Below are positions 1-64,000 of a stretch of DNA of 64,000 nucleotides, one piece after another. The DNA comes from Planctomycetaceae bacterium. Its GTDB lineage: Bacteria; Planctomycetota; Phycisphaerae; SM23-33. Location of the stretch: the NCBI GenBank assembly GCA_039680605.1, contig JBDKTA010000025.1:124001-188000 (forward strand), written 5' to 3'. Below the pieces are notes generated by a model. The model searched no databases. It saw nothing but the letters and a program-made list of their open reading frames with translations, and was not told the DNA's origin. Position numbers and translations under genes: made by a program. Positions within the stretch are counted from its first letter, which is position 1, and every line of letters starts with the position of its first letter.

Positions 1-1
1 C

Positions 2-742
2 CCCAACGCCCTGCTGCTGGACGCCGGCGACATGACCGGCACGGGCGAAGAAGCCCTGGGGATCACGCGGGCCGAGGCCATGTGGTGCATGGCCCTGGCG
101 GCGAGGTACGACGCCGTCATTTTCGGCAATCACGACCACGGCAACGGCAAGGCCCGCCTGATCGAACTGGGCGAGAAGTACCCGGCCATGCCGATGCTGA
201 TGGCCAACGTCAAGTTCGGCGAAAAGGAACAGGACCTGGCCAATCGCTTCCCCCCGTATAAGATGTTCCAGTTCCAGGGGGTGAAGGTGGCCGTCATCGG
301 CGTCTCGTCCTCCGACGTCCGCTACACCAAGAAGAACCGCTTCGAGTTGTATTACGAAGTGCCGATCGTACACCAGTACGTGCGCAAGCTCCGCAAGGAA
401 GCCGACATCATCATCGCCATCACGCACCTCGACGAAGGCTCCGACTTTGCCATCGGCTCGGGCCCCGACGCGCCGGACTTGATCGTCGGCGGGCACTCCC
501 ATGGCGCCCCCTGCACCGTCTGGGGACGCGAGAAGAAGAGCTTCCTGATCAAGGCAGGGCGGTACGGCCGGGTGCTGGGCAAGGTGACGATCGTCTGGGA
601 CGGCTCGAAGATCAGCAGCCTCAAAGGCGAGTTGCTGGGCCCGACGAAGGATTGGCCTGAAGATGAGCCGGTGACGACCTTGCTCAAGGCGTATCGCAAG
701 GCGAATGAAGAACGCAAGGCCAAGGAAAGCAGCAACAAATAG
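2..742 (+). CDS. 5'-nucleotidase-like metallophosphatase, 5' end off the window
   Basis: The reading frame is open from base 2, so the gene begins before the window; the first in-window Met (base 32) is internal. The calcineurin-like metallophosphoesterase motifs visible in order are LLLDAGD (second metal site), GNHDHG (about residue 42) and GGHSHG (about residue 162), the set seen in UshA/5'-nucleotidase N-terminal domains. The first D-x-H motif must lie upstream. The protein ends soon after the catalytic fold with a Lys/Glu-rich tail, so it lacks the C-terminal 5'-nucleotidase domain and is a stand-alone phosphatase domain. Nucleotide or another phosphoester as substrate is an inference from the family. 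Export cannot be judged because the N-terminus is missing. It is followed 71 bp later by a sialate O-acetylesterase gene on the same strand. Confidence 0.85.
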   Translation, partial: PNALLLDAGDMTGTGEEALGITRAEAMWCMALAARYDAVIFGNHDHGNGKARLIELGEKYPAMPMLMANVKFGEKEQDLANRFPPYKMFQFQGVKVAVIGVSSSDVRYTKKNRFELYYEVPIVHQYVRKLRKEADIIIAITHLDEGSDFAIGSGPDAPDLIVGGHSHGAPCTVWGREKKSFLIKAGRYGRVLGKVTIVWDGSKISSLKGELLGPTKDWPEDEPVTTLLKAYRKANEERKAKESSNK

Positions 743-813
743 GATCCTGCGGGCGTGGAAAGCTGCCAGGCCCCAAGCAGCAGGATCATGCAATACAATC
801 GAAAGGGATAGTG

Positions 814-2271
814 ATGACACTGAGGCACTCTCTGGCAGTTCTGGCGGCGGTGGTTACAGTCGGCGGCGGTTCGCTTTCGGTCCAGGCCAAGCCGCGCAAG
901 GCCCCGCCGGCGCCGCCGGCTCTTCCGGCGGCAGGCGTACTGCATCTGCCGGCGGTGATCGGGTCAAACATGGTGCTGCAGCGCGACGTACCGCTGCCGA
1001 TCTGGGGCTGGGCCGGCGCCGGCCACAAGGTCACCGTCAAGCTCGGCGGCGTTGAGAAGACCGCCACGGCCGACGACAAGGGCAAGTGGACGCTCACGCT
1101 GCCGGCGCAGAAGTCCGGCGGCGAGGCGCTGACGATGACGGTATCAGCCCCGCCGGCCCCCGGAACGGACAAGCCCCAGGTGATCGAGCTGACGAACATT
1201 CTCGTTGGCGAGGTGTGGCTGGCGTCGGGTCAATCGAACATGGAATGGGGCGTTGCCGGCTCGCGCGACGCGGCCAAGGAAATCGCCGCGGCCAAGTTGC
1301 CTCGCATCCGCCTGTTCAATGTTCCCAAGGTGCAGACCGGCGCCCCATCGCACGATGTCGCCGCGCAGTGGGTCGAGTGCTCGCCCGAGTCGGTCCGCGG
1401 CTTTTCCGCCGTGGCGTTCTTCTTCGGCCGCGTCATCAATAAAGAACTCGACGTGCCCGTCGCCCTGATCAACGCCTCGTGGGGCGGATCGCCCATCCAG
1501 CCGTGGACGCCGCCGGCCGGTTACGAACTGGTGCCCCGGTTCAAGACGGTCAAGGTCCAGCCGGGCCCGGCAACGATGTTCAACGGCATGGTGGCCCCGC
1601 TGGCGCCCTTCGCCATCCGCGGCGCGCTGTGGTACCAGGGCGAGACGAACTGCATTCAGAACGACGGTCTCTTCTACACCGAGCGTATGAAGGCCCTGGT
1701 GCTGGGCTGGCGGAAGGTATGGAACCAGGGCGACTTCCCCTTCTACTCGGTGCAGATCGCACCCTGGGCCGGGTACAAACCCTCCCTGCCGACATTCTGG
1801 CAGGCGCAGCTCGACTCGGTCAGGCTCATCCCGAACACCGGGTTGGCCCAGACGACGGACCTGGTGGCCGATGTCGGCAATATCCACCCCGTCGACAAGG
1901 TCGACGTCGGCGCTCGCCTGGCGCGGCTGGCACTGAAGGGCGCGTACGGCCGCAAGGACGTCGTCACCTCCGGTCCGACGTTCAAGGCGATGACGGTCAA
2001 GAACGGCAAGGCGGTCGTCACGTTCGACGGCGTCGCCGGCGGTTTGGCGAGCAAGGACGACAAGGAGTTGGCGTGCTTCGAGATTGCCGGGGCCGACAAG
2101 AAGTTCGTCCCCGCCAAAGCCACCATCGAAGGAAACACCGTCGTCGTCAGCGCCGCCGAGGTGCCCGTGCCCGTGGCGGTGCGGATGAGCTGGTCGAACA
2201 CGGCCCGGCCGAACCTGGTCAGCCAAGAAGGCCTGCCCGCCTGGCCGTTCCGCACGGACGACTGGGAATAG
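814..2271 (+). CDS. secreted sialate O-acetylesterase (SASA/DUF303 family)
   Basis: This is a predicted exported esterase that removes O-acetyl groups from sialic acid or similar sugars. The N-terminus is a signal peptide (basic start, hydrophobic core, cleavage near the Val-Gln-Ala at residues 23-25). SASA-family signatures are clear: GQSNMEW at residues 139-145 with the nucleophile Ser141, ALWYQGETN at 271-279, and NIHPVDK with the likely catalytic His358. The C-terminal GLPAWPFRTDDW block is typical of full-length members, and about 485 residues is the usual size. ATG 814 is preferred over GTG 811 because the AAAGGG ribosome site (802-807) is 6 nt from 814 and only 3 nt from 811. A TACAAT box (794-799) lies just upstream, without a convincing -35. 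The actual sugar substrate is not shown by the sequence. Confidence 0.93.
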   Translation: MTLRHSLAVLAAVVTVGGGSLSVQAKPRKAPPAPPALPAAGVLHLPAVIGSNMVLQRDVPLPIWGWAGAGHKVTVKLGGVEKTATADDKGKWTLTLPAQKSGGEALTMTVSAPPAPGTDKPQVIELTNILVGEVWLASGQSNMEWGVAGSRDAAKEIAAAKLPRIRLFNVPKVQTGAPSHDVAAQWVECSPESVRGFSAVAFFFGRVINKELDVPVALINASWGGSPIQPWTPPAGYELVPRFKTVKVQPGPATMFNGMVAPLAPFAIRGALWYQGETNCIQNDGLFYTERMKALVLGWRKVWNQGDFPFYSVQIAPWAGYKPSLPTFWQAQLDSVRLIPNTGLAQTTDLVADVGNIHPVDKVDVGARLARLALKGAYGRKDVVTSGPTFKAMTVKNGKAVVTFDGVAGGLASKDDKELACFEIAGADKKFVPAKATIEGNTVVVSAAEVPVPVAVRMSWSNTARPNLVSQEGLPAWPFRTDDWE

Positions 2272-2630
2272 CAGGAAGACTCACCGCAGAGATCGCAGAA
2301 GACGCGGATGGATGGTTGGTTGGAGGGTTGGATGGATGGCGCGCCCGTGTCTCCGCAGCAGCTTCGGAAAGAGAAGTTGGGCCATAGAGACACAGAGAAA
2401 ACGAAAAGATGGGTATAAGAGACCGGGTGCTGCCGCCTTTAACTTTTCCTGACTCTGTGAGCTCTGTGTCTCTGTGGCCCATAATCCGCAATCGAACTCT
2501 GCGGTGTTACGGTTCTTATTCAACTCCCTTGCGGGGCGGGCCGATACAGTTTTTGGAGGCCCGCGTAGATTCAGGTCAGGGTACGCCGGAAGATGCCTCG
2601 CCCGCTTTTGGCGGCAAGAGAGGATCAGTG
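2272..2630. repeat. gene-free gap with a GGAT-rich tract and a cacagag-type inverted repeat
   Basis: After the esterase stop there is a caccgcagag-type word at about 2281 and a GGATGG/GGTTGG low-complexity tract at 2306-2340. An inverted-repeat element follows, with arms at 2379-2397 and 2462-2480 (gccatagagacacagag versus its near-complement ctctgtgtctctgtggc). The arms recur in other gaps at 12575, 21443, 54679 and 56390. The remaining 150 bases up to the next gene hold no ORF I can support; an AGAGAGGA ribosome site closes the gap at about 2618. Confidence 0.7.
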
Positions 2631-2867
2631 ATGAAGTTTGACGCCATCCTGCTGGAGGATGCGCGCGGCGGTTTCATCGCGCTGTGCCCGTCCATGCCCT
2701 GCTGCAAAGCGCGCTCGCGCAGCCGCGACGAAGCGTTGAAATCGCTGCGCCTGGCCATCAAGCGATTTCTGGCCCCGGTGCTGCGCATCAGCCCGGACCT
2801 GCTCTCGCTGAACGTGCAAGAACACGTCGCTGCATCGGAGGATATTTTCGGGCGTGCGGCAGCCTGA
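2631..2867 (+). CDS. small HicB-like hypothetical protein
   Basis: A 78-residue ORF starts at ATG 2631, 6 nt after an AGAGAGGA ribosome site; the longer open frame upstream runs through repeat DNA and is not credible. The first half (FDAILLEDARGGFIALCPSM) has the strand-strand-helix look of HicB-like partial RNase H folds, followed by an Arg-rich helix (ARSRSRDEALKSLRLAIKRF). True HicB antitoxins are encoded beside a HicA toxin. None is visible here, so a toxin-antitoxin role is not supported, and the HicB resemblance itself is by pattern only. It may be transcribed with the next gene, which begins 22 nt after its stop. Confidence 0.6.
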   Translation: MKFDAILLEDARGGFIALCPSMPCCKARSRSRDEALKSLRLAIKRFLAPVLRISPDLLSLNVQEHVAASEDIFGRAAA

Positions 2868-2889
2868 GAGTCGGATATACTCCTCCCCC

Positions 2890-3663
2890 ATGAGTTCCCT
2901 CACCCTGACGTTCAGCGACAACATGCTCACCATCCACGGTCCCCATCTGCCCGGCGGCGCCGTGGAGATCTGCTACATGGAAACCTACTGCCGCGCCGGC
3001 TCGACCGCTCGCGACTGGGGGCAGACGGCCATGATGTACCAGGCCGAACTCCTCCGCATCAGCGAGGACGGCAAGCAGGTGCGCATGCGTCACACGGTCT
3101 GCGACGGGACGCTCGTCGAGCACGTCATCACGGCCGGGGCCGACGAGATCGACTTTCGCCTGACGGCGCACAACCCGACAGACAAGACCAACGAGGCGAT
3201 GTGGGTTCAGCCCTGCATCCGCGTGGGGCGATTCGCCGGTTCGTGCGACGGCTGCGGTGGGATCAAGCACCTGCCCAAGTGCTTCGTCTTTCTCGACGGC
3301 GAGCTGACGCGCATGCCGACGCACGACTGGGCCACCGAAGGGCTGTACACCCCCGGGCAGACCTGGTGCCCCGAGCACGTCTGCCGCGAGGACGTCAACC
3401 CGCGCCCGCTGAGCCCGCTGGTGCCCAGCAACGGCCTCATCGGCTGTTTCAGCGGCGACGAGTCGCTGGTGCTGGCGACGGCGTGGCAGCCGTACCAGGA
3501 ACTCTTCGCCGGCGTGATCACGTGCATCCACGCCGACCCGACGATCGGCCCGCTCGCCCCCGGCGAGTCGCGCGATATTTACGGAAAGATCTACATCGTC
3601 CCGGCGGACATCCCCGCCCTGCTGGCGCGATACGAGACGGACTTCCCCGAGCATTGTCGCTGA
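2890..3663 (+). CDS. hypothetical beta-rich protein, possibly galactose-mutarotase-like
   Basis: The product is 257 residues, without signal peptide or membrane segment, and rich in aromatic residues and beta-strand pattern. The C-terminal stretch (GPLAPGESRDIYGKIYIV) resembles closing strands of galactose-mutarotase-like sandwich domains, but I do not recognise a named family and assign no reaction. Cys pairs occur in SCDGCGGIKHLPKC and WCPEHVC, which could bind a metal. ATG 2890 is chosen because it lies 9 nt after a TATACT box (2876-2881) and has no ribosome site, as expected for a leaderless transcript. GTG 2854 in the same frame is an alternative that would overlap the previous gene. Confidence 0.6.
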   Translation: MSSLTLTFSDNMLTIHGPHLPGGAVEICYMETYCRAGSTARDWGQTAMMYQAELLRISEDGKQVRMRHTVCDGTLVEHVITAGADEIDFRLTAHNPTDKTNEAMWVQPCIRVGRFAGSCDGCGGIKHLPKCFVFLDGELTRMPTHDWATEGLYTPGQTWCPEHVCREDVNPRPLSPLVPSNGLIGCFSGDESLVLATAWQPYQELFAGVITCIHADPTIGPLAPGESRDIYGKIYIVPADIPALLARYETDFPEHCR

Positions 3664-3881
3664 ACGGGGAGGAGGACGGGGACGGGGAGTGCGGGATTAC
3701 GCGGATTTGAGGGATTAAGAGGATTAGAAACGCAAGACGGGGACGGGTCGCCATGGGCAGGCAAGAAGACCAAGAGGATTAGAAACAAGGACGGGAATGG
3801 AGGAGAGTTTTCTTTCGTCCTCGTCGTCGGTTGTTTCGTTTCAGCACGGGGAGGGGGCGTCACACGGTATACTGAAGCGCC
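3664..3881. repeat. GGACGGGGA / GGATTAcgcGGATT dispersed repeat
   Basis: A GA-rich tract (gaggacggggacggggagtg) starts at 3669 and is followed by gcgggattacgcggattt, gggattaagaggattag and more GACGGG words. A second copy of the same word order is at 29919-29998. A CGTCCTCGTCGTCGG word at 3817-3831 forms a rough opposite arm. A TATACT box (3868-3873) sits 8 nt before the next start codon. No ORF is credible here. Confidence 0.75.
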
Positions 3882-6608
3882 GTGACACCGACCAACACAG
3901 ACAACCCGCGTCCCCCGGAACTGCTCGCCCCCGCCGGCGATGCGCGGTGCATGCAGGCGGCCATCGTCAGCGGGGCCGACGCGGTGTACTTCGGCCTGGA
4001 AGACTTCAACGCCCGGCGGCGGGCGGCCAACTTCACCCTCGACGAACTGGGGCAGACCATGGCCCTGCTGCACGACCACAACGTGCGCGGGTACGTGGCC
4101 ATGAATACGCTGGTCTTTCCACAGGAGCTCGCGGCGGCGGCCGAGTTCGTGCGGGGCATCGCGGCGGCCGGGGTCGACGCGGTCATCGTGCAGGACGTCG
4201 GCCTGGCAAGGCTGATTCATGAGACCGCCCCGGCCCTGCCACTGCACGCCTCGACGCAAATGACGCTGGCCAGCCCGCGGGCGATCGCCTGGGCGGCCCG
4301 GTGCGGCATCAGGCGGGTCATCCTGCCGCGTGAGCTGTCGATCGAGCAGATTGCGGATATTGCCGCAAGCAGCAGCGTCGAGCTGGAAGTCTTCGTACAC
4401 GGGGCGCTGTGCATCTCGTACAGCGGCCAGTGCCACGCCAGCGCCGTTTTGGGCCAGCGCGGCGGCGCCGACGCCCGCAGCGCCAACCGCGGACTCTGCG
4501 CCCAGCCCTGCCGCCTGCCCTGGCAGGTCCTGGTCGACGGCAAGGCGATGGACATGGCGGGGCGCCCCCACGTGCTGAGCCCCCGAGATCTGCGGGCGTA
4601 CGACCTGATCCCCCAATTGCTGGCGGCCGGTGTCCAGGTCTTCAAGATCGAGGGGCGGCTCAAAGACGCCAATTACGTCGCCGCGGTGACGGCACTGTAT
4701 CGCAAGGCCCTCGACGCCGCCCTTGGCGGCCGTGCGTTCACGCCCGACCAGGCCGACATCCGCGCCCAGGAGCAGTCGTTCTCGCGTGGGTTTACGCACG
4801 GGTACCTCAAGGGGCGCAACCTCGCCGCGCTGGTCGAAGGGCGAAGCCCCAAGAAGCAAGGGCGCCGTTGCGGGACGGTGATCGGCGACAATAACGGCCG
4901 CGTGCGCGTGCGGGTCGATCGGGGCGAGCATCTGGCCGCCGGCGACGGCGTGGCGTTCGATTCGCCCGGCACGGCGGAAGACTCCCAGCAAGGCGGGCGA
5001 ATCTACGCGGTTCGACTGATCGACCGCGAGAAGGCGGTCGTGGAGCTGACGTTCGGCCGCGGCAGCGTCGACGCGCGCCGGGTGCGGTCCGGGTGGGTGG
5101 TCTGGAAGACCGACGACCCGGCGATGGAGAAGGAGATCGCCCGAAGCTTCGCATCGCTGGCCCCCGCGCGCCGCCGCCGGCTGTGGTTGGAAGCCTCCGC
5201 CACGCCAGGCCAGCCGCTGACCATACGGCTGCACGACGGCGCCGGGCACGAGGCGCTGGTCGCCGGCACAGTGCCGCTGGAGGCGGCGGTCAGGCATCCC
5301 CTCACGGTCGAGGTGCTCCAGGCCCAGTTCTCGCGCCTGGGCAACACGCCATATGAACTGGCCGGCGTCGAGCTGCGCTGCGGTGGCCAATGCGTTCCGC
5401 AGGCGGACGTGATGGCCCCGGTGAGCGAGCTCAACCGCATACGCCGCGAGGCCGTGGCCATTCTGCAAGCGGCCCAGCAAAAGCAGTGGCCCATCGAAAA
5501 TCCCAATGCTCTTCAGACCCTGCGAGGCCGGGCCAAGATATGTGGTGTCGGCCATGCTGAACAGCAAGAGCATGGGCGAGACGCCCATGCCACACAGCAA
5601 GAGCATGGGCGGGACGCCCATGCCACACAGCAAGAGCATGGGCGAGACGCCCATGCCACACAGCAAGAGCATGGGCGAGACGCCCATGCCACACAGCAAG
5701 AGCATGGGCGAGACGCCCATGCCACACAGCAAGAGCATGGGCGAGACGCCCATGCCACACAGCAGGGCGTGCCGGCGGTGCTGGCACGCACGGTGGGACA
5801 GGTGCAGGCGGTTGGACAATGGGTCGCATCGCGGAAGATTCCCCCGCAGTGTCTGACGCTCTATCTGGAGGCGGCAGGGGAAGAGATCCTCTCGCAGATG
5901 ATCTCGGCCGCCGGCGAGGCGGGCATCGCGCCGGCCCTGGTCACGCCGCAGATCGTCACTCAGGAGGATGAGCATCTCGTGCGGGCGATGCTTTTGCATG
6001 AACCCGCCGCCGTCCTGGTGCGCAGCGCCGGCGCCCTGAGCCTGCTGCAGGAACTCGCGCCGCAGGTTCCGCTGATCGCGGACTTCTCGCTCAACGCCGC
6101 CAACGAACTCTCGGCTGGGTGGCTGCTCGACAGCGGATTTGCCCGCGTGACGGCATCGCTCGATCTGGATCTGCCGCAGATCGAGGCGATGGCCGCGGGC
6201 CTGCCTGGGCAGGTGCTGGAGGTCTGCCTCTACTCGCACAGGGCGATGTTCCACAGCCAGTACTGCCTCTGGTCCGGTCGCGTGGAGCCCCGCGCCGGCT
6301 CCGGCGCCTGCCGCCGCGCGTGCCGCGGGCACTCGCTGGCGTTGGCCCCGACAACAGGCGGACTGGCCGCGGGCGGGCTGAACATCCCCGGCCGTGCCAT
6401 GCCGGTACTCCGCGACGCCACCTGCCGCAGCACGATCTATGCCCCCCGCGCGAGCTTTCATCGCGACTGGCCCGGCGCGCTGATCCGCGCCGGCGTGGCG
6501 GTCTTGCGGGCGGAGTTTCTCGACGAAGACGCCCCCGAGGTCACGCGCACGCTGGAGGCCTTGTGGGGTGCATCCAAGGCCGCTATGATGAATGGCCGAG
6601 GCGGTTGA
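3882..6608 (+). CDS. peptidase U32 family protein (RlhA/YdcP-like) with an in-frame repeat array
   Basis: This is a 908-residue member of the U32 collagenase-like family. Related E. coli proteins (RlhA, TrhP, UbiU/V) are iron-sulfur, prephenate-dependent RNA or quinone hydroxylases rather than proteases, so rRNA hydroxylation is the more likely role; this is inference. The N-terminal barrel starts LLAPAGD, and the U32 signature spans residues 169-214 with Cys177, Cys184, Cys206 and Cys210 as candidate cluster ligands. A DUF3656-like middle follows, and a C-terminal Cys-rich segment (CLYSHRAMFHSQYC, then GACRRAC). Residues about 560-626 are six copies of an 11-residue unit (QQEHGRDAHAT) encoded by an intergenic-type hairpin repeat, an insertion not expected in the family. 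GTG 3882 lies 8 nt after TATACT, suggesting a leaderless transcript. The stop overlaps the next start (TGATG). Confidence 0.92.
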   Translation: MTPTNTDNPRPPELLAPAGDARCMQAAIVSGADAVYFGLEDFNARRRAANFTLDELGQTMALLHDHNVRGYVAMNTLVFPQELAAAAEFVRGIAAAGVDAVIVQDVGLARLIHETAPALPLHASTQMTLASPRAIAWAARCGIRRVILPRELSIEQIADIAASSSVELEVFVHGALCISYSGQCHASAVLGQRGGADARSANRGLCAQPCRLPWQVLVDGKAMDMAGRPHVLSPRDLRAYDLIPQLLAAGVQVFKIEGRLKDANYVAAVTALYRKALDAALGGRAFTPDQADIRAQEQSFSRGFTHGYLKGRNLAALVEGRSPKKQGRRCGTVIGDNNGRVRVRVDRGEHLAAGDGVAFDSPGTAEDSQQGGRIYAVRLIDREKAVVELTFGRGSVDARRVRSGWVVWKTDDPAMEKEIARSFASLAPARRRRLWLEASATPGQPLTIRLHDGAGHEALVAGTVPLEAAVRHPLTVEVLQAQFSRLGNTPYELAGVELRCGGQCVPQADVMAPVSELNRIRREAVAILQAAQQKQWPIENPNALQTLRGRAKICGVGHAEQQEHGRDAHATQQEHGRDAHATQQEHGRDAHATQQEHGRDAHATQQEHGRDAHATQQEHGRDAHATQQGVPAVLARTVGQVQAVGQWVASRKIPPQCLTLYLEAAGEEILSQMISAAGEAGIAPALVTPQIVTQEDEHLVRAMLLHEPAAVLVRSAGALSLLQELAPQVPLIADFSLNAANELSAGWLLDSGFARVTASLDLDLPQIEAMAAGLPGQVLEVCLYSHRAMFHSQYCLWSGRVEPRAGSGACRRACRGHSLALAPTTGGLAAGGLNIPGRAMPVLRDATCRSTIYAPRASFHRDWPGALIRAGVAVLRAEFLDEDAPEVTRTLEALWGASKAAMMNGRGG
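5561..5758 (+). repeat. six 33-bp tandem hairpin units inside the U32 gene
   Basis: Six contiguous 33-bp units run without spacers; one base differs in unit 2 (gggcgggac for gggcgagac). Each unit holds an 8-bp stem with a 3-nt loop, CATGGGCG-AGA-CGCCCATG, joined by a 14-nt linker. The period is a multiple of three and the frame stays open, giving QQEHGRDAHAT six times. The same 33-bp word occurs singly or in short runs in gaps at 31340, 43180-43265 and 49570-49630. Confidence 0.97.
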
Positions 6609-6949
6609 TGAACGCGATGCCCACGATGATGCGATGGTTGCTTGCCGTGCTGGTGGCGGTTGCCCCGCTGGCCATGCCGCGCACATCCCTGTCGGCAGAG
6701 AGCGCCCATGGAGACCGCAGCGCCCTGAAGGAGCGCCAGGACGAGCCGGTGCTGCTGTTCCTGGCCAACCGGACGGACGGCCACCTGACGCTGCTGCCCA
6801 AGAGCCCAGCCGCTCCGGCCTGGGCTCCGCAATGTATCTTCGGCGTGGACGTTCCGTGTTGGCGTGAAGAGCTTGATCTGCCATGCGCCCCCGGCGCCAG
6901 TTCCCCCCACCGCTCCCTGCTGCAACTCAAGAGCTTGCTGACGATCTGA
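6608..6949 (+). CDS. small exported hypothetical protein
   Basis: The start ATG overlaps the U32 stop (TGATG at 6606-6610), so translation is probably coupled and the two genes share a transcript. The 113-residue product has a signal peptide or membrane anchor (MMRWLLAVLVAVAPLAM followed by an Ala/Ser cleavage-like region near residue 30). The rest is a short Pro- and Leu-rich domain with two Cys (QCIFGVDVPC) that could form a disulfide. I recognise no family. The frame also stays open upstream inside the U32 gene, but that part is a shadow. Confidence 0.6.
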   Translation: MNAMPTMMRWLLAVLVAVAPLAMPRTSLSAESAHGDRSALKERQDEPVLLFLANRTDGHLTLLPKSPAAPAWAPQCIFGVDVPCWREELDLPCAPGASSPHRSLLQLKSLLTI

Positions 6950-7026
6950 TACGCCCTCCGGCGCAGCCTCAGAATCCGTAAGCCTACTTGAACATGCGTG
7001 CGCGCACGCAGACTGGGAGTACATCC

Positions 7027-7494
7027 ATGGCGGCTTCAGCCCCCACTACAATCGACACGGTTCTTTCAAACGTCAGCGCCCTGCTGGATCAATCACGTTG
7101 CGAGGACGCGTTGAACCTTATCAGCCATTGCGGCATCAACTCGATCCGATTGGCCAACGCCCGCGGCGTGTGCCTGCTCCGGATAGGGCGCGTTGAGCAG
7201 GCGCTGGCTATCTTTCGCGACCTGGTATACCCGCGTGGCGCGTTTTCCATCCCCGACGGCACGCCGGCGGAGTTCCAGGCCAACTACGTCTCGGCATTGC
7301 TGGCCGCGGGCAATATTACTATCGCCAAGTCGCTGCTGGGGCAGATCGACCAGCAGGGCCACCCCTCGATCGTGAAGATCAAGGACGCCATGGCCCGGTG
7401 GCGAAAGAGCGTCGGGCTCGTCGCTCGGGCAAAACTGCTGCTGGGCGGTCCGCTGACAAAACCGGTTCTGGATTATGCCCCCGGCGACCTGTGA
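7027..7494 (+). CDS. TPR-like helical repeat protein
   Basis: A 155-residue cytoplasmic protein with alternating helices typical of tetratricopeptide repeats: repeat-like segments at about residues 16-55 (CEDALNLISHCGINSIRLAN) and 56-90 (LLRIGRVEQALAIFRDLVY), and another at 100-125. TPRs mediate protein contacts; no partner is indicated. ATG 7027 is chosen over 6988 because GGGAGT (7015-7020) lies 6 nt before it. It precedes a membrane protein gene that has its own promoter, so it is probably not in one operon with that gene. Confidence 0.7.
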   Translation: MAASAPTTIDTVLSNVSALLDQSRCEDALNLISHCGINSIRLANARGVCLLRIGRVEQALAIFRDLVYPRGAFSIPDGTPAEFQANYVSALLAAGNITIAKSLLGQIDQQGHPSIVKIKDAMARWRKSVGLVARAKLLLGGPLTKPVLDYAPGDL

Positions 7495-7549
7495 ACCGTT
7501 TGGCCAGCGCCGTCGCCGTGGGCGGCGGTAAATCCGCCCTCCACAATCC

Positions 7550-7578
7550 TTGACAGGCGCGGGCGGGGGCGATACCAT
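7550..7578 (+). promoter_or_regulatory. sigma70-type promoter TTGACA-17-TACCAT
   Basis: A perfect -35 TTGACA (7550-7555) and -10 TACCAT (7573-7578) are separated by 17 bp. Initiation would fall near 7585, giving a leader of about 38 nt before the GTG 7623 start. Confidence 0.7.
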
Positions 7579-7622
7579 GCTCCACTGCCGGACGTAACGC
7601 CCTGATGGGCAAGGACAACGGC

Positions 7623-8780
7623 GTGGCGAGAAAAAAGGATGTTGAAGCGCTCTTTGAGGTAATTACCAAGAGCAAGAGCGGCGGCAAAGACATGCCGGGT
7701 CTGACCATCCCCGAGTGGATGCGCAAACCCGTCTCGCCGGAGGCGCAGCCGCAGGACTCGACGCCGCCGATCAGCGACGACCTGTCCGACGACAGCGACC
7801 TTCCGCCGCTGGAGCTGCCTCCCCCGCGGAAGACAGCGGTGGCGCCCGCAGTGCCCGCGGCACCGGCCAAACCGGCGACGGTCAATCCGCCGGCCAAGCC
7901 CGCAGCGGCTGAGCCCCCGGCGGCAGTGCGAGCGACGGTGACCGAGCCGATACTGCCGGCACGAAAATCGGATGCAGCGTCGGCGGTCGATACGGCCCCG
8001 ACGGCGCCGGCGGTTGTCGCCCCGCCCTCGCGGCCGGCGCCACGGCGCCCGTTGCGGATGCCTCAGATGTCGCCGCCGGGCAGCGGTCAGGGCGTGGGCT
8101 TTCCGGCACAGTCGCTGCTGGCGTCGCTCAAGCCGGTGGTGAAGATCGAGAACCGGCAGTTGTCGCTGGTGTTTACGCCGGCCAGTATGGCGGTGATGGC
8201 GGGCGCTGCGATGCTGCTGCTGATCGCGATGTTTGTGGTGGGATGGTTCTCTCGCCCTGCCCGGCCGGCCGAGTTATCGCCGGCCCAGGTGCGGGCGATC
8301 CTGGAAAAGGTCCGCCCGCAGTTGGAAGGCCAGGGCGTCAACTGGGAACAGATGCTGGCTATGTTGCCGGGCCAGCCGACCGGTCCGGCGCCGCAGCCGC
8401 AGCAGCAACAACAGCAGCAGCAGCAAGATCGCCAGGCCGTACCGCCGACGCGGACGGTGGGCAAGAGCTACATGATTATTCAGGGCCTGGGCGGCAAGAG
8501 CACTGAGGACCTGCGGGAAGCCTGGCGCATCCAGAAGTTCTGCAGCGAGGGCGAGTTTCCCGCCACGGTCAGCCTGCTTCAGGGACAATACGTGATCTAC
8601 TCGCTGACGGGCTTCGACACGCCTGACGAGGCGGCAGCGAAAGAGTACGCAGAGAAAATCAGAGTGCTGGGTCAGAAATACAAGACGCAGACCCAGGGAC
8701 GCGAGTTCAAACAAACCGACCCGCAGGGGCGCTGGCCGTGGTTCCTGAAGTATTCCGGACCCGGGCCCGCTGCGGGATAG
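7623..8780 (+). CDS. single-pass membrane protein with Pro/Ala linker, poly-Gln and C-terminal SPOR-like domain
   Basis: A 385-residue protein with three parts: a cytoplasmic N-terminus (ARKKDVEALFEVITKSKSG), a long Pro/Ala-rich disordered linker (about residues 55-165), one membrane segment at about 186-210 (MAVMAGAAMLLLIAMFVVGW), then an outer part containing a run of nine Gln at about 260-270. The last 110 residues (SYMIIQGLGG and QYVIYSLTGFDTPDEAAAK) resemble an SPOR-like fold that binds denuded peptidoglycan; this is weak, pattern-level evidence. GTG 7623 is preferred to ATG 7605 because AAGGA (7611-7615) is 7 nt upstream of it, whereas 7605 has no ribosome site. A role at the cell envelope is inferred from topology. 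Confidence 0.72.
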   Translation: MARKKDVEALFEVITKSKSGGKDMPGLTIPEWMRKPVSPEAQPQDSTPPISDDLSDDSDLPPLELPPPRKTAVAPAVPAAPAKPATVNPPAKPAAAEPPAAVRATVTEPILPARKSDAASAVDTAPTAPAVVAPPSRPAPRRPLRMPQMSPPGSGQGVGFPAQSLLASLKPVVKIENRQLSLVFTPASMAVMAGAAMLLLIAMFVVGWFSRPARPAELSPAQVRAILEKVRPQLEGQGVNWEQMLAMLPGQPTGPAPQPQQQQQQQQQDRQAVPPTRTVGKSYMIIQGLGGKSTEDLREAWRIQKFCSEGEFPATVSLLQGQYVIYSLTGFDTPDEAAAKEYAEKIRVLGQKYKTQTQGREFKQTDPQGRWPWFLKYSGPGPAAG

Positions 8781-8804
8781 ACGACCAGGTGGAGTAATTC
8801 AATC

Positions 8805-9086
8805 ATGACGTTGGATCGTACACTCAAGAGCGGCGCCGGACTTCACAGAGCCCGAAGCGTCCTGACCCGTGCCGAACGCATCGCCAAGCTGACGGAAGAG
8901 GGCAAGTTCGACCCCGCCGCCAACAGCCCCCTGGCCCTGCCCAAGGTGCGCGTGCGCACCTCCAAGGCCGGCACCAAGAGCAAGAAGGCCGCGGAAGAAA
9001 CCCCCGCCGAGGGCGCGCCCGCTGAAGGCGCCGCCGCGGCCGCTGCCCCCGCCGCAAAGGAAAAGGGCGGCAAGGGCAAGGACTAG
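8805..9086 (+). CDS. small basic protein of the PVC group (TIGR04137-like)
   Basis: A 93-residue Lys/Arg-rich protein. The N-terminal block (SGAGLHRARSVLTRAERI, then LTEEGKF and LALPKVRVR) matches my memory of the TIGR04137 small basic protein conserved in Chlamydiae, Verrucomicrobia and Planctomycetes, which is thought to be ribosome- or RNA-associated. Here it carries an extra Ala/Glu/Lys-rich low-complexity tail (residues about 60-93). GGTGGAG lies 10 nt before the ATG. It begins 24 bp after the previous stop and could share its transcript. The family match supports placing the organism in the PVC superphylum. Confidence 0.82.
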   Translation: MTLDRTLKSGAGLHRARSVLTRAERIAKLTEEGKFDPAANSPLALPKVRVRTSKAGTKSKKAAEETPAEGAPAEGAAAAAAPAAKEKGGKGKD

Positions 9087-9290
9087 TCCTTACCGCGGTG
9101 GCACAGGCTTTCGGACCTGTGAAAGTCACGGCCCCCCTGCAGAGGGTGTTATGCCCGGTGCCGTGGCGGCCGGCTGCAAGCCGGCAGCCACGATCCCCGA
9201 CGCAGGTGCAGTCGTGGCTGTCGGTCCTTTGGCCTCCCGCCACGGCACCAACCCAGTCACAGCCTGGAAAGGCTGTGCCACGATACGTCT
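9087..9290. repeat. cluster of dispersed hairpin words
   Basis: This gap holds at least three hairpins: a ggcacaggct/acctgtg word at 9101-9122; a strong stem with 3-nt loop at 9162-9192 (cgtggcggccggct-gca-agccggcagccacg order); and cacagcc-tggaaa-ggctgtg at 9257-9277. Similar words recur at 18570-18700 and 31657-31721. No ORF is credible in the gap. Confidence 0.7.
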
Positions 9291-10406
9291 ATGTTGCGCA
9301 AAAGCCATTCCATCGCCGATCGCATGCGGCTGCTCGATGCCTCGGGCATTCGAAAGGTCTTCGACCTGGCCGCGAAGATGAAAGACCCGATCAACCTCTC
9401 GATCGGTCAGCCGGATTTCGACGTGCCCGCGGCCGCCAAGGAACAAGCCATCGAGGCCATCCGCGCGGGCATGAACAAGTACACGCAGACGCAGGGCCTG
9501 GAGCAGCTTCGCGCGGTGATCGCCGACCAGTGCCGCACGGAGTTCGGATGGGACGCGAGCCACCCGTACCTGATCACCTCGGGTGTCTCGGGCGCGTTGA
9601 TGCTGGCGATGCTGTGTACCATCAATCCCGGCGATGAGGTGGTGCTGCTCGAACCGTACTTCGTGATGTACAGCCATCTGGTGAATCTCGCCGGCGGCGT
9701 GCCCGTTCCAGTCGACACGTATCCGGACTTCCGCCCCGACCCGGAGAAGATCGCCCGCGCCATCACCGACCGCACGCGCATGCTGATCGTCAACTCTCCG
9801 TCCAACCCCACCGGGTACGTCTGGAGCCGCGAGGAGCTCGATGCGGTGGCGGCGGTGGCAGCCAAACGCGACCTGCTGGTGATCTCGGACGAGATCTACA
9901 ACCTCTTCTGCTACGATCGCCCCTTCGTGTCGATGGCGTCGGTGTACGAGAACACGCTGCTGATGCGCGGGTTCTCCAAGAGCTACGCGATGACCGGCTG
10001 GCGCGTGGGTTGGTGCAGCGGCCCGGCGCCGATCATCGAGAAGATGACGATGCTTCAGCAGTACAGTTTCGTCTGCGCCCCGAGCATCGCGCAGGTGGCG
10101 TGCTGCCAGGCGCTCAACGAGGACATGTCCGCCCAGGCGGCGGCCTACAAGCGCAAGCGCGACATGGTGTACGACGCGCTGGGCCCTTCGATGGGCCTGG
10201 TCAAGCCCGGCGGAGCGTTCTACGCGTTCGTGCCCGCCCCCGGCGGAAACGCCACGGCGTTTGTGGAAAAGGCCATCGCCAACAACGTGCTGGTCATTCC
10301 GGGGAAGGTCTTCTCCTCGCGCGACACGCACTTCCGCCTTTCCTACGCTACCGGCGACGAGCAACTCGCTCGCGGGCTGGCGATCCTGGCGGACCAGGCC
10401 CGCTGA
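9291..10406 (+). CDS. PLP-dependent class I/II aminotransferase
   Basis: A 371-residue fold-type I aminotransferase of the aspartate/aromatic group. Visible motifs in order: INLSIGQPDFDVP near residue 36, NSPSNPTGYV (substrate carboxylate/PLP phosphate region), SDEIYNLFCYD, and the PLP lysine block GFSKSYAMTGWRVGW, in which the Lys forms the internal aldimine. The end, FRLSYATGDEQLARGL, carries the carboxylate-binding Arg region. It transfers amino groups between an amino acid and a 2-oxo acid; the specific amino acid is not decided by these motifs. ATG 9291 has no good ribosome site, only a GATACGT box just upstream. It converges on the flippase gene with a 24-bp gap. Confidence 0.95.
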   Translation: MLRKSHSIADRMRLLDASGIRKVFDLAAKMKDPINLSIGQPDFDVPAAAKEQAIEAIRAGMNKYTQTQGLEQLRAVIADQCRTEFGWDASHPYLITSGVSGALMLAMLCTINPGDEVVLLEPYFVMYSHLVNLAGGVPVPVDTYPDFRPDPEKIARAITDRTRMLIVNSPSNPTGYVWSREELDAVAAVAAKRDLLVISDEIYNLFCYDRPFVSMASVYENTLLMRGFSKSYAMTGWRVGWCSGPAPIIEKMTMLQQYSFVCAPSIAQVACCQALNEDMSAQAAAYKRKRDMVYDALGPSMGLVKPGGAFYAFVPAPGGNATAFVEKAIANNVLVIPGKVFSSRDTHFRLSYATGDEQLARGLAILADQAR

Positions 10407-10430
10407 CGCGACCCGGCGGCAGGTCAATCG

Positions 10431-11534
10431 TCAAGCCTGGGCGGGGGTGTCTTCCAGACCCAGTTCCGCCTCGATGGCGTCGGCCTTGGGCACCCTCGTG
10501 CCCTGGAGGGCGAAGAGGATTCCCGGCAGCGACCAGACGAGCTGCACCGCCCGCGTCATCAGCGCCAACGCCATCACCATGCGGTTATTGGCCAAAGCCA
10601 GCATCCGCCCGGCGACATCCGCTGCCGGTATCTTCTTGAGACTCTGTCCCAGGAACATCACGTACGCGTTTTCGATGATCCCGATCCCGCCGGGCGTCAG
10701 AGGCACCGCCCCCACCACGTACACCAGCGGCACATACAGGAAGTAGTCGTACCACGTCAGCCTGTGGATGTGCAGCGAAACGCCGATCACCCAGATCGAC
10801 CCGATCCAGAACATCTGGGAAATGAACGTCACCACCGTGGCCCAGAAAACCCCCAGCAGGTGCCGGCCAAGACGCTGCGCCCCTTCACCGGCGGCTGCAA
10901 AGTGATGCGCGTAAGACAGGCGGCCGTAGATCTTCTCCAGGTGGAACAGCCTGCGGAAAGAACCGCTGAGGATGAACGCGCAGACGAACACCAGACCGCA
11001 GACCAGCACGATCACGACGACGATAGCGTCGTGGATGTCGCGCCATGCGCCAAGCCCGGCCCAGAGGTACGCCACGACCATAACGGCAGCCAGAACCACC
11101 ATCGCTCCCAGGCCCAGCACGCGGTCGACGAACACCGATACGACGACCCGCGCCTTGTGGGAAGTATGCTTGGCCAGGTAGTACGCCTTGACCAGGTCGC
11201 CCCCGACAGAACCAGGAATCACGTTATTGAAGAACTGTCCCAGAAACGTCAGGCGGATCAGTTCGCCCAGGCCGACGCGAATCTCCTGTATGTTCAGCAG
11301 GATCTGGATGCGATACGCGCAGATGGTGGTCCCGATCACGTTGGCCAGCGCCCCCAGGCCCAGCAGCAGCCAGTCCGAACCCAGCACGTACTGCCAGATC
11401 TCGGCCAGCACGTCCAGCAACCCCTTGTCAGGCTCAGCGGGCGACTTCAAGCCCCGCAGCGCCCAGGCCATCAGCGCACAGGCAAGGACGCACTTGCCGG
11501 CGATCAGCAACATCTTGCGATTGGATTTCTTCAT
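10431..11534 (-). CDS. YbhN/UPF0104 family flippase-like membrane protein
   Basis: A 367-residue polytopic inner-membrane protein of the lysylphosphatidylglycerol-synthase transmembrane (LPG_synthase_TM, TIGR00374) family. The diagnostic segment QFFNNVIPGSVGGDLVKAYY is at about residue 100, with the conserved TPGGIGIIENAYV near 285. About eight hydrophobic segments are visible. Members move or shield lipids and isoprenoid-linked sugars; many sit with glycan biosynthesis genes, but this copy stands alone. The start ATG at 11534 (MKKSNRKMLLIAGK) fits a positive-inside first segment; the much longer open frame upstream overlaps the divergent kinase gene and is discarded. A 162-bp divergent region separates it from the kinase. 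Confidence 0.9.
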   Translation of the reverse strand: MKKSNRKMLLIAGKCVLACALMAWALRGLKSPAEPDKGLLDVLAEIWQYVLGSDWLLLGLGALANVIGTTICAYRIQILLNIQEIRVGLGELIRLTFLGQFFNNVIPGSVGGDLVKAYYLAKHTSHKARVVVSVFVDRVLGLGAMVVLAAVMVVAYLWAGLGAWRDIHDAIVVVIVLVCGLVFVCAFILSGSFRRLFHLEKIYGRLSYAHHFAAAGEGAQRLGRHLLGVFWATVVTFISQMFWIGSIWVIGVSLHIHRLTWYDYFLYVPLVYVVGAVPLTPGGIGIIENAYVMFLGQSLKKIPAADVAGRMLALANNRMVMALALMTRAVQLVWSLPGILFALQGTRVPKADAIEAELGLEDTPAQA

Positions 11535-11696
11535 GAGGTCCCGGTGGCGCCAAGGGCTTGCACACAGAAATACAAGGATACCATTGCCTGTACGGCAATA
11601 ACAACTGGCGGGCGATTTTCCACTCGCCGATGTATCGCAGGGCGGATAAAATGCCGATCTCTCTACAGAAGGTTTATCCCTCCCTGAATACGATTT

Positions 11697-12566
11697 ATGG
11701 CGCCGTCCCAAACAGTCGATGTGCCCGGCTACCAGGTTCTGAACTGCCTGGGGCGCGGGGCTGGCAGCTCGATCTGGCAGATCCGCGACTGCCGGAGCGA
11801 CGCTCTTTATGCGCTCAAGCGCGTGCTGCGGCGCCCGGACGTGCCCGGCGACCGCGTGCTCATGCTGGCGATAAACGAAGCCCACGTCGGAATGCAGATG
11901 GACCATCGCGTCATCCGCCACATCTACCAGGTGCGACGCATCCGCCAGTGGATGCGCCTGCAGGAAGTACAGTTGATCATGGAACTCTGCCAGGGACAGT
12001 CGCTCCAGGAACGCCTGCCCCGTTCGCTGCCTGAAACGGTGGCGGTTTTTTCTTCCGTCGCCTCCGGCCTGGCCCACATGCATGCACGCGGCTACGTCCA
12101 CGCCGACATCAAGCCTAACAACATCCTGATGGCCGCCGACGGTACGGTCAAGGTCATCGACCTCGGTCAGAGCTGCCCCATCGGTACCGTCAAGGACCGC
12201 ATCCAGGGCACGCCTGATTTCATCGCCCCCGAGCAGGTACACCGCCGCCCGCTGGACTCCCGGACCGACATCTTCAACTTCGGCGCCAGCCTCTACTGGA
12301 CCCTCGCCGGACGCCCGATCTCCACCGCCATGCCGCCGCGCGGGTCCGTCACGTTGCGATCCGAGGCGGTCACCGTTCCCATCAGCCAGTACAGCCCCGG
12401 CGTTCCGGCGGCGCTGGACAAGCTCGTCGCCGAATGCATCGAGCTCTATCCCGACAACCGCCCATCGAGCATTCTGGAAGTCGCCTCGCGACTGAGCCTG
12501 ATCGCCGCGTCGCTGGCGCCGCGCACCGCGTCCGAGCCTTCGCCCGACGACACCGTCTTCGACTAG
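11697..12566 (+). CDS. serine/threonine protein kinase (Hanks type), soluble
   Basis: A 289-residue single-domain kinase with no membrane segment or sensor domain. Kinase motifs: Gly-rich loop GRGAGSS (19-25), ATP lysine K41 in ALKRV, candidate C-helix Glu61, catalytic loop HADIKPNN (135-142, Asp137, Lys139, Asn142), metal motif DLG (155-157) in place of DFG, and GTPDFIAPEQ (171-180) in the activation/P+1 segment. HAD in place of HRD removes the Arg that normally contacts a phosphorylated activation loop, so activity may not need loop phosphorylation (inference). The last 20 residues are acidic and disordered. It is followed, after a repeat element, by a PPP-like phosphoesterase, a possible partner by position only. 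Confidence 0.9.
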   Translation: MAPSQTVDVPGYQVLNCLGRGAGSSIWQIRDCRSDALYALKRVLRRPDVPGDRVLMLAINEAHVGMQMDHRVIRHIYQVRRIRQWMRLQEVQLIMELCQGQSLQERLPRSLPETVAVFSSVASGLAHMHARGYVHADIKPNNILMAADGTVKVIDLGQSCPIGTVKDRIQGTPDFIAPEQVHRRPLDSRTDIFNFGASLYWTLAGRPISTAMPPRGSVTLRSEAVTVPISQYSPGVPAALDKLVAECIELYPDNRPSSILEVASRLSLIAASLAPRTASEPSPDDTVFD

Positions 12567-12574
12567 CTCGGATG

Positions 12575-12752
12575 TTCACCGCGGAGGACGCAGAGGCCGC
12601 AGAGGTGTTATTAAGAAAACAAACCGTGCAGCAGATCATGGAGAACCTCCTCTTGGACAAACTGTTTTTCAGATCCCCGAAAGCTGCCCCGTTAGTTAGC
12701 TTTTGTTTTAGACTCTTTTCTTCTCCGCGATCTCTGCGTTCTCTGCGGTTAG
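12575..12752. repeat. ccgcgga/ctctgcgg inverted-repeat element
   Basis: The left arm starts ttcaccgcggaggacgcag (12575-12593) and the right arm ends tctgcgttctctgcggtta (12733-12751), pairing over about 18 bp with mismatches. The interior is AT-richer (aagaaaacaaacc; cttttgttttagactc) and contains no gene. It is the same class as the elements at 21435 and 29877. Confidence 0.75.
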
Positions 12753-12772
12753 CGCTGGATTAGGACCCCCCC

Positions 12773-13615
12773 GTGCCCAGCCCCGTCGCCGACATCTTTG
12801 CCGCCGTCGCCGCCGCCAATCGCGGCGACGCTCGGCGTCGCGGAAACGTCGTACACGTCGAAAGCGGCCGAACGCTCATCGTCGCCGGCGACATCCACGG
12901 CAACCGCGCCAATCTCGACCGCATTCTGCGCTACGCCGCCCTGCGAGACCAACCGCAGCGCGTGCTGGTGCTGCAGGAGCTCATTCACGGACCCGCCGAC
13001 GAAAAGACCGGCTGCGACCGCAGCATCGAACTGCTGATGCGCGTCGCTCGCCTCCAGGTGGAGCTGCCCGGGCGCATCATCTGCCTGATGGGCAACCACG
13101 ACCTGACGCAGGCCAGCGGCGCCGAGATCCTCAAGGACGGGCGCGGCGTCTGCCGCGAGTTTACGGCCGGCATCGCCGCGGCCTTCGGCGACGACGCCCC
13201 GAGCGTCACCGGGGCGGTCAACGACCTGCTGCTGTCGTGCCCGCTGGCCATTGCGACCCCCGGCGGCGTGATGATCAGCCATTCGCTGCCCACACCCGGC
13301 GCCGAGGCGGCCGCCGATGTGCTCGACCGCGACTTGACCGCGCAGGACTTCGCCCGCGGCGGCGCGGTCTACCAATGGCTCTGGGGGCGCCGCCAGAACC
13401 GCTCGCAGATCGACCAACTCGCCGCCAAACTGAACGTCAACTTCTTCGTCCTGGGACACCGCCACATGGAAGGCGGCTTCGAACTGTTCGATCCGCAAGC
13501 CGTCGCCCTCTCCAGCGACAGCCAGTTCGGCTGCGTGATGGAGTTTTCGTCGGATGAGATGCTGACAGCCGACGCCGCCCAGGAATGCCTCAAGCCGATC
13601 ACTCTTCTGGGATAG
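12773..13615 (+). CDS. calcineurin-like metallophosphoesterase (PPP-like)
   Basis: A 280-residue soluble phosphoesterase. Metal-site motifs: GDIHGN (about 40-45), GNHDLT (about 104), ISHSLP (about 165) and GHRHMEGG (about 228). The second motif, normally GDxxDRG in protein phosphatases, is replaced by VLQELIHG, so the usual bridging Asp is missing and Glu or another residue must serve, or activity is altered. The downstream part contains WGRRQNRSQ. Substrate unknown; antagonism of the neighbouring kinase is only suggested by position. The GTG start follows TTAGGA, a weak ribosome site. YhbY begins 8 bp downstream, so the two are probably cotranscribed. Confidence 0.88.
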   Translation: MPSPVADIFAAVAAANRGDARRRGNVVHVESGRTLIVAGDIHGNRANLDRILRYAALRDQPQRVLVLQELIHGPADEKTGCDRSIELLMRVARLQVELPGRIICLMGNHDLTQASGAEILKDGRGVCREFTAGIAAAFGDDAPSVTGAVNDLLLSCPLAIATPGGVMISHSLPTPGAEAAADVLDRDLTAQDFARGGAVYQWLWGRRQNRSQIDQLAAKLNVNFFVLGHRHMEGGFELFDPQAVALSSDSQFGCVMEFSSDEMLTADAAQECLKPITLLG

Positions 13616-13623
13616 GATACGCC

Positions 13624-13905
13624 GTGGATGAACTTTCGGGAAAACTCAAACGCCACCTGCGCAACCAAGGCCGCTCGCTTACATCGCTGGCGACCATCGG
13701 CAAGTCGGGCCTGACCGACGCGGTCGCGGCGAACCTGCGCGGGCTTCTGGACACGCACGAGCTGATCAAGGTGCGCCTGCCCGCCTTGCCGCCGGCAGAG
13801 CGGACCGAACTGGCCCGCCAGGCCGCCCAGGCCGCCGACGCCCACTGCATCGCCGTCGTCGGACACACCGTCCTGCTCTACAAGCCCCGTCAGGCCGACC
13901 CGTAG
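13624..13905 (+). CDS. yhbY: YhbY/CRS1-type RNA-binding protein
   Basis: A 93-residue CRM-domain protein, the usual size for bacterial YhbY, which associates with pre-50S ribosomal subunits. The domain markers are LATIGKSGLTDAV (the GxxG loop region), LIKVRL in the central strand, and CIAVVGHTVLLYK at the end. GTG 13624 is selected because AGGA (13614-13617) is 6 nt upstream and the protein then begins at the first CRM helix; the longer frame from 13585 overlaps the phosphoesterase end. It lies 8 bp after that gene. Confidence 0.92.
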   Translation: MDELSGKLKRHLRNQGRSLTSLATIGKSGLTDAVAANLRGLLDTHELIKVRLPALPPAERTELARQAAQAADAHCIAVVGHTVLLYKPRQADP

Positions 13906-14027
13906 CACGGGCATCTTCCCCGCCTCAGCACACACCCATGGCGACCTGCCTGCCGGCAGGCAGGCCCGCTGAACAACGCGTGCCGCCATGCCCGGAACGC
14001 ATCCGTCGTTGGCGATTGGATTTTCTC

Positions 14028-14055
14028 TTGCCAAGCGTTCGACCGGCAGTATCAT
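14028..14055 (+). promoter_or_regulatory. promoter TTGCCA-16-TATCAT
   Basis: The -35 TTGCCA (14028-14033) and -10 TATCAT (14050-14055) match 5/6 consensus bases each with a 16-bp spacer. It serves the exported protein gene starting at 14123. Just upstream, 13906-14000 holds gcctgccggcaggcaggc-type hairpin words and no gene. Confidence 0.6.
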
Positions 14056-14122
14056 GACCGTGTGCTAAACCGCTGATCGTTCACTCACCCAATTCGTTTC
14101 CGGGTCTGAAAGGAAGATTGCC

Positions 14123-15199
14123 ATGGCAGCTTCGCGACAGATGTTCCGTATTTCCTGCGTCATGTTGGTCGGCCTCTTGTGTCTGAGCGTGACCGCCCCG
14201 GCATGGGGACAGTTCGGCGACGCGCTCAAGATCGCCGAGAAACTCCGCAAGGAGAAACAGGAAAGGGAACGCAAAGAAAAGGAAAAGAAGGAACAGGCCC
14301 AACCGGCCGACTCGGGCAGCAAGACCGACGCCCCGGCCGGCGCACGCCCCGCCTTAGGAGGCAAGATCGTGTTCTCGGCCTCGCCGATCGACCCGGCCAA
14401 GCCGGAGAATCTGGTCAGCGAGTTCAAGGCCGGCGATTCCATCTACGCCCTGGTGCAGACGGATAAGACGTGGCGCGACCTGCTGGGCAAGGGCAATGAA
14501 GACGTCAAGGAGATCCAGGTGCCGCTGGACATGATCATCGACGGCAAGACCGTCGATTTTCAGTACATCACCATCAAGAACGCCCAGGCCATTGACAGCA
14601 AGTTGCTGGTGCTGGAGATTGCGCCGGACCCGGCGAAGATGACGTCCTACAAGGACGAAGGATTCGCGTATGGCGAGGGTAAGGGCCGACGCAAAATCGG
14701 GCCCGACCAGTACACGTACAACCTTGGCAGACTCTCGCCGGGCAAGCACACCATCAAGTTCCAGGTTCGCAGCTACGGCGACATTTTCTCCGCCGGCGAG
14801 TTCACCATCGAAGGCGACGACTACAAGCCCTACGCCGCCCTGCGCGAGAAGATCCTGCAGGAGATGCTCAACGTCGGCGGCATGCCCAAGGCCCAGAAAA
14901 CCGACGCGGCCATGGAAGCCCAGATGATGAAACTGCTGCTCAACGCCGGATGGAAGAATATCCGCCGCCTGGTCATCGTCGACAAGGATTGGTGGCTCGA
15001 CCGCCACAGCGGCGGAAACTCGGCAATCATCGGCCGCCACATCGCCGCGGCCGTGGCCGCCAAAGATGCTGACGGCAGCTTCTTCTGGTCGAACGTGACC
15101 TTCCAGCAGAACCGCCTGATCGACGGCTCGTATGGCGTCCTGGAAATCTCGAACACCGGCGTCAAGCGACCCATCAAGGAAGAGAACATCAACAAATAA
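14123..15199 (+). CDS. exported hypothetical protein with charged coiled-coil N-terminus
   Basis: A 358-residue protein with a clear signal peptide (FRISCVMLVGLLCLSVTAPAWG, cleavage near residue 30). It is followed by a highly charged Lys/Glu coiled-coil stretch (about 33-60, LRKEKQERERKEKEKKEQ), a Pro/Ala linker, then a beta-rich domain (about 80-235) with repeated strand patterns ending GRLSPGKHTIKFQVRSYG, and a C-terminal alpha/beta domain containing NIRRLVIVDKDWWLDRHSGG. I recognise no family. It has its own promoter (14028-14055) and a strong AAAGGAAG ribosome site 7 nt before the ATG. It converges on the trpC-TPR operon with only 5 bp between stops. Confidence 0.75.
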   Translation: MAASRQMFRISCVMLVGLLCLSVTAPAWGQFGDALKIAEKLRKEKQERERKEKEKKEQAQPADSGSKTDAPAGARPALGGKIVFSASPIDPAKPENLVSEFKAGDSIYALVQTDKTWRDLLGKGNEDVKEIQVPLDMIIDGKTVDFQYITIKNAQAIDSKLLVLEIAPDPAKMTSYKDEGFAYGEGKGRRKIGPDQYTYNLGRLSPGKHTIKFQVRSYGDIFSAGEFTIEGDDYKPYAALREKILQEMLNVGGMPKAQKTDAAMEAQMMKLLLNAGWKNIRRLVIVDKDWWLDRHSGGNSAIIGRHIAAAVAAKDADGSFFWSNVTFQQNRLIDGSYGVLEISNTGVKRPIKEENINK

Positions 15200-15204
15200 G
15201 CGGA

Positions 15205-16230
15205 TCAGGTCCCCGGGGCCGACGCCGGGCCGAACCGCGCGGACTCGATGCTGCTCTTGAGCCGCTTTAGCGCCTCGTCGGCGGGCTGAAGCGCCACCGC
15301 CATGTCGATGTACTTCATCGCCTGGGCGTACCTGCCGGCGTCGTAGAAGCACCGTGCGGCCGCAGCGCTGGCCTGACCGGCCAGTTGTGCGAAATGGGTG
15401 GCCTCGGCGTAGGCTTCGCCGGCCTCCTGCTGGCGTTCCTGACGCTGGCGCACCTGGCCCATGAGCATCAGCAACTCGCCGCTGCGGCGGTGGCGCAGGG
15501 CCTGCGTCAGCGTTATCGCGCAGTCGTCGGTGCGTCCGGCGCCGAACTGGGCGGTGGCCAGCCGGATCGAGACCGCCGCGTCGTCGGGCGAAAGCGATGA
15601 CGCCTGCGCGAGGTAATCGGCGGCCTTGGGGTAGTCCTTCTTTTCCAGCGCCAGTTCGCCCAGACCGGCCAGGGTGCGGCCGTCTTTGACGCCGCCGTCG
15701 TACGCCCGGGCGAGGTACCCCCCCGCCGCCTCGCGCTGCCCGGCGGCAAGGAGATGCTCGCCGAATCGCGCCCAGATTTCGGCCCCGGCGCCCGGTCCGC
15801 CGCCTTCGTCGGCGGCCTTGCGAAAATACTCCATCGCCTTGGCGGGCTCATTGGCTTTGAGCAGGATCTGCCCCCTGAGCCACAGCCCGCCGGCGTCGCG
15901 GGGCGCCCGAGCGAGCAGCTCATCGAGGATCTTGTCTGCCGCGGCGGTCTGGCCCAGGGCCAGTTGCGATTCGGCCAGCAGCGGCCGGACCTGCGTGTCG
16001 TCGGGATTGGCGCGGACGTACGCGATCATCAGGTCGCGGGCGCCGGCGTAGCCTCCGGGCCTCATGAGGCCCCGGGCCTTGCCCAGCACGTCGTCGGCGA
16101 GGTTGCCGGCGGGGGCGGATTTGACCGGCGTGGGGTCTTTGCCTCGGCCGACGTAGACCGCCAGCGCGCCGATGGCGGCGGCCATCGCTATCAGCACCCA
16201 CGGCAGATATCGCGATCGCCGGGCGGGCAT
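15205..16230 (-). CDS. membrane-anchored TPR protein
   Basis: A 341-residue protein with an N-terminal membrane anchor (residues about 8-25, YLPWVLIAMAAAIGALAVYV) and then at least six TPR-like helical pairs, for example LLAESQLALGQTAAADKILD, AMEYFRKAADEGG, ELALEKKDYPKAADYLAQAS and CFYDAGRYAQAMKYIDMAVA. Such proteins usually scaffold complexes at the periplasmic face; the partner is unknown. Its ATG immediately follows the trpC stop (TGA then ATG with no gap), so it is translated from the trpC message. A link to tryptophan synthesis is not implied beyond co-transcription. Confidence 0.85.
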   Translation of the reverse strand: MPARRSRYLPWVLIAMAAAIGALAVYVGRGKDPTPVKSAPAGNLADDVLGKARGLMRPGGYAGARDLMIAYVRANPDDTQVRPLLAESQLALGQTAAADKILDELLARAPRDAGGLWLRGQILLKANEPAKAMEYFRKAADEGGGPGAGAEIWARFGEHLLAAGQREAAGGYLARAYDGGVKDGRTLAGLGELALEKKDYPKAADYLAQASSLSPDDAAVSIRLATAQFGAGRTDDCAITLTQALRHRRSGELLMLMGQVRQRQERQQEAGEAYAEATHFAQLAGQASAAAARCFYDAGRYAQAMKYIDMAVALQPADEALKRLKSSIESARFGPASAPGT

Positions 16231-17046
16231 TCAGCGTTCCTCCCCGAGCAGGCGGGCGACGCCCCGGGCGATGTCGCCTTGTTCCATCAGGGCCTGGCCC
16301 ACCAGCACTGCCCGGACGCCGGCGGCGGCCAACCGCTGCACGTCGGCGTAGGTTTTGATTCCCGACTCGCTGACGAGAACGGCCTCTTCGCCAGCCAGCC
16401 CCGCCAGGCGCATGGTGGTGTTGAGGTCGACCTCGAACGTGGCGAGGTTTCGGTTATTGATGCCCAAAAGGCCATAGGATTTGTGGGGAAAACCGACCAT
16501 CGACCGCACAAGCATCATCTCGTCGGCGTCGTGAACTTCCACCAGCGTACACATACGCAGCTCGGTCGCCAAAATCATCAGGTCCAGCAGCATCGAGGCG
16601 TTCAGCGCCGCGACGATCAGCAGGATGGCGTCGGCCCCGGCGGCGCGGCTCTGATAGACCTGCCACGGATCGATGATGAAATCTTTGCGAAGCACCGGGA
16701 TATCGACCGCGGCCCGCACGGCAGTGAGGTACTCCAGGCGTCCCTGAAAATATTGCTCGTCGGTCAGGACGCTCAGGGCGCTGGCGCCGGCGGCGGCGTA
16801 CTGGCGCGCCGCGTCGACGGGGTCGAAGTCCTCGCGGATGACACCGGCCGAGGGCGAGGCTTTCTTGACTTCAGCGATGAGATTGACCGGCCCGCGTCCG
16901 GCGCGGGTGACGGCGGCGAAGAAGTTCCGCACCGGCGGGGCGGCGGCGGCAGCGGCCTGCAGCGACGCCAGGTCGGTCTGCCCGCGCAGCGCCTCGACCT
17001 CTTTATGCTTGGTTTGCAGGATGCGGTCTAATATAGTTTGCGGCAC
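16231..17046 (-). CDS. trpC: indole-3-glycerol phosphate synthase
   Basis: A 271-residue cytoplasmic enzyme that closes carboxyphenylamino-deoxyribulose phosphate to indole-3-glycerol phosphate in tryptophan synthesis. TrpC motifs: LIAEVKKASPSAG (about 56-68, catalytic Lys), VLRKDFIIDP (about 117), LVEVHD, GINNRNLATFEVDL (about 185) and VSESGI, in the usual barrel order and length. No other trp gene is nearby, so the pathway is dispersed in this genome. Start GTG 17046 lacks an obvious ribosome site. The upstream region shared with the divergent CPBP gene contains a TTGACA on the minus strand with a poor -10. The TPR gene follows without a gap. Confidence 0.96.
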   Translation of the reverse strand: MPQTILDRILQTKHKEVEALRGQTDLASLQAAAAAAPPVRNFFAAVTRAGRGPVNLIAEVKKASPSAGVIREDFDPVDAARQYAAAGASALSVLTDEQYFQGRLEYLTAVRAAVDIPVLRKDFIIDPWQVYQSRAAGADAILLIVAALNASMLLDLMILATELRMCTLVEVHDADEMMLVRSMVGFPHKSYGLLGINNRNLATFEVDLNTTMRLAGLAGEEAVLVSESGIKTYADVQRLAAAGVRAVLVGQALMEQGDIARGVARLLGEER

Positions 17047-17092
17047 CGTTTGTCGCTCCGGGTCCTTTAGTCAACCTAACCGTATGGCGTGA

Positions 17093-17959
17093 ATGATGTC
17101 AAACGCTTTATCACAAGTTACGACCACGGCGCCGGCTACTGCACCGGCCACGGCGCCGATCGTCCAAGTCCCGGGGTGGATGTACGCGCTGGTAGCGCTG
17201 GGCCTGTGCGTTCTGGTGGCCTGGACGATCGCGTGCCTGATCCGTCGGCGAAAGTTTCTGGAGGCGTCGGGGCCGGGGCGTCGCAGCCGCCTGACGGTCC
17301 TGCACGTCATGCTGCCGCTGCTGTGCGCGTTGCTTGTCGGTGGCCTGGCGGGGTTCCTCCTGCCTAAGGGGCTGCCGTACTCGCTGATCGCCGGCGCGGC
17401 TGGCAGCGTGGCGATGATCGCCGCCAGCCTGGTGGCGGGGTCGCATGGTATTCCGCTGGGTCTGGGCAGGGGCATGGGGCTCTCGGCGAGGCACTGGCTT
17501 TACGACACCGCCCGGGGCGTGCTGGGTTACTTGGCGGTCCTGCCGGTCTGCCTGGGGGTTCTGGAAGTCACGACGCGCATCATGATGCTCTGGGGCTTTA
17601 AGCCCGCCCCCCACCGCCTCCTGGAAATCCTGCGCCAGCCCGGCGCGCACTGGGGCAGCGTCGCGATGGCGATCATCCTGGCCGTGGTCCTCGCGCCACT
17701 GACCGAGGAGATCTTCTACCGCGGGCTCATCCAGACCGCCCTGCGCCGCCATCTGAAAGCCTGGCCGGCGATCATGCTGACGGCGGTGCTGTTTGCGGCG
17801 ATGCATCTCGACATGCCCAACAGCGTCCCGGCGATGCTGGTCTTCGGCATGGCATTGGGATACCAATATGAGCGGACGGGCAGGCTCTGGGCGTCGATCG
17901 TTATGCACCTGCTCTTCAACGCCGTGTTCGTGACCGCCACGATGACCGCCGGCGTCTGA
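17093..17959 (+). CDS. CPBP-family intramembrane metalloprotease (CAAX protease-like)
   Basis: A 288-residue polytopic membrane protein. The Abi/CPBP motifs are present: LTEEIFYRGLIQ (about 201-212) with the paired Glu and Arg, the histidine motif VLFAAMHLDMPN, and the final IVMHLLFN. The family includes Rce1-type proteases acting on membrane substrates. Before the catalytic half lie a Thr/Ala/Pro-rich N-terminal tail and four or so hydrophobic segments (YALVALGLCVLVAWTIACLI first). ATG 17093 and 17096 are both possible. It is divergent from trpC with a 46-bp gap. Confidence 0.9.
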   Translation: MMSNALSQVTTTAPATAPATAPIVQVPGWMYALVALGLCVLVAWTIACLIRRRKFLEASGPGRRSRLTVLHVMLPLLCALLVGGLAGFLLPKGLPYSLIAGAAGSVAMIAASLVAGSHGIPLGLGRGMGLSARHWLYDTARGVLGYLAVLPVCLGVLEVTTRIMMLWGFKPAPHRLLEILRQPGAHWGSVAMAIILAVVLAPLTEEIFYRGLIQTALRRHLKAWPAIMLTAVLFAAMHLDMPNSVPAMLVFGMALGYQYERTGRLWASIVMHLLFNAVFVTATMTAGV

Positions 17960-17965
17960 GGGTGA

Positions 17966-18385
17966 TTACGGCCTTTGCTCTCGCGTGGCCGGCGCGGTCG
18001 CCGGGACAGCCGCGGGCGCCTTGTCGACAATCACCACGTCCCCGGCCAGAAACCCCAACCGCTGCCCCGCCGCGGCGGAAATCACCAGTGCCTGGCGCAC
18101 CTGCCCCGCCACGACCAGTTCCTGCGTGCGCTCCAGGTCCGCCCGGGCGAAGGGCTGAACCGCGCCGGCCTGCTTGTGGACCATCTCGACCAGCATCTCG
18201 TTGACCGGAACGCCCGCGCCGGCGCCCATGGCGGCCATCGCCGCCACGCGACTCTCTGCCGCCAACCGCCCCTGCCGCTCGCGATACCACAGCACGCTCA
18301 GCAGCACGATGATCAGCACGAGCAGGCCGGCCGCTGCCAGCGTGAACAGGGAATCGCGATTCGACTGGCGTTCAGACTCGGTCAT
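17966..18385 (-). CDS. single-pass membrane hypothetical protein
   Basis: A 139-residue protein with a short polar N-terminus, one membrane segment (residues about 14-34, LFTLAAAGLLVLIIVLLSVL), then a helical stretch and a compact C-terminal domain (LERTQELVVAGQVRQALVIS; GFLAGDVVIVDKAP), ending in a Pro/Ala-rich tail. The end resembles a small beta-barrel, but I recognise no family. GGGAGAAG lies 3-4 nt before the ATG. It converges on the CPBP gene with a 6-bp gap; upstream is repeat-filled DNA. Confidence 0.65.
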   Translation of the reverse strand: MTESERQSNRDSLFTLAAAGLLVLIIVLLSVLWYRERQGRLAAESRVAAMAAMGAGAGVPVNEMLVEMVHKQAGAVQPFARADLERTQELVVAGQVRQALVISAAAGQRLGFLAGDVVIVDKAPAAVPATAPATREQRP

Positions 18386-18767
18386 GGTCTTCTCCCAAAA
18401 AGCGCCACGCGCCGCATGGCTTGCGGTTGGTAGTCATACGCCAAAGCCCGCCGCAAGGCAAGGCCGCAACGCACCGGGTGCCATGGCGCCTGGGTGCGGT
18501 GCGCCGGGTGCCATGGCGGCCGTTTCACAGCCGCCATGTCCCCGACCGTTATTCGCCAGCACCTTTCGCAGCCGGGTGCCGTGGCGGGAGGGCTTCAGCC
18601 CGACAGCCACGACCACGCGCAGTCTGCGGCGATTCACTCCACCGAGTTCAGGGATCGTGGCTCTCCGGCCCTTCGGGCCTGCGCGCCACGGCACCCGGGC
18701 CCGCGTCACGACACCCGGCGCCTCGCCTGATGTTGCTTTTCGGCGGGGCCTTTCGTAGCATCGTCGC
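18386..18767. repeat. gene-free gap filled with dispersed hairpin words and a promoter
   Basis: The gap contains a ccgggtgccatggcg word repeated at 18475-18520, a 9-bp stem CATGGCGGC / GCCGCCATG with a 9-nt loop (18512-18538), and a longer inverted structure from gccgtggcgggagggcttc (about 18578) to ggcctgcgcgccacggcac (about 18693). A near-copy of the 9-bp stem element is at 62438-62464. The last 35 bases carry the promoter of the next gene. No ORF here is credible. Confidence 0.7.
18733..18761 (+). promoter_or_regulatory. promoter TTGCTT-17-TAGCAT just before a start codon
   Basis: The -35 TTGCTT (18733-18738) and -10 TAGCAT (18756-18761) have a 17-bp spacer. The ATG at 18768 is 6 nt past the -10, so transcription would start at or next to the start codon. 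No ribosome site is present, consistent with a leaderless mRNA. Confidence 0.55.
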
Positions 18768-21425
18768 ATGCCGACTGCATCCCTCCCTGAGCCTGGATCA
18801 TCCGGCGCGTCGCCGTGGGCGCGGGCGCTACCCGCAGCGGCCATCGCCGCGCTGGTGCTGGCGGCCGCCTGCGGCGGACTGACGTTCGTGTGGGACCATG
18901 ACACGCACTTTCACCTCGCCAGCGGCAAATGGATGCTCGATCACGGCAGCGTGCTGCGGACCGACCCCTTCAGCGTGCACGACCAGGACCATTGGCTGAA
19001 CATCCAGTGGCTCTTCCAGGTTGTCATCGCCGCACTGCACGCCGTCGGCGGATGGGAGGCGCTGTCGGTTCTGAAGTCAGCTTTGGCGGCGGGCATGATG
19101 CTGGCGATGCTGCTGGCGCTGCGTAGGCACGTACCGATGTGGTGGCTGGCAATCGCGTGCGGCCTGGCGATGTACGTCGCGCTATCGCGCGTCCGCGTGC
19201 GCCCCGAGCCCTTCACCATGCTCTACCTGACGGTGATGGTGATCGCCCTGGAGGCGGTCCGGCGCGGCGCCTCGGCGCGGTGGCTGTGGCTGATGACGCC
19301 GGTCATGATCCTCTGGGTCAACATGCAGGGGCTGTTCATCCTGGGGCTGGGCGTGTTCTGGACGGCAATGGCGGGCGCCGCCGTTGAACGCTTTCTCCTC
19401 CACCGCCCCAGCGGCAACCTTGTCAGCCAGGAAAGCCTCGCCGCCGCTCTGGCGGCGACGGCAGGATGCCTCGTCAGCCCCTGGCCGGTAGAGGCCCTGA
19501 CCCAGCCCTTCCTGCTCCTGACCCGAATCTCGGGCGAAAAGTTCATCTACACGTACTTCGTCAGCGAGTTGAGCCCGACATGGCAGGCGCCCCTGAGCCA
19601 TCCGGCCGCCTTGGCGCTGCTGGGCCTGACGGTGCTGGCGATGCTCATCAACCGCCGACGGACGGCCGTGGCGCACTGGCTCTGGTTGGCGATGTTCGGC
19701 GCGCTGGCGGCGATGGCGATTCGCAACATCGGTCTGCTCTGGCCGGCGTGCGCATACCTGCTGGCCTGGCACGGCGGCGAGATTGTCCGCCGCATCGGAA
19801 CGCGCCTGCGCCCCCCCGCCTGGACCGGCGCCGCGGCGGCGGGGCTTGTGATCCTGGGCGGATTGGCCGCGGCGGCGGGCTACACCACCGAATGGACCCT
19901 CCGCGCGACGAGCAGTTGGCAGCGGTTCGGCGCGGGACGGCAGGAGGAGAACTTTCCCATCGCCCAGGCGGAGTTTCTCAAAACCCTGCCCGCCAAGGGC
20001 GACATCCTCAGCATCAACTTCGGCGACGCCAGCGCGTTCATCTATCACGCATGGCCGCAACGGCTGATCTGGATGGACGGGCGACTCGAAGCCCATTCCC
20101 AGCAGCGATTCCTGCGATACCACGAACTGGCTTCCAACGACTTCGCCAGCGTCGCGGCGCTGGGCGCCAGCCGCCAACTACCGCCCAGCGTGCGGTTCTA
20201 CTTCGTCGGGCAGGGCGACGGGTTGCGCCTGTCGATCTTCGCCCAGTCCGACCGCATGCGGCTGCTGTCGCTGAGCCCGGCTGGCGCCTGCTTCACCCGC
20301 ACCGACTGGAACCTCGGCGGCGCGCTGCCACCGCCCAATTCCAACCTGCGCGAGGCGTTCGACCGCCCGATGACCGGCGACGGCAGCATCGAGGGCTGGC
20401 CGATGGCGCGGCGGCGGTGGTACCGCCAGAACCCCACGCCCATGATGTACCGCCTGGGGCAAATGCTGATGTGGCTGGGCCGCCAGCCCGATCGCACCAC
20501 GCCGCTGCAGATTCCACCCCCGCCCAGCGACCTGCAGATCCACTGCAGCCTGCTGAGCGTGCGGTTCCTCTCCGCCGCCGTGATCGAGAACCTCCAGCGC
20601 CCCGCCATCACCGAGGGCATGCTGGCCCAGGCCCTGCAAGTGCGAGCCCTCTATGATCGCGTCGAACCCTCGGGGCTCATCCCCGCCGACATCAACGCCG
20701 CGCGCGGGCTCTACCTCTACAACCGTCTGCCGCTGGGGACGCTCTCCACCCACGACCTGAAGCAGTTCGGCCCCCAGCGTATCCGCGCCATGAGCGAAGC
20801 GCGGCAGTATGACGCAGCCGCCGCGGCGGTCGGCGACCTGCTGCGGTTCTTCCCGCCGCGCGAGCAGGTCACGCCGCCGGAATGGTACCTGACGCTGCGC
20901 AACTCGATGAACGACGCGCTGAACCGCTCCCGCGATCTGCTGGAAGAGAAGGAACGTCTCGGCGGAATGTCGCCCGGCCGCGCCGCGATGATCATGGCCT
21001 CGCCCCAGTACGGACTTATCGACCAAGCCATCGCCGCCGCCGAGGCCGCCCCACCCGGCGACGCCGACGCCGCACGCGCCGCCGGCGACCTCCACCTGAG
21101 AAAAGGCCAGACCGATCAGGCCCGCGCCGCCTATGAACGCGCCGCCAAGGCCATCGGCACGCACGCACCGCTGCGCCTGCGGATGATCCTCTGCGACTGG
21201 GTCGAAGGACGCCTCTGGAAAGCCCACCAGCAGTTGGACGCATTGACAGCCGGCGACGAACCCAACGAGGCCGAGTGCTACTATCACGCCACGCTGCTGG
21301 AGCAACTGGGCCTCTACGATCAGGCGCGGGCCGTGGCGCTGAAAGCCAACCCGCACGACCCGGCCGTGAGAGAGTACATCGAACGGCTGCTGGCGCGGAT
21401 AACGGCCGTCAGAGCGTCGCTGTAA
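18768..21425 (+). CDS. GT-C-like polytopic membrane protein with C-terminal TPR-like region
   Basis: An 885-residue protein. The first 380 residues hold about ten hydrophobic segments. The segment WDHDTHFHLASGKWMLDHG then RTDPFSVHDQ (residues about 42-70) resembles the acidic first-loop motif of GT-C glycosyltransferases and related planctomycete membrane proteins. The remaining 500 residues are mostly soluble and end in TPR-like helices (DLHLRKGQTDQARAAYERAA). A glycosyl-transfer role on a lipid-linked donor is an inference; no substrate is shown. It stands alone, has its own promoter and is probably translated from a leaderless mRNA. The stop is followed by an inverted-repeat element. Confidence 0.75.
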   Translation: MPTASLPEPGSSGASPWARALPAAAIAALVLAAACGGLTFVWDHDTHFHLASGKWMLDHGSVLRTDPFSVHDQDHWLNIQWLFQVVIAALHAVGGWEALSVLKSALAAGMMLAMLLALRRHVPMWWLAIACGLAMYVALSRVRVRPEPFTMLYLTVMVIALEAVRRGASARWLWLMTPVMILWVNMQGLFILGLGVFWTAMAGAAVERFLLHRPSGNLVSQESLAAALAATAGCLVSPWPVEALTQPFLLLTRISGEKFIYTYFVSELSPTWQAPLSHPAALALLGLTVLAMLINRRRTAVAHWLWLAMFGALAAMAIRNIGLLWPACAYLLAWHGGEIVRRIGTRLRPPAWTGAAAAGLVILGGLAAAAGYTTEWTLRATSSWQRFGAGRQEENFPIAQAEFLKTLPAKGDILSINFGDASAFIYHAWPQRLIWMDGRLEAHSQQRFLRYHELASNDFASVAALGASRQLPPSVRFYFVGQGDGLRLSIFAQSDRMRLLSLSPAGACFTRTDWNLGGALPPPNSNLREAFDRPMTGDGSIEGWPMARRRWYRQNPTPMMYRLGQMLMWLGRQPDRTTPLQIPPPPSDLQIHCSLLSVRFLSAAVIENLQRPAITEGMLAQALQVRALYDRVEPSGLIPADINAARGLYLYNRLPLGTLSTHDLKQFGPQRIRAMSEARQYDAAAAAVGDLLRFFPPREQVTPPEWYLTLRNSMNDALNRSRDLLEEKERLGGMSPGRAAMIMASPQYGLIDQAIAAAEAAPPGDADAARAAGDLHLRKGQTDQARAAYERAAKAIGTHAPLRLRMILCDWVEGRLWKAHQQLDALTAGDEPNEAECYYHATLLEQLGLYDQARAVALKANPHDPAVREYIERLLARITAVRASL

Positions 21426-21434
21426 TCACCACGT

Positions 21435-21543
21435 TCAAAAACTCACCACAGAGGCACAGAGATCACTGAGGTAAAAACAAGAACGGCCGGGTGGCATGGT
21501 TTCTTCCTCTGAGCCCTTTGTGCCTCTGTGGTAAGTTTTTCCC
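21435..21543. repeat. accacagaggcacagag inverted-repeat element
   Basis: The left arm aactcaccacagaggcacag (21440-21459) pairs with the right arm tttgtgcctctgtggtaagtt (21518-21538); the outer bases aaaa/tttt also pair. The 58-nt interior is unlike other copies. It lies between convergent genes and could act as a bidirectional transcription end, but no T-run follows. Confidence 0.8.
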
Positions 21544-21591
21544 AAGGGTCCAGCCGCCACCGATTACTGATTACCGATTACTGATCACCAA

Positions 21592-22590
21592 TCAGAATTG
21601 ATGCAGAAATCGCACGTCGGATTCAAACAGCAGGCGGATGTCCGGAATGTTGTATTTGCGCAGGACCATTCGCTCGATGCCCAGGCCGAAGGCGTACCCG
21701 GTGTAACGCTCGTGGTCGTAGCCGACGGCTTCGAGGACATTGGGGTCTACCATGCCGCAACCGCCCAGTTCGATCCATCGCGTGGACCCGTCGTCGTACT
21801 CGAAGAGCAGGTCCACCTCCGCGGAGGGCTCGGTGAACGGAAAGAAGCTCGGGCGGAACCGCGTCTGGACGGTCGGGCCAAAGTACGCTTTGCAGAACTG
21901 GTCCAGGGCCGTCTTGAGGTCGGCCATCGTGACGCCTTCGTCGACGTAGAGCCCCTCGATCTGGTGGAACATGAACGAGTGCGTGGCGTCGACGGCGTCG
22001 GGGCGGTAGACGCGGCCGGGAGCGACGATGCGCACCGGCGGCTGGCGCGACTCCATCGTGCGGATCTGCACGGTGGAGGTCTGGCTGCGGAGCATCGTGT
22101 GGTCGTTGATGAAGAAATTATCCAGCGGGTCGCGCGCGGGGTGGCTGGGCGGAATGTTCAGGGCCTCGAAATTATGCCGCTCGTCCTCGACCTCCGGACC
22201 GTACGCGACCTCGAAGCCCATGCGGCCGAAGATGTCGCAGATATCCTCGATGGTCTGCGAGATGATGTGGCTGTGCCCGATGCGCGGCTGGCGGCCGGGC
22301 AGGGTCACGTCTTCGATCGCAGCGGTGCGGGCGGCCTGGGGCTTGCCCTTTCCCGCCAGCGCCGCATCGAAGGCGGTCTGCAGGGCGTTCTTGGTTTCGT
22401 TGGCGGCCTTGCCCGCGGCGGGCTTGACGTCGGCGGGGGCTTCCTTGAGCCGCTGCATGAGGGCCTTGAGCTGCCCTTTGGTTCCCAGGTACTTGATGCG
22501 CCATTCTTCCAGCGCGCGGGCGTCGGCGGCCGAGGCCAGCTCGGCCTGGGCCTGCTGCTGCAGGGTTGCGATGTCGTCAAGCAGTGACAC
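21592..22590 (-). CDS. pheS: phenylalanine--tRNA ligase alpha subunit
   Basis: A 332-residue class II aminoacyl-tRNA synthetase subunit that charges tRNA-Phe together with PheT. The N-terminal coiled-coil (about 1-85) is followed by the catalytic domain: motif 2 region FRPSFFPFTEPSAEVD, the phenylalanine pocket around THSFMFHQIEG, and motif 3 GYAFGLGIERMVLRKYNI near the C-terminus. The length is normal for a bacterial alpha subunit. GTG 22590 is preceded by AAGGAGAG. pheT is not adjacent (the neighbour is a divergent osmC-type gene), so the usual pheST operon is split here. A promoter is visible at 22616-22644. Confidence 0.97.
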   Translation of the reverse strand: MSLLDDIATLQQQAQAELASAADARALEEWRIKYLGTKGQLKALMQRLKEAPADVKPAAGKAANETKNALQTAFDAALAGKGKPQAARTAAIEDVTLPGRQPRIGHSHIISQTIEDICDIFGRMGFEVAYGPEVEDERHNFEALNIPPSHPARDPLDNFFINDHTMLRSQTSTVQIRTMESRQPPVRIVAPGRVYRPDAVDATHSFMFHQIEGLYVDEGVTMADLKTALDQFCKAYFGPTVQTRFRPSFFPFTEPSAEVDLLFEYDDGSTRWIELGGCGMVDPNVLEAVGYDHERYTGYAFGLGIERMVLRKYNIPDIRLLFESDVRFLHQF

Positions 22591-22615
22591 GATTCACTCT
22601 CCTTGAGCGCCGGTC

Positions 22616-22644
22616 AGTCTATCAGGTCGTGCGGCGAGGGACAA
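22616..22644 (-). promoter_or_regulatory. pheS promoter TTGTCC-17-TAGACT (minus strand)
   Basis: Read on the minus strand, TTGTCC (22644-22639) and TAGACT (22621-22616) are 17 bp apart, placing the start point about 20 nt before the pheS GTG. The divergent osmC-type gene has a TATAAT at 22672-22677 without a good -35. Confidence 0.5.
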
Positions 22645-22697
22645 CAACCTCAGCGGCTTTTACGGCCGCGCTATAATTCCCGAAACGGGAGGATGCC

Positions 22698-23258
22698 ATG
22701 GCAGCGCCACAACAGACTGGAACGATCAACGACATCGACACGCAGGTGGTTCAGGAGACGGTCGAGGCCATCAAGGACGACCCGGGCCTGGCCAAGGCGA
22801 GGTTCCATCTGACCAACGAGTGGACCGGCGGCACCCAGAACCGCTCGCGCATCACCGGGTTCCACGTCGCGCGGCAGGACATGGAACACAAGCAGCACTA
22901 CGAGTTGAGCGCCGACGAGCCGCCGATGCTCGGCGGGCGCGACGAGGCGCCCAACCCCGTCGAGCACCTGCTCAACGCCCTTGCAGCATGCATGACCACC
23001 AGCATGGTCGCTCACGCGGCCGTCCGCGGAATCGAGATCGAGGAGGTCCAGGCCCACGTCGAGGGCGACATCGATCTGCGGGGGTTCCTCGGCCTGGCGC
23101 CGGAGGTCCTCAAAGGATTCTCGAACATCCGCGTGCAGTTCCGCGTCAAGGCCGACGTGCGAAACCTCGCCCGCCTGAAAGAGCTGGCGATGTATTCGCC
23201 GGTCTTCAACACCCTGACCAGCGGCGTGGATGTGGACGTCACGGTCGAACCGGCCTGA
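22698..23258 (+). CDS. OsmC/Ohr-family protein, second redox cysteine replaced
   Basis: A 186-residue OsmC-fold protein. The first-Cys helix NPVEHLLNALAACMTTSM (about 86-103) places Cys98 at the peroxidatic position, and the C-terminal YSPVFNTLTSGVDVDV is family-typical, but Ser167 stands where two-Cys peroxiredoxin members carry the resolving Cys. The protein may therefore be a one-Cys or non-peroxidase OsmC member. The strand RSRITGFHVAR and GGRDEAPNP agree with the YhfA-like branch. GGGAGGA lies 6-8 nt before the ATG and a TATAAT box is at 22672-22677. It precedes rnpA by about 60 bp on the same strand. Confidence 0.9.
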   Translation: MAAPQQTGTINDIDTQVVQETVEAIKDDPGLAKARFHLTNEWTGGTQNRSRITGFHVARQDMEHKQHYELSADEPPMLGGRDEAPNPVEHLLNALAACMTTSMVAHAAVRGIEIEEVQAHVEGDIDLRGFLGLAPEVLKGFSNIRVQFRVKADVRNLARLKELAMYSPVFNTLTSGVDVDVTVEPA

Positions 23259-23314
23259 GCAACCGCGGCGGCGGAAAACTCACGTCTCGCCACGCGGGGC
23301 CCGGACCGGGTATC

Positions 23315-23695
23315 ATGCGGACGATGGACCAGCGATTCGGCAGGCAATTTCGCGTCAAACGCGGGGCGGAGTTTTCGCGCGCCATTGAACAAGGCCGCCT
23401 GGTCTCTGACGCCCTGACTCGCCTGTACGCCTTGGCCAACGGGCGCCAGTACTCGCGCATCGGCGTGGCGGTCGGGTCGCGACACGGCGGGGCCGTGCGG
23501 CGAAACTACGTCAAGCGTCTCTGCCGCGAGGCCTTTCGCCTTTCGCGCGCCGACCTGCCTTTTGGGTGGGACTTCATCATCATGCCTCACGCACGCAAAC
23601 GACCGACGCTGGTTGCCTTGCAGGCGTCGCTGATTAAACTGGCCGCCCAGGCTACCCGCTCGCAAGGCGACCCCGTGGAAGGGCCTGAGAAATGA
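23315..23695 (+). CDS. rnpA: ribonuclease P protein component
   Basis: A 126-residue basic protein that binds RNase P RNA for tRNA 5' maturation. The family core is seen as FRVKRGAEFSRAI near the N-terminus and the RNPA signature RRNYVKRLCREAFRL (about 64-78). ATG 23315 and ATG 23324 are both possible. A TATCAT box at 23311-23316 would favour 23324 as a leaderless start, since it lies 7 nt beyond the box. The stop overlaps the yidD start by 4 nt (ATGA), so translation is coupled. The usual upstream partner rpmH (ribosomal protein L34) is absent; the preceding gene is the OsmC homologue. Confidence 0.93.
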   Translation: MRTMDQRFGRQFRVKRGAEFSRAIEQGRLVSDALTRLYALANGRQYSRIGVAVGSRHGGAVRRNYVKRLCREAFRLSRADLPFGWDFIIMPHARKRPTLVALQASLIKLAAQATRSQGDPVEGPEK

Positions 23696-23970
23696 CCCTC
23701 GCCGATCTTTACCGCCGCGCGGACCGGGCCCTGGTCGAACTGCTCGTGGCAATCGTGCGCCTGTACCAGGTGACGCTGTCGCCCATCGTCGGCCGCAACT
23801 GCCGCTTCATGCCCTCGTGCAGCAACTACTTCATCGAGGCGGTTCGCGCCAAGGGCGCCCTGCGCGGAACGGCCAAGGGCCTCTGGCGGATCATGCGCTG
23901 CAACCCGCTGTGCAAGGGCGGGTACGACCCGGTGGATCGAGTCTCCGGTTCTGAAATCTCAGATCGGTAA
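23692..23970 (+). CDS. yidD: membrane protein insertion efficiency factor YidD
   Basis: A 92-residue protein with the complete YidD core: VTLSPIVGRNCRFMPSCSNY (about 27-46) followed by IEAV, GLWRIMRCNPLCKGGYDPV. It is a small peripheral inner-membrane protein assisting YidC-dependent insertion, usually encoded between rnpA and yidC. Here it overlaps rnpA by 4 nt, but yidC does not follow; a convergent LOG-family gene does. The tail after DPV (about 12 residues) is derived from sequence that repeats around 23950-23990 (agatcgg words). Confidence 0.95.
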   Translation: MTLADLYRRADRALVELLVAIVRLYQVTLSPIVGRNCRFMPSCSNYFIEAVRAKGALRGTAKGLWRIMRCNPLCKGGYDPVDRVSGSEISDR

Positions 23971-23999
23971 TTTGAGATGCCAGATCGGACAAAGCGGCT

Positions 24000-24764
24000 T
24001 TACCACTTCTCGCGGTGCTTGTGTCCGCCGTGTTGATAGGTGCGCGAGGGTTTGCCGGCCACGGTGCCTTCGCCGGTCGGGCGTTCGGGTCCGGTGATGG
24101 CGGGCTGGCGGGCCAGAGCGGTCTTCCAGGAGGCATCGATGATCGAGACGGCCTCGTCGAGATCGTCAGTCATGTGGAAGAGGTCCATGTCGGCCGGGTC
24201 GATCTTGGCAAAGTCGTGGTCGAGCATCGACGTGCTGAACCACTTGATCAGGCCTTTCCAGTACCGGCTGCCGATGAGGATGACGGGGAATTTCTCGGCT
24301 TTGCCGGTCTGGATCAGGGTCATGGAGTTGAAGAACTCGTGCAACGTCCCGAACCCGCCGGGGAAGCAGACGAAGGCGCTGGCGTATTTGACGAACATGA
24401 CCAGCCGCGCGAAGAAGTATCGGAAGTCCTGGCTGATCGTGGCGTAGGGGTTGGCCTGCTGCTCGTGGGGCAGGGTGATATTGAGCCCGACGGAAGTTCC
24501 GCCGGCGTCGAAGGCGCCGCGGTTGGCGGCTTCCATGATGCCCGGACCGCCTCCGGTAATGATGGTGAACTTGAGCTCTGCCAGCATGTACGCCAGGCGG
24601 CGTGCGTCGGCGTAGTCTTTGTGTGAGCGGGGCGTGCGGGCCGAGCCGAAGATGCTGACGGCCTGGCCGAACTGGCTCATCATTTCGAAGCCTTCGACGA
24701 ACTCGCTCATGATGCGGAAGACCCGCCACGGGTCGCCCTGGATGAAATCGCGGTCGATGATCAT
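24000..24764 (-). CDS. LOG family (TIGR00730) nucleoside-monophosphate phosphoribohydrolase-like protein
   Basis: A 254-residue Rossmann-like SLOG-superfamily protein. Motifs: FGSARTPRSHKDY (about 38), the nucleotide loop TGGGPGIMEAANRGA (about 70), and the family signature PGGFGTLHEFFNSMTLIQTG (about 135-154). Relatives cleave AMP or CMP to base and ribose 5-phosphate, or activate cytokinin ribotides; the bacterial role is usually nucleotide salvage. ATG 24764 is preferred over the longer frame because GGAG lies 8 nt upstream. The C-terminal 40 residues are Gly/Lys/His-rich and not part of the fold. A second LOG-family member occurs at 35906. Confidence 0.93.
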   Translation of the reverse strand: MIIDRDFIQGDPWRVFRIMSEFVEGFEMMSQFGQAVSIFGSARTPRSHKDYADARRLAYMLAELKFTIITGGGPGIMEAANRGAFDAGGTSVGLNITLPHEQQANPYATISQDFRYFFARLVMFVKYASAFVCFPGGFGTLHEFFNSMTLIQTGKAEKFPVILIGSRYWKGLIKWFSTSMLDHDFAKIDPADMDLFHMTDDLDEAVSIIDASWKTALARQPAITGPERPTGEGTVAGKPSRTYQHGGHKHREKW

Positions 24765-25125
24765 TTCGCTACTCCAGCGTTGGAACATCCAGTATATCGG
24801 CACGATCAGGCCTGGGGGAAAAACTTACCACAGAGGCACAGAGGCAGGATGAGGAAGAAACAACAAAAACCGACGACGAGGACGAGGACGAAACAGATGC
24901 AGTTTGCGACTGTTAGCGGCGGGGCTTGCCCCGCGCGTTCCGAGCAAGTCGAAGATCCGCCGTGGCGGGCTCAACCGCTAACGAAATGGAAAGTGGTCGA
25001 GCGTTATCGTCCTCGTCGTCGTCCTCGTCGTCGTCCTCGTCCTCGTCGCCGGTTTCTTCCGGTCTTTGCCCGGCTTTGACAAACGCCCGCCCGGGCGGTT
25101 AAATGGGAGCAACGAAAGGCCAGAT
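24765..25125. repeat. gene-free divergent region with mixed repeats and a promoter
   Basis: This region contains a single cacagag arm (aaaacttaccacagaggcac, 24821-24840), then GACGAGGAC triplet runs (24873-24897) facing CGTCCTCGTCGTC runs (25008-25055) as an imperfect long inverted pair. Inside is a gttagcggcggggcttgcc module (24913-24982, ending ctcaaccgctaac), repeated at 39117-39190. The promoter of the lipoprotein gene closes the region. I see no ORF of merit. Confidence 0.7.
25076..25104 (+). promoter_or_regulatory. promoter TTGACA-17-TTAAAT
   Basis: A perfect -35 (25076-25081) is 17 bp from TTAAAT (25099-25104). The start point near 25111 leaves a short leader with AAAGG before GTG 25126. 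Confidence 0.65.
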
Positions 25126-26001
25126 GTGTTGAAGAGCCTGATAATCACAAAGCAAACTCTCTGCCGCCTCCGCGGGTGCGGGGCGTTGATGTTGCTGGCG
25201 CTGGGCGTGCTGGCGGCAGGCGGTTGCGGCGGGTCGTACAATATGGTCCTGGGCGACCAGGTCGCCGCGGCGGGCAAGGATGTGCCCGTCGTCGTGCGGC
25301 TGCGCCGGACCGATTTCATCTTCATCAACATGTCGATGGAGAAACAGCCGCTGCGGTTCCGCCTGGACAGCGGCCCCGAGCGCGTGGCCTTCACCGACAA
25401 GCAAGGCTACGCCGGCGTCAGCCTGCCCGCCCCGGCCAAGGCCGGACGCTACCTGCTCAAGGTCGACCTCAGCGACTACGAAGGCGAAGAGGTCCGCGAG
25501 CAGGCCCACGTCTACATCTGGCAAGAGTCCAAGCCCGTCCTGGCGGTGGACCTGGAGTGCCTGCCCCGCAGCGGGCAGGGCGAACATGAAGCCGCCAAGG
25601 CCGTCCTGGCGGGCTTTGCCCGAACCGGACACATTCTGTACATGACGCGCGCGGCCGTGCGCGAGCAGGAGACGGCCCACGCCCGCATCACCTCCGACGG
25701 ATATCCCGACGGACCGGTGCTGCTGTGGCAGCGGCAGCGATGGCGCTTGGCTACCAGCGACAGCGGCATGCCGACCATCGAAGTCGAAGATCGCATGATC
25801 AGCCAACTCGCGACCCTCAAGACCCAGTTCCCCAAACTGCGGCGAGGCGTCTGCGGCAGCGAGGCCGCCGCCCTGAGTATAATGGAAGCCGGTCTTGACC
25901 CGGCCGTGGTCGGCAAAGACGTGCTGATCTACAACGCAACGTATTTCCCCACGTGGACCGACATGCAGACCCAGGGGCTTCACGATCCGGTCTTGCGGTA
26001 A
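25126..26001 (+). CDS. lipoprotein with Ig-like domain and possible degenerate lipin/HAD-like domain
   Basis: A 291-residue predicted lipoprotein. After a positive N-terminus, ALMLLALGVLAAGGC gives a signal II sequence with the lipobox Cys at about residue 34. A beta-sandwich-like domain follows (about 50-140: DKQGYAGVSLPAPAKAGRYL). The C-terminal 140 residues (VLAVDLECL, GHILYMTRAAVREQ, PDGPVLLW, TQFPKLRRGVCGSEAAALSI) run in the order seen in lipin/APP1-type HAD phosphatase domains, but the DxDxT nucleophile motif is not intact (VDLEC), so catalysis is doubtful. This assignment is by pattern only. GTG 25126 is preferred because AAAGG is 6 nt upstream and the promoter leaves only a short leader. 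Confidence 0.7.
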   Translation: MLKSLIITKQTLCRLRGCGALMLLALGVLAAGGCGGSYNMVLGDQVAAAGKDVPVVVRLRRTDFIFINMSMEKQPLRFRLDSGPERVAFTDKQGYAGVSLPAPAKAGRYLLKVDLSDYEGEEVREQAHVYIWQESKPVLAVDLECLPRSGQGEHEAAKAVLAGFARTGHILYMTRAAVREQETAHARITSDGYPDGPVLLWQRQRWRLATSDSGMPTIEVEDRMISQLATLKTQFPKLRRGVCGSEAAALSIMEAGLDPAVVGKDVLIYNATYFPTWTDMQTQGLHDPVLR

Positions 26002-26034
26002 AACGTTCCGTGCGCCCGACCGCCCGGGCAAACC

Positions 26035-26080
26035 CATCCATTCATCCATTCATCCATTCATTCATCCACCCATCCATCGC
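26035..26080 (+). repeat. CATCCATT short tandem repeat
   Basis: About 46 bp of catccatt/catc units, with three near-perfect 8-bp copies and degenerate ends, sit between the lipoprotein gene and the LPS operon. A related GGATGG tract on the opposite strand is at 2306-2340. Such tracts can vary in length by slippage. They are 53 bp upstream of the GT9 start and could alter promoter spacing. Confidence 0.8.
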
Positions 26081-26132
26081 GTCTGCGCGTCTCGCCCGTG
26101 CATTCGGGCGTGCCGGTCGTTAGAATGTCGCC

Positions 26133-27248
26133 ATGTCTGAAGAGTTCAATCGAATCGTCGTGTTCCTGCCCAACTGGGTCGGCGACGTAGTCATGGCCAG
26201 CCCCGTACTTGTTGCGCTGCGCCAGCGATACCCCGCGGCGCACATCGCGCACTTCGGGCGTGCGGCTGCGCTGGCGGCCGCCGACGGCGCGGTCTGGTCC
26301 GACGAGACAATCGAAGCCAGCCGCGCCGGCGGGCTGCTGGGCGTGCTGAGGTCGGCGCGTCGGCTCAGGCGAGGCCGCTTCGACATGGCGTTGCTGCTGC
26401 CCAACAGTTTTCGCTGTGCCCTGGCGGCGCGGCTGGGCCGGATCAGAACCCGCATCGGATACGCCCGCGACGGGCGGGGGTGGCTGCTCAGCCATGCGAT
26501 GGAACCCTTCCGCGATGCCGACGGGCGATTCGTGCCCTTGCCCACCATCGAATACTACATCCGCCTGGCCGCCCTGGCCGGCGTGACGTCGGCGCCGCGG
26601 ACCATGTCCCTGGGCGTTCGCGAGCCGGACGACCATGCGGCCGCCGAGCTGCTGGCGCAGTCCGGCGCCGACGCGGCGCGCCCGCTCGTGCTGATCAACC
26701 CCGGGGCGTCCTTCGGGCCAAGCAAGATGTGGGAGCTGGGACGTTTCGCCGCCGTGGCCGATGCGCTGATCGAACAGCGCGGCGCTCAGATCATCATCAA
26801 CGCCGCTCCGGCCGAGCGGGCCATCGCGGCACAGGTGGCGCTGGCGATGCGGCACGAGCCGCTGCTGAGCTTCGCCGGGCGCGACAATTCGCTGGGCCTG
26901 CTCAAGGCTCTGGCGAAGCGCTGCGGGCTGGTCATCACCGGCGACACGGGCGTGCGCCACATCGCAGCGGCGATGGGAACCGCCGTTGTGACGCTCTTTG
27001 GCAGCACCGATCCGGTCTGGGCGCAGATCGACTACCCGCGAGAGCGCATCCTGCGCGTCGAGGTGCCCTGCTCGCCCTGCCAGCGAAAGATGTGCGACCA
27101 ACCCCCCGGCCCGATCTACCACCAGTGCATGGCCGCCATCAGTCCTGCGATGGTGCTCGAGCAGGTCCTGGCCTTGCTCGACGAGGGTGCCACGCACAAC
27201 TCCGTTGTGCGTGTCCCCGAGGCCTCACACCAGCAGGAGCGCCTATGA
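26133..27248 (+). CDS. glycosyltransferase family 9 (heptosyltransferase, WaaF/RfaF-like)
   Basis: A 371-residue GT-B enzyme for LPS core assembly, adding heptose from ADP-heptose (family knowledge; the sugar used here is unproven). Motifs: FLPNWVGDVVMASPVL (about 11-26), LINPGASFGPSKMW (about 188), the donor site GDTGVRHIAAAMGT (about 271) and LFGSTDP. A Cys-rich stretch CSPCQRKMC follows, as in many WaaF proteins. The last about 20 residues (from 351) are encoded by a 33-bp dispersed hairpin module identical to one at 43280 (reverse strand), so the tail is a captured repeat. TAGAAT (26121-26126) lies 6 nt before the ATG with no ribosome site. The stop overlaps the kinase gene by 4 nt. Confidence 0.92.
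   Translation: MSEEFNRIVVFLPNWVGDVVMASPVLVALRQRYPAAHIAHFGRAAALAAADGAVWSDETIEASRAGGLLGVLRSARRLRRGRFDMALLLPNSFRCALAARLGRIRTRIGYARDGRGWLLSHAMEPFRDADGRFVPLPTIEYYIRLAALAGVTSAPRTMSLGVREPDDHAAAELLAQSGADAARPLVLINPGASFGPSKMWELGRFAAVADALIEQRGAQIIINAAPAERAIAAQVALAMRHEPLLSFAGRDNSLGLLKALAKRCGLVITGDTGVRHIAAAMGTAVVTLFGSTDPVWAQIDYPRERILRVEVPCSPCQRKMCDQPPGPIYHQCMAAISPAMVLEQVLALLDEGATHNSVVRVPEASHQQERL
27185..27217 (+). repeat. captured 33-bp hairpin module in the GT9 3' end
   Basis: A 10-bp perfect stem with a TCC loop (CACGCACAAC-TCC-GTTGTGCGTG, 27191-27213). The whole 33-bp block is identical to the reverse complement of 43280-43312 and matches 30 of 33 bases of 49645-49677, both intergenic. Confidence 0.93.
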
Positions 27249-28066
27249 TCGCCGACTCCTGCGACCATACCCTGCTTGAGGCTTTGCGAGCCCAGGGGCT
27301 CGACAGCGTCCAAGGCGCCTTCGCCTGGCAAGGCGGCAGCGACCTGAACAAGCCGCGCCTCGGACACCGCCGCCGCACGCGCGTGGAGTTGACCGGCGCC
27401 GCCGGCGAGAGCGTCACGCTCTACCTCAAACGCTACGGTCCCGAGTCGATCTGGCACGCCCTCAAGCGCGTGCTTCGCGGTCGCTCGTGCGTGGCCGTGA
27501 CCGAAGCATTGAACATCTCAGCCGCCCGCGACGCCTCCGTGCCCACCATGCGGGCCCTGGCCTGGGGGCAGGAAACGGGCCTGCTGCCGCGGCGGAGTTA
27601 TCTGCTCGTCTCGGCTGTGCCCGGCGATGCGATGGAACGCTGCTTCGACGGGTTTCTTGCTCGGTCGTCGCCGGAGATGGTCGAGGCTGTCACCGTCGAG
27701 CTGGCACGCGTGGTGCATCGCCTGCACGCGGCGGGGTACGTGCATCGCGACCTGTACGCGGCGCACCTGTTCCTGCACGAGAGCGACGGCGGGTGCGACG
27801 TGTACCTGATCGACCTGGCGCGGATGTTCCGCCCGCCCGCCTGGCGGATGCGGCGATGGATCGTCAAGGACCTCGCCCAACTCCAGTACTCCATGCCGGC
27901 GCCGTGGGTGCAGCAGTGGTGGCCGGTGTTCATGAACCATTACGCCCTCGGCCGCGGCGGTCGCGAGCGGACAGCCCTGGAGGCGGCGGTGGAAGCCAAA
28001 GCCCGGGGCATCCGCCGCCGGCAGCGGCGGCGCGGCGAACGAAAGGCTCGGCAGGCGCAGGCATGA
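27245..28066 (+). CDS. lipopolysaccharide core kinase (WaaP/InaA/Kdo-kinase family)
   Basis: A 273-residue small-molecule kinase that would phosphorylate an LPS core sugar (heptose or Kdo). The atypical kinase motifs are present: TLYLKRYG (ATP lysine, about 60), the catalytic loop GYVHRDLYAAHLFLH (about 163-177) and the metal motif VYLIDLARMFRP (about 185), with RRWIVKDLAQLQYS typical of the WaaP branch. ATG 27245 overlaps the GT9 stop by 4 nt and the gene overlaps the next by 4 nt, so it is the second gene of a coupled four-gene operon. The C-terminus is a strongly basic tail (RRRQRRRGERKARQ). Confidence 0.88.
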   Translation: MIADSCDHTLLEALRAQGLDSVQGAFAWQGGSDLNKPRLGHRRRTRVELTGAAGESVTLYLKRYGPESIWHALKRVLRGRSCVAVTEALNISAARDASVPTMRALAWGQETGLLPRRSYLLVSAVPGDAMERCFDGFLARSSPEMVEAVTVELARVVHRLHAAGYVHRDLYAAHLFLHESDGGCDVYLIDLARMFRPPAWRMRRWIVKDLAQLQYSMPAPWVQQWWPVFMNHYALGRGGRERTALEAAVEAKARGIRRRQRRRGERKARQAQA

Positions 28067-29208
28067 AGATCGCTTTAGTTATTGAACGCATGGATGTTTT
28101 TCGCGGCGGGCGCGAGACCTCGACCGCCCAGACGGCGGCCGAGTTGGCCAAGCGCGGCCACGAAGTCACCATCCTCTGCCAGAGCGGGTCGTGGGCGCAT
28201 CCGGGCGTGCAGCTCAAGACCTTCGGGCGCCGCGGACCGCTGAGCGTCTCGCTGCTGTCCAACTTTGTCGCCGACGTGCAGCGCGAGACCACGGCCGGCG
28301 CCTACGACATCGTCCACTCCACGTTGCCCGTGCCCGGCGCGAACGTGTACCAGCCGCGCGGCGGCACGGTTCCCGGACAGGCGGCCGCCAGCCGGCGGCG
28401 GCACAACGTGGTGACGGCCGCGGTGGGCGATCTGCTGCGCGAGCTGAGCCCGCTGCGCCGCCGGATGACGGACCTGGAGCGCCAGGTCGTGGCCGACCCC
28501 AAGACCCTGCTGCTGCCGGTCAGCGCGATGATCGCCGCCGAGTTCGAGCAGTACTACCACCGCACCGAGGGCGTGAAAATCGTCTACAACGCGGTGGACA
28601 TTCCCGCCGCCGGCGAGCAGGAGCGCGCCGACTGGCGCCAGCGCCTGCGGTATTCGCTGGGCGTGACGTCGTCGGACGTGGTCTTTCTGAGCGTGGCCAA
28701 GAACCTGGCCCTCAAGGGCGTCGACCGGCTGATCGAGACCTTCGCCCACTGGTACCACAAGGCGTCGCCGCGAGCGGTGCGACTGGTCGTCGTCGGGCAG
28801 GAGATGCACGAGGGCTACCAGCGCCACGCGGGCCTGCGCGACGTCGGACGGCTGGTGACCTTTCTGCCCTGGACGGCAGAGGTCTCGCAGTGGTACGCCG
28901 CCGCCGACGCCTGCGTGCTGCTGAGCTGGTACGACCCGTGCAGCCGCGTCATTCTCGAGGCGGTGCGCTGGGGGCTGCCTTCGATCACGACCGCGTATAA
29001 CGGGGCGGCCGAGCTGCTGGCCGGCGGGGCGGGCATCGTCGTGCCTTCGCCGCGCGACCGCGCGGGCCTCGCCGCGGCCCTGGAGGCGATGATGGACCCC
29101 CTGACCCGTCGCCGCTGCACCGAGGCCTGCTCTGCCGTCGCCGCCAGCGTCAGCATGGACCGCCACGTCAACGAGCTGCTGACCGCCTACGAGGAGGCAC
29201 GCCGATGA
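28063..29208 (+). CDS. glycosyltransferase family 4 (WaaG-like)
   Basis: A 381-residue GT-B enzyme of family GT4. The N-terminus MKIALVIERMDVFRGGRETS contains the acceptor-site Gly-Gly loop. The nucleotide-sugar domain has VVFLSVAKNLALKGVDRLIE (about 207), VVVGQ, LPWTAEVSQWYAAADACV and the E-x7-E region SWYDPCSRVILEAVRWGLPS (about 290-309), closest to WaaG-type core glucosyltransferases. The pocket VYNAVDI is also typical. It overlaps the kinase gene before and plsY after, each by 4 nt (ATGA), so the operon is translationally coupled. The sugar donor is inferred from the family, not seen. Confidence 0.93.
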   Translation: MKIALVIERMDVFRGGRETSTAQTAAELAKRGHEVTILCQSGSWAHPGVQLKTFGRRGPLSVSLLSNFVADVQRETTAGAYDIVHSTLPVPGANVYQPRGGTVPGQAAASRRRHNVVTAAVGDLLRELSPLRRRMTDLERQVVADPKTLLLPVSAMIAAEFEQYYHRTEGVKIVYNAVDIPAAGEQERADWRQRLRYSLGVTSSDVVFLSVAKNLALKGVDRLIETFAHWYHKASPRAVRLVVVGQEMHEGYQRHAGLRDVGRLVTFLPWTAEVSQWYAAADACVLLSWYDPCSRVILEAVRWGLPSITTAYNGAAELLAGGAGIVVPSPRDRAGLAAALEAMMDPLTRRRCTEACSAVAASVSMDRHVNELLTAYEEARR

Positions 29209-29873
29209 CACCCGCGGATATCGTGCAGTTGATCGCAATGGCGCTGGCGGGGTACGTGCTGGGCTCGACGCCGACGGGCGTGATCATCGCCCGCTTCAAG
29301 GGCGTCGATCTTCGCAAGAGCGGCAGCGGCAACGTCGGCGCCACCAACGTCGGGCGCGTGCTCGGGCGCCGATGGGGATACCTGTGCTTCGCGCTGGACG
29401 TCGGCAAGGGTTTTGCGGCCGCCTTCGCGGCGGTGCTCATCTGCCAGGACGGCGCCGCCGTGCCGTCAGCGGCGACGCAATTGTGCTGGCTGCTGACCGG
29501 CGCGGGGGCGGTGCTGGGGCACGTGTTCAGTTTCTGGCTGAAGTTTCGCGGCGGCAAAGGCGTGGCCACCGGACTGGGCGTGGTGCTGGGCATCTATCCC
29601 TACATGACCTTCGCCGGGCTGGCCGCATTGGGCGTGTGGGTGGTCGTGACGCTGGCCAGCCGATACGTCTCGATGGGCAGCGTGGTCGCCGCGGCCGCAT
29701 TCGTCCCGCTGATGACCGGCATCGCCATGCTGCATGATTGGCCGCTAAAAGACCTGTGGCCGCTGGTGACATTCTCGACGGCGATGATCGCCCTGATCAT
29801 CATCCGCCACGGCGGCAACATCGTGCGCCTGGTCCGCGGCACGGAGAACAAAATCGGGCTGAACAAACCGTAG
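29205..29873 (+). CDS. plsY: glycerol-3-phosphate acyltransferase PlsY
   Basis: A 222-residue integral membrane acyltransferase that makes 1-acyl-glycerol-3-phosphate from acyl-phosphate, the first step of phospholipid synthesis. The three conserved blocks are seen: SGSGNVGATNVGRVLG (about 39-54), DVGKGFAAAF (about 66), and the Gly-rich loop FSFWLKFRGGKGVATGLGVV (about 105-124). About five membrane segments. It overlaps the GT4 gene by 4 nt and is the last gene of the LPS-core operon, linking outer-leaflet glycolipid assembly to phospholipid synthesis. The gap after it is filled with repeats. Confidence 0.96.
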   Translation: MTPADIVQLIAMALAGYVLGSTPTGVIIARFKGVDLRKSGSGNVGATNVGRVLGRRWGYLCFALDVGKGFAAAFAAVLICQDGAAVPSAATQLCWLLTGAGAVLGHVFSFWLKFRGGKGVATGLGVVLGIYPYMTFAGLAALGVWVVVTLASRYVSMGSVVAAAAFVPLMTGIAMLHDWPLKDLWPLVTFSTAMIALIIIRHGGNIVRLVRGTENKIGLNKP

Positions 29874-29876
29874 CGG

Positions 29877-30107
29877 GGAACTCACCGCGGAGGTCGCGGA
29901 GAACGCAGAGAAGAAAGAGGACGGAGACGGGGACAGGGACGGGGACGGGGACGGGGAGTGCGGGATTACGCGGATTTAGGGGATTAAGAGGATTAAAACA
30001 ACAACAAGAGATGGTCAGGCATGTTTTTCGCGTTCCCATCTTCAGAGCTGATGTCGCCCAGAAAGATGAAGGAAAACAACACCCTCTTCCCTCTGCGACC
30101 TCAGCGG
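29877..30107. repeat. composite repeat: ccgcgga/ctcagcgg arms enclosing a GGACGGGGA copy
   Basis: The left arm actcaccgcggaggtcgcgg (29880-29899) faces a right arm ctctgcgacctcagcggcta (30091-30110). Between them lies the second copy of the gacggggacggggagtgcgg / gattacgcggatttaggggatt word order (29919-29998) also seen at 3669. One repeat family appears nested in another. No gene is present. Confidence 0.75.
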
Positions 30108-31241
30108 CTAATTGGATCCCCCGCCGGCGGCTGGTCTTTTCAGGGTGAACATGTTTCCCGCCTGCTGCGTGACGGCGCTCTTGAGCACGAGCATGGTCAT
30201 GGCCGCGGTTACGGCGGGGCTGGGAAGCTTGCTTTGGCGGACGAGGTCGTCCAGCGAGAGCGGGCCTTTGGACAGCAGGGCGTGCAGCGTTGATTCGGTC
30301 GGGTTCAGGTTTGGCGGTATGGTGGGGACGGGCGTTTCTTCCGGGGCCATCTTCGCGCCGACCTGGCCGAGGTGCTCGAGGATATCGTCGAGGTTCTGCA
30401 CCAGGATCGCCCCGCCGCGGATCAGGTCGTTGGCGCCCTGGCTCAGCGGCGAACTGACCGGGCCGGGGATGGCGAAGACTTCGCGCCCCTGCTCGGCGGC
30501 CTCGCGGGCGGTGATGAGCGATCCGCTGCGGCGCGAGGCCTCCACCACCAGCACGCCCAGCGACATCCCGCTGATGATGCGGTTGCGCGTGGGGAAGTTG
30601 CCCGGAAGCACGGCGGTGCGCATCGGCAATTCGGTGACGATCGCGCCGTGGCCGCCGTCGACGATCTGGCGGAACAGCGGCACGTTCTCCGGCGGATACA
30701 TGCCGCTGAGCCCGCAGCCCATCACCGCGACGGTGCGCCCCTGGACGCTGATGGCGCCGCGGTGCCCGGCCGTGTCGATCCCGCGCGCCCCGCCGCTGAC
30801 GACGGTGAACCCCGCCCGCGCCAGGAGCTGCCCGAACCGCCCGGCCTGTTCCATGCCATAGTGCGTACACCGCCGCGAGCCAACCAGCCCGATCGCCAGC
30901 GCATCGGTTGGGTCCAGCCGCCCCAGCGCGTACAACACGGCTGGGTAGTCGTAGATGTTCTTGAGGGCGGTGGGATATTGCGGCGAGCGATCCGTGATGA
31001 TGGTCGCGCCGACGCGGTCGGCCTCGGCCAATTCGCTCTCGATGTCTTCGTCGCTCACGGCGCGGATGGCGTCGGCGGTTTTAGGCCCGACGCCTTCGAC
31101 TTGCTGCAGGGCGTGCGATGAGGCCGCGGCGGCATCGGCGACGCTACCGAACTTCTCGACGATCCGCCGGAAGGTGACCGAACCGACGCCGTCGGCCAGC
31201 CACAGCCTCAGATACTCTCTCACGTGTTCGTCATGAACCAT
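30108..31241 (-). CDS. dprA: DNA processing protein DprA (Smf)
   Basis: A 377-residue protein binding single-stranded DNA and loading RecA during natural transformation. Domains: N-terminal helix-hairpin-helix-like SAM/HhH region (about 5-65, QQVEGVGPKTADAI), extended Rossmann fold with LVGSRRCTHYG (about 117), SGGARGIDTAGHRGA (about 147), NFPTRNRIISGMSLGVLVVE (about 214-233) and IPGPVSSPLSQGANDLI, then a C-terminal winged-helix domain (LHALLSKGPLSLDDLVRQSK). ATG 31241 is preferred; an in-frame ATG lies 6 nt further upstream. Its presence suggests, but does not prove, competence. It belongs to the same SLOG superfamily as the two LOG proteins in the window. Confidence 0.95.
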   Translation of the reverse strand: MVHDEHVREYLRLWLADGVGSVTFRRIVEKFGSVADAAAASSHALQQVEGVGPKTADAIRAVSDEDIESELAEADRVGATIITDRSPQYPTALKNIYDYPAVLYALGRLDPTDALAIGLVGSRRCTHYGMEQAGRFGQLLARAGFTVVSGGARGIDTAGHRGAISVQGRTVAVMGCGLSGMYPPENVPLFRQIVDGGHGAIVTELPMRTAVLPGNFPTRNRIISGMSLGVLVVEASRRSGSLITAREAAEQGREVFAIPGPVSSPLSQGANDLIRGGAILVQNLDDILEHLGQVGAKMAPEETPVPTIPPNLNPTESTLHALLSKGPLSLDDLVRQSKLPSPAVTAAMTMLVLKSAVTQQAGNMFTLKRPAAGGGSN

Positions 31242-31466
31242 AGTCACCCCGTAGCACGAGCGTCTCGCCCGTGAGTAGCACGGGCATCTTGCCCGTGTTC
31301 CTGTTTTGTGGCATGGCCGTCACGGCCATGCCTCCAAGAGCATGGGCGAGACGCCCATGCCACACAGAGGGATGCCCATGCCACGGGGGCATTTTCGCCC
31401 GGCGGGCGGGCCTCTTCAACCATGCACTGGGGTCGGGCGAAAAAATCTTGTTCGGGCGGCTTTGGG
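31242..31466. repeat. array of GGGCGTCTCGCCC-type hairpins
   Basis: Successive short hairpins: gagcgtctcgcccg (31257-31275), cacgggca-tct-tgcccgtg (31278-31298), catggccgt-cacggccatg (31312-31331), catgggcg-aga-cgcccatg (31343-31361) and gggcattttcgccc. They share 3-nt loops and differ in stem sequence. No credible ORF lies here. Confidence 0.8.
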
Positions 31467-31495
31467 TTGCCAATGCGCCGCCCTTGCGTTATGAT
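31467..31495 (+). promoter_or_regulatory. promoter TTGCCA-17-TATGAT
   Basis: The -35 TTGCCA (31467-31472) and -10 TATGAT (31490-31495) each match 5/6 consensus bases with an ideal 17-bp spacer. The nearest plus-strand reading frame is the 25-residue Arg/Lys-rich ORF at 31567, about 65 nt beyond the expected start point. Confidence 0.65.
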
Positions 31496-31566
31496 GCGTG
31501 GCCTGATTGAAGATTGGATCCCGTCGCGGCCATGCCGCCGGCGGATAGCGAGCCTTGTGAGAACGT

Positions 31567-31644
31567 ATGCCCAAGCCCCGACGACGCAGAAAAATCGGTT
31601 CCAAGAAACGCCGCGAACGCCGCAATCGTCGCAAGGGCCGCTAA
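31567..31644 (+). CDS. 25-residue Arg/Lys-rich mini-protein candidate
   Basis: The peptide MPKPRRRRKIGSKKRRERRN then RKGR has 17 Arg or Lys in 25 residues. Its composition resembles very small ribosomal or ribosome-associated proteins (for example the COX24/AURKAIP1-like or THX types), but I cannot match it to one. It is supported by a strong promoter (31467-31495) with no other gene on that strand to serve, and by the following hairpin cluster that could end transcription. Against it: no clear ribosome site (gtgagaacgt precedes the ATG) and small size. The transcript might instead be a non-coding RNA. Confidence 0.5.
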   Translation: MPKPRRRRKIGSKKRRERRNRRKGR

Positions 31645-31656
31645 ACGGGGGGCGCT

Positions 31657-31721
31657 GGTGGCACGGCCTGTCCAGGCTGTGGCTATCAGCGCTGCCACAG
31701 GCTCAAAAGCCTGTGCCACCG
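31657..31721. repeat. ggcacaggct hairpin cluster between convergent genes
   Basis: ggcacggcctgtccaggctgtggc (31658-31683) and gccacaggct-caaa-agcctgtgcc (31695-31718) form two stems, the second a 10-bp stem with a 4-nt loop. Related words are at 9101 and 9257. Located at the junction of the mini-ORF and the amrS 3' end, it may act as a terminator, though no T-run follows. Confidence 0.65.
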
Positions 31722-32744
31722 TCAAAGCGTCCAGACACCTTCTATTGCCTGCCCGCAATGGCCACACGTGCCATCGGCTAAGGTGATGCTGCGCACGGCG
31801 AAGCCCGCCCGCTCGATGACCACCTTGCGGCACGAGGGGCAGTGCGTGTCTTCGCCGCGATGGCCTGGAACATTGCCGCAGTAAACATACTTCAGCCCCG
31901 CGTCGTGGCCGATCTTCATGGCTGTCTCCAGCGTCTCGACGGGCGTGGCGGCCGTCGTCGTCATCTGAAAATCGCCGTGGAACCGCGAGACGTGCCAGGG
32001 CACGTGCGGACCGAGCTTTCCGCTGATATACGCGGCGATGTCGGCCAACTCCTCCGCTGAGTCGTTCATCCCCGGCACTACCAGCGTGGTGACCTCGACC
32101 CAGATGCCCGCGCCAACCAGCGCCTCGAGACCTTCCAACACCGGCGCCAGGCGGGCCTTCATAATCCGCTGGTAGGTCTCGTCGCGGAAGGCCTTGAGGT
32201 CGACGTTGATCGCGTCGAGATACGGGGCGATTTTTTCCACCGCAAGCGGCGTCAGGTACCCGTTGGAGACGAAACAGTTGCCGATCCCAGCCTCGCGGGC
32301 CAGCACGGCTGTATCGTATGCCAGCTCGAAGAACACCGTCGGCTCGGTGTACGTGTAGCTGATCGACGCACAGCCGTAGCTCTTGGCGGCCGAGACGATC
32401 TGGGCCGGCTTGGTGGCCTGGCCGCCGACGATCCCGCCCTCGCGCGGCGACTGCGAGATCTGCCAGTTCTGGCAGAACGCGCACTGGAAGTTGCACCCCG
32501 GCGCCGCCACCGAGAGGCTCTGAGAACCGGGCAGGAAGTGAAAGAGCGGCTTCTTCTCAATCGGGTCGACGTTGACGGCCACCAGCGCCCCGTAGTTGAG
32601 CGACTTGAGCATGCCCGCCACGTTCTCGCGCACGCGGCAGATGCCGTACTTGCCCGCGGCGATCACGCAGCGGTGGCCGCACAGATTGCATCGCACCTTC
32701 TGCCCGTCCAGACGCTGCCACAACATGGCATCATGCTCGGCCAC
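31722..32744 (-). CDS. amrS: AmmeMemoRadiSam system radical SAM enzyme AmrS
   Basis: A 340-residue radical SAM protein. The cluster motif CNFQCAFC gives Cys84, Cys88 and Cys91. A Cys-rich N-terminal segment (CNLCGHRC and GICRVREN, about 19-41) and a C-terminal CPSC/CGHC zinc-ribbon-like pair flank the barrel. SYTYTEPTVFFE, NCFVSNGYL and DAINVDLKAF are typical of the AmmeMemoRadiSam/PflA-like branch. The partner genes AmmeMemo (AmrB) and AMMECR1 (AmrA) are not in the window, and the physiological substrate of this system is not settled to my knowledge. GTG 32744 is chosen because GGGAG lies 5 nt before it; the longer frame runs into repeat DNA. Confidence 0.92.
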   Translation of the reverse strand: MAEHDAMLWQRLDGQKVRCNLCGHRCVIAAGKYGICRVRENVAGMLKSLNYGALVAVNVDPIEKKPLFHFLPGSQSLSVAAPGCNFQCAFCQNWQISQSPREGGIVGGQATKPAQIVSAAKSYGCASISYTYTEPTVFFELAYDTAVLAREAGIGNCFVSNGYLTPLAVEKIAPYLDAINVDLKAFRDETYQRIMKARLAPVLEGLEALVGAGIWVEVTTLVVPGMNDSAEELADIAAYISGKLGPHVPWHVSRFHGDFQMTTTAATPVETLETAMKIGHDAGLKYVYCGNVPGHRGEDTHCPSCRKVVIERAGFAVRSITLADGTCGHCGQAIEGVWTL

Positions 32745-32917
32745 GCGATCTCCCAAACAGCGAAGCCTTCTTTCGGGGTGGCATGGCGACACCAGTTTCA
32801 CCGGGGTCGCCATGTTCTCTCACGCCATGTCTTCCAAGCCCCATGGCGACCTGCATGAAACAACAACGCATGTCGCCATGCCACCCGACGTTTCGGCCGC
32901 CATGGCACCCGGCCAGA
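32745..32917. repeat. GGTGGCATGGCGAC inverted words
   Basis: ggggtggcatggcgacacc (32776-32794) pairs with a copy in reverse at the far side, gtcgccatgccacccg (32873-32888). Inner gtcgccatg/catggcgac words (32809, 32843) add smaller stems. A related word is at 43340-43373. The gap separates amrS from the BatA-like gene. Confidence 0.7.
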
Positions 32918-34642
32918 TCATTCCCCCAGCATGCGGTGCCTGACGAACCAGCCCGCCAGCCAGCAGACCAAAGCCGCCACCGCCGCCGGCGGCCACAACT
33001 CGCGCCGCTGCTGCGAGGCGACGGGCTCGGGCAGCGGCGCCGCACGGGCGGCAGCGACGGGGTCGCCGGCCGCCTCGGCGCTAGCGTCCAGGCCCAGCAA
33101 GCACAGGGCCTGAAGCGCCCCCGCCTCGTCGCGATAGAATCCCGGCCACAGCAGCGGGCCTTGCTCGCCCCCCCCACCGGCGAGGGCTTTCCACCGCGCG
33201 TGGGGGACATCGATGCCACTAAGGCACGCGTAGGAACCGGGCCCTTGCCCCCCGCCGCCCAGCCATCGCGTCGCGTTGGCCATGAAGACCACGAATGCCG
33301 GCGTGGCGCCGAAGTTCGTGTTGGTCGGCTCCAGCGCGAAGGCCACGTACACACGCCGCGGCTGGGCGGGGTCTTGTGGTTCGTTTCGCACGATCAACGC
33401 ACTGTTATTATATGAGGCCAGCGCCACGGCGCCGGCGGCGTCGGTGTCAGACCGCCACGGCGCGGCTCGCCGCACGGCCACGGCCGCCAGCGATACGCCC
33501 GCCATGACCGCCTCGCCGGCCGCCCAAGAACCTTTGTCTAAGGCGATGTTTTCCACCGCGCCGCCGGGTCGCCACAGCGGCGGCGGCTGGGGCGGCTCGA
33601 TCACCAGGGCGGGCTTGCCCGGCGGTGGCGCCAGGCGATTGGCGATGACGATATCCGCCTGCGCGGCATCGGCGACCGGCTCGAGCGATTCGTCGACGCT
33701 GACATAGCGGCGGATCAGCGGCGAATCGTCGCCGACGATCGCCACGCGCACCCGCGCGCGGCTGCGCCGTGCAAGGTACGCCGACGCTCCAGGCCCCCGT
33801 AACGGACCGGCGGCCGCGGACACCACCGCCCGCACGCCCTCCCACTGCGGGCAGACGATGATGACCCCCTGGCGTGCCGACGGGGCCAGAGTCCTGCTGA
33901 CGCCGGGCACGCTGTTGCCCTGGGCGTCGCTGATATCCAGCCGGACTGTCTGCGGCGCGGCGGTCTGGTTGCGCAGAGCGACGAAGACCTGGGCTGTTTT
34001 GCCGGCCAGAGGCTCCGCGGCGACGGCGTCGATGGTGACCGGCGGTAGGTGCGCGGGAATGCGGATGATCGTGGTTTGCGGCCCGGCCGCGTCGGGCGCC
34101 GCCGAGGCAGCCCCGAGCCGGTAGACGTGCTGCGCCGCGTCGTCGGCGGCGGGCAGTTGCACCTGGTCGGCGCGGACAGCCAGCAGCGGCGTTCGGTCGA
34201 TCAGGGCTCGTGCCTGGGCGCGGTCCATCCACGCCGAGGCGCCGCCGAGAACTTCCGGCAGGACGACCTGCACGCGATCATGCTCGTCAAGGCGGTCGAG
34301 CACGGCCGCGGCAGCGCGGCGAAGCGAGTCCATCGCCGCGGCGCCGCCAAGTTCAGCGGTGGGCACAACGGCCATCGCCACGTGCCGCGCGGGCGTCTGG
34401 TCCTGATAGACCGGCCGGGCCATCGCCAGCACAGCCGCGGCGGCGCCGATCAGCAGCAGCACCCAGGCGGCGCCGACGCGACGGCGGGCGCGGGCGCCGC
34501 GATTGATCGAGCGTGCCGCCTCCTGCCACAGCGTCAGGGTTGGCGCGACGATCTGCCGCCGCGCCGGGCGCAGCAGCGCCCAGACCGCCGCGGCGGCCAC
34601 CGCTACCAGCGCCACCAGCGATACAGGCCAGAGAAATGTCAT
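32918..34642 (-). CDS. BatA-like membrane protein (aerotolerance N-terminal domain)
   Basis: A 574-residue protein with the BatA_N-type start: two membrane segments close together (FLWPVSLVALVAVAAAAVWA and VGAAWVLLLIGAAAAVLAMA) around an Arg-rich loop containing APTLTLWQ. A large periplasmic region of mixed fold follows, with DSLRRAAAAVLDRLDEHDRV as the degenerate remains of a VWA-like domain and then two further alpha/beta domains. A last membrane segment (VAALVCWLAGWFVRHRM) closes the protein. Planctomycetes encode many such proteins, often with MoxR ATPases; none is adjacent here. The start is 9 bp after the preceding gene, so they are cotranscribed. Precise function unknown. Confidence 0.82.
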   Translation of the reverse strand: MTFLWPVSLVALVAVAAAAVWALLRPARRQIVAPTLTLWQEAARSINRGARARRRVGAAWVLLLIGAAAAVLAMARPVYQDQTPARHVAMAVVPTAELGGAAAMDSLRRAAAAVLDRLDEHDRVQVVLPEVLGGASAWMDRAQARALIDRTPLLAVRADQVQLPAADDAAQHVYRLGAASAAPDAAGPQTTIIRIPAHLPPVTIDAVAAEPLAGKTAQVFVALRNQTAAPQTVRLDISDAQGNSVPGVSRTLAPSARQGVIIVCPQWEGVRAVVSAAAGPLRGPGASAYLARRSRARVRVAIVGDDSPLIRRYVSVDESLEPVADAAQADIVIANRLAPPPGKPALVIEPPQPPPLWRPGGAVENIALDKGSWAAGEAVMAGVSLAAVAVRRAAPWRSDTDAAGAVALASYNNSALIVRNEPQDPAQPRRVYVAFALEPTNTNFGATPAFVVFMANATRWLGGGGQGPGSYACLSGIDVPHARWKALAGGGGEQGPLLWPGFYRDEAGALQALCLLGLDASAEAAGDPVAAARAAPLPEPVASQQRRELWPPAAVAALVCWLAGWFVRHRMLGE

Positions 34643-34651
34643 GGGAGAAAC

Positions 34652-35824
34652 CTAGAAGCGGTCCATGTGCGGTTCCTCAACGACCTTTCGCAGCATGAGG
34701 AACCGCTGTCCCTTGTAATACGTCATCAAGCCCGAGATCTTGAGGTAGACAGTGTTGCCCTTGTAGGCCGAGGCCATTTTCAGCTCCGCCCGCCGCAGCA
34801 TGGCGCAGGGCAGCAGGCGCAGCGGCGGCTCGAGCAGGTTGTTGTCCGAGACGAACCGCACCTGAAGCCAGCGGGCCTTGCCGGCGGGCATGACCACGGC
34901 CAACCGGTCCACCACGTACGAACCGCGCTGCGATTCAAGGACGCGCTCCGTCGGCAGCGGGGGCACCGCCTCTTCGTTGGGTCGCGGCGTCGTGGGGCGA
35001 GGCTCTTCCACCACCGGTCGCACAATCACGTCTTTGCGAAGCTCGGCGATGATCTCCTCTGCCGAGACGCCCGGCAGCGCTTCGGGGATTCCCGCCTGCG
35101 ACGCCGGACCCGTTGCCGGTCGCGAGACCGCCGCGCTGGCCGGCTGCGACTGAGCCGTCGCCGGGCTCGACGCGGAGGTTGCGGCCTGCGTGGCGGCGAA
35201 GTACGCCGGGCGACTGGCGGGGACGACCGCCGGTCGCGAGGCGGCGGTGGCGGTAGCCGGCTGCGAGGACGCCTCGCGGCGAGGGGGTCTCTTGCCCGCC
35301 AGCGACGCCTTGGTCAGCAGCAGGTACGAGCGGCCTTCGTAGAGGGAGAACTCGCCGCTGACGCGGAACAGCGCCTCGTCGCGACGGGCCATCTCGCGCT
35401 CCATCTCCTCCAGCACGCCGCAGGGCAGGGCCCAACTGGCCAGACCGGCCGGACGCAATTCGTCGTCCAGGAGTTCCACCAACACCCACCCGCTGGCGGG
35501 GTCGCGCCTCAGGCGGCACAGGCGGCTTTCGAGCATCTCGCCGTCAGCGGGGAGGCTGGAGCTAACGGCCCCGGCATGGCCAGCGTCCGCTACGCCGGTG
35601 GTGACCGGAACGGGCTTTTCTTCTTCGTCGTCGGCAACCACCACAGGCGCAGGGTCGACGGCGACGGGCAGCACGCGCTGGCGGTCGGGCCGTCCCGGAC
35701 CCAGCCGGGGCCTGCTTGTCGACGCAGGCGCAGCGGCCAATGCAATACACGCAGCGGCCAGCACAGTAGCAAGCACAGCCGCAGCGGCCGCACGCCGACA
35801 AAGTTGTTCTGAAACCTTACTCAT
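34652..35824 (-). CDS. exported hypothetical protein with Pro/Ala/Ser linker
   Basis: A 390-residue protein with a signal peptide (AAAAAVLATVLAAACIALAAAP). Two similar beta-rich domains are separated by a long Ala/Ser/Thr/Gln-Pro linker (about 185-245). Domain 1 (MLESRLCRLRRDPASGWVLV, ending SLYEGRSYLLLTKAS) and domain 2 (YVVDRLAVVMPAGKARWLQV, ending TYYKGQRFLMLRKV) share the pattern of an upstream strand pair and a final GxxYLxLxK strand, so they look like an internal duplication. I recognise no family. ATG 35824 gives a compact signal peptide; the open frame begins 36 nt earlier. It is the gene before the BatA-like gene, 9 bp apart, probably in one operon. Confidence 0.72.
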   Translation of the reverse strand: MSKVSEQLCRRAAAAAVLATVLAAACIALAAAPASTSRPRLGPGRPDRQRVLPVAVDPAPVVVADDEEEKPVPVTTGVADAGHAGAVSSSLPADGEMLESRLCRLRRDPASGWVLVELLDDELRPAGLASWALPCGVLEEMEREMARRDEALFRVSGEFSLYEGRSYLLLTKASLAGKRPPRREASSQPATATAASRPAVVPASRPAYFAATQAATSASSPATAQSQPASAAVSRPATGPASQAGIPEALPGVSAEEIIAELRKDVIVRPVVEEPRPTTPRPNEEAVPPLPTERVLESQRGSYVVDRLAVVMPAGKARWLQVRFVSDNNLLEPPLRLLPCAMLRRAELKMASAYKGNTVYLKISGLMTYYKGQRFLMLRKVVEEPHMDRF

Positions 35825-35905
35825 TGCAGGGCCCACCGGAGAAGATTGTACCCGCCCCACGCCCGCCGGTTCAAGGACGGGTCCGCGACGTGGCGCAGCC
35901 GCGCG

Positions 35906-36433
35906 TCATTTTGCGGCCCCAAACAGATCGCTCATGGCATCGAGGTCGCCGCAGAGCGTGACGAATGCGGCGCACCGCGGCCGGGCGGCGGCCATCAGGT
36001 CCACCACCGGTTGCCAGAAGGTTCCCATGCACGCCAGGGGTCGCCGCGGAAGGAGCTTCTTGCACATCTGCTCCCAGACGCAGGCCAGTTCGGCCAGCGT
36101 TCCGGTGGCTCCAGGCAGGACGACGTACCCGCACGTGCCCAGTTCAATGAGCTTGCCCAGGCGGTCAGCCAGCGAGGGCGTCACGATCGCGTGCTCGATG
36201 TACGCGTTGGGGCGGCTGGACCAGACCGAGCAGGTCACGCCGATGGTCGAACCTCCCGCCTCGCGGGCGCCGCGGGCCGAAGCTTCCATGGTGCCACCGT
36301 ATCCGCCGTTGGCGACGGCGAAGCCCAACTCCGCCAGGCGCCGCCCGACGCCGAAGGCCTCGCGCCAAGCGTCGCTTCCGGCGGCGGGCTCGTTCGAGCC
36401 GAAGACGCACACGACCTTTTCCGGCACGGGCAT
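35906..36433 (-). CDS. LOG/TIGR00725-like Rossmann-fold nucleotide-binding protein
   Basis: A 175-residue SLOG-superfamily protein. Motifs: VCVFGSNEP at the N-terminus, ANGGYGGTMEASARGAREAG (about 41-60), and the signature VVLPGATGTLAELACVWEQM (about 103-122), in which PGATGTLAE replaces the canonical PGGxGTxxE: the second Gly is Ala. The family binds nucleotides and some members hydrolyse nucleoside monophosphates. It starts 4 bp after the aconitase stop, so it is cotranscribed with aconitase; this association has no obvious metabolic reason. A different LOG protein is encoded at 24000. Confidence 0.88.
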   Translation of the reverse strand: MPVPEKVVCVFGSNEPAAGSDAWREAFGVGRRLAELGFAVANGGYGGTMEASARGAREAGGSTIGVTCSVWSSRPNAYIEHAIVTPSLADRLGKLIELGTCGYVVLPGATGTLAELACVWEQMCKKLLPRRPLACMGTFWQPVVDLMAAARPRCAAFVTLCGDLDAMSDLFGAAK

Positions 36434-36437
36434 GGCG

Positions 36438-38528
36438 CTACAACCCGCCCTGGCGGGTGTAGTTGAGCAGTCCGCCGGCGGCGAGGATCTTCCGCTGGCG
36501 CTGGGCCAGCGTCACGCGGCAGGCGATGTCGACGTTGCGCGTGCGGTTGTGGATCGTGATGCTCTCGCCCGAGGCGATGGCCTGCTCAAGTCCGCTGACG
36601 ATAAGCTTGTCGGCGGCCTCGATCGCCTCGTACGCGCCATCGGCGGCGAAGGTCAGCGGCAAGATGCCGAAGTTGACCAGGTTGGCCTGGTGGATGCGCT
36701 CGATGCTCCTGGCGATGACGATCCGCACGCCCAGGTACATCGGGCACAGCGCCGCGTGCTCGCGCGACGAACCCTGGCCGTAGCTGGCGCCGGCGACGAT
36801 GATCCCGCCGAAGTTGCGTTCCTTGGCCGCCAGCGCCCGCTGGGCGAAGGTCGGCTCGGGCGGCTTGTTGAAGCAGTTGAAAACGTATTTGGCGTACTCG
36901 GGCACGTTGGAGCGGTGCTTGAGCAGCGCCCCGGCGGGCATGATGTGGTCGGTGGTGATCTTGTCGCCGACCTTGATGAGCACGACGCTTTCCATCGCGT
37001 CGCGGGGCGGCTGGCCCGACGGCGGCTTGACGATCGTCGAGCCGCGCACGACTTCTACATTCGCCGCGTCGTCCGGCGCCGCCGGCGGCACGATCATGCC
37101 GTCGTCGATGGGCAGCGCCGCGGGCGCCTGCACTGCCGGCGTGACCGCGCCGGCGACCCGGGGCAGCTCGCGCGGGTCGGTCAGGCAACCGGTAATCGCC
37201 GCGGCGACGGCTGTCTCGGGCGAGACCAGGTACACTTCGTCGTTGGTCGTGCCGGTTCGGCCGGTGAAGTTTCGGTTGAACGTTCGGACGCTGACGGAGC
37301 CTTCGGCGGGGCTGAAGCCCAACCCGATGCAGGGTCCGCACGCCGATTCGAGGATACGCGCCCCCGCGGCGATCAGTGACGCCAGCGCCCCACTCTGGGC
37401 CAGCATCGTCAGCACCTGTCGGCTGCCCGGGGCGATCCCGAGCTCGACCATCGGGTGTACGGTGCGGCCCTTGAGCAGCGTCGCGGCCATCGTCAGGTCC
37501 TGAACGCTCGAATTGGTGCATGAGCCGATCAGCACCTGCCGCACGGGTTTACCCGCCAGGGCGGCGATGGGGATGATGTTGTCGGGGCTGGGCGAGCCTG
37601 CCGCCAGCGGTTCCAGCGCGGCCAGGTCGATCACGATGCCGCCGAAGCTGACCGGGGCGATGCCCGCGGAGTCGGCCTCGTCGACGGCCACTCCCGTGCA
37701 GAAGCGGCGAATGTTTTCGATGGTAGCCGCGTCGCGCTCCAGGTGCAGGTGCTTCTCGATGCGGTCGTACTTGGCGCCGTCATCGGCGGCCAGCGGGGTG
37801 TAATGTTCGCCGCGCCCCTGGGCGGCGAGGAACTGTCGCGTCAGGTCGTCGGAGGGAAAAACGCTGGTCGTCACGCCCAACTCGGCGCCCATATTGGTGC
37901 AGGTGGCCCGCGCGGGGACCGGCAGCGAGGCGACGCCCTCGCCGAAATACTCGACCACGCAGTTCACGTTGCCGCGCGTCGTCAGGATGCTCAGCAGGCG
38001 CAGGATGATGTCCTTGGCGGCGACCCAGGGCGGCAGCTTGCCCCGCAGTTCCACGCCGATCACGCGCGGGCACGGCGTGTAGAACGCCCCGCCGCCCATC
38101 GCCACGGCCACGTCCAGCCCGCCGGCGCCGATGGCGAGCATGCCCAGCCCCCCGCCTGTGGGCGTGTGGCTGTCGCTGCCCAGCAGCGTCTTGCCGGGGC
38201 GCCCGAACCGCTCGAGGTGTACCTGGTGGCAGATGCCGTTGCCCGGACGCGAAAAGTACGCCCCGACCTTGGCGGCGATCGACTGCAGGTACAGATGGTC
38301 GTTGTGGTTCTCGGGCCCGAACTGGGCCATGTTGTGATCGACGTAGCTGACCGCCAGCTCCGCTCGCACGCGGGGGATGTCCATCGCCTCAAGCAGCAGG
38401 AAGGCGGTCGTCCCGGTGGCGTCCTGGGTGAGCGTCTGGTCGATGCGCAGACCGATCTCGGCCCCGGCCGTCAACTTGCCGGTCACGAGATGGTCCTGGA
38501 GAATTTTTGCAGTCAGCGTCCTTGGCAC
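36438..38528 (-). CDS. aconitate hydratase (mitochondrial-type aconitase)
   Basis: A 696-residue TCA-cycle enzyme interconverting citrate and isocitrate through a [4Fe-4S] cluster. The ligands are Cys337 (IGSCTNSS), Cys397 and Cys400 (ESACGPCIG). Substrate motifs include GSDSHTPTGGGLGM (about 118-131) and ASYGQGSSREHA in the swivel domain. The size and spacing fit the shorter bacterial branch of mitochondrial-type aconitases. GTG 38528 is selected over TTG 38534 because AGGAG is then 6 nt upstream rather than directly abutting. It starts 2 bp after the ogt stop and is followed 4 bp later by a LOG gene, so all three are in one transcript. Confidence 0.96.
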   Translation of the reverse strand: MPRTLTAKILQDHLVTGKLTAGAEIGLRIDQTLTQDATGTTAFLLLEAMDIPRVRAELAVSYVDHNMAQFGPENHNDHLYLQSIAAKVGAYFSRPGNGICHQVHLERFGRPGKTLLGSDSHTPTGGGLGMLAIGAGGLDVAVAMGGGAFYTPCPRVIGVELRGKLPPWVAAKDIILRLLSILTTRGNVNCVVEYFGEGVASLPVPARATCTNMGAELGVTTSVFPSDDLTRQFLAAQGRGEHYTPLAADDGAKYDRIEKHLHLERDAATIENIRRFCTGVAVDEADSAGIAPVSFGGIVIDLAALEPLAAGSPSPDNIIPIAALAGKPVRQVLIGSCTNSSVQDLTMAATLLKGRTVHPMVELGIAPGSRQVLTMLAQSGALASLIAAGARILESACGPCIGLGFSPAEGSVSVRTFNRNFTGRTGTTNDEVYLVSPETAVAAAITGCLTDPRELPRVAGAVTPAVQAPAALPIDDGMIVPPAAPDDAANVEVVRGSTIVKPPSGQPPRDAMESVVLIKVGDKITTDHIMPAGALLKHRSNVPEYAKYVFNCFNKPPEPTFAQRALAAKERNFGGIIVAGASYGQGSSREHAALCPMYLGVRIVIARSIERIHQANLVNFGILPLTFAADGAYEAIEAADKLIVSGLEQAIASGESITIHNRTRNVDIACRVTLAQRQRKILAAGGLLNYTRQGGL

Positions 38529-38530
38529 GA

Positions 38531-39040
38531 TCAACTCCTGTGTCCTTCAAGTTCCAGCATCCGCCGTTTGAGCGGTACGCCGCCGGCGGCGGAGAACCCG
38601 CCGCACGATCCATCGCTGCAGATCACGCGGTGGCACGGCACCACCAGCGGTACGGGATTGGCCGCCAGGGCCCCGGCGACGGCGCGGGCGGCATTGGGAT
38701 TGCCCACGTGCCGGGCCAGAGCGGCATAGCTTTCGGTGCGTCCGTATCCGATGCTACGGCAGGCGTCGAGCACGGTTTGGCGAAATGCACCTGTGGCGAG
38801 CTGACAGGCGACCGGGGAGAAATCCACCGCCGCGCCGTCAAAGTAGGCCCCCGTCAGTTCGATGAGCGTCTTGAAAGGCCTGGCGTCCTCGCGCGCCTCG
38901 ACGGTGCCGGCCAGCAGCGCGCGGCGCACCTTATCGGGCGTGTCGTGAGGCAGAATGATCCGCACGATGCCCGTGTGCGCCAGAGCCCCCATGGTTCCCC
39001 AGGGCGTGTTCCAGGTTGCATAGTACAGCGTCTGTGACAT
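38531..39040 (-). CDS. ogt: methylated-DNA--protein-cysteine S-methyltransferase
   Basis: A 169-residue repair protein that accepts the alkyl group from O6-methylguanine. The active-site motif VPCHRVI places the acceptor Cys at 136; the upstream IGYGRTESYAALARHVGNPN (about 97-116) provides the helix-turn-helix and Arg finger, and GGFSAAGGVPLKRRMLELEG ends the fold. It is suicidal, one methyl per molecule. It is the first gene of the minus-strand run ogt-aconitase-LOG and is followed after 2 bp by aconitase, so repair and TCA genes share a message. Upstream is a hairpin repeat (39117-39190). Confidence 0.96.
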   Translation of the reverse strand: MSQTLYYATWNTPWGTMGALAHTGIVRIILPHDTPDKVRRALLAGTVEAREDARPFKTLIELTGAYFDGAAVDFSPVACQLATGAFRQTVLDACRSIGYGRTESYAALARHVGNPNAARAVAGALAANPVPLVVPCHRVICSDGSCGGFSAAGGVPLKRRMLELEGHRS

Positions 39041-39116
39041 GCCGCGATTTTAGACGCCCACCGCGCCGCAGGCAAGGGCAGCGAACCGCGAACAAGACAG
39101 GACGAAGAATCGCAAC

Positions 39117-39190
39117 GTTAGCGGCGGGGCTTGCCCCGCGCGGTTTCAGGATCGGGGAAACAACCGCGTCGAGCAAGCTCGACCGCTGAC
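39117..39190. repeat. gttagcggcggggc module, second copy
   Basis: The module begins gttagcggcggggcttgccc (39117-39136), containing a 7-bp GCGGGGC/GCCCCGC stem with a 2-nt loop, and ends tcgaccgctgac (39179-39190), so the outer ends also pair. It is the partner of 24913-24982. Only the ends and the first 25 bases are shared; the centre differs. Confidence 0.75.
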
Positions 39191-39206
39191 AAAACAAGAC
39201 TGCAGA

Positions 39207-39959
39207 CTATCTCGCCGATTCACGCTCGAACTGGGTGACCCAGCGCGTGATCTCGCGCAGGGCGGCACAGCCCTGTTCGGTCTGCTCAAGACCAACGAAC
39301 TGGAAGCCCAGCAGCACGCCCTGGCCCAGCGGCTCCTCGTGTCGGAACTGGGCCTCGATGCCCACGCCGGCGGCGCCGAGTCCGAACAATAGATGCATGC
39401 CGACCGGTTCGCCCGATTCGAAGTATCCGGACACTTCCTTGCCACAGGCCACTTGGACGCCGCCGGCGCTGAGATTGTCGGCCCGGCCGGACCAGACCGG
39501 CGTGTCGCCGCTGCCGCTGGTGGGTTCGGACTCGACGCCGCCGGCCCAGAACGAGACTCGCACGATGCGGCCTTCGGGCACGCTCACGCGCGAGTACGCT
39601 CGGCGCTGGAGGCACTGGACGGCCACCGGCACAGTCAGCCGCAGCACGGGCACGTCCGAACCGCTTTCGTCAGGGCAGGAGCCCGCCCCGGCGATGGTGG
39701 TCATGAAGATGTGCTTGTGGTGCTTGTACTTGAAGTTGACGCCCACGCTCTGGGCCGACTGAAGGGCCGGGCACGGTCCGCTGTCGCTGCGGGGAATCTC
39801 GACCAGCAGGTATCCACTGTCGAGCCCGACGCAGCGGCTGTGCAGATTCTGCCAACTGCGGCCGTTATGCACGGTCACCGTCAGGGGAATGTGCCGTTCG
39901 ACGGCGCCGGCAAGGGTCTGGCCGATCGCGCTACCGGTGAGACATTTCATGGCGGACAT
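39207..39959 (-). CDS. PilZ-like (YcgR-type) protein, candidate c-di-GMP receptor
   Basis: A 250-residue protein with two halves: an N-terminal beta-barrel (about 20-120, HIPLTVTVHNGRSWQNLHSR) like the YcgR N domain, and a PilZ-type barrel with the c-di-GMP switch region QRRAYSRVSVP (about 130) and the downstream NLSAGGVQV (about 176), corresponding to RxxxR and (D/N)xSxxG. Binding of cyclic di-GMP is inferred from these motifs. In related proteins this regulates motility or polysaccharide production; no target is nearby. ATG 39959 is chosen because AGGTG lies 5 nt upstream; the open frame extends 42 nt further. Confidence 0.8.
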   Translation of the reverse strand: MSAMKCLTGSAIGQTLAGAVERHIPLTVTVHNGRSWQNLHSRCVGLDSGYLLVEIPRSDSGPCPALQSAQSVGVNFKYKHHKHIFMTTIAGAGSCPDESGSDVPVLRLTVPVAVQCLQRRAYSRVSVPEGRIVRVSFWAGGVESEPTSGSGDTPVWSGRADNLSAGGVQVACGKEVSGYFESGEPVGMHLLFGLGAAGVGIEAQFRHEEPLGQGVLLGFQFVGLEQTEQGCAALREITRWVTQFERESAR

Positions 39960-40058
39960 AATGCACCTGCTCCAGTCAATACATAACGATCCCATAGGCA
40001 TGTCGGTTATCCAGGAGGCTCACTTGAACAAGGATGCTTTCATCTGTGGGTTAAGCTG

Positions 40059-40088
40059 TTGAACTGACCGCCCCGGCTACCGTATGAT
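40059..40088 (+). promoter_or_regulatory. promoter TTGAAC-18-TATGAT
   Basis: The -35 TTGAAC (40059-40064) and -10 TATGAT (40083-40088) are 18 bp apart. The predicted leader before ATG 40134 is about 38 nt and contains GAGAGG as ribosome site. Confidence 0.6.
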
Positions 40089-40133
40089 AAATAGCATGCT
40101 GGCTTTATCCTGCCGGCATATCGAGAGGCCAGC

Positions 40134-40448
40134 ATGATCCAATGCAAAGACTGCGAGTTCTTCCTCCGCGACGAAAGCGGCCAGGTGCGGTTCACCTGCG
40201 ACCCTTTTAACAACATCAAGGAAAGCGAGTGCCTGACCAAGTGGCAGTTGATCAAGATCAACCAGATGGTCGCCAGCTACCAGGCCACGCTCGACTACTA
40301 CAGCAAGCTTGCCCCGATGCAGGAGAAGATGTTCAAGGTTGTCCAGCGCGAGATCGACGATCTCAGCGAGGCGGACAATTGGAAGACGCCGGAGGATGAC
40401 GAAGAATCGCCCGCTGACGAAGATTCCGATTGGCATCCGACCCGCTAA
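40134..40448 (+). CDS. small Cys-containing hypothetical protein
   Basis: A 104-residue acidic protein. The first 35 residues hold four Cys (CKDC at 4-7, then C22 and C33), which could bind zinc. Residues about 36-80 form one long helix (LIKINQMVASYQATLDYYSK), and the tail is very acidic (PEDDEESPADEDSD). No family is recognised. It has its own promoter and a GAGAGG site 5 nt before the ATG, and lies 47 bp upstream of the S41 protease on the same strand, so the two may be cotranscribed. A regulatory or adaptor role is possible but not shown. Confidence 0.75.
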   Translation: MIQCKDCEFFLRDESGQVRFTCDPFNNIKESECLTKWQLIKINQMVASYQATLDYYSKLAPMQEKMFKVVQREIDDLSEADNWKTPEDDEESPADEDSDWHPTR

Positions 40449-40495
40449 ACCCGTGCGTGCCTTCCCATGAAACGAGGGGTTAACTGTTCAGGAGA

Positions 40496-43117
40496 ATGAC
40501 TTTGACCGCTAAATTGCACCGTCTGACTGTACTGGCCGCCTTGGCACTGATTCTGGCTCTATGGCCCATCGCCGCGGCGCAGAACGCTCCCGCCCCGGCA
40601 GCGACCCAACCGGCCGCCACCGCCGCCGCAGCAGCGCCGAACGTCTCGTACGGCGGATTGCTTGATATCGCCGTCGCGGGCGATTTCGGAAAAGCCTACG
40701 CCGCCTTTCAACGCCTGCCCTCGGCCGGTCCAGACCGACAGGCGGCGCTGGCGCTGTTGGGAAGGCAGGTCGAGCGATCGACGGCCAACGCCCGCGAGCG
40801 CGAGGGCGAGCTCGACGACGCCGTCGCCCGCGTGAAGCAGGCGATGCTCGCACAGGAACACCAGGAACCGCTCAAGAAGAGCGGCCTCTTCGACCGCCTG
40901 CGCGACGCGGTGGGCAAGCTCGTGCTCGCTTACGGCGAGGTGGGCAACGGCGACGACCTGCCGCTGATCAACGCCGAGGCCGCCGCCCTGCGCCGCACCA
41001 AGACGCTCGAATCCCTGGACAAGCTCCCGCCGCTGATCGAGTCCGTCAAGGGCCTCGTCGCCGCCCAGAACGACCCCTACGCCGCATCGGTGCGCGAGAT
41101 GATCGCCCGCACGGTGGCTCGCCTGCAGGACGTGCGCCAGGCATGGCAGGGGGCTGACTTGAAAACCCCCTCCGCCCGCGTCGACGCCAGCGGCGTGCTG
41201 TGGGAAAAGCAGACCGATCTGGCCCTGAGCATCACCGACATCCAGGGCATGGTCGTCCTGAAGCCCTGGCACATGGCCCTGGCGCAAGCTCGCCTGGCGC
41301 AGGAACTGGCCGGGCAGGATCATTCGTATAGCGAGCAGGACTGGTACAAGACGCTCATCGCCGCCACGCTCGCCCGGGCGGACAAGGCCGCCGCCGACGC
41401 CCGCTGGTTCGAGGCGCTGACGGCATACAGCGCGCTGGAGGAACTGGCCAAGGACCTCGACGCCCAGCGGGAGCAGTTCTACGCCGACAAGGCCAAGCTT
41501 GCCCGCCAGCACGTGCGCGTGCTGAGGCTATACGGCGACGCCGGGGAGCTGACCGCCGAGGAGGACGCCGTCCTCAACCCCGGCGCCACGACCCGCCCGG
41601 CCAGCGCCAAGGCCGAAGATTCGCAGACCTCCTGGCGCGACATGACCAGCGGGATCGACGCCAACATGGTCAAGCGTGCCATCGAGCGCCTCAACGATTC
41701 GTACGTCACGACGGTCGATTACCGCAAGGTCATCCAGGGCAGCCTGCAGGCCGTTCGGGTGCTGGCCACGACGCCCCAGGCGCAGAAGTCGTTTCCGTTG
41801 CTGAGCGAGGCGGCGCAGCGCGACAAGTTTGTTTCGGCGATCGACGCCCAGCTCAAGATCGCCCAGACGCGCGACAACCTCGACCAGCTCGACCTGACGC
41901 TCGCAATGGACAGCGTGCTGCGGGCGTCGGAGACTTCCGTGCGGATCCCCACCAGCGTGCTGGCGATGGAGTTCGCCGACGGGCTGCTGGACGAGTTGGA
42001 CCGCTTCAGCTCGATGATCTGGCCGTATGACGTGTCGGACTTCCTCAAGCAGACCATGGGCGAGTTCTTCGGCGTGGGCGTGCAGATCACCAAGGAGCCC
42101 GGAGAGCCCCTGGAGGTGGTGACCCCCCTGCCCGATTCGCCGGGCTTCCGCGCCGGGCTCAAGGTCGGCGACAAAATTCTCAAAGTCGACGGTCGGGCGA
42201 CCGAAGACCTCAGCGTCGATAAACTCGTTCGCATGATCACCGGCAAGAAGGGCAGCACGGTCGTGCTGACGATCACGCGGGCGGGCATGGTCAAGCCCAT
42301 TGACGTGCCCATCGTTCGCGACGAAATCCACATCCGCACCGTCAAGGGATGGCGCATGGCCAACGACGGCAAGTGGGATTTCTGGCTCGACGAACCCAAC
42401 AAGATCGGCTACATCCGTCTGACGCAGTTCACTGACACGTCGCACTCCGACATGCTCGAGGCGATCAAGGAACTGCGCGCCGGCGGGCTCAAATCGCTGA
42501 TCCTGGACCTGCGGTTCGACCCCGGCGGACTGCTCAACGAGGCCACCAAGATCGTCGACGAGTTCGTCAGCAGCGGACGCATCGTCTCAACGCGCGGACG
42601 CCAGGTGCCCGAGAGCCCCCGCAACGCCCATCGCAGCGGGCAGTTCCTCAGCGGCGACCTGGTCGTGCTGATCAACGAGCAAAGCGCCTCGGCCTCCGAG
42701 ATCGTCTCCGGCGCCCTCAAGGACCTTCGCCGGGCGACCATCGTCGGCCGCCGCAGCTACGGCAAAGGCAGCGTGCAGAACATCATCCCCCTGGAAGACA
42801 AGAAGGCCTTCCTCAAGCTCACCACGGCGTACTACTATCTTCCCTCAGGACGGCTGCTGCACCGCAAGAACGGCAGCACCGAGTGGGGCGTGGACCCGGA
42901 TGTGGTTGTCGGCGTGACGCCTCGCCAGATGAAACGTTGGCAGGACATCCGCCGCAAGACAGACCTGCTGATGGACATCGATCCTGCCGCCCTCACCGAC
43001 GCGCTCAAGAAACAGTACGAAGCCGACATCCAGCTCAATTCGGCCGTCACGCTCCTGCGCCTCAAAGCCCTGCGCGACGCCCTTCCGGGAAATAAAGCCA
43101 TCGCCGACGTAAAGTAG
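40496..43117 (+). CDS. exported C-terminal processing peptidase (S41 family) with PDZ domain
   Basis: An 873-residue periplasmic protease, about twice the length of CtpA. Layout: signal peptide (VLAALALILALWPIAAAQ); a long helical region (about 45-500) without a recognised domain; a PDZ domain (about 525-605, PDSPGFRAGLKVGDKILKV) that binds unfolded C-termini; then the S41 domain (about 620-800). The dyad is visible as Ser732 in NEQSASASEI and Lys757 in GRRSYGKGSVQ, with the 25-residue spacing seen in Prc. The start is uncertain: AGGAG is only 1 nt from ATG 40496 but 7 nt from TTG 40502 (removing two residues). The downstream gap is filled by hairpin repeats. Confidence 0.92.
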   Translation: MTLTAKLHRLTVLAALALILALWPIAAAQNAPAPAATQPAATAAAAAPNVSYGGLLDIAVAGDFGKAYAAFQRLPSAGPDRQAALALLGRQVERSTANAREREGELDDAVARVKQAMLAQEHQEPLKKSGLFDRLRDAVGKLVLAYGEVGNGDDLPLINAEAAALRRTKTLESLDKLPPLIESVKGLVAAQNDPYAASVREMIARTVARLQDVRQAWQGADLKTPSARVDASGVLWEKQTDLALSITDIQGMVVLKPWHMALAQARLAQELAGQDHSYSEQDWYKTLIAATLARADKAAADARWFEALTAYSALEELAKDLDAQREQFYADKAKLARQHVRVLRLYGDAGELTAEEDAVLNPGATTRPASAKAEDSQTSWRDMTSGIDANMVKRAIERLNDSYVTTVDYRKVIQGSLQAVRVLATTPQAQKSFPLLSEAAQRDKFVSAIDAQLKIAQTRDNLDQLDLTLAMDSVLRASETSVRIPTSVLAMEFADGLLDELDRFSSMIWPYDVSDFLKQTMGEFFGVGVQITKEPGEPLEVVTPLPDSPGFRAGLKVGDKILKVDGRATEDLSVDKLVRMITGKKGSTVVLTITRAGMVKPIDVPIVRDEIHIRTVKGWRMANDGKWDFWLDEPNKIGYIRLTQFTDTSHSDMLEAIKELRAGGLKSLILDLRFDPGGLLNEATKIVDEFVSSGRIVSTRGRQVPESPRNAHRSGQFLSGDLVVLINEQSASASEIVSGALKDLRRATIVGRRSYGKGSVQNIIPLEDKKAFLKLTTAYYYLPSGRLLHRKNGSTEWGVDPDVVVGVTPRQMKRWQDIRRKTDLLMDIDPAALTDALKKQYEADIQLNSAVTLLRLKALRDALPGNKAIADVK

Positions 43118-43443
43118 GCCCCACGGCACGGGCGTCTCGCCCGAGAGTAGCACGGGCATCTTGCCCGTGAGTAGCATGGGCGTCCCGCCCATGCTCTTGC
43201 CGTGTGGCATGGGCGTCTCGCCCATGCTCCCGCTGTGTGGCATGGGCGTCTCGCCCATGCTCCCCGATCTCTGAGATCAGGGACACGCACAACGGAGTTG
43301 TGCGTGGCACCCTTCTCACCTGTGCTCTTGCTGCTTCCCCATGGCGACCCGCTTCGCGTGTTGCCATGCCACTCCTCTTCTTTTCTCTTTTGGTTCTTGT
43401 TTCTTGCTTCGTATTTGTCGTTTCGAATTTCGAATTTATTGTT
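43118..43443. repeat. gene-free gap of hairpin arrays between the S41 gene and clpB
   Basis: Successive units: cacgggcg-tct-cgcccg, cacgggca-tct-tgcccgtg (43152), three catgggcg-tct-cgcccatg type units (43177-43261) at 33-bp spacing, the 33-bp cacgcacaac-gga-gttgtgcgtg module (43280-43312), then ccatggcgacccgc/gttgccatgcc words (43339-43373). The last 70 bases are T-rich with ttgtttcttgcttcg and gaatttcgaattta words. Genes on both sides converge here, but no classic terminator is seen. Confidence 0.85.
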
Positions 43444-46044
<2,601 letters not shown>

Positions 46045-46125
46045 GAATGCACCCCTTCCTCATGAAGGGTATGCAAACTGCGTACCGGATGCAAATGCCA
46101 GCCGCCAGGGCCCTGCCTCAGTCAT

Positions 46126-46280
46126 GGGAAAAGTCGCGGCAGAGGCACCAAGTATTTATCAAAGCCGTTGTCTGGCTTTGATGAATACTTGCGCTGGGCG
46201 GGGGTACATGGCCCCAAATGAAGAAGTAATTCACACAACGAATTACTTCTTCATTTAGTGCCTCCGCCGCGACTTTTCCC
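46126..46280. repeat. nested palindrome with cloverleaf geometry upstream of clpB
   Basis: The outer arms 46126-46148 and 46258-46280 pair over 23 bp with one mismatch. Inside are a 17-bp stem with one T-G pair (46150-46166 / 46174-46190, 7-nt loop gttgtct), a small GGGG/CCCC stem (46201-46215, 7-nt loop), and a perfect 17-bp AT-rich stem (46216-46232 / 46240-46256, 7-nt loop acacaac). The whole region can fold as a four-armed cruciform. There is no ORF inside and no recognised family. The AT-rich arms contrast with the surrounding DNA. Confidence 0.95.
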
Positions 46281-46362
46281 ACCCTGGCGTCCTGCCAATT
46301 CCACCGCGCCCACCGGCGGCGTTGCCATTACGGCAGTCGCCGCCGACCGCCCGTGAGCCCAC

Positions 46363-46527
46363 TCAGGGATGGATGTCCCGAGTCATGCTCTCCACCTGGC
46401 GAACGCGCGTGGTGGCCGACGACCAGTCGGCACAGGCCGCCTTCGCCATGATGGTGTAGCCAAAGCCCACCAGGGCAGCCGCAAGAATCAACGCCGCCAC
46501 GATCCGCTTGAAGCAAATACTAAACAC
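46363..46527 (-). CDS. 54-residue single-pass membrane protein
   Basis: The ORF begins with GTG 46527, 7 nt after a strong GGAGG. The product has a short basic start (FSICFKR), one membrane segment (IVAALILAAALVGFGYTIMA), and a 25-residue outer tail with one Cys (CADWSSATTRVRQVESMTRD). The segment could also be an uncleaved signal. A possible promoter is at 46579-46608 on the minus strand. No family is recognised. The longer frame from 46623 lacks a ribosome site and is not preferred. Confidence 0.6.
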   Translation of the reverse strand: MFSICFKRIVAALILAAALVGFGYTIMAKAACADWSSATTRVRQVESMTRDIHP

Positions 46528-46578
46528 GTTGTTCCCTCCTCCGGGGCTCGGGGCCCCATAGGGTTTCGCTCCGAAGGG

Positions 46579-46608
46579 AACATACGATTCATGCGCCTCA
46601 CGCGGCAA
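46579..46608 (-). promoter_or_regulatory. possible promoter TTGCCG-18-TATGTT (minus strand)
   Basis: TTGCCG (46608-46603) and TATGTT (46584-46579) are 18 bp apart on the minus strand, about 50 nt before the GTG of the 54-residue membrane protein. Each box matches 4/6 consensus bases. Confidence 0.4.
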
Positions 46609-46623
46609 CAGGGTCCGCCGCAA

Positions 46624-46743
46624 CCGGCAAGAAATGTGCTCGGCAGATGATGCAAGCTTCGGGCTTCGGGCTCCAGACCTCGGACTTCGGACTTCCGGCG
46701 CAAGCGCCCGAGGCCCGAGGCCTGAAGACCGAAGCCTTCTTTC
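46624..46743. repeat. cttcggg/cccgag low-complexity inverted repeat
   Basis: gcttcgggcttcgggctcc (46657-46675) faces cccgaggcccgaggcctg (46706-46724), forming a long imperfect hairpin of ttcgg words. Related cttcgaacttcg words occur at 57461-57491. It lies just downstream of the HEAT-repeat gene and may end its transcript. Confidence 0.6.
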
Positions 46744-47385
46744 TCAGCGTTTATTGTGTACTTCGTGGTAGCGCGTGATGGTCTTGCCGTAGATATTCCA
46801 GTATGACGTGTAGTATTTCTGCTGGTGCTTGGCCGCCTCGGCGGGCGACTCGTATCCCGGCTCGACGCCGCAGATCCGAACAACGGCCCACTTGGCCTGC
46901 TGCTGAACCAGCGGGTCTTTGTCGCTGAGGGAATCGACCAGCTCGGGAACCTTTTTGCAGGCGTAAACTTGCCCCAAGGCGGTAGCGGCCGCAGCCCGAA
47001 CCTGCGGCGCCGGGTCGTTTTTGAGCAAGTCCGCCAGTTCGTCGATGTGCTTTCGCCGCGTCACGATCGGCAGGGTCAGCACCGCCACCTCGCGCACCTT
47101 CCAGTCCGGGGCCTGGGTCGCCTCGTGCAGCGGTTTGGCCGCCTCGGGGCCGCCCACCTGACTGATGGCCCACAACGCGCGGCGCGCCTTTTCGGGCGGC
47201 GCTGACTTGACGATCTCTGCCAGGGCGGGAATATTGGCCGATTCACGAAGGGAGTCTATCTCGTCGCCACTGCCGCCGCCGGCGAAAATGAACACGAGCA
47301 CCCCTGCCACGATCACCGCCGCCAGCAACAGCCAGAACCTCCGCTGGGCGATCAACTCAGAAACCCCCCAGCGTAGTTCAATCAT
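46744..47385 (-). CDS. membrane-anchored HEAT-repeat protein
   Basis: A 213-residue protein with an N-terminal anchor (residues about 17-36, FWLLLAAVIVAGVLVFIFAG) and an outer domain of HEAT/PBS-lyase-like repeats, for example ARRALWAISQVGGPEAAKPL, WKVREVAVLTLPIV and PQVRAAAATALGQVYACKKV. It ends in a conserved-looking motif (KYYTSYWNIYGKTITRYHEV). HEAT repeats bind proteins; the partner is unknown. A truncated paralogue lies directly upstream at 47488. A minus-strand TTGCCG-16-TACTAT (47475-47448) could be its promoter. Confidence 0.85.
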   Translation of the reverse strand: MIELRWGVSELIAQRRFWLLLAAVIVAGVLVFIFAGGGSGDEIDSLRESANIPALAEIVKSAPPEKARRALWAISQVGGPEAAKPLHEATQAPDWKVREVAVLTLPIVTRRKHIDELADLLKNDPAPQVRAAAATALGQVYACKKVPELVDSLSDKDPLVQQQAKWAVVRICGVEPGYESPAEAAKHQQKYYTSYWNIYGKTITRYHEVHNKR

Positions 47386-47487
47386 GATACAACCAATCCC
47401 AATCGGGGTTAATCATGTCGCAACGGCCACAGCGCCGCCGCATATGAATAGTATCGTCCCAACGGCCGTCGGCAAACACTTTTCTCT

Positions 47488-47775
47488 TCACTCGAAGGAC
47501 TTGTCTTGCTGCTCGTGATAGCGTCTTACTGTTTTGCCATAAACCCTCCAGTGTGATTCATAGTACTTTTTTTCCTGAGCACGACGGTCGGTGCCCTCAA
47601 AGCCTGCCTCAACGCCACAGATCCTGATCGTCGCGCGACGAGCCGCTGCATACACAGCCTCCTCCCTGTCGTCGAGAGACTCCAGAAGCACCGGAACGGC
47701 CCCGCAGGCATAAGACTGCCCCAGCGCAGTCGCGGCGGCCGCTCGTACCCGCGGCGACGGGTCTTTCTTAAGCAT
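47488..47775 (-). pseudogene. truncated HEAT-repeat paralogue
   Basis: The 95-residue frame aligns along its whole length with the C-terminal half of the neighbouring HEAT protein: VRAAAATALGQSYAC matches VRAAAATALGQVYAC, RICGVEAGFEG matches RICGVEPGYES, and KYYESHWRVYGKTVRRYHEQ matches the partner's end. The similarity can be traced upstream of the ATG (RRKHW) to about 47815, then stops; the anchor and first repeats are missing. The break is next to the tRNA-Ser promoter. It is either a decayed tandem duplicate or a short expressed paralogue; no ribosome site is evident, so decay is more likely. Confidence 0.6.
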
Positions 47776-47842
47776 GTCGGCGATCGCTTGCCAGTGCTTG
47801 CGGCGCGCCGGGAGGAAATCCCTCTCGGCGGCGGGAACGCGG

Positions 47843-47871
47843 TTGTCAGCGGGGCGGCGCGGGGATACAAT
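47843..47871 (+). promoter_or_regulatory. tRNA-Ser promoter TTGTCA-17-TACAAT
   Basis: The -35 TTGTCA (47843-47848) and -10 TACAAT (47866-47871) match 5/6 bases each with 17-bp spacing. The expected start point is about 12 nt before the mature tRNA 5' end at 47891. Confidence 0.75.
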
Positions 47872-47890
47872 GCTCCGACTTGCGATTGCA

Positions 47891-47977
47891 GGAGAGGTGA
47901 CAGAGCGGCTGATCGTGCTGGTTTCGAAAACCAGTGTGCCCGCGAGGGCACCGCGGGTTCGAATCCCGCCCTCTCCG
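47891..47977 (+). tRNA. tRNA-Ser (anticodon CGA)
   Basis: An 87-nt class II tRNA. The acceptor stem GGAGAGG (47891-47897) pairs with CCTCTCC (47970-47976), with discriminator G. The anticodon stem CTGGT/ACCAG encloses loop TTCGAAA, anticodon CGA at 47925-47927, reading UCG. A long variable arm (gtgcccgcgagggcac) and T arm (CGGG-TTCGAAT-CCCG) are typical of tRNA-Ser. CCA is not encoded. The D stem has a weak pair. A good promoter lies upstream and an 11-bp hairpin just downstream. Confidence 0.96.
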
Positions 47978-47984
47978 GTTGAAT

Positions 47985-48021
47985 GTAGGGCGTGAGGCCT
48001 TTACGGGTCTTCACGCCCTAC
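47985..48021. terminator. hairpin after tRNA-Ser, shared with the end of the convergent gene
   Basis: An 11-bp perfect stem GTAGGGCGTGA / TCACGCCCTAC (47985-47995 with 48011-48021) extends inward with weaker pairs. It overlaps the last codon and stop of the minus-strand gene ending at 48018. No T-run follows, so the terminator role is inferred from its position between convergent units. Confidence 0.5.
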
Positions 48022-49535
48022 TGTCGTATCTCCAGGCGCGGGGCGTTGGGGTTGGTCTTGGGCTCGTAGGCGCCGGCCTGATATTCCTTCGTCGTCAGCG
48101 GATAGCGAGTCCAGTTGCCGCCCAGACCGCTGGCCGAAAGACGCAGACCGCAGTTGGGCGCCCCGGACAGCCACGCCTTGACGATCTCCGTCACGTCGAC
48201 GGCGACAGGTCCGGCCTTGCGGTCGTCGGCGACTGCTTCGCCCCCCGCGACGATCGGCGTCTCGTACGGTTTGGCCGCATCGAGGGGTTGAGCCAGGCGG
48301 CTGACGACCAGCGGACTGCCGGCAAATGGGGCCAGGCCGGTTTCGTTCAGGTGCAGGTACAGCACGGCCGAGTGCAGCGGCTTGGAGCGGTCGATCTTCG
48401 ACAGGTCGAACTGCAGGAATCCTCGGATGAAGTGATGATGCTGCGTGCCGACGGAGGTGGCCAGTCGACCTATGCAGCGATCGGCCGGGCGGAAGTTCGA
48501 TGCGTCGGCGATGCGGCAGTGGCTCGCGGCCAGCGTGGTGATCGTCGCGCCGGCCGCGGCGGCGGGCACGGGCGGAATGTTGGGCATCTTCGGTCGATCG
48601 AGCGCGGCCAGCGGGTCCGGGTTTCGCGGGACGGACATGGTCTTTTCGCCGATGGCCTTGAGCTGGGCGAGGAACTTGGGATTGATCAGCCCGGTTCGCA
48701 TCGGCGGGGTGTCCCAGGTGGTGACGCCGCCGTTGGCGGCGATGGCGGCGGTCATGGCGGCGGCCTCGGCGTCGGAGAAGCGCGGGTAGTTGTCGCCTCG
48801 CGTCTCGACCTCTTTCCAGTTCGTACACCACGACAGCGCCAGGTGCGAGAGCATGTGCCACTGCACGCCTTCGATGAAGCGCCCATAGCATTTGCCCTCG
48901 CGCGCGGGGCGCGTGTTGCCCGCGGCGAAGTCCTCGTATGGGCTGTTGCGCTGCTGGCGTTTGGGCCCGGCGAAGGCGAGGATCGCGTCGGGGTTGCCCG
49001 CGCGGGCGGCCGCGGCGATGGCCTTCTGGCGGTCCTCCTGGAACATCGAATTGTTATCGAGCCACCAGCCGCTGACCTTATTGCCGTACCGCAGCGACAG
49101 CTCCCGGATGACCTTCTCGCTGCGTTGCCAGCCGTCGCCGCCCATACCGGTGGGATAGTACAGCATCAGGCGGATGTTCTTTTTCGCCAGCGAATCGGCC
49201 AGCCGCGGGATCAGGTCCACGGCGGGGAGCTTGCCCCCCTCATCCTGCGCGTTGGGGCACAGCGGGAACCCATAATGCGTAGCCGTGATGACGAGATACC
49301 CCGCCTTGACATCGGCGAGTTGCTGGGCAAGCCCGTCGGTGTCGAACTCCCGCAGCGTCTTGTTCCAAAGTTCGCGATCTTCGATCTTGAGCCAGGTGGC
49401 AACAAAATGATACATGACGCCCCATCGCGCCTCATGGAACCAGTCGGTGCGATGTTTCGCCGGCAGATCGGCCGCCGCACAAATCGGTGTGATCGCCAGG
49501 ATGACTGCGGCAAGAAAAACCTTTTTGTTCGTCAT
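48018..49535 (-). CDS. secreted GH29-like (alpha-L-fucosidase-type) protein with DNRLRE/CBM96-like tail
   Basis: A 505-residue exported protein. After the signal peptide (VFLAAVILAITPICAA), the N-terminal TIM-barrel domain (about 25-320) resembles GH29 alpha-L-fucosidases: RTDWFHEARWGVMYHF, GYLVITATHYGFPLCP, LMLYYPTGMGGDGW and GWWLDNNS, whose Asp sits where the GH29 nucleophile is found. The last 170 residues (SAVLYLHLNETG, VDVTEIVKAWLSGA) look like a DNRLRE/CBM96-type module, thought to bind polysaccharide. ATG 49535 is chosen for its AAGGA site; the longer open frame is repeat DNA. Two paralogues are at 56448 and 57492. Fucose specificity is inferred, not shown. Confidence 0.8.
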   Translation of the reverse strand: MTNKKVFLAAVILAITPICAAADLPAKHRTDWFHEARWGVMYHFVATWLKIEDRELWNKTLREFDTDGLAQQLADVKAGYLVITATHYGFPLCPNAQDEGGKLPAVDLIPRLADSLAKKNIRLMLYYPTGMGGDGWQRSEKVIRELSLRYGNKVSGWWLDNNSMFQEDRQKAIAAAARAGNPDAILAFAGPKRQQRNSPYEDFAAGNTRPAREGKCYGRFIEGVQWHMLSHLALSWCTNWKEVETRGDNYPRFSDAEAAAMTAAIAANGGVTTWDTPPMRTGLINPKFLAQLKAIGEKTMSVPRNPDPLAALDRPKMPNIPPVPAAAAGATITTLAASHCRIADASNFRPADRCIGRLATSVGTQHHHFIRGFLQFDLSKIDRSKPLHSAVLYLHLNETGLAPFAGSPLVVSRLAQPLDAAKPYETPIVAGGEAVADDRKAGPVAVDVTEIVKAWLSGAPNCGLRLSASGLGGNWTRYPLTTKEYQAGAYEPKTNPNAPRLEIRQ

Positions 49536-49565
49536 ATTCGTTCCTTCATTGGGTGCCATGGCGAT

Positions 49566-49677
49566 CTTTGTGGCATGGGCGTCTCGCCCATGCTCTTGCT
49601 TTGTGGCATGGGCGTCTCGCCCATGCTCCCCGACCCTGAGGTCAGGGACACGCCCAACGGCGTTGTGCGGGGCACCC
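49566..49677. repeat. two hairpin units and the 33-bp gggacacgc module
   Basis: Two catgggcg-tct-cgcccatg units (about 49576-49594 and 49609-49627, 33 bp apart) are followed by gaccctgaggtc and the 33-bp module 49645-49677 (30/33 identical to 43280-43312). The order is the same as at 43210-43312, so the array moved or duplicated as a block. It ends 1 bp before the stop codon of the next minus-strand gene. Confidence 0.9.
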
Positions 49678-49678
49678 A

Positions 49679-50992
49679 TTACTTCATCGTCAGCTTGATC
49701 AGGCGTCCGTCGGCCGGGCGCAGGGTCAGCTTCACTTCTCGCTGGAACTTCCTGGCCTCTTCACCGGCGGCGGGGACGAGTTCGGCGCTCTGAACGGATG
49801 GGCCGAACGTCAGGCTCACCTCGCGGGGCTTGAGGGCATCCTCGCCCTTGAGAATCGCCGTCCGCGCGTCGATGAGCATCACGTAGTGCGGGGTGTTGGC
49901 GCCGCTCTTGAAGTCGGCCTCCTTCACCAGCACGCCGGCCATCAGGGCTTCGTCCATCTTCTCGATGAGCTTGCCCTCGCCGGCGATCAAGGCGCTCTTG
50001 ATGATCTTGGCCTTGGTGTTGCCCGGTGCGTCGGGCTGGGAGTGGAACACGCCGATGCTGCGGTGCCCCAGCACGCGCGGGCCGATCACGTCGGCGACAA
50101 GCTTATTGACGTCGCGTGCGGCCGCATAGCTCGACCCGTTCGTCTGCCAGATCTCGCGGGCGGTCGAATAGCCGAAGTACACCACACCCTGGGCGCCGTA
50201 GGCAATCGGCGCCAGCACCATGAAGCGGATCTCCGACGCCCCGTGCAGGCTGCCTTGTGACTCGCCCTGGCCTTTAGAAATTGTGGCCGCCGGGAGCATC
50301 GGCCAGAACGCCATGTTGGCTTCGTTGGCCATCCGCCGCCCCGCCTCCATCCAGTCGCAGTAGTCGTTTCGCTTGTCGTGCGGCCAACCCTTGTTGTCGT
50401 AGCCGAACCCGTCGTGCTTCATGCGCCCGAAGGTCTCCAGGCTCAGGATCGCCACGCCGGCCTTGGCCTGGCCCGTCAGGTCGCTGCAATGGGCAATCCA
50501 CGGGAAGTGCCCGCTCTTGAGGTCGTCGACGGCCTTGGCCTCGGCCGCCAGGCGCGAGGGCATGGCCTTGCCGTACTTGGCGCCGACCTGGTAGCCGACG
50601 ACCGTCTCGCTGGCGGCGTACTTCTTTGCCGCGTCGGCCACGCTCGAACCCTGCTCGATCGGGTGCGTGCGTTTGGTGCCATGCACGTCACGTTCCTTGA
50701 GCGTGTCGGAGACCATAAGGCTGACGATCTGCTTGACCTTGGTCTTCTCGTAGAACGGCAGCATGTAGCCGGTCTCGATGGCGATGTTGAAGTTGGCGGC
50801 CTCAAGATTCTTTGCATAATCGAGCGTGTAGTCGGTGCCGGGATAATTGTGGAAGCAGAACGCCGCGATGCCGAAGGCCTTGAACTTGTAAGGCTTCATG
50901 CACTCCAGCGGTTGATTGAGTTCCTCCTCCGCCGCCCAGGCCGGAGCGGTCACAGCCAAAATCAGGGCACAGGTCCACATCAACTTCTTCAT
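49679..50992 (-). CDS. secreted hypothetical protein, candidate TIM-barrel glycoside hydrolase
   Basis: A 437-residue exported protein (signal peptide KKLMWTCALILAVTAPAWA). The body is alpha/beta with aromatic-rich loops (AAFCFHNYPGTDYTLDYAKN; WPHDKRNDYCDWMEAGRRMA; GAQGVVYFGYSTAREIWQTN), the kind of pattern seen in glycoside-hydrolase-like barrels, and a C-terminal beta domain (EVKLTLRPADGRLIKLTM). I cannot name the family or the catalytic acids. It is the gene upstream of the GH29-like gene on the same strand, separated by a repeat array, which suggests joint use in glycan degradation. Confidence 0.65.
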   Translation of the reverse strand: MKKLMWTCALILAVTAPAWAAEEELNQPLECMKPYKFKAFGIAAFCFHNYPGTDYTLDYAKNLEAANFNIAIETGYMLPFYEKTKVKQIVSLMVSDTLKERDVHGTKRTHPIEQGSSVADAAKKYAASETVVGYQVGAKYGKAMPSRLAAEAKAVDDLKSGHFPWIAHCSDLTGQAKAGVAILSLETFGRMKHDGFGYDNKGWPHDKRNDYCDWMEAGRRMANEANMAFWPMLPAATISKGQGESQGSLHGASEIRFMVLAPIAYGAQGVVYFGYSTAREIWQTNGSSYAAARDVNKLVADVIGPRVLGHRSIGVFHSQPDAPGNTKAKIIKSALIAGEGKLIEKMDEALMAGVLVKEADFKSGANTPHYVMLIDARTAILKGEDALKPREVSLTFGPSVQSAELVPAAGEEARKFQREVKLTLRPADGRLIKLTMK

Positions 50993-51076
50993 GACATTCC
51001 TTTCGATTGTGCAGCCGGTAGTGTAACCCTTTCCGGGATGGCATGGCGCCGCTTTCCCATCGCCATGCTGGGACGC

Positions 51077-51104
51077 TTGACAGCCCCGCCGCGCACAGTA
51101 CGAT
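51077..51104 (+). promoter_or_regulatory. promoter TTGACA-16-TACGAT
   Basis: A perfect -35 (51077-51082) and TACGAT (51099-51104) are 16 bp apart, about 45 bp before ATG 51149 of the DUF2339 gene. Confidence 0.65.
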
Positions 51105-51148
51105 GATTGCGTGCCAATTGTCCCTTGCCGTCGGGGAAAGGATAGCCC

Positions 51149-54100
51149 ATGAGCGACCAGCCCAATCTTGCGTCACTGGCGCAGGTTCTGGAAGACCTCC
51201 GCCAGATGCGGCAGAGGCTCTACGACCTGGAGCGACAGGTGCTGTCGATCCGCGCCCAGGCGATGGCCGCGCCCGAAGAGGCGGCTGCACAGTTCAAGCC
51301 CCCCGCTCCCGCTGCGCCGCTTCCGCCGCCGATCCTGCCTGCGGCGGTGCAGACCGCGCCCCAGCCGCCTCAGCCGCCCCAGGTGCCTGCGACCGCGGAT
51401 GTCTTTCCGCCCCTGCCGGCGCCCGCCGAGCCTGCGCCGGAAGCTCCCGTCCCGCCCGTGCTCGCGCCTGCGATCGCGCCGGCCAGCGATTTTCCGCCGC
51501 GTCCCCGCGTCACGCTCGAGCAGCGTATCGGCACGCGATGGATGCTCATGGTCGGAATCGCCGTGCTGCTGGTGGGCGGGTTCCTGTTCTATCGCTACGC
51601 CATCGAGCACAAATGGATCAACCCCCTCTCGCGGTGCATCATGGGCGTGATCTGGGGACTGGCCATGATCGTCCTGGCCGAATGGACACTGCGAAAGCAG
51701 ATGCGATACTTTGCCGCCGCCGTCTTTGGGGGCGGGATCGTCTGGCTTTATACAACGTTTTACGTGGCCTCGCCCAGCGGTCTGTTCGCAGAGTTTCGCC
51801 TGATCGGGACGGAGGCGGCCTTCGCGGCGATGTGCGGCGTAACGGCCCTGGGGATGGTCCTGTCCCTTCGAAGCAACATGGTGACGACTGCCTTGATCTC
51901 GCTGATCGGCGCCATCGTCACGCCGATCCTGCTCAGCACGGGCGTCGACCGGCAACTGGCGCTGATGACGTACCTGATCGTCATCAACGCCGGTTTCCTG
52001 GCGTTGGCGCTGTACAAGCGGTGGCCGTGGCTGGCGCCGATCGCGCTGGCCGGCACGGTTGCCCTGGTAACCGGTTGGACCGCGAAGTTCTACGACGGCG
52101 GGCAACTTGCCAGCCAGTCGGTCCTGGCGTGGGTGCTGGCGGCTGAGTTCGCGGCGTTCCTGGTGGTCGCGGCCTTGCGCGACCGGGCGGATTCGTCGCT
52201 CCTGAACGTCCTGCTGCCGCTGGTCTGCGCGATCATGCTGGTCAATCTCTGGGCGCTGTGCGGCCAGGCGGCGTCGGTACACTGGTTCGCCATCGGGACG
52301 CTGGCGGTGCTGGGCGGGGCAATGGCGTGGGCGCGGTGGCGCGAAGTGCCGGAACTTGCCCCGACGGCGGTGATTATTCTGGGCATCTCATATTGGCTGT
52401 GGGCGATGTGGCACCCTCAAGCCGGCATCGCGAGCCTGTGCGTCTATGGATGGCTGATCGTGCTGGCGGCGCTGGCAGAGTCGCTGCTGCAGCGCGAGGG
52501 CGTCTCGCCGACAGTGATAATGGCCTCCGGGACCATCACCGTCCTGGGGTGGCTGATGCTCGCCGGCCAAAGCAGCGATCTTGGCCCGAGCCTGCTGGCA
52601 ATGCAGTTGCTCGCCCTCGACGCGGTGATGCTGACGCTCTGCCGCGCGCGGCGATGGCATGGCGCCACGCTGGCCCCGCTGGGCTGGACCGTCGTGGCCG
52701 TCACGGCGGGCGCAGCGATGCTGCACTGGCCGATGTGGCACACCATTACCTGGATGTGGGTCTTCATGGGCCTGTTCGTTCTGGAGAGCGTGCTCGAACG
52801 CTCCAGCGTGCGAGGCCTCGTCAACCCGGCGAAGTTCGCCGTCGCCGGCGCGGCGATGGCCGCGGGACTGGTGGCTCTGGACTCGGGGCTGACCGACGCA
52901 ATATTCCTTGGCCATGTGCTGGCTTTGGCCGTGGTAGTGATGGCCCTGTGCTGGGTGCTGAAGATGCATGCCTTGCGCCTGGGAGTGCTGGGCTGGACGG
53001 CCGCAGCGATGGGCCTGTACTGGTTGGACCAACATGTCGGTGTTGCCCCACCCGTTGAAACGACGGCGAGTCTCAACGTGCTCTGGTCGACGTTCATCTG
53101 GATCCTCTTTGCGATGTTCATCGCCGACGTGCTGCTGAGGGCGGCCCTGAAGCGTTGCGGCGACGAGGCCATTGAGTGCCTGCAGTCGCTGGCGGCGATG
53201 GCACTGATGTTCACCTTCACGTACCTGCTGATCGAGGGTCAGTACCACGCTTGGATGGGCCTGTACGCCGCCGGCCTGACGGCGTTCTGCGCAGCCCTGA
53301 CGATAATGCTGCGCCGGCTCTGGAACAGCGCCCTGATGGGCCAGGTCTTCCTGGCGCAGGCGCTGGTGCTGGCGGCGCTGGCGATTCCCATCCAGTTCGA
53401 CGGCTCGCTGGTGACGGTCGGCTGGGCGGCCGAGGCCCTGGTCGCGATGGTCCTGGCCAGCCGCCTGAGAGTGTCCATGATCATGCTGATGTCGCTGGCG
53501 GTGCTGGCGCTGGCCGTGATCCACTATGCGGCGCTGGACTTCGTCGGCGATGGCGACCTCAACACAGTCCTGTTCAGCGTGACCACGACGCCCCTTTCGC
53601 TACGGCTGTTGCTGGGGGTGGGCCTGGCGGGGGTTATCTTCGGCTGCTCCGCCCTGTTGGGGCGCGAGGTGCGCCCCGGCGACAGCGGCAGCGCAGCGGC
53701 GCTGGCATTGACGCTTGCGGTTACAGGCGTAATTCTCTTCGACATCGTGACGGCCTTGACGATCCCGGTGCTCTCGGCCACCTGCTGGTGGCTCGCCCTG
53801 GCAGCGGCTTTGACGGCGCTGGCGGTCTGGAAGAATTACCAGCGACTGGCTGTGATCGGGGCGCTGGCACTGGCCGCTGTCGCCGCGAAATGGGCCTGCT
53901 GCGATACTCTCGCTCGACGCCTGAGCGAAGGGGCCGATGTGGGCGGCATGTTCCTGCTCAATACGCAGTTGCTGCTGGGCCTGGCAACCGCGGCCGCCGT
54001 CGCGCTGCTGTGGCACATCCGCAGGCGAGACTGGTCGTGGCTGGGCGCTGTGGTGACGGCCGCAAACCTGCTGGGGGCCTTGCTGGTGGCGTGGGCGGGC

Positions 54101-54430
54101 TGCTTCGAGGTGGACCGCTGGCTCGCGGCCGGCGGCGGCACAGAGTTCCTCTGGTCACAGGAGATCATGGGCTGGTCGCTGTGGCTGGCGGCGTGGTCGA
54201 CGATGCTGATCGTGCTGGGCTTTGCCTTCAAGCGGGCCGAGGTGCGCTATCTCGCGCTGGGAATGCTGCTGCTGGCGGTGGTCACGATCCTGGTCCGCAT
54301 CCTCAAAGACGCCGACACGATCTGGCAGATCCTGAGCTTCATGGGCATGGGCATCCTGCTGGTAGCCGGAGCGTGGATCTACTCGATCAAGTTCCGCCAC
54401 GCACAGCTACAGGAAGCGGAGAGAAATTAG
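51149..54430 (+). CDS. DUF2339 giant polytopic membrane protein
   Basis: A 1093-residue protein. The N-terminus is a coiled coil (ASLAQVLEDLRQMRQRLYDL) and a Pro/Ala linker (to about residue 115). Then follow about 25 or more membrane segments, starting with the DUF2339 hallmark RIGTRWMLMVGIAVLLVGGF (about 127-146) and YAIEHKWINPLSRC. There is no catalytic signature and the function of DUF2339 proteins is unknown to me; size and topology suggest an envelope transporter or sensor. It has a good promoter (51077-51104) and AAAGGA 6 nt before the ATG. It is the largest gene of the window and is monocistronic. Confidence 0.9.
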   Translation: MSDQPNLASLAQVLEDLRQMRQRLYDLERQVLSIRAQAMAAPEEAAAQFKPPAPAAPLPPPILPAAVQTAPQPPQPPQVPATADVFPPLPAPAEPAPEAPVPPVLAPAIAPASDFPPRPRVTLEQRIGTRWMLMVGIAVLLVGGFLFYRYAIEHKWINPLSRCIMGVIWGLAMIVLAEWTLRKQMRYFAAAVFGGGIVWLYTTFYVASPSGLFAEFRLIGTEAAFAAMCGVTALGMVLSLRSNMVTTALISLIGAIVTPILLSTGVDRQLALMTYLIVINAGFLALALYKRWPWLAPIALAGTVALVTGWTAKFYDGGQLASQSVLAWVLAAEFAAFLVVAALRDRADSSLLNVLLPLVCAIMLVNLWALCGQAASVHWFAIGTLAVLGGAMAWARWREVPELAPTAVIILGISYWLWAMWHPQAGIASLCVYGWLIVLAALAESLLQREGVSPTVIMASGTITVLGWLMLAGQSSDLGPSLLAMQLLALDAVMLTLCRARRWHGATLAPLGWTVVAVTAGAAMLHWPMWHTITWMWVFMGLFVLESVLERSSVRGLVNPAKFAVAGAAMAAGLVALDSGLTDAIFLGHVLALAVVVMALCWVLKMHALRLGVLGWTAAAMGLYWLDQHVGVAPPVETTASLNVLWSTFIWILFAMFIADVLLRAALKRCGDEAIECLQSLAAMALMFTFTYLLIEGQYHAWMGLYAAGLTAFCAALTIMLRRLWNSALMGQVFLAQALVLAALAIPIQFDGSLVTVGWAAEALVAMVLASRLRVSMIMLMSLAVLALAVIHYAALDFVGDGDLNTVLFSVTTTPLSLRLLLGVGLAGVIFGCSALLGREVRPGDSGSAAALALTLAVTGVILFDIVTALTIPVLSATCWWLALAAALTALAVWKNYQRLAVIGALALAAVAAKWACCDTLARRLSEGADVGGMFLLNTQLLLGLATAAAVALLWHIRRRDWSWLGAVVTAANLLGALLVAWAGCFEVDRWLAAGGGTEFLWSQEIMGWSLWLAAWSTMLIVLGFAFKRAEVRYLALGMLLLAVVTILVRILKDADTIWQILSFMGMGILLVAGAWIYSIKFRHAQLQEAERN

Positions 54431-55012
54431 CCGCTGAGGTCGCCGAGGACGCTGAGGAAGAAGTGTAAGGGAATTGAGGAAGAGATTGCATGCCAATCTC
54501 CGCGTCCCGCGGGCCGGAGGCCTACGACACGCGCAGCGGGTCGCCATGTACCGCCAATCCTTGTCGCCCGCGAAAGCGGTACGGGCTACGCCACAATTCC
54601 ACTTCCTTGCTCTTTGTTGTACTTTTCACAGCGGTTTCGCGGGAACCTGCCCCATCCGCTCTCTCGCACCCAGAATATGCGACACAGAGACGCAGAGAAA
54701 ACACAGAAAAGCAACAGTATTAAGGAAGTCTTAAGAAGCCTTTCCCGTCATTGTTTTCTCTGCGTCTCTGTGTCGCAAGGTCTTTGTCACCCGAAAGCGG
54801 TACTGGCTATACCACAATTCCATTTCCTTGCACTTTGTTGTACTTTTCACAGCACTTTCGCGGGAAGTGCAATCCGCCCTCCCTCATAGCGGCAGGAAAT
54901 CAGCGGTCCCATAATCACAAACCATTATGATTACATAACTTATGGAAGTGACGGCGGCCGCAGTGTCATAACTGCAATGGTGTAAGCGTATTATGCACTT
55001 TTTACCCCTTGA
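54431..55012. repeat. gene-free region: direct repeats flanking a perfect inverted repeat
   Basis: An 88-nt direct repeat (about 54560-54648 and 54783-54869, near 85% identical, sharing ccacaattcca and gttgtacttttcacagc) flanks an inverted repeat whose 24-bp arms are perfect (54679-54702 and 54753-54776). A gccgctgaggtcgccgagg arm is at 54431. From 54890 to 55012 the DNA turns AT-rich (catatgatt-type words) with stops in all frames near the transposase remnant. No gene is credible in the stretch. Confidence 0.85.
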
Positions 55013-55303
55013 GGCAATCTTCGAATCCTGCCCATCCGGGACCTCGCCAGCCGCATGAACCTGGAGGCCCTGCCATGCGTGACAGCGGATGCAGCCACGG
55101 CCGCAGCCGTGGTCGAACAGCTCTTGCGCCTCTACGACCCTCCGCTGGTCTTTAAGTCCGACAACGGCAGCGCCTTCATCGTCGAGTCGTTCAAGCAGTT
55201 GTTGGAATCCTGGAATGTAGTTCACCTCTTGTCGCCGCCGTGCCTGCCCCGATATAATGGCGCCGCTGAGGCTGGGGTTGGATGCCTGAAGATCCACACA
55301 TGA
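55013..55303 (+). pseudogene. IS481/IS3-type transposase remnant (integrase core fragment)
   Basis: An open segment of 96 residues containing the middle of an rve/DDE integrase core: RILPIRDLASRMNL, KSDNGSAFIVESFKQLL (second catalytic Asp) and SPPCLPRYNGAAEAGVGCLK (catalytic Glu region). A TGA (55010-55012) precedes it and the first catalytic Asp strand is absent; the frame stops soon after KIHT. No terminal inverted repeats or N-terminal helix-turn-helix are seen. It is a degraded insertion-sequence fragment marking past insertion, next to an AT-richer gene. Confidence 0.85.
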
Positions 55304-55673
55304 GGCCGCTGCGCATGGCAGAAGCGGGCAATAGACTATGGAGTGCGGCAGCCGTAGCTGCCGCTTTGGAAGTTTCTCAAACCCCGCAGCCCCAACTCCC
55401 CCAGTGCCCGCCCTGCAGCAGAGAGACTGTCCCTGTCCGACGTAGCCTTGGCGAAGTCGGATGGTACGGAGGAGGCGAATTACTCCACCAATGAAATCCC
55501 CTTTACGTCGCAAACTTACATAGAGGCCACACATTCAAGAGACAGAACCTTCTGGGAGTCGTTCGCTCGTATTCTGAATTAGCAGTCTTTCCTCCGGCAC
55601 AACGTATCACTGACACAGACTTGCTAGAGAGTAGATGCTTTGCCAATTATCTTCTGGGATAGGAGACCAAGAG
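55304..55673. other. gene-free region after the transposase remnant
   Basis: Short hairpins (gcggcagccgtagctgccgc, 55347-55366) and the word gacgtagccttggcgaagtc (55439-55458) are visible, then AT-rich unique sequence. No ORF with a start and ribosome site is supported until 55674. Nothing further is recognised. Confidence 0.6.
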
Positions 55674-56165
55674 TTGAAGATACAACATCTGGCATATGTC
55701 GCACTGTGTCTTGTTCTTGCGACAGCACTCTACCTATATGTTAGATATATCCGGGATCCGATGACTGAGGATGTGACGAATAATGTCCAAGGAGGCGTGA
55801 CGCAAGAGTATATACTGACGCGTGGTGTTTTCATCATCAAAAGGAATTCGGATATTCGTCTTTTAGTGGGCGTTGGAGATGAAGATACTCCAAAGACCGT
55901 AGAAGAGTACCTTGCACATCCGGGCAAGTTTCCTTTGGTTGCAGAGATTCTCCCGGTTGGCACACGAATTAGATTTGTACGCCTTGTACGAACGCGGGTG
56001 CGCTGGGGCGGAGAGATCTACCAGCTATCAATCAAGATTTGTTCCGGTTCACGTGCAGGAGATACGCTGGAGGCAGCCGGTGCTTCCCAGTTTCTTCTTC
56101 CTTATGTGAATAGCAGAACTGGCAAACTGGAGTGGGTACCTTCTACGAGCATAGTAGTACGATAA
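55674..56165 (+). CDS. AT-richer hypothetical membrane-anchored protein
   Basis: The product is 163 residues: one membrane segment (about 6-24, AYVALCLVLATALYLYVRYI) and a beta-rich outer domain (IRLLVGVGDEDTPKTVEEYL; IRFVRLVRTRVRWGGEIYQL). TTG 55674 is chosen because GGAGA is 8 nt upstream and gives a standard anchor; ATG 55635 (176 residues) is the alternative. Codons such as ATA, AGA and TTA are frequent and the DNA is clearly AT-richer than its neighbours, which with the adjacent transposase remnant suggests recent transfer. No family is recognised. Confidence 0.6.
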   Translation: MKIQHLAYVALCLVLATALYLYVRYIRDPMTEDVTNNVQGGVTQEYILTRGVFIIKRNSDIRLLVGVGDEDTPKTVEEYLAHPGKFPLVAEILPVGTRIRFVRLVRTRVRWGGEIYQLSIKICSGSRAGDTLEAAGASQFLLPYVNSRTGKLEWVPSTSIVVR

Positions 56166-56447
56166 CAAGGAGAACACGCGTGGCCAAGCGGGTCTTCTTC
56201 CGGCAGGGATAGGAACATAGGGCCCAGGAACAGCCAACCGCCTCGCAGAGGCGGCAGGTTGTCGGCTTTGGCAGGGCTTTAGAAACCTTCCGCCTCTGCG
56301 AGGCGGGGAAATATGATGCGATTCTTCCGGAGGCTCACGCCTCCGGCTAAATTCTGGAGCCTCTTCGAGGCTCAAATATTTTGCCTCAGTGATCTCTGTG
56401 CCTCTGTGGTCAGTTTTCACTGATCACTAAAAGCTGAGAGCTGAGAG
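56166..56447. repeat. ccgcctcgcagaggcgg hairpins and a lone cacagag arm
   Basis: ccgcctcgcagaggcggcag (56239-56258) and a reversed copy ccgcctctgcgaggcgg (56289-56305) flank a ggcagggctttaga segment. Then come ggaggctcacgcctcc (56329-56344) and ggagcctcttcgaggctc. The end has one arm of the cacagag family (ctctgtgcctctgtggtcag, 56395-56414). No gene is present. Confidence 0.75.
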
Positions 56448-57395
56448 CTACTCCTTCTTCGCCGTGCCCAGGGCCTTGGCGATGGCTTTGAGCGGGACCA
56501 TGCACGGGTCGGCGATGAGGCCGGTTTCTTTGCTGAAGGCCACGTCCCAGGTCACCACGCCGCCCTTATCGACGATGCTCTTGGTGAGTTGGGCGGCCGC
56601 CTCGGGAGAGAACCGCGAGGCCTCGCGCTGCTTGCACGCCCCGCCCCAGTTGTGGGCCATGTGCGTCAGGATGTGCCACTGGGCCCCGCTGACCCACCGC
56701 CCGCCGCACATGCCGACAGACGGAACATGCTGATTGCCTGCCGTGAAGTCGTCGTACGGCGTGTTGCGGCGCGGGCCGTGACCGGGGCTGAAGCCGATGA
56801 TCGCGTCGGGGTTGCCGCTGCGGGCGGCCGCGGCGATCAGCTTCTGCGCCTCGGCGATGCCGGTATTGTTGTCGAACCACCACCCGCTGACGCGCGTCCC
56901 GTAACGCTTGGAAAGTTCCTCGACCGTGGCGGCGGCCCCCTTGTAGCTCTCGGGCGGATTGATGCCCATGCCCGTGGGATAATACAGCATCAGCCGAACC
57001 CCGTGCTTGGGCAGCTCGTCGCCGAGGTCCATGATCAGGTCGCGCGTGGGGTACTTGCCGTCGCGGAAGGCCTTGGTCGGGGCCAGTTGCAGCCCCATGT
57101 GCCGCGTGGTGATCTGGAACCACCCGGCGCCGAGCCCTTCAAGCTGGTTGGCCAGGCCTTTGACGTCGAAGTCGTTGACGGCCTTGTCCCACTTCTCTTC
57201 CGAGCCGAACTTTCCGAACAGCGCCTGGGAATAGTGGAACATGACGCCGAACTTGCCCTTGTGCATCCAGTCGGTCTTGTGGGGCTTGGCTTCCTCCGCC
57301 GGCGCGGCCGGGGCAACGCCACACGTGGCGGCGATCAGCAAGGCGCAAACGACAGCGGTCGAACATAGCATCAGGATCAGTTGTGTCTTTTTCAT
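56448..57395 (-). CDS. secreted GH29-like protein, catalytic domain only
   Basis: A 315-residue exported paralogue of the GH29-like domain in the genes at 48018 and 57492. Signal peptide LMLCSTAVVCALLIAATCG. Barrel motifs: KTDWMHKGKFGVMFHYS, GWFQITTRHMGLQLAP, LMLYYPTGMGINPP and VSGWWFDNNTG, with the putative nucleophile Asp, and ITTRHMG at the His-rich substrate strand. It ends after the barrel (GVVTWDVAFSKETGLIADPC) without the DNRLRE-like tail of its relatives. It is the downstream gene of a pair with the 785-residue paralogue (96 bp apart), probably cotranscribed. Fucosidase activity is inferred from the fold only. Confidence 0.8.
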   Translation of the reverse strand: MKKTQLILMLCSTAVVCALLIAATCGVAPAAPAEEAKPHKTDWMHKGKFGVMFHYSQALFGKFGSEEKWDKAVNDFDVKGLANQLEGLGAGWFQITTRHMGLQLAPTKAFRDGKYPTRDLIMDLGDELPKHGVRLMLYYPTGMGINPPESYKGAAATVEELSKRYGTRVSGWWFDNNTGIAEAQKLIAAAARSGNPDAIIGFSPGHGPRRNTPYDDFTAGNQHVPSVGMCGGRWVSGAQWHILTHMAHNWGGACKQREASRFSPEAAAQLTKSIVDKGGVVTWDVAFSKETGLIADPCMVPLKAIAKALGTAKKE

Positions 57396-57491
57396 GGGCA
57401 GTTTCCTTGCATAGGACGAACAACATAGGACCTATGGGACGGATGGGACCTATGTTGTCCGCACTTCGAACTTCGAACTCCGAACTTCGAA
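57396..57491. repeat. acatagg/cctatgt palindrome and cttcgaa words
   Basis: aacataggacctatggg (57422-57438) pairs with gggacctatgttgtcc (57447-57462), and a run of cttcgaacttcgaactccg follows (57465-57492). It separates two GH29-like genes and overlaps the presumed promoter or leader of the 315-residue gene. Confidence 0.65.
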
Positions 57492-59849
57492 CTATTTCTT
57501 CTGGTAAATCACCAGTCGCGGTCCGTTGGGATGGTCTTTGGCCTCATAGGGTTCGCTGTCGAAGGCGTGCCAGGTCATCGAGAACCGTTGCCAGGCGGCG
57601 CCCAGATCGGCGGTGGACATTCGGAATCCGCCGTTGGTGGCCCCGCCGAGCCAGGCCTTGACGATCTCCGTCACGTCCACTTCCAGCATGCCCTCCTTGA
57701 CCAGGTACTGCATCTGCTGGCCTTCGCGGGCGTAGTTGGCCAGATACCAGCGATAGTCGCGGTCGGGGATCTCGTTGAGAAAGCGGGTGATGCTCAGTTG
57801 GTTTCGCTCGCTGGTGGGGTTGCCGACGGCTTGGCCCTTGAAGTACAGGTACAGCCGAGCCTGAAGGAGCGGTTTGCTCTTGTCAACCTTGGACAGGTCG
57901 AACAGCAGTTGCGAGCGGACGAAGTGCATGTGCGTCTGCCCGCAGCCGATGAGGACGCCCAGGCTGTCCTGGCGCTCGGGGAACCAGTCCATCTTGGCAC
58001 TGATGGCCCGCGCTCGGGTGTGTACCAGTGTGGTGGCGGCCGCATTCTCCGGCGGCGGTCCCAGCACCGGGTTGTTGGGCAGTTTGTCCTCGACGAGCTT
58101 GACCTCGCGTTTGGCCTCGGTGGCGTTCTTGCCCGCCGCGGCCAGGCAGGGAATGTCGCCCTCGCCAATCAGCCCTTTGGGCGTGAGATAGGTGCGCCAA
58201 CTGATCACGCCGCCGGGGATCACGATCTTGCTGGTGATCTCGGCCACCTTGTAGGGCTCATAGCCGCCGGCTTTCCACTTGTCGCTGCGGCGGTAGCCCA
58301 GGAATGCCAGCGTATGCCATTGCAGCCCCTGGACGATGCGCGACTCGCACTCGAGTCCGCCGGCGTTCATCTCCTGGCCGTTGGTAAAGTCTTCGATGGG
58401 CGACTTTCGCGAGTGCGGCGTGCCGCCCGACAGCGTCAGCAGTGCGTCGGGGTTGCCCGACCGCGCCGCGGCCGCCAGCGACTTGGCCAGCTCCTCCGTC
58501 ACGTCCTGGTTCTCGATCCACCAGGCGGCAACCTTCTTGCCGTAGCGCTTGGAGGCTTCGGCGATGGTCTTGACGTCCGCCTCGTTTCCACAGGGCATCT
58601 GCAGGATCAGATAGATCTTATTGGCCGCCAGTTCGTCGGCCAGTTCGGCGACCACGTCGCGCGAGGGGAAGGGCTTGCCGTTGCGCATCTCGGGCGCCAG
58701 GGGCAGGGCGCCGGGGCGGCGACCGGCAAAAATGACGTACCCGGCCTTGAGGTCCACCAGTTGCTTGACGAGCCCCTTGACGTCGAAGTCCTTGACGGCC
58801 GCTTCCCAGGCGGCGGCGTCATTGGCGGCTTTGTCGGTGTTGTACAGCGCCGAGACGCCCCAGCGGGCGTTGAAGAGCCACTCGGTTTTCGCCGCAGCCG
58901 CCGCGGCGGCGCCGCCGGCGGTGATGCCCTTGGCCGCCGGCGTGTCGCGTTTGCATCCCCGGGCCGCTTCGCCGATGGCCTTGAGGCACGCCAGCACGTC
59001 CTCTCGGATGAGACCGTTCATCTCCCACGAACAGTCCCAGGTAATCACGCCGCCGCCGTTGACGTGCTGGACGGTGATCGAGGCGGCCTTAGCCGGCGAC
59101 ATGCCCTGGCGCGGAGCGCCGTGGTCCTTGTCGTTGCCGCCCCAGTTCTTGCCGATCAGCGTCAGCGTGTGCCACTGCAACCCCTGGATGAACCGCTCGG
59201 TGCAGCTCACGGTGCCGGCCGAGGCGTTGTTGCCTGCGGTGTAGTCCTCGAATGGGCTGTTGCGCTGGTTGCCCTTGGGCGGGCTGAAGGCGATCAGGGC
59301 GTCGGGGTTTCCGCTGCGGGCGGCCTCGGCCAGGGCCTTCTGGCGGGTCTCGTCGCCGCAGTTGTTGTCGAGCCACCATCCGCTGACCTTCTTGCCGTAC
59401 CGCTTGGACAGCTCGGCGATGATCTCGATGTTCTTGGCCACGCCGTCGGCATCGCCCATGAACGTGGGGTAGTACAGCATCAGGCGCATGCCGTTCTTGG
59501 TCAACTCGTCCGACAGCTCGGGCACCAGGTCGCGAGTGGGGAACTTGCCGTCGTCGAGCAGTTTGTGCGGGCACAGACCGTTGCCGTAATGGGCGGCCGT
59601 GATCAGCAGATAGCCCGCCCCGACGTCCTTGAGCTGCTTGACGAGGCCCTTGACGTCGAAACCGTTGACGCACTTGTTCCAGTCTTCCTTGGTCTGGAGC
59701 TTTCCGGAGCGCTGGCCTGAGGAAAAGTGATACATCACGCCCCAGCGGGCATTGTAAAGCCAGTCGGTTTTGTGAGCAGGGGCTTCCTGGGCCAGCACGG
59801 GCGAGGCGGCAAAGGCCGCCACGATGGCAACAGCAGTCAGACGGAGCAT
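57492..59849 (-). CDS. secreted GH29-like protein with two barrel domains and DNRLRE/CBM96-like tail
   Basis: A 785-residue exported protein: signal peptide VAIVAAFAASPVLA, barrel 1 (about 25-300), barrel 2 (about 322-580), then a DNRLRE/CBM96-like module (about 610-785, LFDLSKVDKSKPLLQARLYL; VDVTEIVKAWLGGA). Barrel 1 has AHKTDWLYNARWGVMYHF, ITAAHYG and VSGWWLDNNC with the putative nucleophile Asp. In barrel 2 (KTEWLFNARWGVSALY) the equivalent strand reads VAAWWIENQD, with Glu in place of Asp, and the His motif is missing (IFAGRRP), so barrel 2 is probably not active as a fucosidase. The gene looks like a tandem domain duplication with one copy degenerate. Confidence 0.82.
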   Translation of the reverse strand: MLRLTAVAIVAAFAASPVLAQEAPAHKTDWLYNARWGVMYHFSSGQRSGKLQTKEDWNKCVNGFDVKGLVKQLKDVGAGYLLITAAHYGNGLCPHKLLDDGKFPTRDLVPELSDELTKNGMRLMLYYPTFMGDADGVAKNIEIIAELSKRYGKKVSGWWLDNNCGDETRQKALAEAARSGNPDALIAFSPPKGNQRNSPFEDYTAGNNASAGTVSCTERFIQGLQWHTLTLIGKNWGGNDKDHGAPRQGMSPAKAASITVQHVNGGGVITWDCSWEMNGLIREDVLACLKAIGEAARGCKRDTPAAKGITAGGAAAAAAAKTEWLFNARWGVSALYNTDKAANDAAAWEAAVKDFDVKGLVKQLVDLKAGYVIFAGRRPGALPLAPEMRNGKPFPSRDVVAELADELAANKIYLILQMPCGNEADVKTIAEASKRYGKKVAAWWIENQDVTEELAKSLAAAARSGNPDALLTLSGGTPHSRKSPIEDFTNGQEMNAGGLECESRIVQGLQWHTLAFLGYRRSDKWKAGGYEPYKVAEITSKIVIPGGVISWRTYLTPKGLIGEGDIPCLAAAGKNATEAKREVKLVEDKLPNNPVLGPPPENAAATTLVHTRARAISAKMDWFPERQDSLGVLIGCGQTHMHFVRSQLLFDLSKVDKSKPLLQARLYLYFKGQAVGNPTSERNQLSITRFLNEIPDRDYRWYLANYAREGQQMQYLVKEGMLEVDVTEIVKAWLGGATNGGFRMSTADLGAAWQRFSMTWHAFDSEPYEAKDHPNGPRLVIYQKK

Positions 59850-60035
59850 GGAGATCCCTTTCGTTAGCCATGAGAACAGGCATGAAATGTAACCCCGCCC
59901 CAGGCCCCGAGGCGCGGCAACTTTGCCGATTCTTCTTTTTGTGCGCTGCTTTTATCGGGCGGCGTGGCTAACATGGCCCGGAACAGTCCACGATCCGGCG
60001 GCGTTCGCCGGCGACGTCTTTAAAGGAAGAATCCC

Positions 60036-60554
60036 ATGAGCATGCGATTGATGGTTGCGGCCGCGTGTGTTGCTTCTCTGCTGTCGACGGTAGCCCGCGG
60101 GCAGGACGACAAGAAGTTCCCCGGCATGTGGGCCACCGCCAAAGTCGGCACGATGGTCAAGTACAAGATGATGGGCGGGATGACCAGCACGCATGAGGTG
60201 ATCAAGGCCGACGAGGCGACCGTGACCATCCGCACGACGACGACCATGCCCAATGTTCCCGAGGGGACGATGCCGGCCCAGGAGCGCGTCGAACCGCGAT
60301 TCTACAAGACCGACCCGATGACGGCCGATAAGCCCGCCAACGTCAAGGTCACCAAGAAGGACAACCAGACCCTCGAGGTCGCCGGACAGAAGCTCAACTG
60401 CGAAGTGTACGAGACGGAAATGGCCATGGAAGGCAAGACGATCAAGAGCATCGCCTACATCTGCCGCGACGTGCCCGGCGGCATGGTCAAGACCGAATCC
60501 GACGCCATGGGCGAAATGCAGGTGATGATGGAGCTGGTGGAGTTCAAGAAATAG
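60036..60554 (+). CDS. exported hypothetical protein
   Basis: A 172-residue protein with a signal peptide (LMVAAACVASLLSTVARG) and a single beta-rich domain (WATAKVGTMVKYKMMGGMTS; NVKVTKKDNQTLEVAGQKLN; CRDVPGGMVKTESD) with many Met and Thr. Similar small exported proteins are frequent in planctomycetes, but I know of no function. AAAGGAAG lies 6-8 nt before ATG 60036. A clear Rho-independent terminator follows 77 nt after the stop, so it is monocistronic. Confidence 0.75.
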   Translation: MSMRLMVAAACVASLLSTVARGQDDKKFPGMWATAKVGTMVKYKMMGGMTSTHEVIKADEATVTIRTTTTMPNVPEGTMPAQERVEPRFYKTDPMTADKPANVKVTKKDNQTLEVAGQKLNCEVYETEMAMEGKTIKSIAYICRDVPGGMVKTESDAMGEMQVMMELVEFKK

Positions 60555-60567
60555 AGCCCGCCTTCGG

Positions 60568-60830
60568 CGGGAAACGACAAACCACAAACAACAAGCTTCA
60601 AACAAAAAGATAAACTACAAGAAGCAAAGAAGCCCCTGGGCAAAAACCTGGGGGCTTTTCTTTTCCCTCGGCACGCGCCGCTTGCGGCTTGGCAGTTTCT
60701 TGCCCACCGACCAACTGCCAAGCCGCAAGCGGCCCAAGAGGCGCTGCACTATTTTCATTTTTCTCTTGGCTTTTTGAGGCTTGTTTGGGATTTGTGTTTT
60801 GTCGTTTGTGTTTTCTCCCTCCCAGGAGCG
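60568..60830. repeat. nested inverted-repeat element between the exported protein and sulfatase genes
   Basis: The outer arms are A-rich and T-rich (aaacgacaaaccacaaacaa at 60568-60587 facing ggatttgtgttttgtcgttt at 60788-60807). Inside are a terminator hairpin and a perfect 21-bp stem (60677-60697 with 60713-60733, 15-nt loop). Similar T-rich words end the gap at 43379-43443. No gene lies within. Confidence 0.75.
60631..60665 (+). terminator. Rho-independent terminator
   Basis: The stem AGCCCCTGGG / CCTGGGGGCT (60631-60640 with 60647-60656, two G-T pairs) has loop CAAAAA and is followed by TTTTCTTTT. It is placed to end the transcript of the gene stopping at 60554. Confidence 0.8.
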
Positions 60831-60834
60831 CTGC

Positions 60835-62391
60835 GTGAATACCAAACCAAACATCCTTTTCATCCTCTCCGACCAGCACAACGCCAAGTACCTCGGGGCG
60901 GCCGGCCACCCGCACGTGCTGACGCCCAACCTCGACCGGATGGCCGCCCGCGGCGTGAGATTCGACGCCGCCGTCGCGCAGAACACCATTTGCACGCCCA
61001 GCCGCGTCTGCCAGCTCTCCGGGCAGTACTGCCACAACCACGGCTATTACGCCCTGCTGGGCCCGCGACCGGCGGGGCTGCCCACCGTGCTGGGGCACTT
61101 CCGCAAGAGCGGCTACCACACGGCCTTCGTCGGCAAGAGCCACGGACCGGAGTACTGGATCGAGGACGACTGCGACGAGTTCCACGACACCACCGATTGC
61201 GCCATCGGCGGGCGCAGCAAGGAGTTCCTGACGTACCTCAAGGGCCGCGGCGTGGATATCACCGCCGACTTCAAGCCCGACGCCGACAATGCCCCCTCGG
61301 TAATTGAATACGAAGACAGCGAGGAGGGCTGGGGCTCGCGAAAGACCATCGACATCATCAAACGAGCCGCCGCCGGGGACAAACCGTTCTTCATGGCCTT
61401 CTGGCCGCCCAAGCCGCACGGGCCCTACACGCCCGCCAAACGCTTCTGGGACCTCTACGACCGCTCGAAGCTCACCCTGCCGCCCAATGCCAACTACGAC
61501 CTGGCCGCGGCGGGCAAGAGCCCGCTGATGCAGAGCGTGACCAACTGGGTTCGCGACAAGTCCGCCGACTACGACGGCGACCGCTGGAACAAGCTCCAGG
61601 GATACCTGGGCAACGTCTCGCAGATCGACCAGTGCGTCGGCGACGTGCTGGCGTTCCTGGACGAAAGCGGTCTGGCCGAGAACACCATCGTCGTCTACTG
61701 CGCCGACCACGGCGACTACGGCTGCGAGCACGGACCCAACGAGAAGGTGCCCGGCATCTGCACCGACGCGGTGACGCGCGTACCGATGATCTGGCAGTGG
61801 CCGGGCCATCTCAAGGCCGCCCACCTGGCCAAGGACGTGGTCGAGACAGTGGACATCGTCCCCACGCTGTGCAGCCTGGCCGGCGTGGCGCCGCTGCAGA
61901 CCGCCGACGGGCGCGACATCTCGGCGATGCTCGCCGGGGAGGCCGGCGACCCCGAGCGCCTGGGCGTGACGGAGTATCCGCTGAGCAAGTCCGTCCGCAA
62001 AGGGCAGTGGCGGTTGGTGTACTATCCGCACGGATATTTCGCAGACACGAAGATGCAGGTTCTGCATCCGGAGAACAACGCCCCCGATGCGCGGGCGCTG
62101 GAGGGTCTGTCGACCGACCGCACGTTCGCCTTCGGCGAGCTGTACGACCTCAAGAACGATCCGTGGGAGATGAAGAATCTGTACTTCGACCCGGCGTATC
62201 AGCACATCGTGCAGCAGCTCCAGCGCGAGCTGATGGACTGGCTGATGTACACCACGCGCCCCGTGACGATGCAGAGCCCCACCGACATCGCCGGCGACCA
62301 GGTCACCCGCCGCTACACCCTGCCGATCAACGCCGACGGTAAGCTCCCCTACCCCCAGTTCCGCCTGGGCCTGGGCGGCCCGCATCTGTAG
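60835..62391 (+). CDS. type I sulfatase (formylglycine-dependent)
   Basis: A 518-residue alkaline-phosphatase-superfamily enzyme cleaving sulfate esters. The modification motif CTPSR (Cys53 to Arg57), followed by VCQLSG, marks a Cys-type sulfatase needing an aerobic or anaerobic formylglycine-generating enzyme (none in the window). Other family blocks: ILFILSDQHNAKYLG at the N-terminus, FVGKSH, PFFMAFWPPKPHGPY and YCADHGDYGCEHG, which carries the metal-binding Asp/His pair. No signal peptide is seen, so it may be cytoplasmic. GTG 60835 is chosen because AGGAG lies 6 nt before it. With the GH29-like genes it suggests use of sulfated fucose-type glycans, for which direct evidence is lacking. 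Confidence 0.95.
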   Translation: MNTKPNILFILSDQHNAKYLGAAGHPHVLTPNLDRMAARGVRFDAAVAQNTICTPSRVCQLSGQYCHNHGYYALLGPRPAGLPTVLGHFRKSGYHTAFVGKSHGPEYWIEDDCDEFHDTTDCAIGGRSKEFLTYLKGRGVDITADFKPDADNAPSVIEYEDSEEGWGSRKTIDIIKRAAAGDKPFFMAFWPPKPHGPYTPAKRFWDLYDRSKLTLPPNANYDLAAAGKSPLMQSVTNWVRDKSADYDGDRWNKLQGYLGNVSQIDQCVGDVLAFLDESGLAENTIVVYCADHGDYGCEHGPNEKVPGICTDAVTRVPMIWQWPGHLKAAHLAKDVVETVDIVPTLCSLAGVAPLQTADGRDISAMLAGEAGDPERLGVTEYPLSKSVRKGQWRLVYYPHGYFADTKMQVLHPENNAPDARALEGLSTDRTFAFGELYDLKNDPWEMKNLYFDPAYQHIVQQLQRELMDWLMYTTRPVTMQSPTDIAGDQVTRRYTLPINADGKLPYPQFRLGLGGPHL

Positions 62392-62535
62392 TAGTGGTGA
62401 GTGGTGAGTGGTGAGTGCTGAGTTGTGGGCCGGGTGCCATGGCGGCCGTTGTTCAGCCGCCATGCTCGCGAAGATGTGATCAGCGGCGACATTCGCCGGC
62501 GCGGTTTCCGGCGTGCGGTTTATGGGAGAGGTCGA
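62392..62535. repeat. gtgagtggtgagt tract and CATGGCGGC hairpin
   Basis: A GTGAGTG short repeat (62396-62420) is followed by the 9-bp stem CATGGCGGC / GCCGCCATG with a 9-nt loop (62438-62464), closely matching 18512-18538. GGGAGAGG at 62524-62531 is the ribosome site of the next gene. Confidence 0.75.
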
Positions 62536-63114
62536 ATGAACGTTGCCGACCGGGACTTGGCGGCGCCTGTGCGGGTGACCTTGCGCGACGGGCGCGAGAT
62601 GACGATACGGCTGCTGGCCGGCGGCGACGGCTCGGCGATAGCCGAGTTCTACGCGTCAATCCCGGTGGAGGATAACCGCTACTACATCGGTCCCTCGGGG
62701 ACGACGCCCGAGAACGCGCGCCTTCGGGCCGCGGCGGCTGACAACGAGTTTGAGGTGGCGCTGGTGCTCGACGGCGGCGACGGGACGATCGACGGCGAGG
62801 CGTGGTATCGCTGGGAAGGGCCCGACGCGGCGAAAAGCCTGTTCGGCATCTGCCTCAGTCGCCGGTGCCAGAACAGCGGCGCAGGGCGGGCGATCATGAC
62901 GCGGCTGCTCGAAGTCGCCGGCCGCCACGGACCGGCAATCATGACCCTGACGGTGCAGAAAGAGAACGTCCGCGCCGTGGCGCTGTATACCCGACTGGGC
63001 TTTCAGATCATCCGCGAGCAGATGCGCCCGGCGCGGCCGGACTGCCCGCCCCTGCCCGAATATTACATGGAACTCCAGGCCCGCGGCGCTCGGGCGGACG
63101 CCCCACCATGCTGA
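62536..63114 (+). CDS. GNAT-family N-acetyltransferase
   Basis: A 192-residue GNAT enzyme transferring an acetyl group from acetyl-CoA. The acetyl-CoA loop is RRCQNSGAGRAIMTRLLEVA (about 113-132, the Q/RxxGxG/A type), followed by LTVQKENVRAVALYTRLGFQ (about 148-167), the typical Asn and Tyr motif B end. The acceptor is unknown. ATG 62536 is selected because GGGAGAGG lies 4-5 nt upstream; the longer frame passes through the hairpin element. The stop overlaps the ceramidase-like gene by 7 nt, so the two are translated from one message. Confidence 0.9.
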   Translation: MNVADRDLAAPVRVTLRDGREMTIRLLAGGDGSAIAEFYASIPVEDNRYYIGPSGTTPENARLRAAAADNEFEVALVLDGGDGTIDGEAWYRWEGPDAAKSLFGICLSRRCQNSGAGRAIMTRLLEVAGRHGPAIMTLTVQKENVRAVALYTRLGFQIIREQMRPARPDCPPLPEYYMELQARGARADAPPC

Positions 63115-64000
63115 CGATAGGAACGGCTGTCAGAGACTTTACGCCCAGCCGCCCGGCGATGCTGTGGGGGCAGATGCACGTGCGCGTCGCCCACGCGGCG
63201 ATGGACCCGCTGACGCTCACGGCGATGGCCATCGAAGGCGATGGCGCCTGCGCGATCGTCATCGCCTGCGATCTGGTGATGGTCACCGCTGAACTCATCG
63301 CGGCTGTGCGCTGCCGCCTGGGGCGCCAGTTGCCGCAGGTGCCGCCCGAGGCGGTGCTGATGGCCGCCACGCATACGCACACGTCGCTGGTCTTCGAGCA
63401 AGGGCACTACGCCCACGGCGGCGGCGACGTGATGACCGCTGCGGAGTGCCTGGAGTTGCTGGTCGATCGCGCCGCCGAGGCGGCTGTCGAGGCCTGGCAG
63501 TCGCGCCGGCCGCGATGCGTCGCGTCGGCGTTCGGGCACGCGGTGGTCGGGCACAACCGCCGGGCGGTCTACGCCGACGGCTCTGCCGTCATGTACGGCC
63601 CGACCAACCGCCCGGACTTCGTCGGCCTGGAGGGCTGCGAAGACCACGGCCTGGACATGCTGTTTGTGCGGGAGCCTCAAGGCCCACTGGCGGCCGTCGT
63701 GTTGACCCTCCCGTGCCCGTCGCAGGTGGACGAGCAATTGAGCGTCTACTCCGCCGACTTCTGGCACGACATCCGCCTGGAGCTTCGACGCCGCCTGGGG
63801 GCGGTGACGGTGCTGGGTCTGTGCGGGGCCGGCGGCGACCAATCGCCGCATTTGCTGCTGGGCGAACCCCAGGAGGAACAGATGCTCCGCCGCCGGGGCG
63901 TCTCACAGAGGCAGGAGATCGCCCTTCGGGTGGCCGACGCGGTCGACCGCGCCCTCGCCTGCACGCCCGAGGCCGCCGACGCGCCCTTCGCCCGCCTGAC
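63108..64000 (+). CDS. neutral/alkaline ceramidase-like protein, 3' end off the window
   Basis: The first 297 residues of a gene continuing past the window edge. The start LTIGTAVRDFTPSRP and the metal-site motif LMAATHTHTS (about 84-93) are those of neutral/alkaline non-lysosomal ceramidase-type proteins found in planctomycetes; the earlier IVIACDLVMV and later GLCGAGGDQSPHLL also fit. True ceramidases cut ceramide to sphingosine and fatty acid, but most bacterial members are uncharacterised amide or ester hydrolases. No signal peptide is evident. The start overlaps the GNAT stop by 7 nt, without its own ribosome site, implying coupled translation. Confidence 0.82.
   Translation, partial: MLTIGTAVRDFTPSRPAMLWGQMHVRVAHAAMDPLTLTAMAIEGDGACAIVIACDLVMVTAELIAAVRCRLGRQLPQVPPEAVLMAATHTHTSLVFEQGHYAHGGGDVMTAAECLELLVDRAAEAAVEAWQSRRPRCVASAFGHAVVGHNRRAVYADGSAVMYGPTNRPDFVGLEGCEDHGLDMLFVREPQGPLAAVVLTLPCPSQVDEQLSVYSADFWHDIRLELRRRLGAVTVLGLCGAGGDQSPHLLLGEPQEEQMLRRRGVSQRQEIALRVADAVDRALACTPEAADAPFARL

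Follow-up and report, generated by a model that had tools for sequence, protein, structure and literature searches.

What a large four-armed palindrome represents immediately upstream of a clpB gene is the question raised by a 64,000-nt stretch of Planctomycetaceae bacterium DNA (GCA_039680605.1, contig JBDKTA010000025.1, positions 124,001 to 188,000), the whole of which is referred to here as the window. The palindrome occupies a 155-bp block at positions 46126 to 46280. The clpB gene (43444 to 46044, minus strand; recognized from its open reading frame and the Pfam domains Clp_N, AAA_2, and ClpB_D2-small) lies outside the element and starts at 46044, 81 bp away. A preliminary description, which gave this distance as 80 bp, had proposed a mobile noncoding element, an extruding cruciform, or a transcribed structured leader. 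We conclude that the block is probably part of a nonautonomous, noncoding, MITE-like element, the complete form of which has IS66/ISBst12-type ends (5'-GTAA-N3-YTCAG...) and generates 8-bp target duplications. Its status as a mobile element is well supported; the case for an IS66-type MITE is good in a related genome, G023, fair in the genome that contains the window (the host genome), and not made in a second relative, G005.

All parts of the block are given on the plus strand and were both read from the sequence and recovered by folding, except where other evidence is named. The 23-bp left outer arm (46126 to 46148), which is common to all copies, pairs with the 23-bp right outer arm (46258 to 46280) with a single mismatch, A46141 opposite C46265. 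Hairpin 1 (46150 to 46190) has a 17-bp stem with one T-G pair (strands 46150 to 46166 and 46174 to 46190; loop GTTGTCT, 46167 to 46173), and its pairs are conserved across copies. Hairpin 3 (46216 to 46256), conserved in all three genomes described below, has a perfect 17-bp stem (46216 to 46232 and 46240 to 46256; loop ACACAAC, 46233 to 46239). Between them is a variable center (46191 to 46215), recognized by its mean pairwise identity of 57% between copies, which includes a stem at 46201 to 46215 (GGGG, 46201 to 46204, and CCCC, 46212 to 46215; loop TACATGG); this stem is absent from the consensus structure of the host-genome copies. The loops of all three hairpins are 7 nt long, and the geometry is thus exactly that originally described. 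The predicted RNA fold has an energy of -101.2 kcal/mol; dinucleotide-shuffled sequences give -40.1 ± 3.6, and none of 200 folds as well (z = -17.0). The DNA fold has an energy of -63.6 (z = -16.5), and the fold of the opposite strand is equally good (z = -16.3). The stems had been called AT rich, which is correct for the two inner 17-bp hairpins only, the outer arms being GC rich toward their inner ends. The likeness to a tRNA cloverleaf holds in outline but no further: a cmscan search with the tRNA model found a tRNA elsewhere in locus L002 and none in the element.

A DNA search of the host genome found 33 full and about 7 partial copies, spread over many contigs, with only one cloverleaf in the window. 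Two of the loci (L021 and L025) have identical flanks and represent a local duplication of one site. Mean identity between copies is 93 to 95% in the stems, 75 to 79% in the loops, and 57% in the center, and just outside the arms it is 29%, near background. The 155-bp core contains no gene, and dispersal of many copies without a transposase gene is what is expected of a MITE. By a crude tiling of open reading frames, 28 of 38 copies are intergenic, the figure for positions drawn at random from the same loci being 4%. Their neighbors are many unrelated genes in all orientations, and clpB is one of these, an incidental neighbor. Three further host loci (L034, L037, and L039) are deleted copies; two lack hairpin 3 and keep both outer ends, and in the other, hairpins 1 and 3 are fused. 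Solo arms (REP-like unit GCCTC...GAGGC) in L071 to L076 look like decayed pieces.

A covariance model built on 30 host-genome copies was searched against 397 sampled genomes of the class, and the only matches outside the host genome were in Planctomycetales bacterium isolate CSMAG_1105 (G023) and in G005, which represent other genera of the same family. A second model, built from all three genomes and searched against 38 genomes of the order, found tens of copies in each of the three and no convincing copy in any other; marginal matches in G002 and G007 were unrelated long hairpins. The exact host-genome pattern had no match in a collection of genome contigs, and the hairpin 1 pattern recovered there only G023 and six chance matches, all simple hairpins (in Clostridium, Sporosalibacterium, Vibrio, Photobacterium, and Prochlorococcus). 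Two viral matches were also simple hairpins, and the plasmid search returned none.

The same core is therefore present in two relatives, as the covariance-model search shows, and its stems have been rewritten there. The three-genome alignment was fitted to the structure and is nearly gap free in the arms. When the most frequent pair of each genome is compared, both partners differ at 22 of the 56 stem pairs with pairing held, and 10 of these are in the outer arm (21 pairs), which reads GGGAAAAGTCGCGGCGGAGGCAC in the host genome, GAAAAGAGCAAGTCAGGCACAC in G023, and GGAAAAACCCCCGGCGGGGACAC in G005. Within each genome, 91 to 94% of the alignment cells are Watson-Crick pairs and 97 to 98% are standard pairs, and two-sided changes already occur at five pairs among the host copies. 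Hairpin 3 is kept in all three genomes; hairpin 1 is kept in two and is degraded in G005. With these compensatory changes and roughly 40 copies in the host genome, the block is not a one-off duplication. A set of G023 copies (L111 to L119, L121, L150, L154 to L157, and L161) contain further palindromic repeats, CCTGCCTGCCGGCAGGCAGG among them and others that are longer; these sit in loop 3 or the center in every case and never in a stem.

The limits of the mobile unit are clearest in G023. There, the core lies inside a longer unit with the tips GTAA...TTAC, with GTAAGAGTTCAGCCCTATGCAGAA at the left end and GTAACTATTCACCCAATTGC, read inward, at the right end (TIRs GTAAGAGTTCAGCC and GTAACTATTCACCC), and in every case the core is accompanied by its two dissimilar flanks, in one constant orientation. 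Outside the GTAA tips are 8-bp direct repeats, many of them exact: when the offsets are fixed, 7 to 8 of 8 positions agree in 11 of 18 copies, compared with 0.32 expected from shuffled partners, and the larger copies with other repeats in the center or loop 3 have exact duplications too. In the host genome, the TIR (GTAATGCCTCAGTC; tip form GTAATGCCTCAGTCATGG) is recognizable on at least one side of 19 of 32 copies, and exact 8-bp duplications are found at the expected offsets in 4 of 32 copies, versus 0.08 expected. Examples of the duplications are CCCGTGGC (L031), GCAGACGC (L005), ATTTAGGA (L092), and GAATATTA (L105). The IS66-type character of the ends is clear in G023 and seen in about half of the host copies, but G005 copies have neither GTAA ends nor a target duplication at any fixed offset. 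The host TIRs are also much less conserved than the core, the reverse of what is expected of a simple MITE.

The window copy retains part of this arrangement. A left TIR remnant (46110 to 46125, plus strand), GCCCTGCCTCAGTCAT compared with the family consensus GTAATGCCTCAGTCAT, matches the TIR pattern better than any other site in the window, with 2 mismatches, and its score against the family TIR exceeds the 99% shuffle threshold. It retains TGCCTCAGTCAT at 46114 to 46125, directly left of the core. Beyond 46280, neither a right TIR nor a target duplication is recognizable. The GTAA tip is mutated. The insertion in the window is old and incomplete, its right end having been lost.

TIRs with an 8-bp duplication indicate a DDE enzyme rather than a RAYT, and the ends point to the IS66 family. 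In sister genomes, IS66-family genes lie between perfect or near-perfect TIRs that match the cloverleaf-element ends in layout and sequence. One such element (L132; 1,640 bp) has GTAACTCTTCAGCCGTCTGC at both ends; in another (L130; 1,617 bp), also compared as GTAACTCTTCAGCCGTCTGC, the ends agree at 19 of 20 positions, and in a third (L131) they agree at 17 of 20. The transposases were confirmed by NCBIfam and Pfam, with NF033517 above its cutoff. These three elements and ISDge4, of the ISBst12 group of IS66, share the GTAA-N3-YTCAG ends; the TIR of ISDge4, GTAACTGCTCAGCA, is close to the host-genome tip, and the 8-bp repeat reported for it (PMC12898284) corresponds to the duplication seen in G023. 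Repeats of 8 bp are also given for IS66 elements of Paracoccus (PMC3281130), and no clear 8-bp duplication was seen for the IS66 elements examined in the sister genomes. The resemblance is confined to the tips: IS66 transposons are about 1.6 kb long and carry a transposase gene, whereas the cloverleaf element, which is gene-less, measures about 190 to 240 bp, or more where it contains inserts. The matching TIRs are found in sister genomes only, and because no IS66 gene or remnant is present in the host or G023 assembly, both of which are incomplete, the transposase partner is one that we infer from the element ends.

Under the MITE-like reading, an IS66-type DDE transposase would act in trans, cutting at the GTAA-type ends and inserting the element mostly into intergenic DNA. 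The cloverleaf core would be kept at the DNA level in active source copies, through a structure-dependent fitness of the element, template-switch homogenization of its arms, or both. Once inserted, copies would decay neutrally, and the window copy would be a decayed insertion that came to lie upstream of clpB by chance. Of the three original proposals, it is the mobile noncoding element that the dispersed copies, 8-bp duplications, IS66-type termini, and compensatory changes in two other genera bear out.

For the upkeep of the shape, there are two main candidates, DNA-level selection and template-switch correction, with an RNA role less likely. The one-sided changes among 30 host copies comprise 17 G-T and 15 A-C pair types, about equal, so that neither strand is favored; a DNA-level constraint or correction in source copies, followed by neutral decay, fits this pattern. 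It is possible, if somewhat doubtful, that the nested stems have no function at all and that template switching between inverted repeats during replication re-perfects the arms, the two-sided changes being purely mutational. Template switching has been described as creating and maintaining hairpins through apparent compensatory changes (PMC8794818), and it agrees with changes to full Watson-Crick pairs, few G-T states, and no strand bias. It concerns the maintenance of the shape and is compatible with mobility. However, those same one-sided changes stand uncorrected in many copies, which indicates that correction is inefficient after insertion, and it is the whole four-armed layout, not one inverted repeat alone, that persists in G023 and the host genome.

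We regard it as rather unlikely that the four-armed structure does work of its own, as a conserved cloverleaf of DNA (either extruded or single stranded) that is needed for mobility or for tolerance beside genes and persists while the transposon ends change. The ends would then be of the GTAA/IS66 type in two genera and of another kind in G005. This reading keeps some weight because G005 lacks GTAA ends and duplications and the host TIRs are less conserved than the core. The extruding cruciform first proposed would be compatible with the mobile-element reading.

The G005 copies, which end at CGACCG|GGAAAA...TTTTCC|CTGGCG, mean either that the ends have been replaced while the core persisted or that the core is an independent unit. 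In the latter case, which we consider quite unlikely, the 155-bp core would be moved by another enzyme (for example, a hairpin-recognizing Y1/HUH or another DDE enzyme) and would, in two lineages, sit inside IS66-type terminal repeats or have captured them. Besides the lack of a GTAA TIR and of a fixed-offset duplication in G005, the sharp fall of host-genome conservation outside the arms (from 0.94 to 0.29) is consistent with this, as are a host TIR pair around a different repeat and a TIR common to other small G023 elements (L149 and L158). The joint travel of core and flanks in one orientation in G023, with duplications outside the GTAA tips, argues against it, as do the other palindromes carried at the ends of host-genome Y1 transposase genes. 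The host TIR pair just mentioned, TAACGCCTCAGTTATGGG...TAACTGAGGCATTG, surrounds a GC-rich repeat in L069 (C25:93600-94600). The other small palindromic elements of G023 (L149, L153, and L158; 118 to 303 bp) have GTAACANTTCA ends, one of them with an exact 8-bp duplication, and are part of a wider set of small IS66-type elements.

A structured RNA that is retained for an RNA function, whether as a family of small RNAs or as a 5' leader (in this case that of clpB), is very unlikely. In its favor are the very stable fold on either strand, the stems that change on both sides, and the position of the site, 81 bp from clpB on its upstream side. However, the strand-symmetric single changes disfavor an RNA encoded by one particular strand, the copies have unrelated genes as neighbors, in every orientation, no Rfam family matches the element at an E value of up to 1 in L001, L002, L031, or L042, and a scan found no sigma-70-like promoter or terminator nearby; the leader proposal is not upheld. 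Nor does the complementarity of loops 1 and 3 (GTTGTGT and ACACAAC) help; perfect only in the majority subfamily, it is equaled in 37 of 300 shuffles and does not covary, and a kissing interaction was rejected.

Bacterial MITEs have been described as stem-loops, with CIR a two-arm exception (PMC2229807 and PMC10969869). ERIC, Correia/NEMIS, RPE, and QMITE2 are likewise small, gene-less, and intergenic, with TIRs, target duplications, and a stable fold (PMC2229807 and PMC10969869), but they are described as long stem-loops, whereas the cloverleaf has a closing stem around two strong conserved hairpins and a variable center, and from genus to genus its stems have been rewritten on both sides. 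The CIR repeats of Caulobacter and Brucella share two hairpin arms with a linker and a structure conserved across genera (PMC2229807); as described, they differ in having no enclosing outer stem and a GANTC motif at a loop. Among the described elements covered by our literature survey, which is incomplete, we found no nested four-armed form. The family adds a well-marked group of small IS66-ended elements in Planctomycetota. It also provides a natural series, one nested palindrome rebuilt with different letters in three genera, with which one can ask whether selection acts, at the DNA or RNA level, on the stable folds that small mobile elements of bacteria adopt or whether these folds are a by-product of template-switch correction.

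REP/REPIN sequences with a RAYT (Y1) are also palindromic, intergenic, multicopy, and noncoding, but no RAYT of the host genome has the cloverleaf-element ends. A RAYT/REPIN origin was rejected on the basis of 15 Y1_Tnp loci in the host genome, which share no arm or hairpin with the element and have different ends. At a RAYT locus of the host genome (L082; C68:95185-98520), the gene has several REP-like palindromes, copies of AAGTTGGGACGCTTACTACTTTT, in its flanks. Elsewhere in the window, at 42835 to 43290 and 49414 to 49698, short repeats translate in several frames as MGVSPM, HGRDAHAT, or AWASRPC; these are a separate dispersed family of the host genome. Repeat peptides of the HGRDAHAT/MGVSPM type and a Y1_Tnp (RAYT-like) domain are both apparently in frame within a 545-amino-acid, electron-transfer-flavoprotein-like open reading frame of the host genome (L086; C4:17939-21112; gene assignment by eye).
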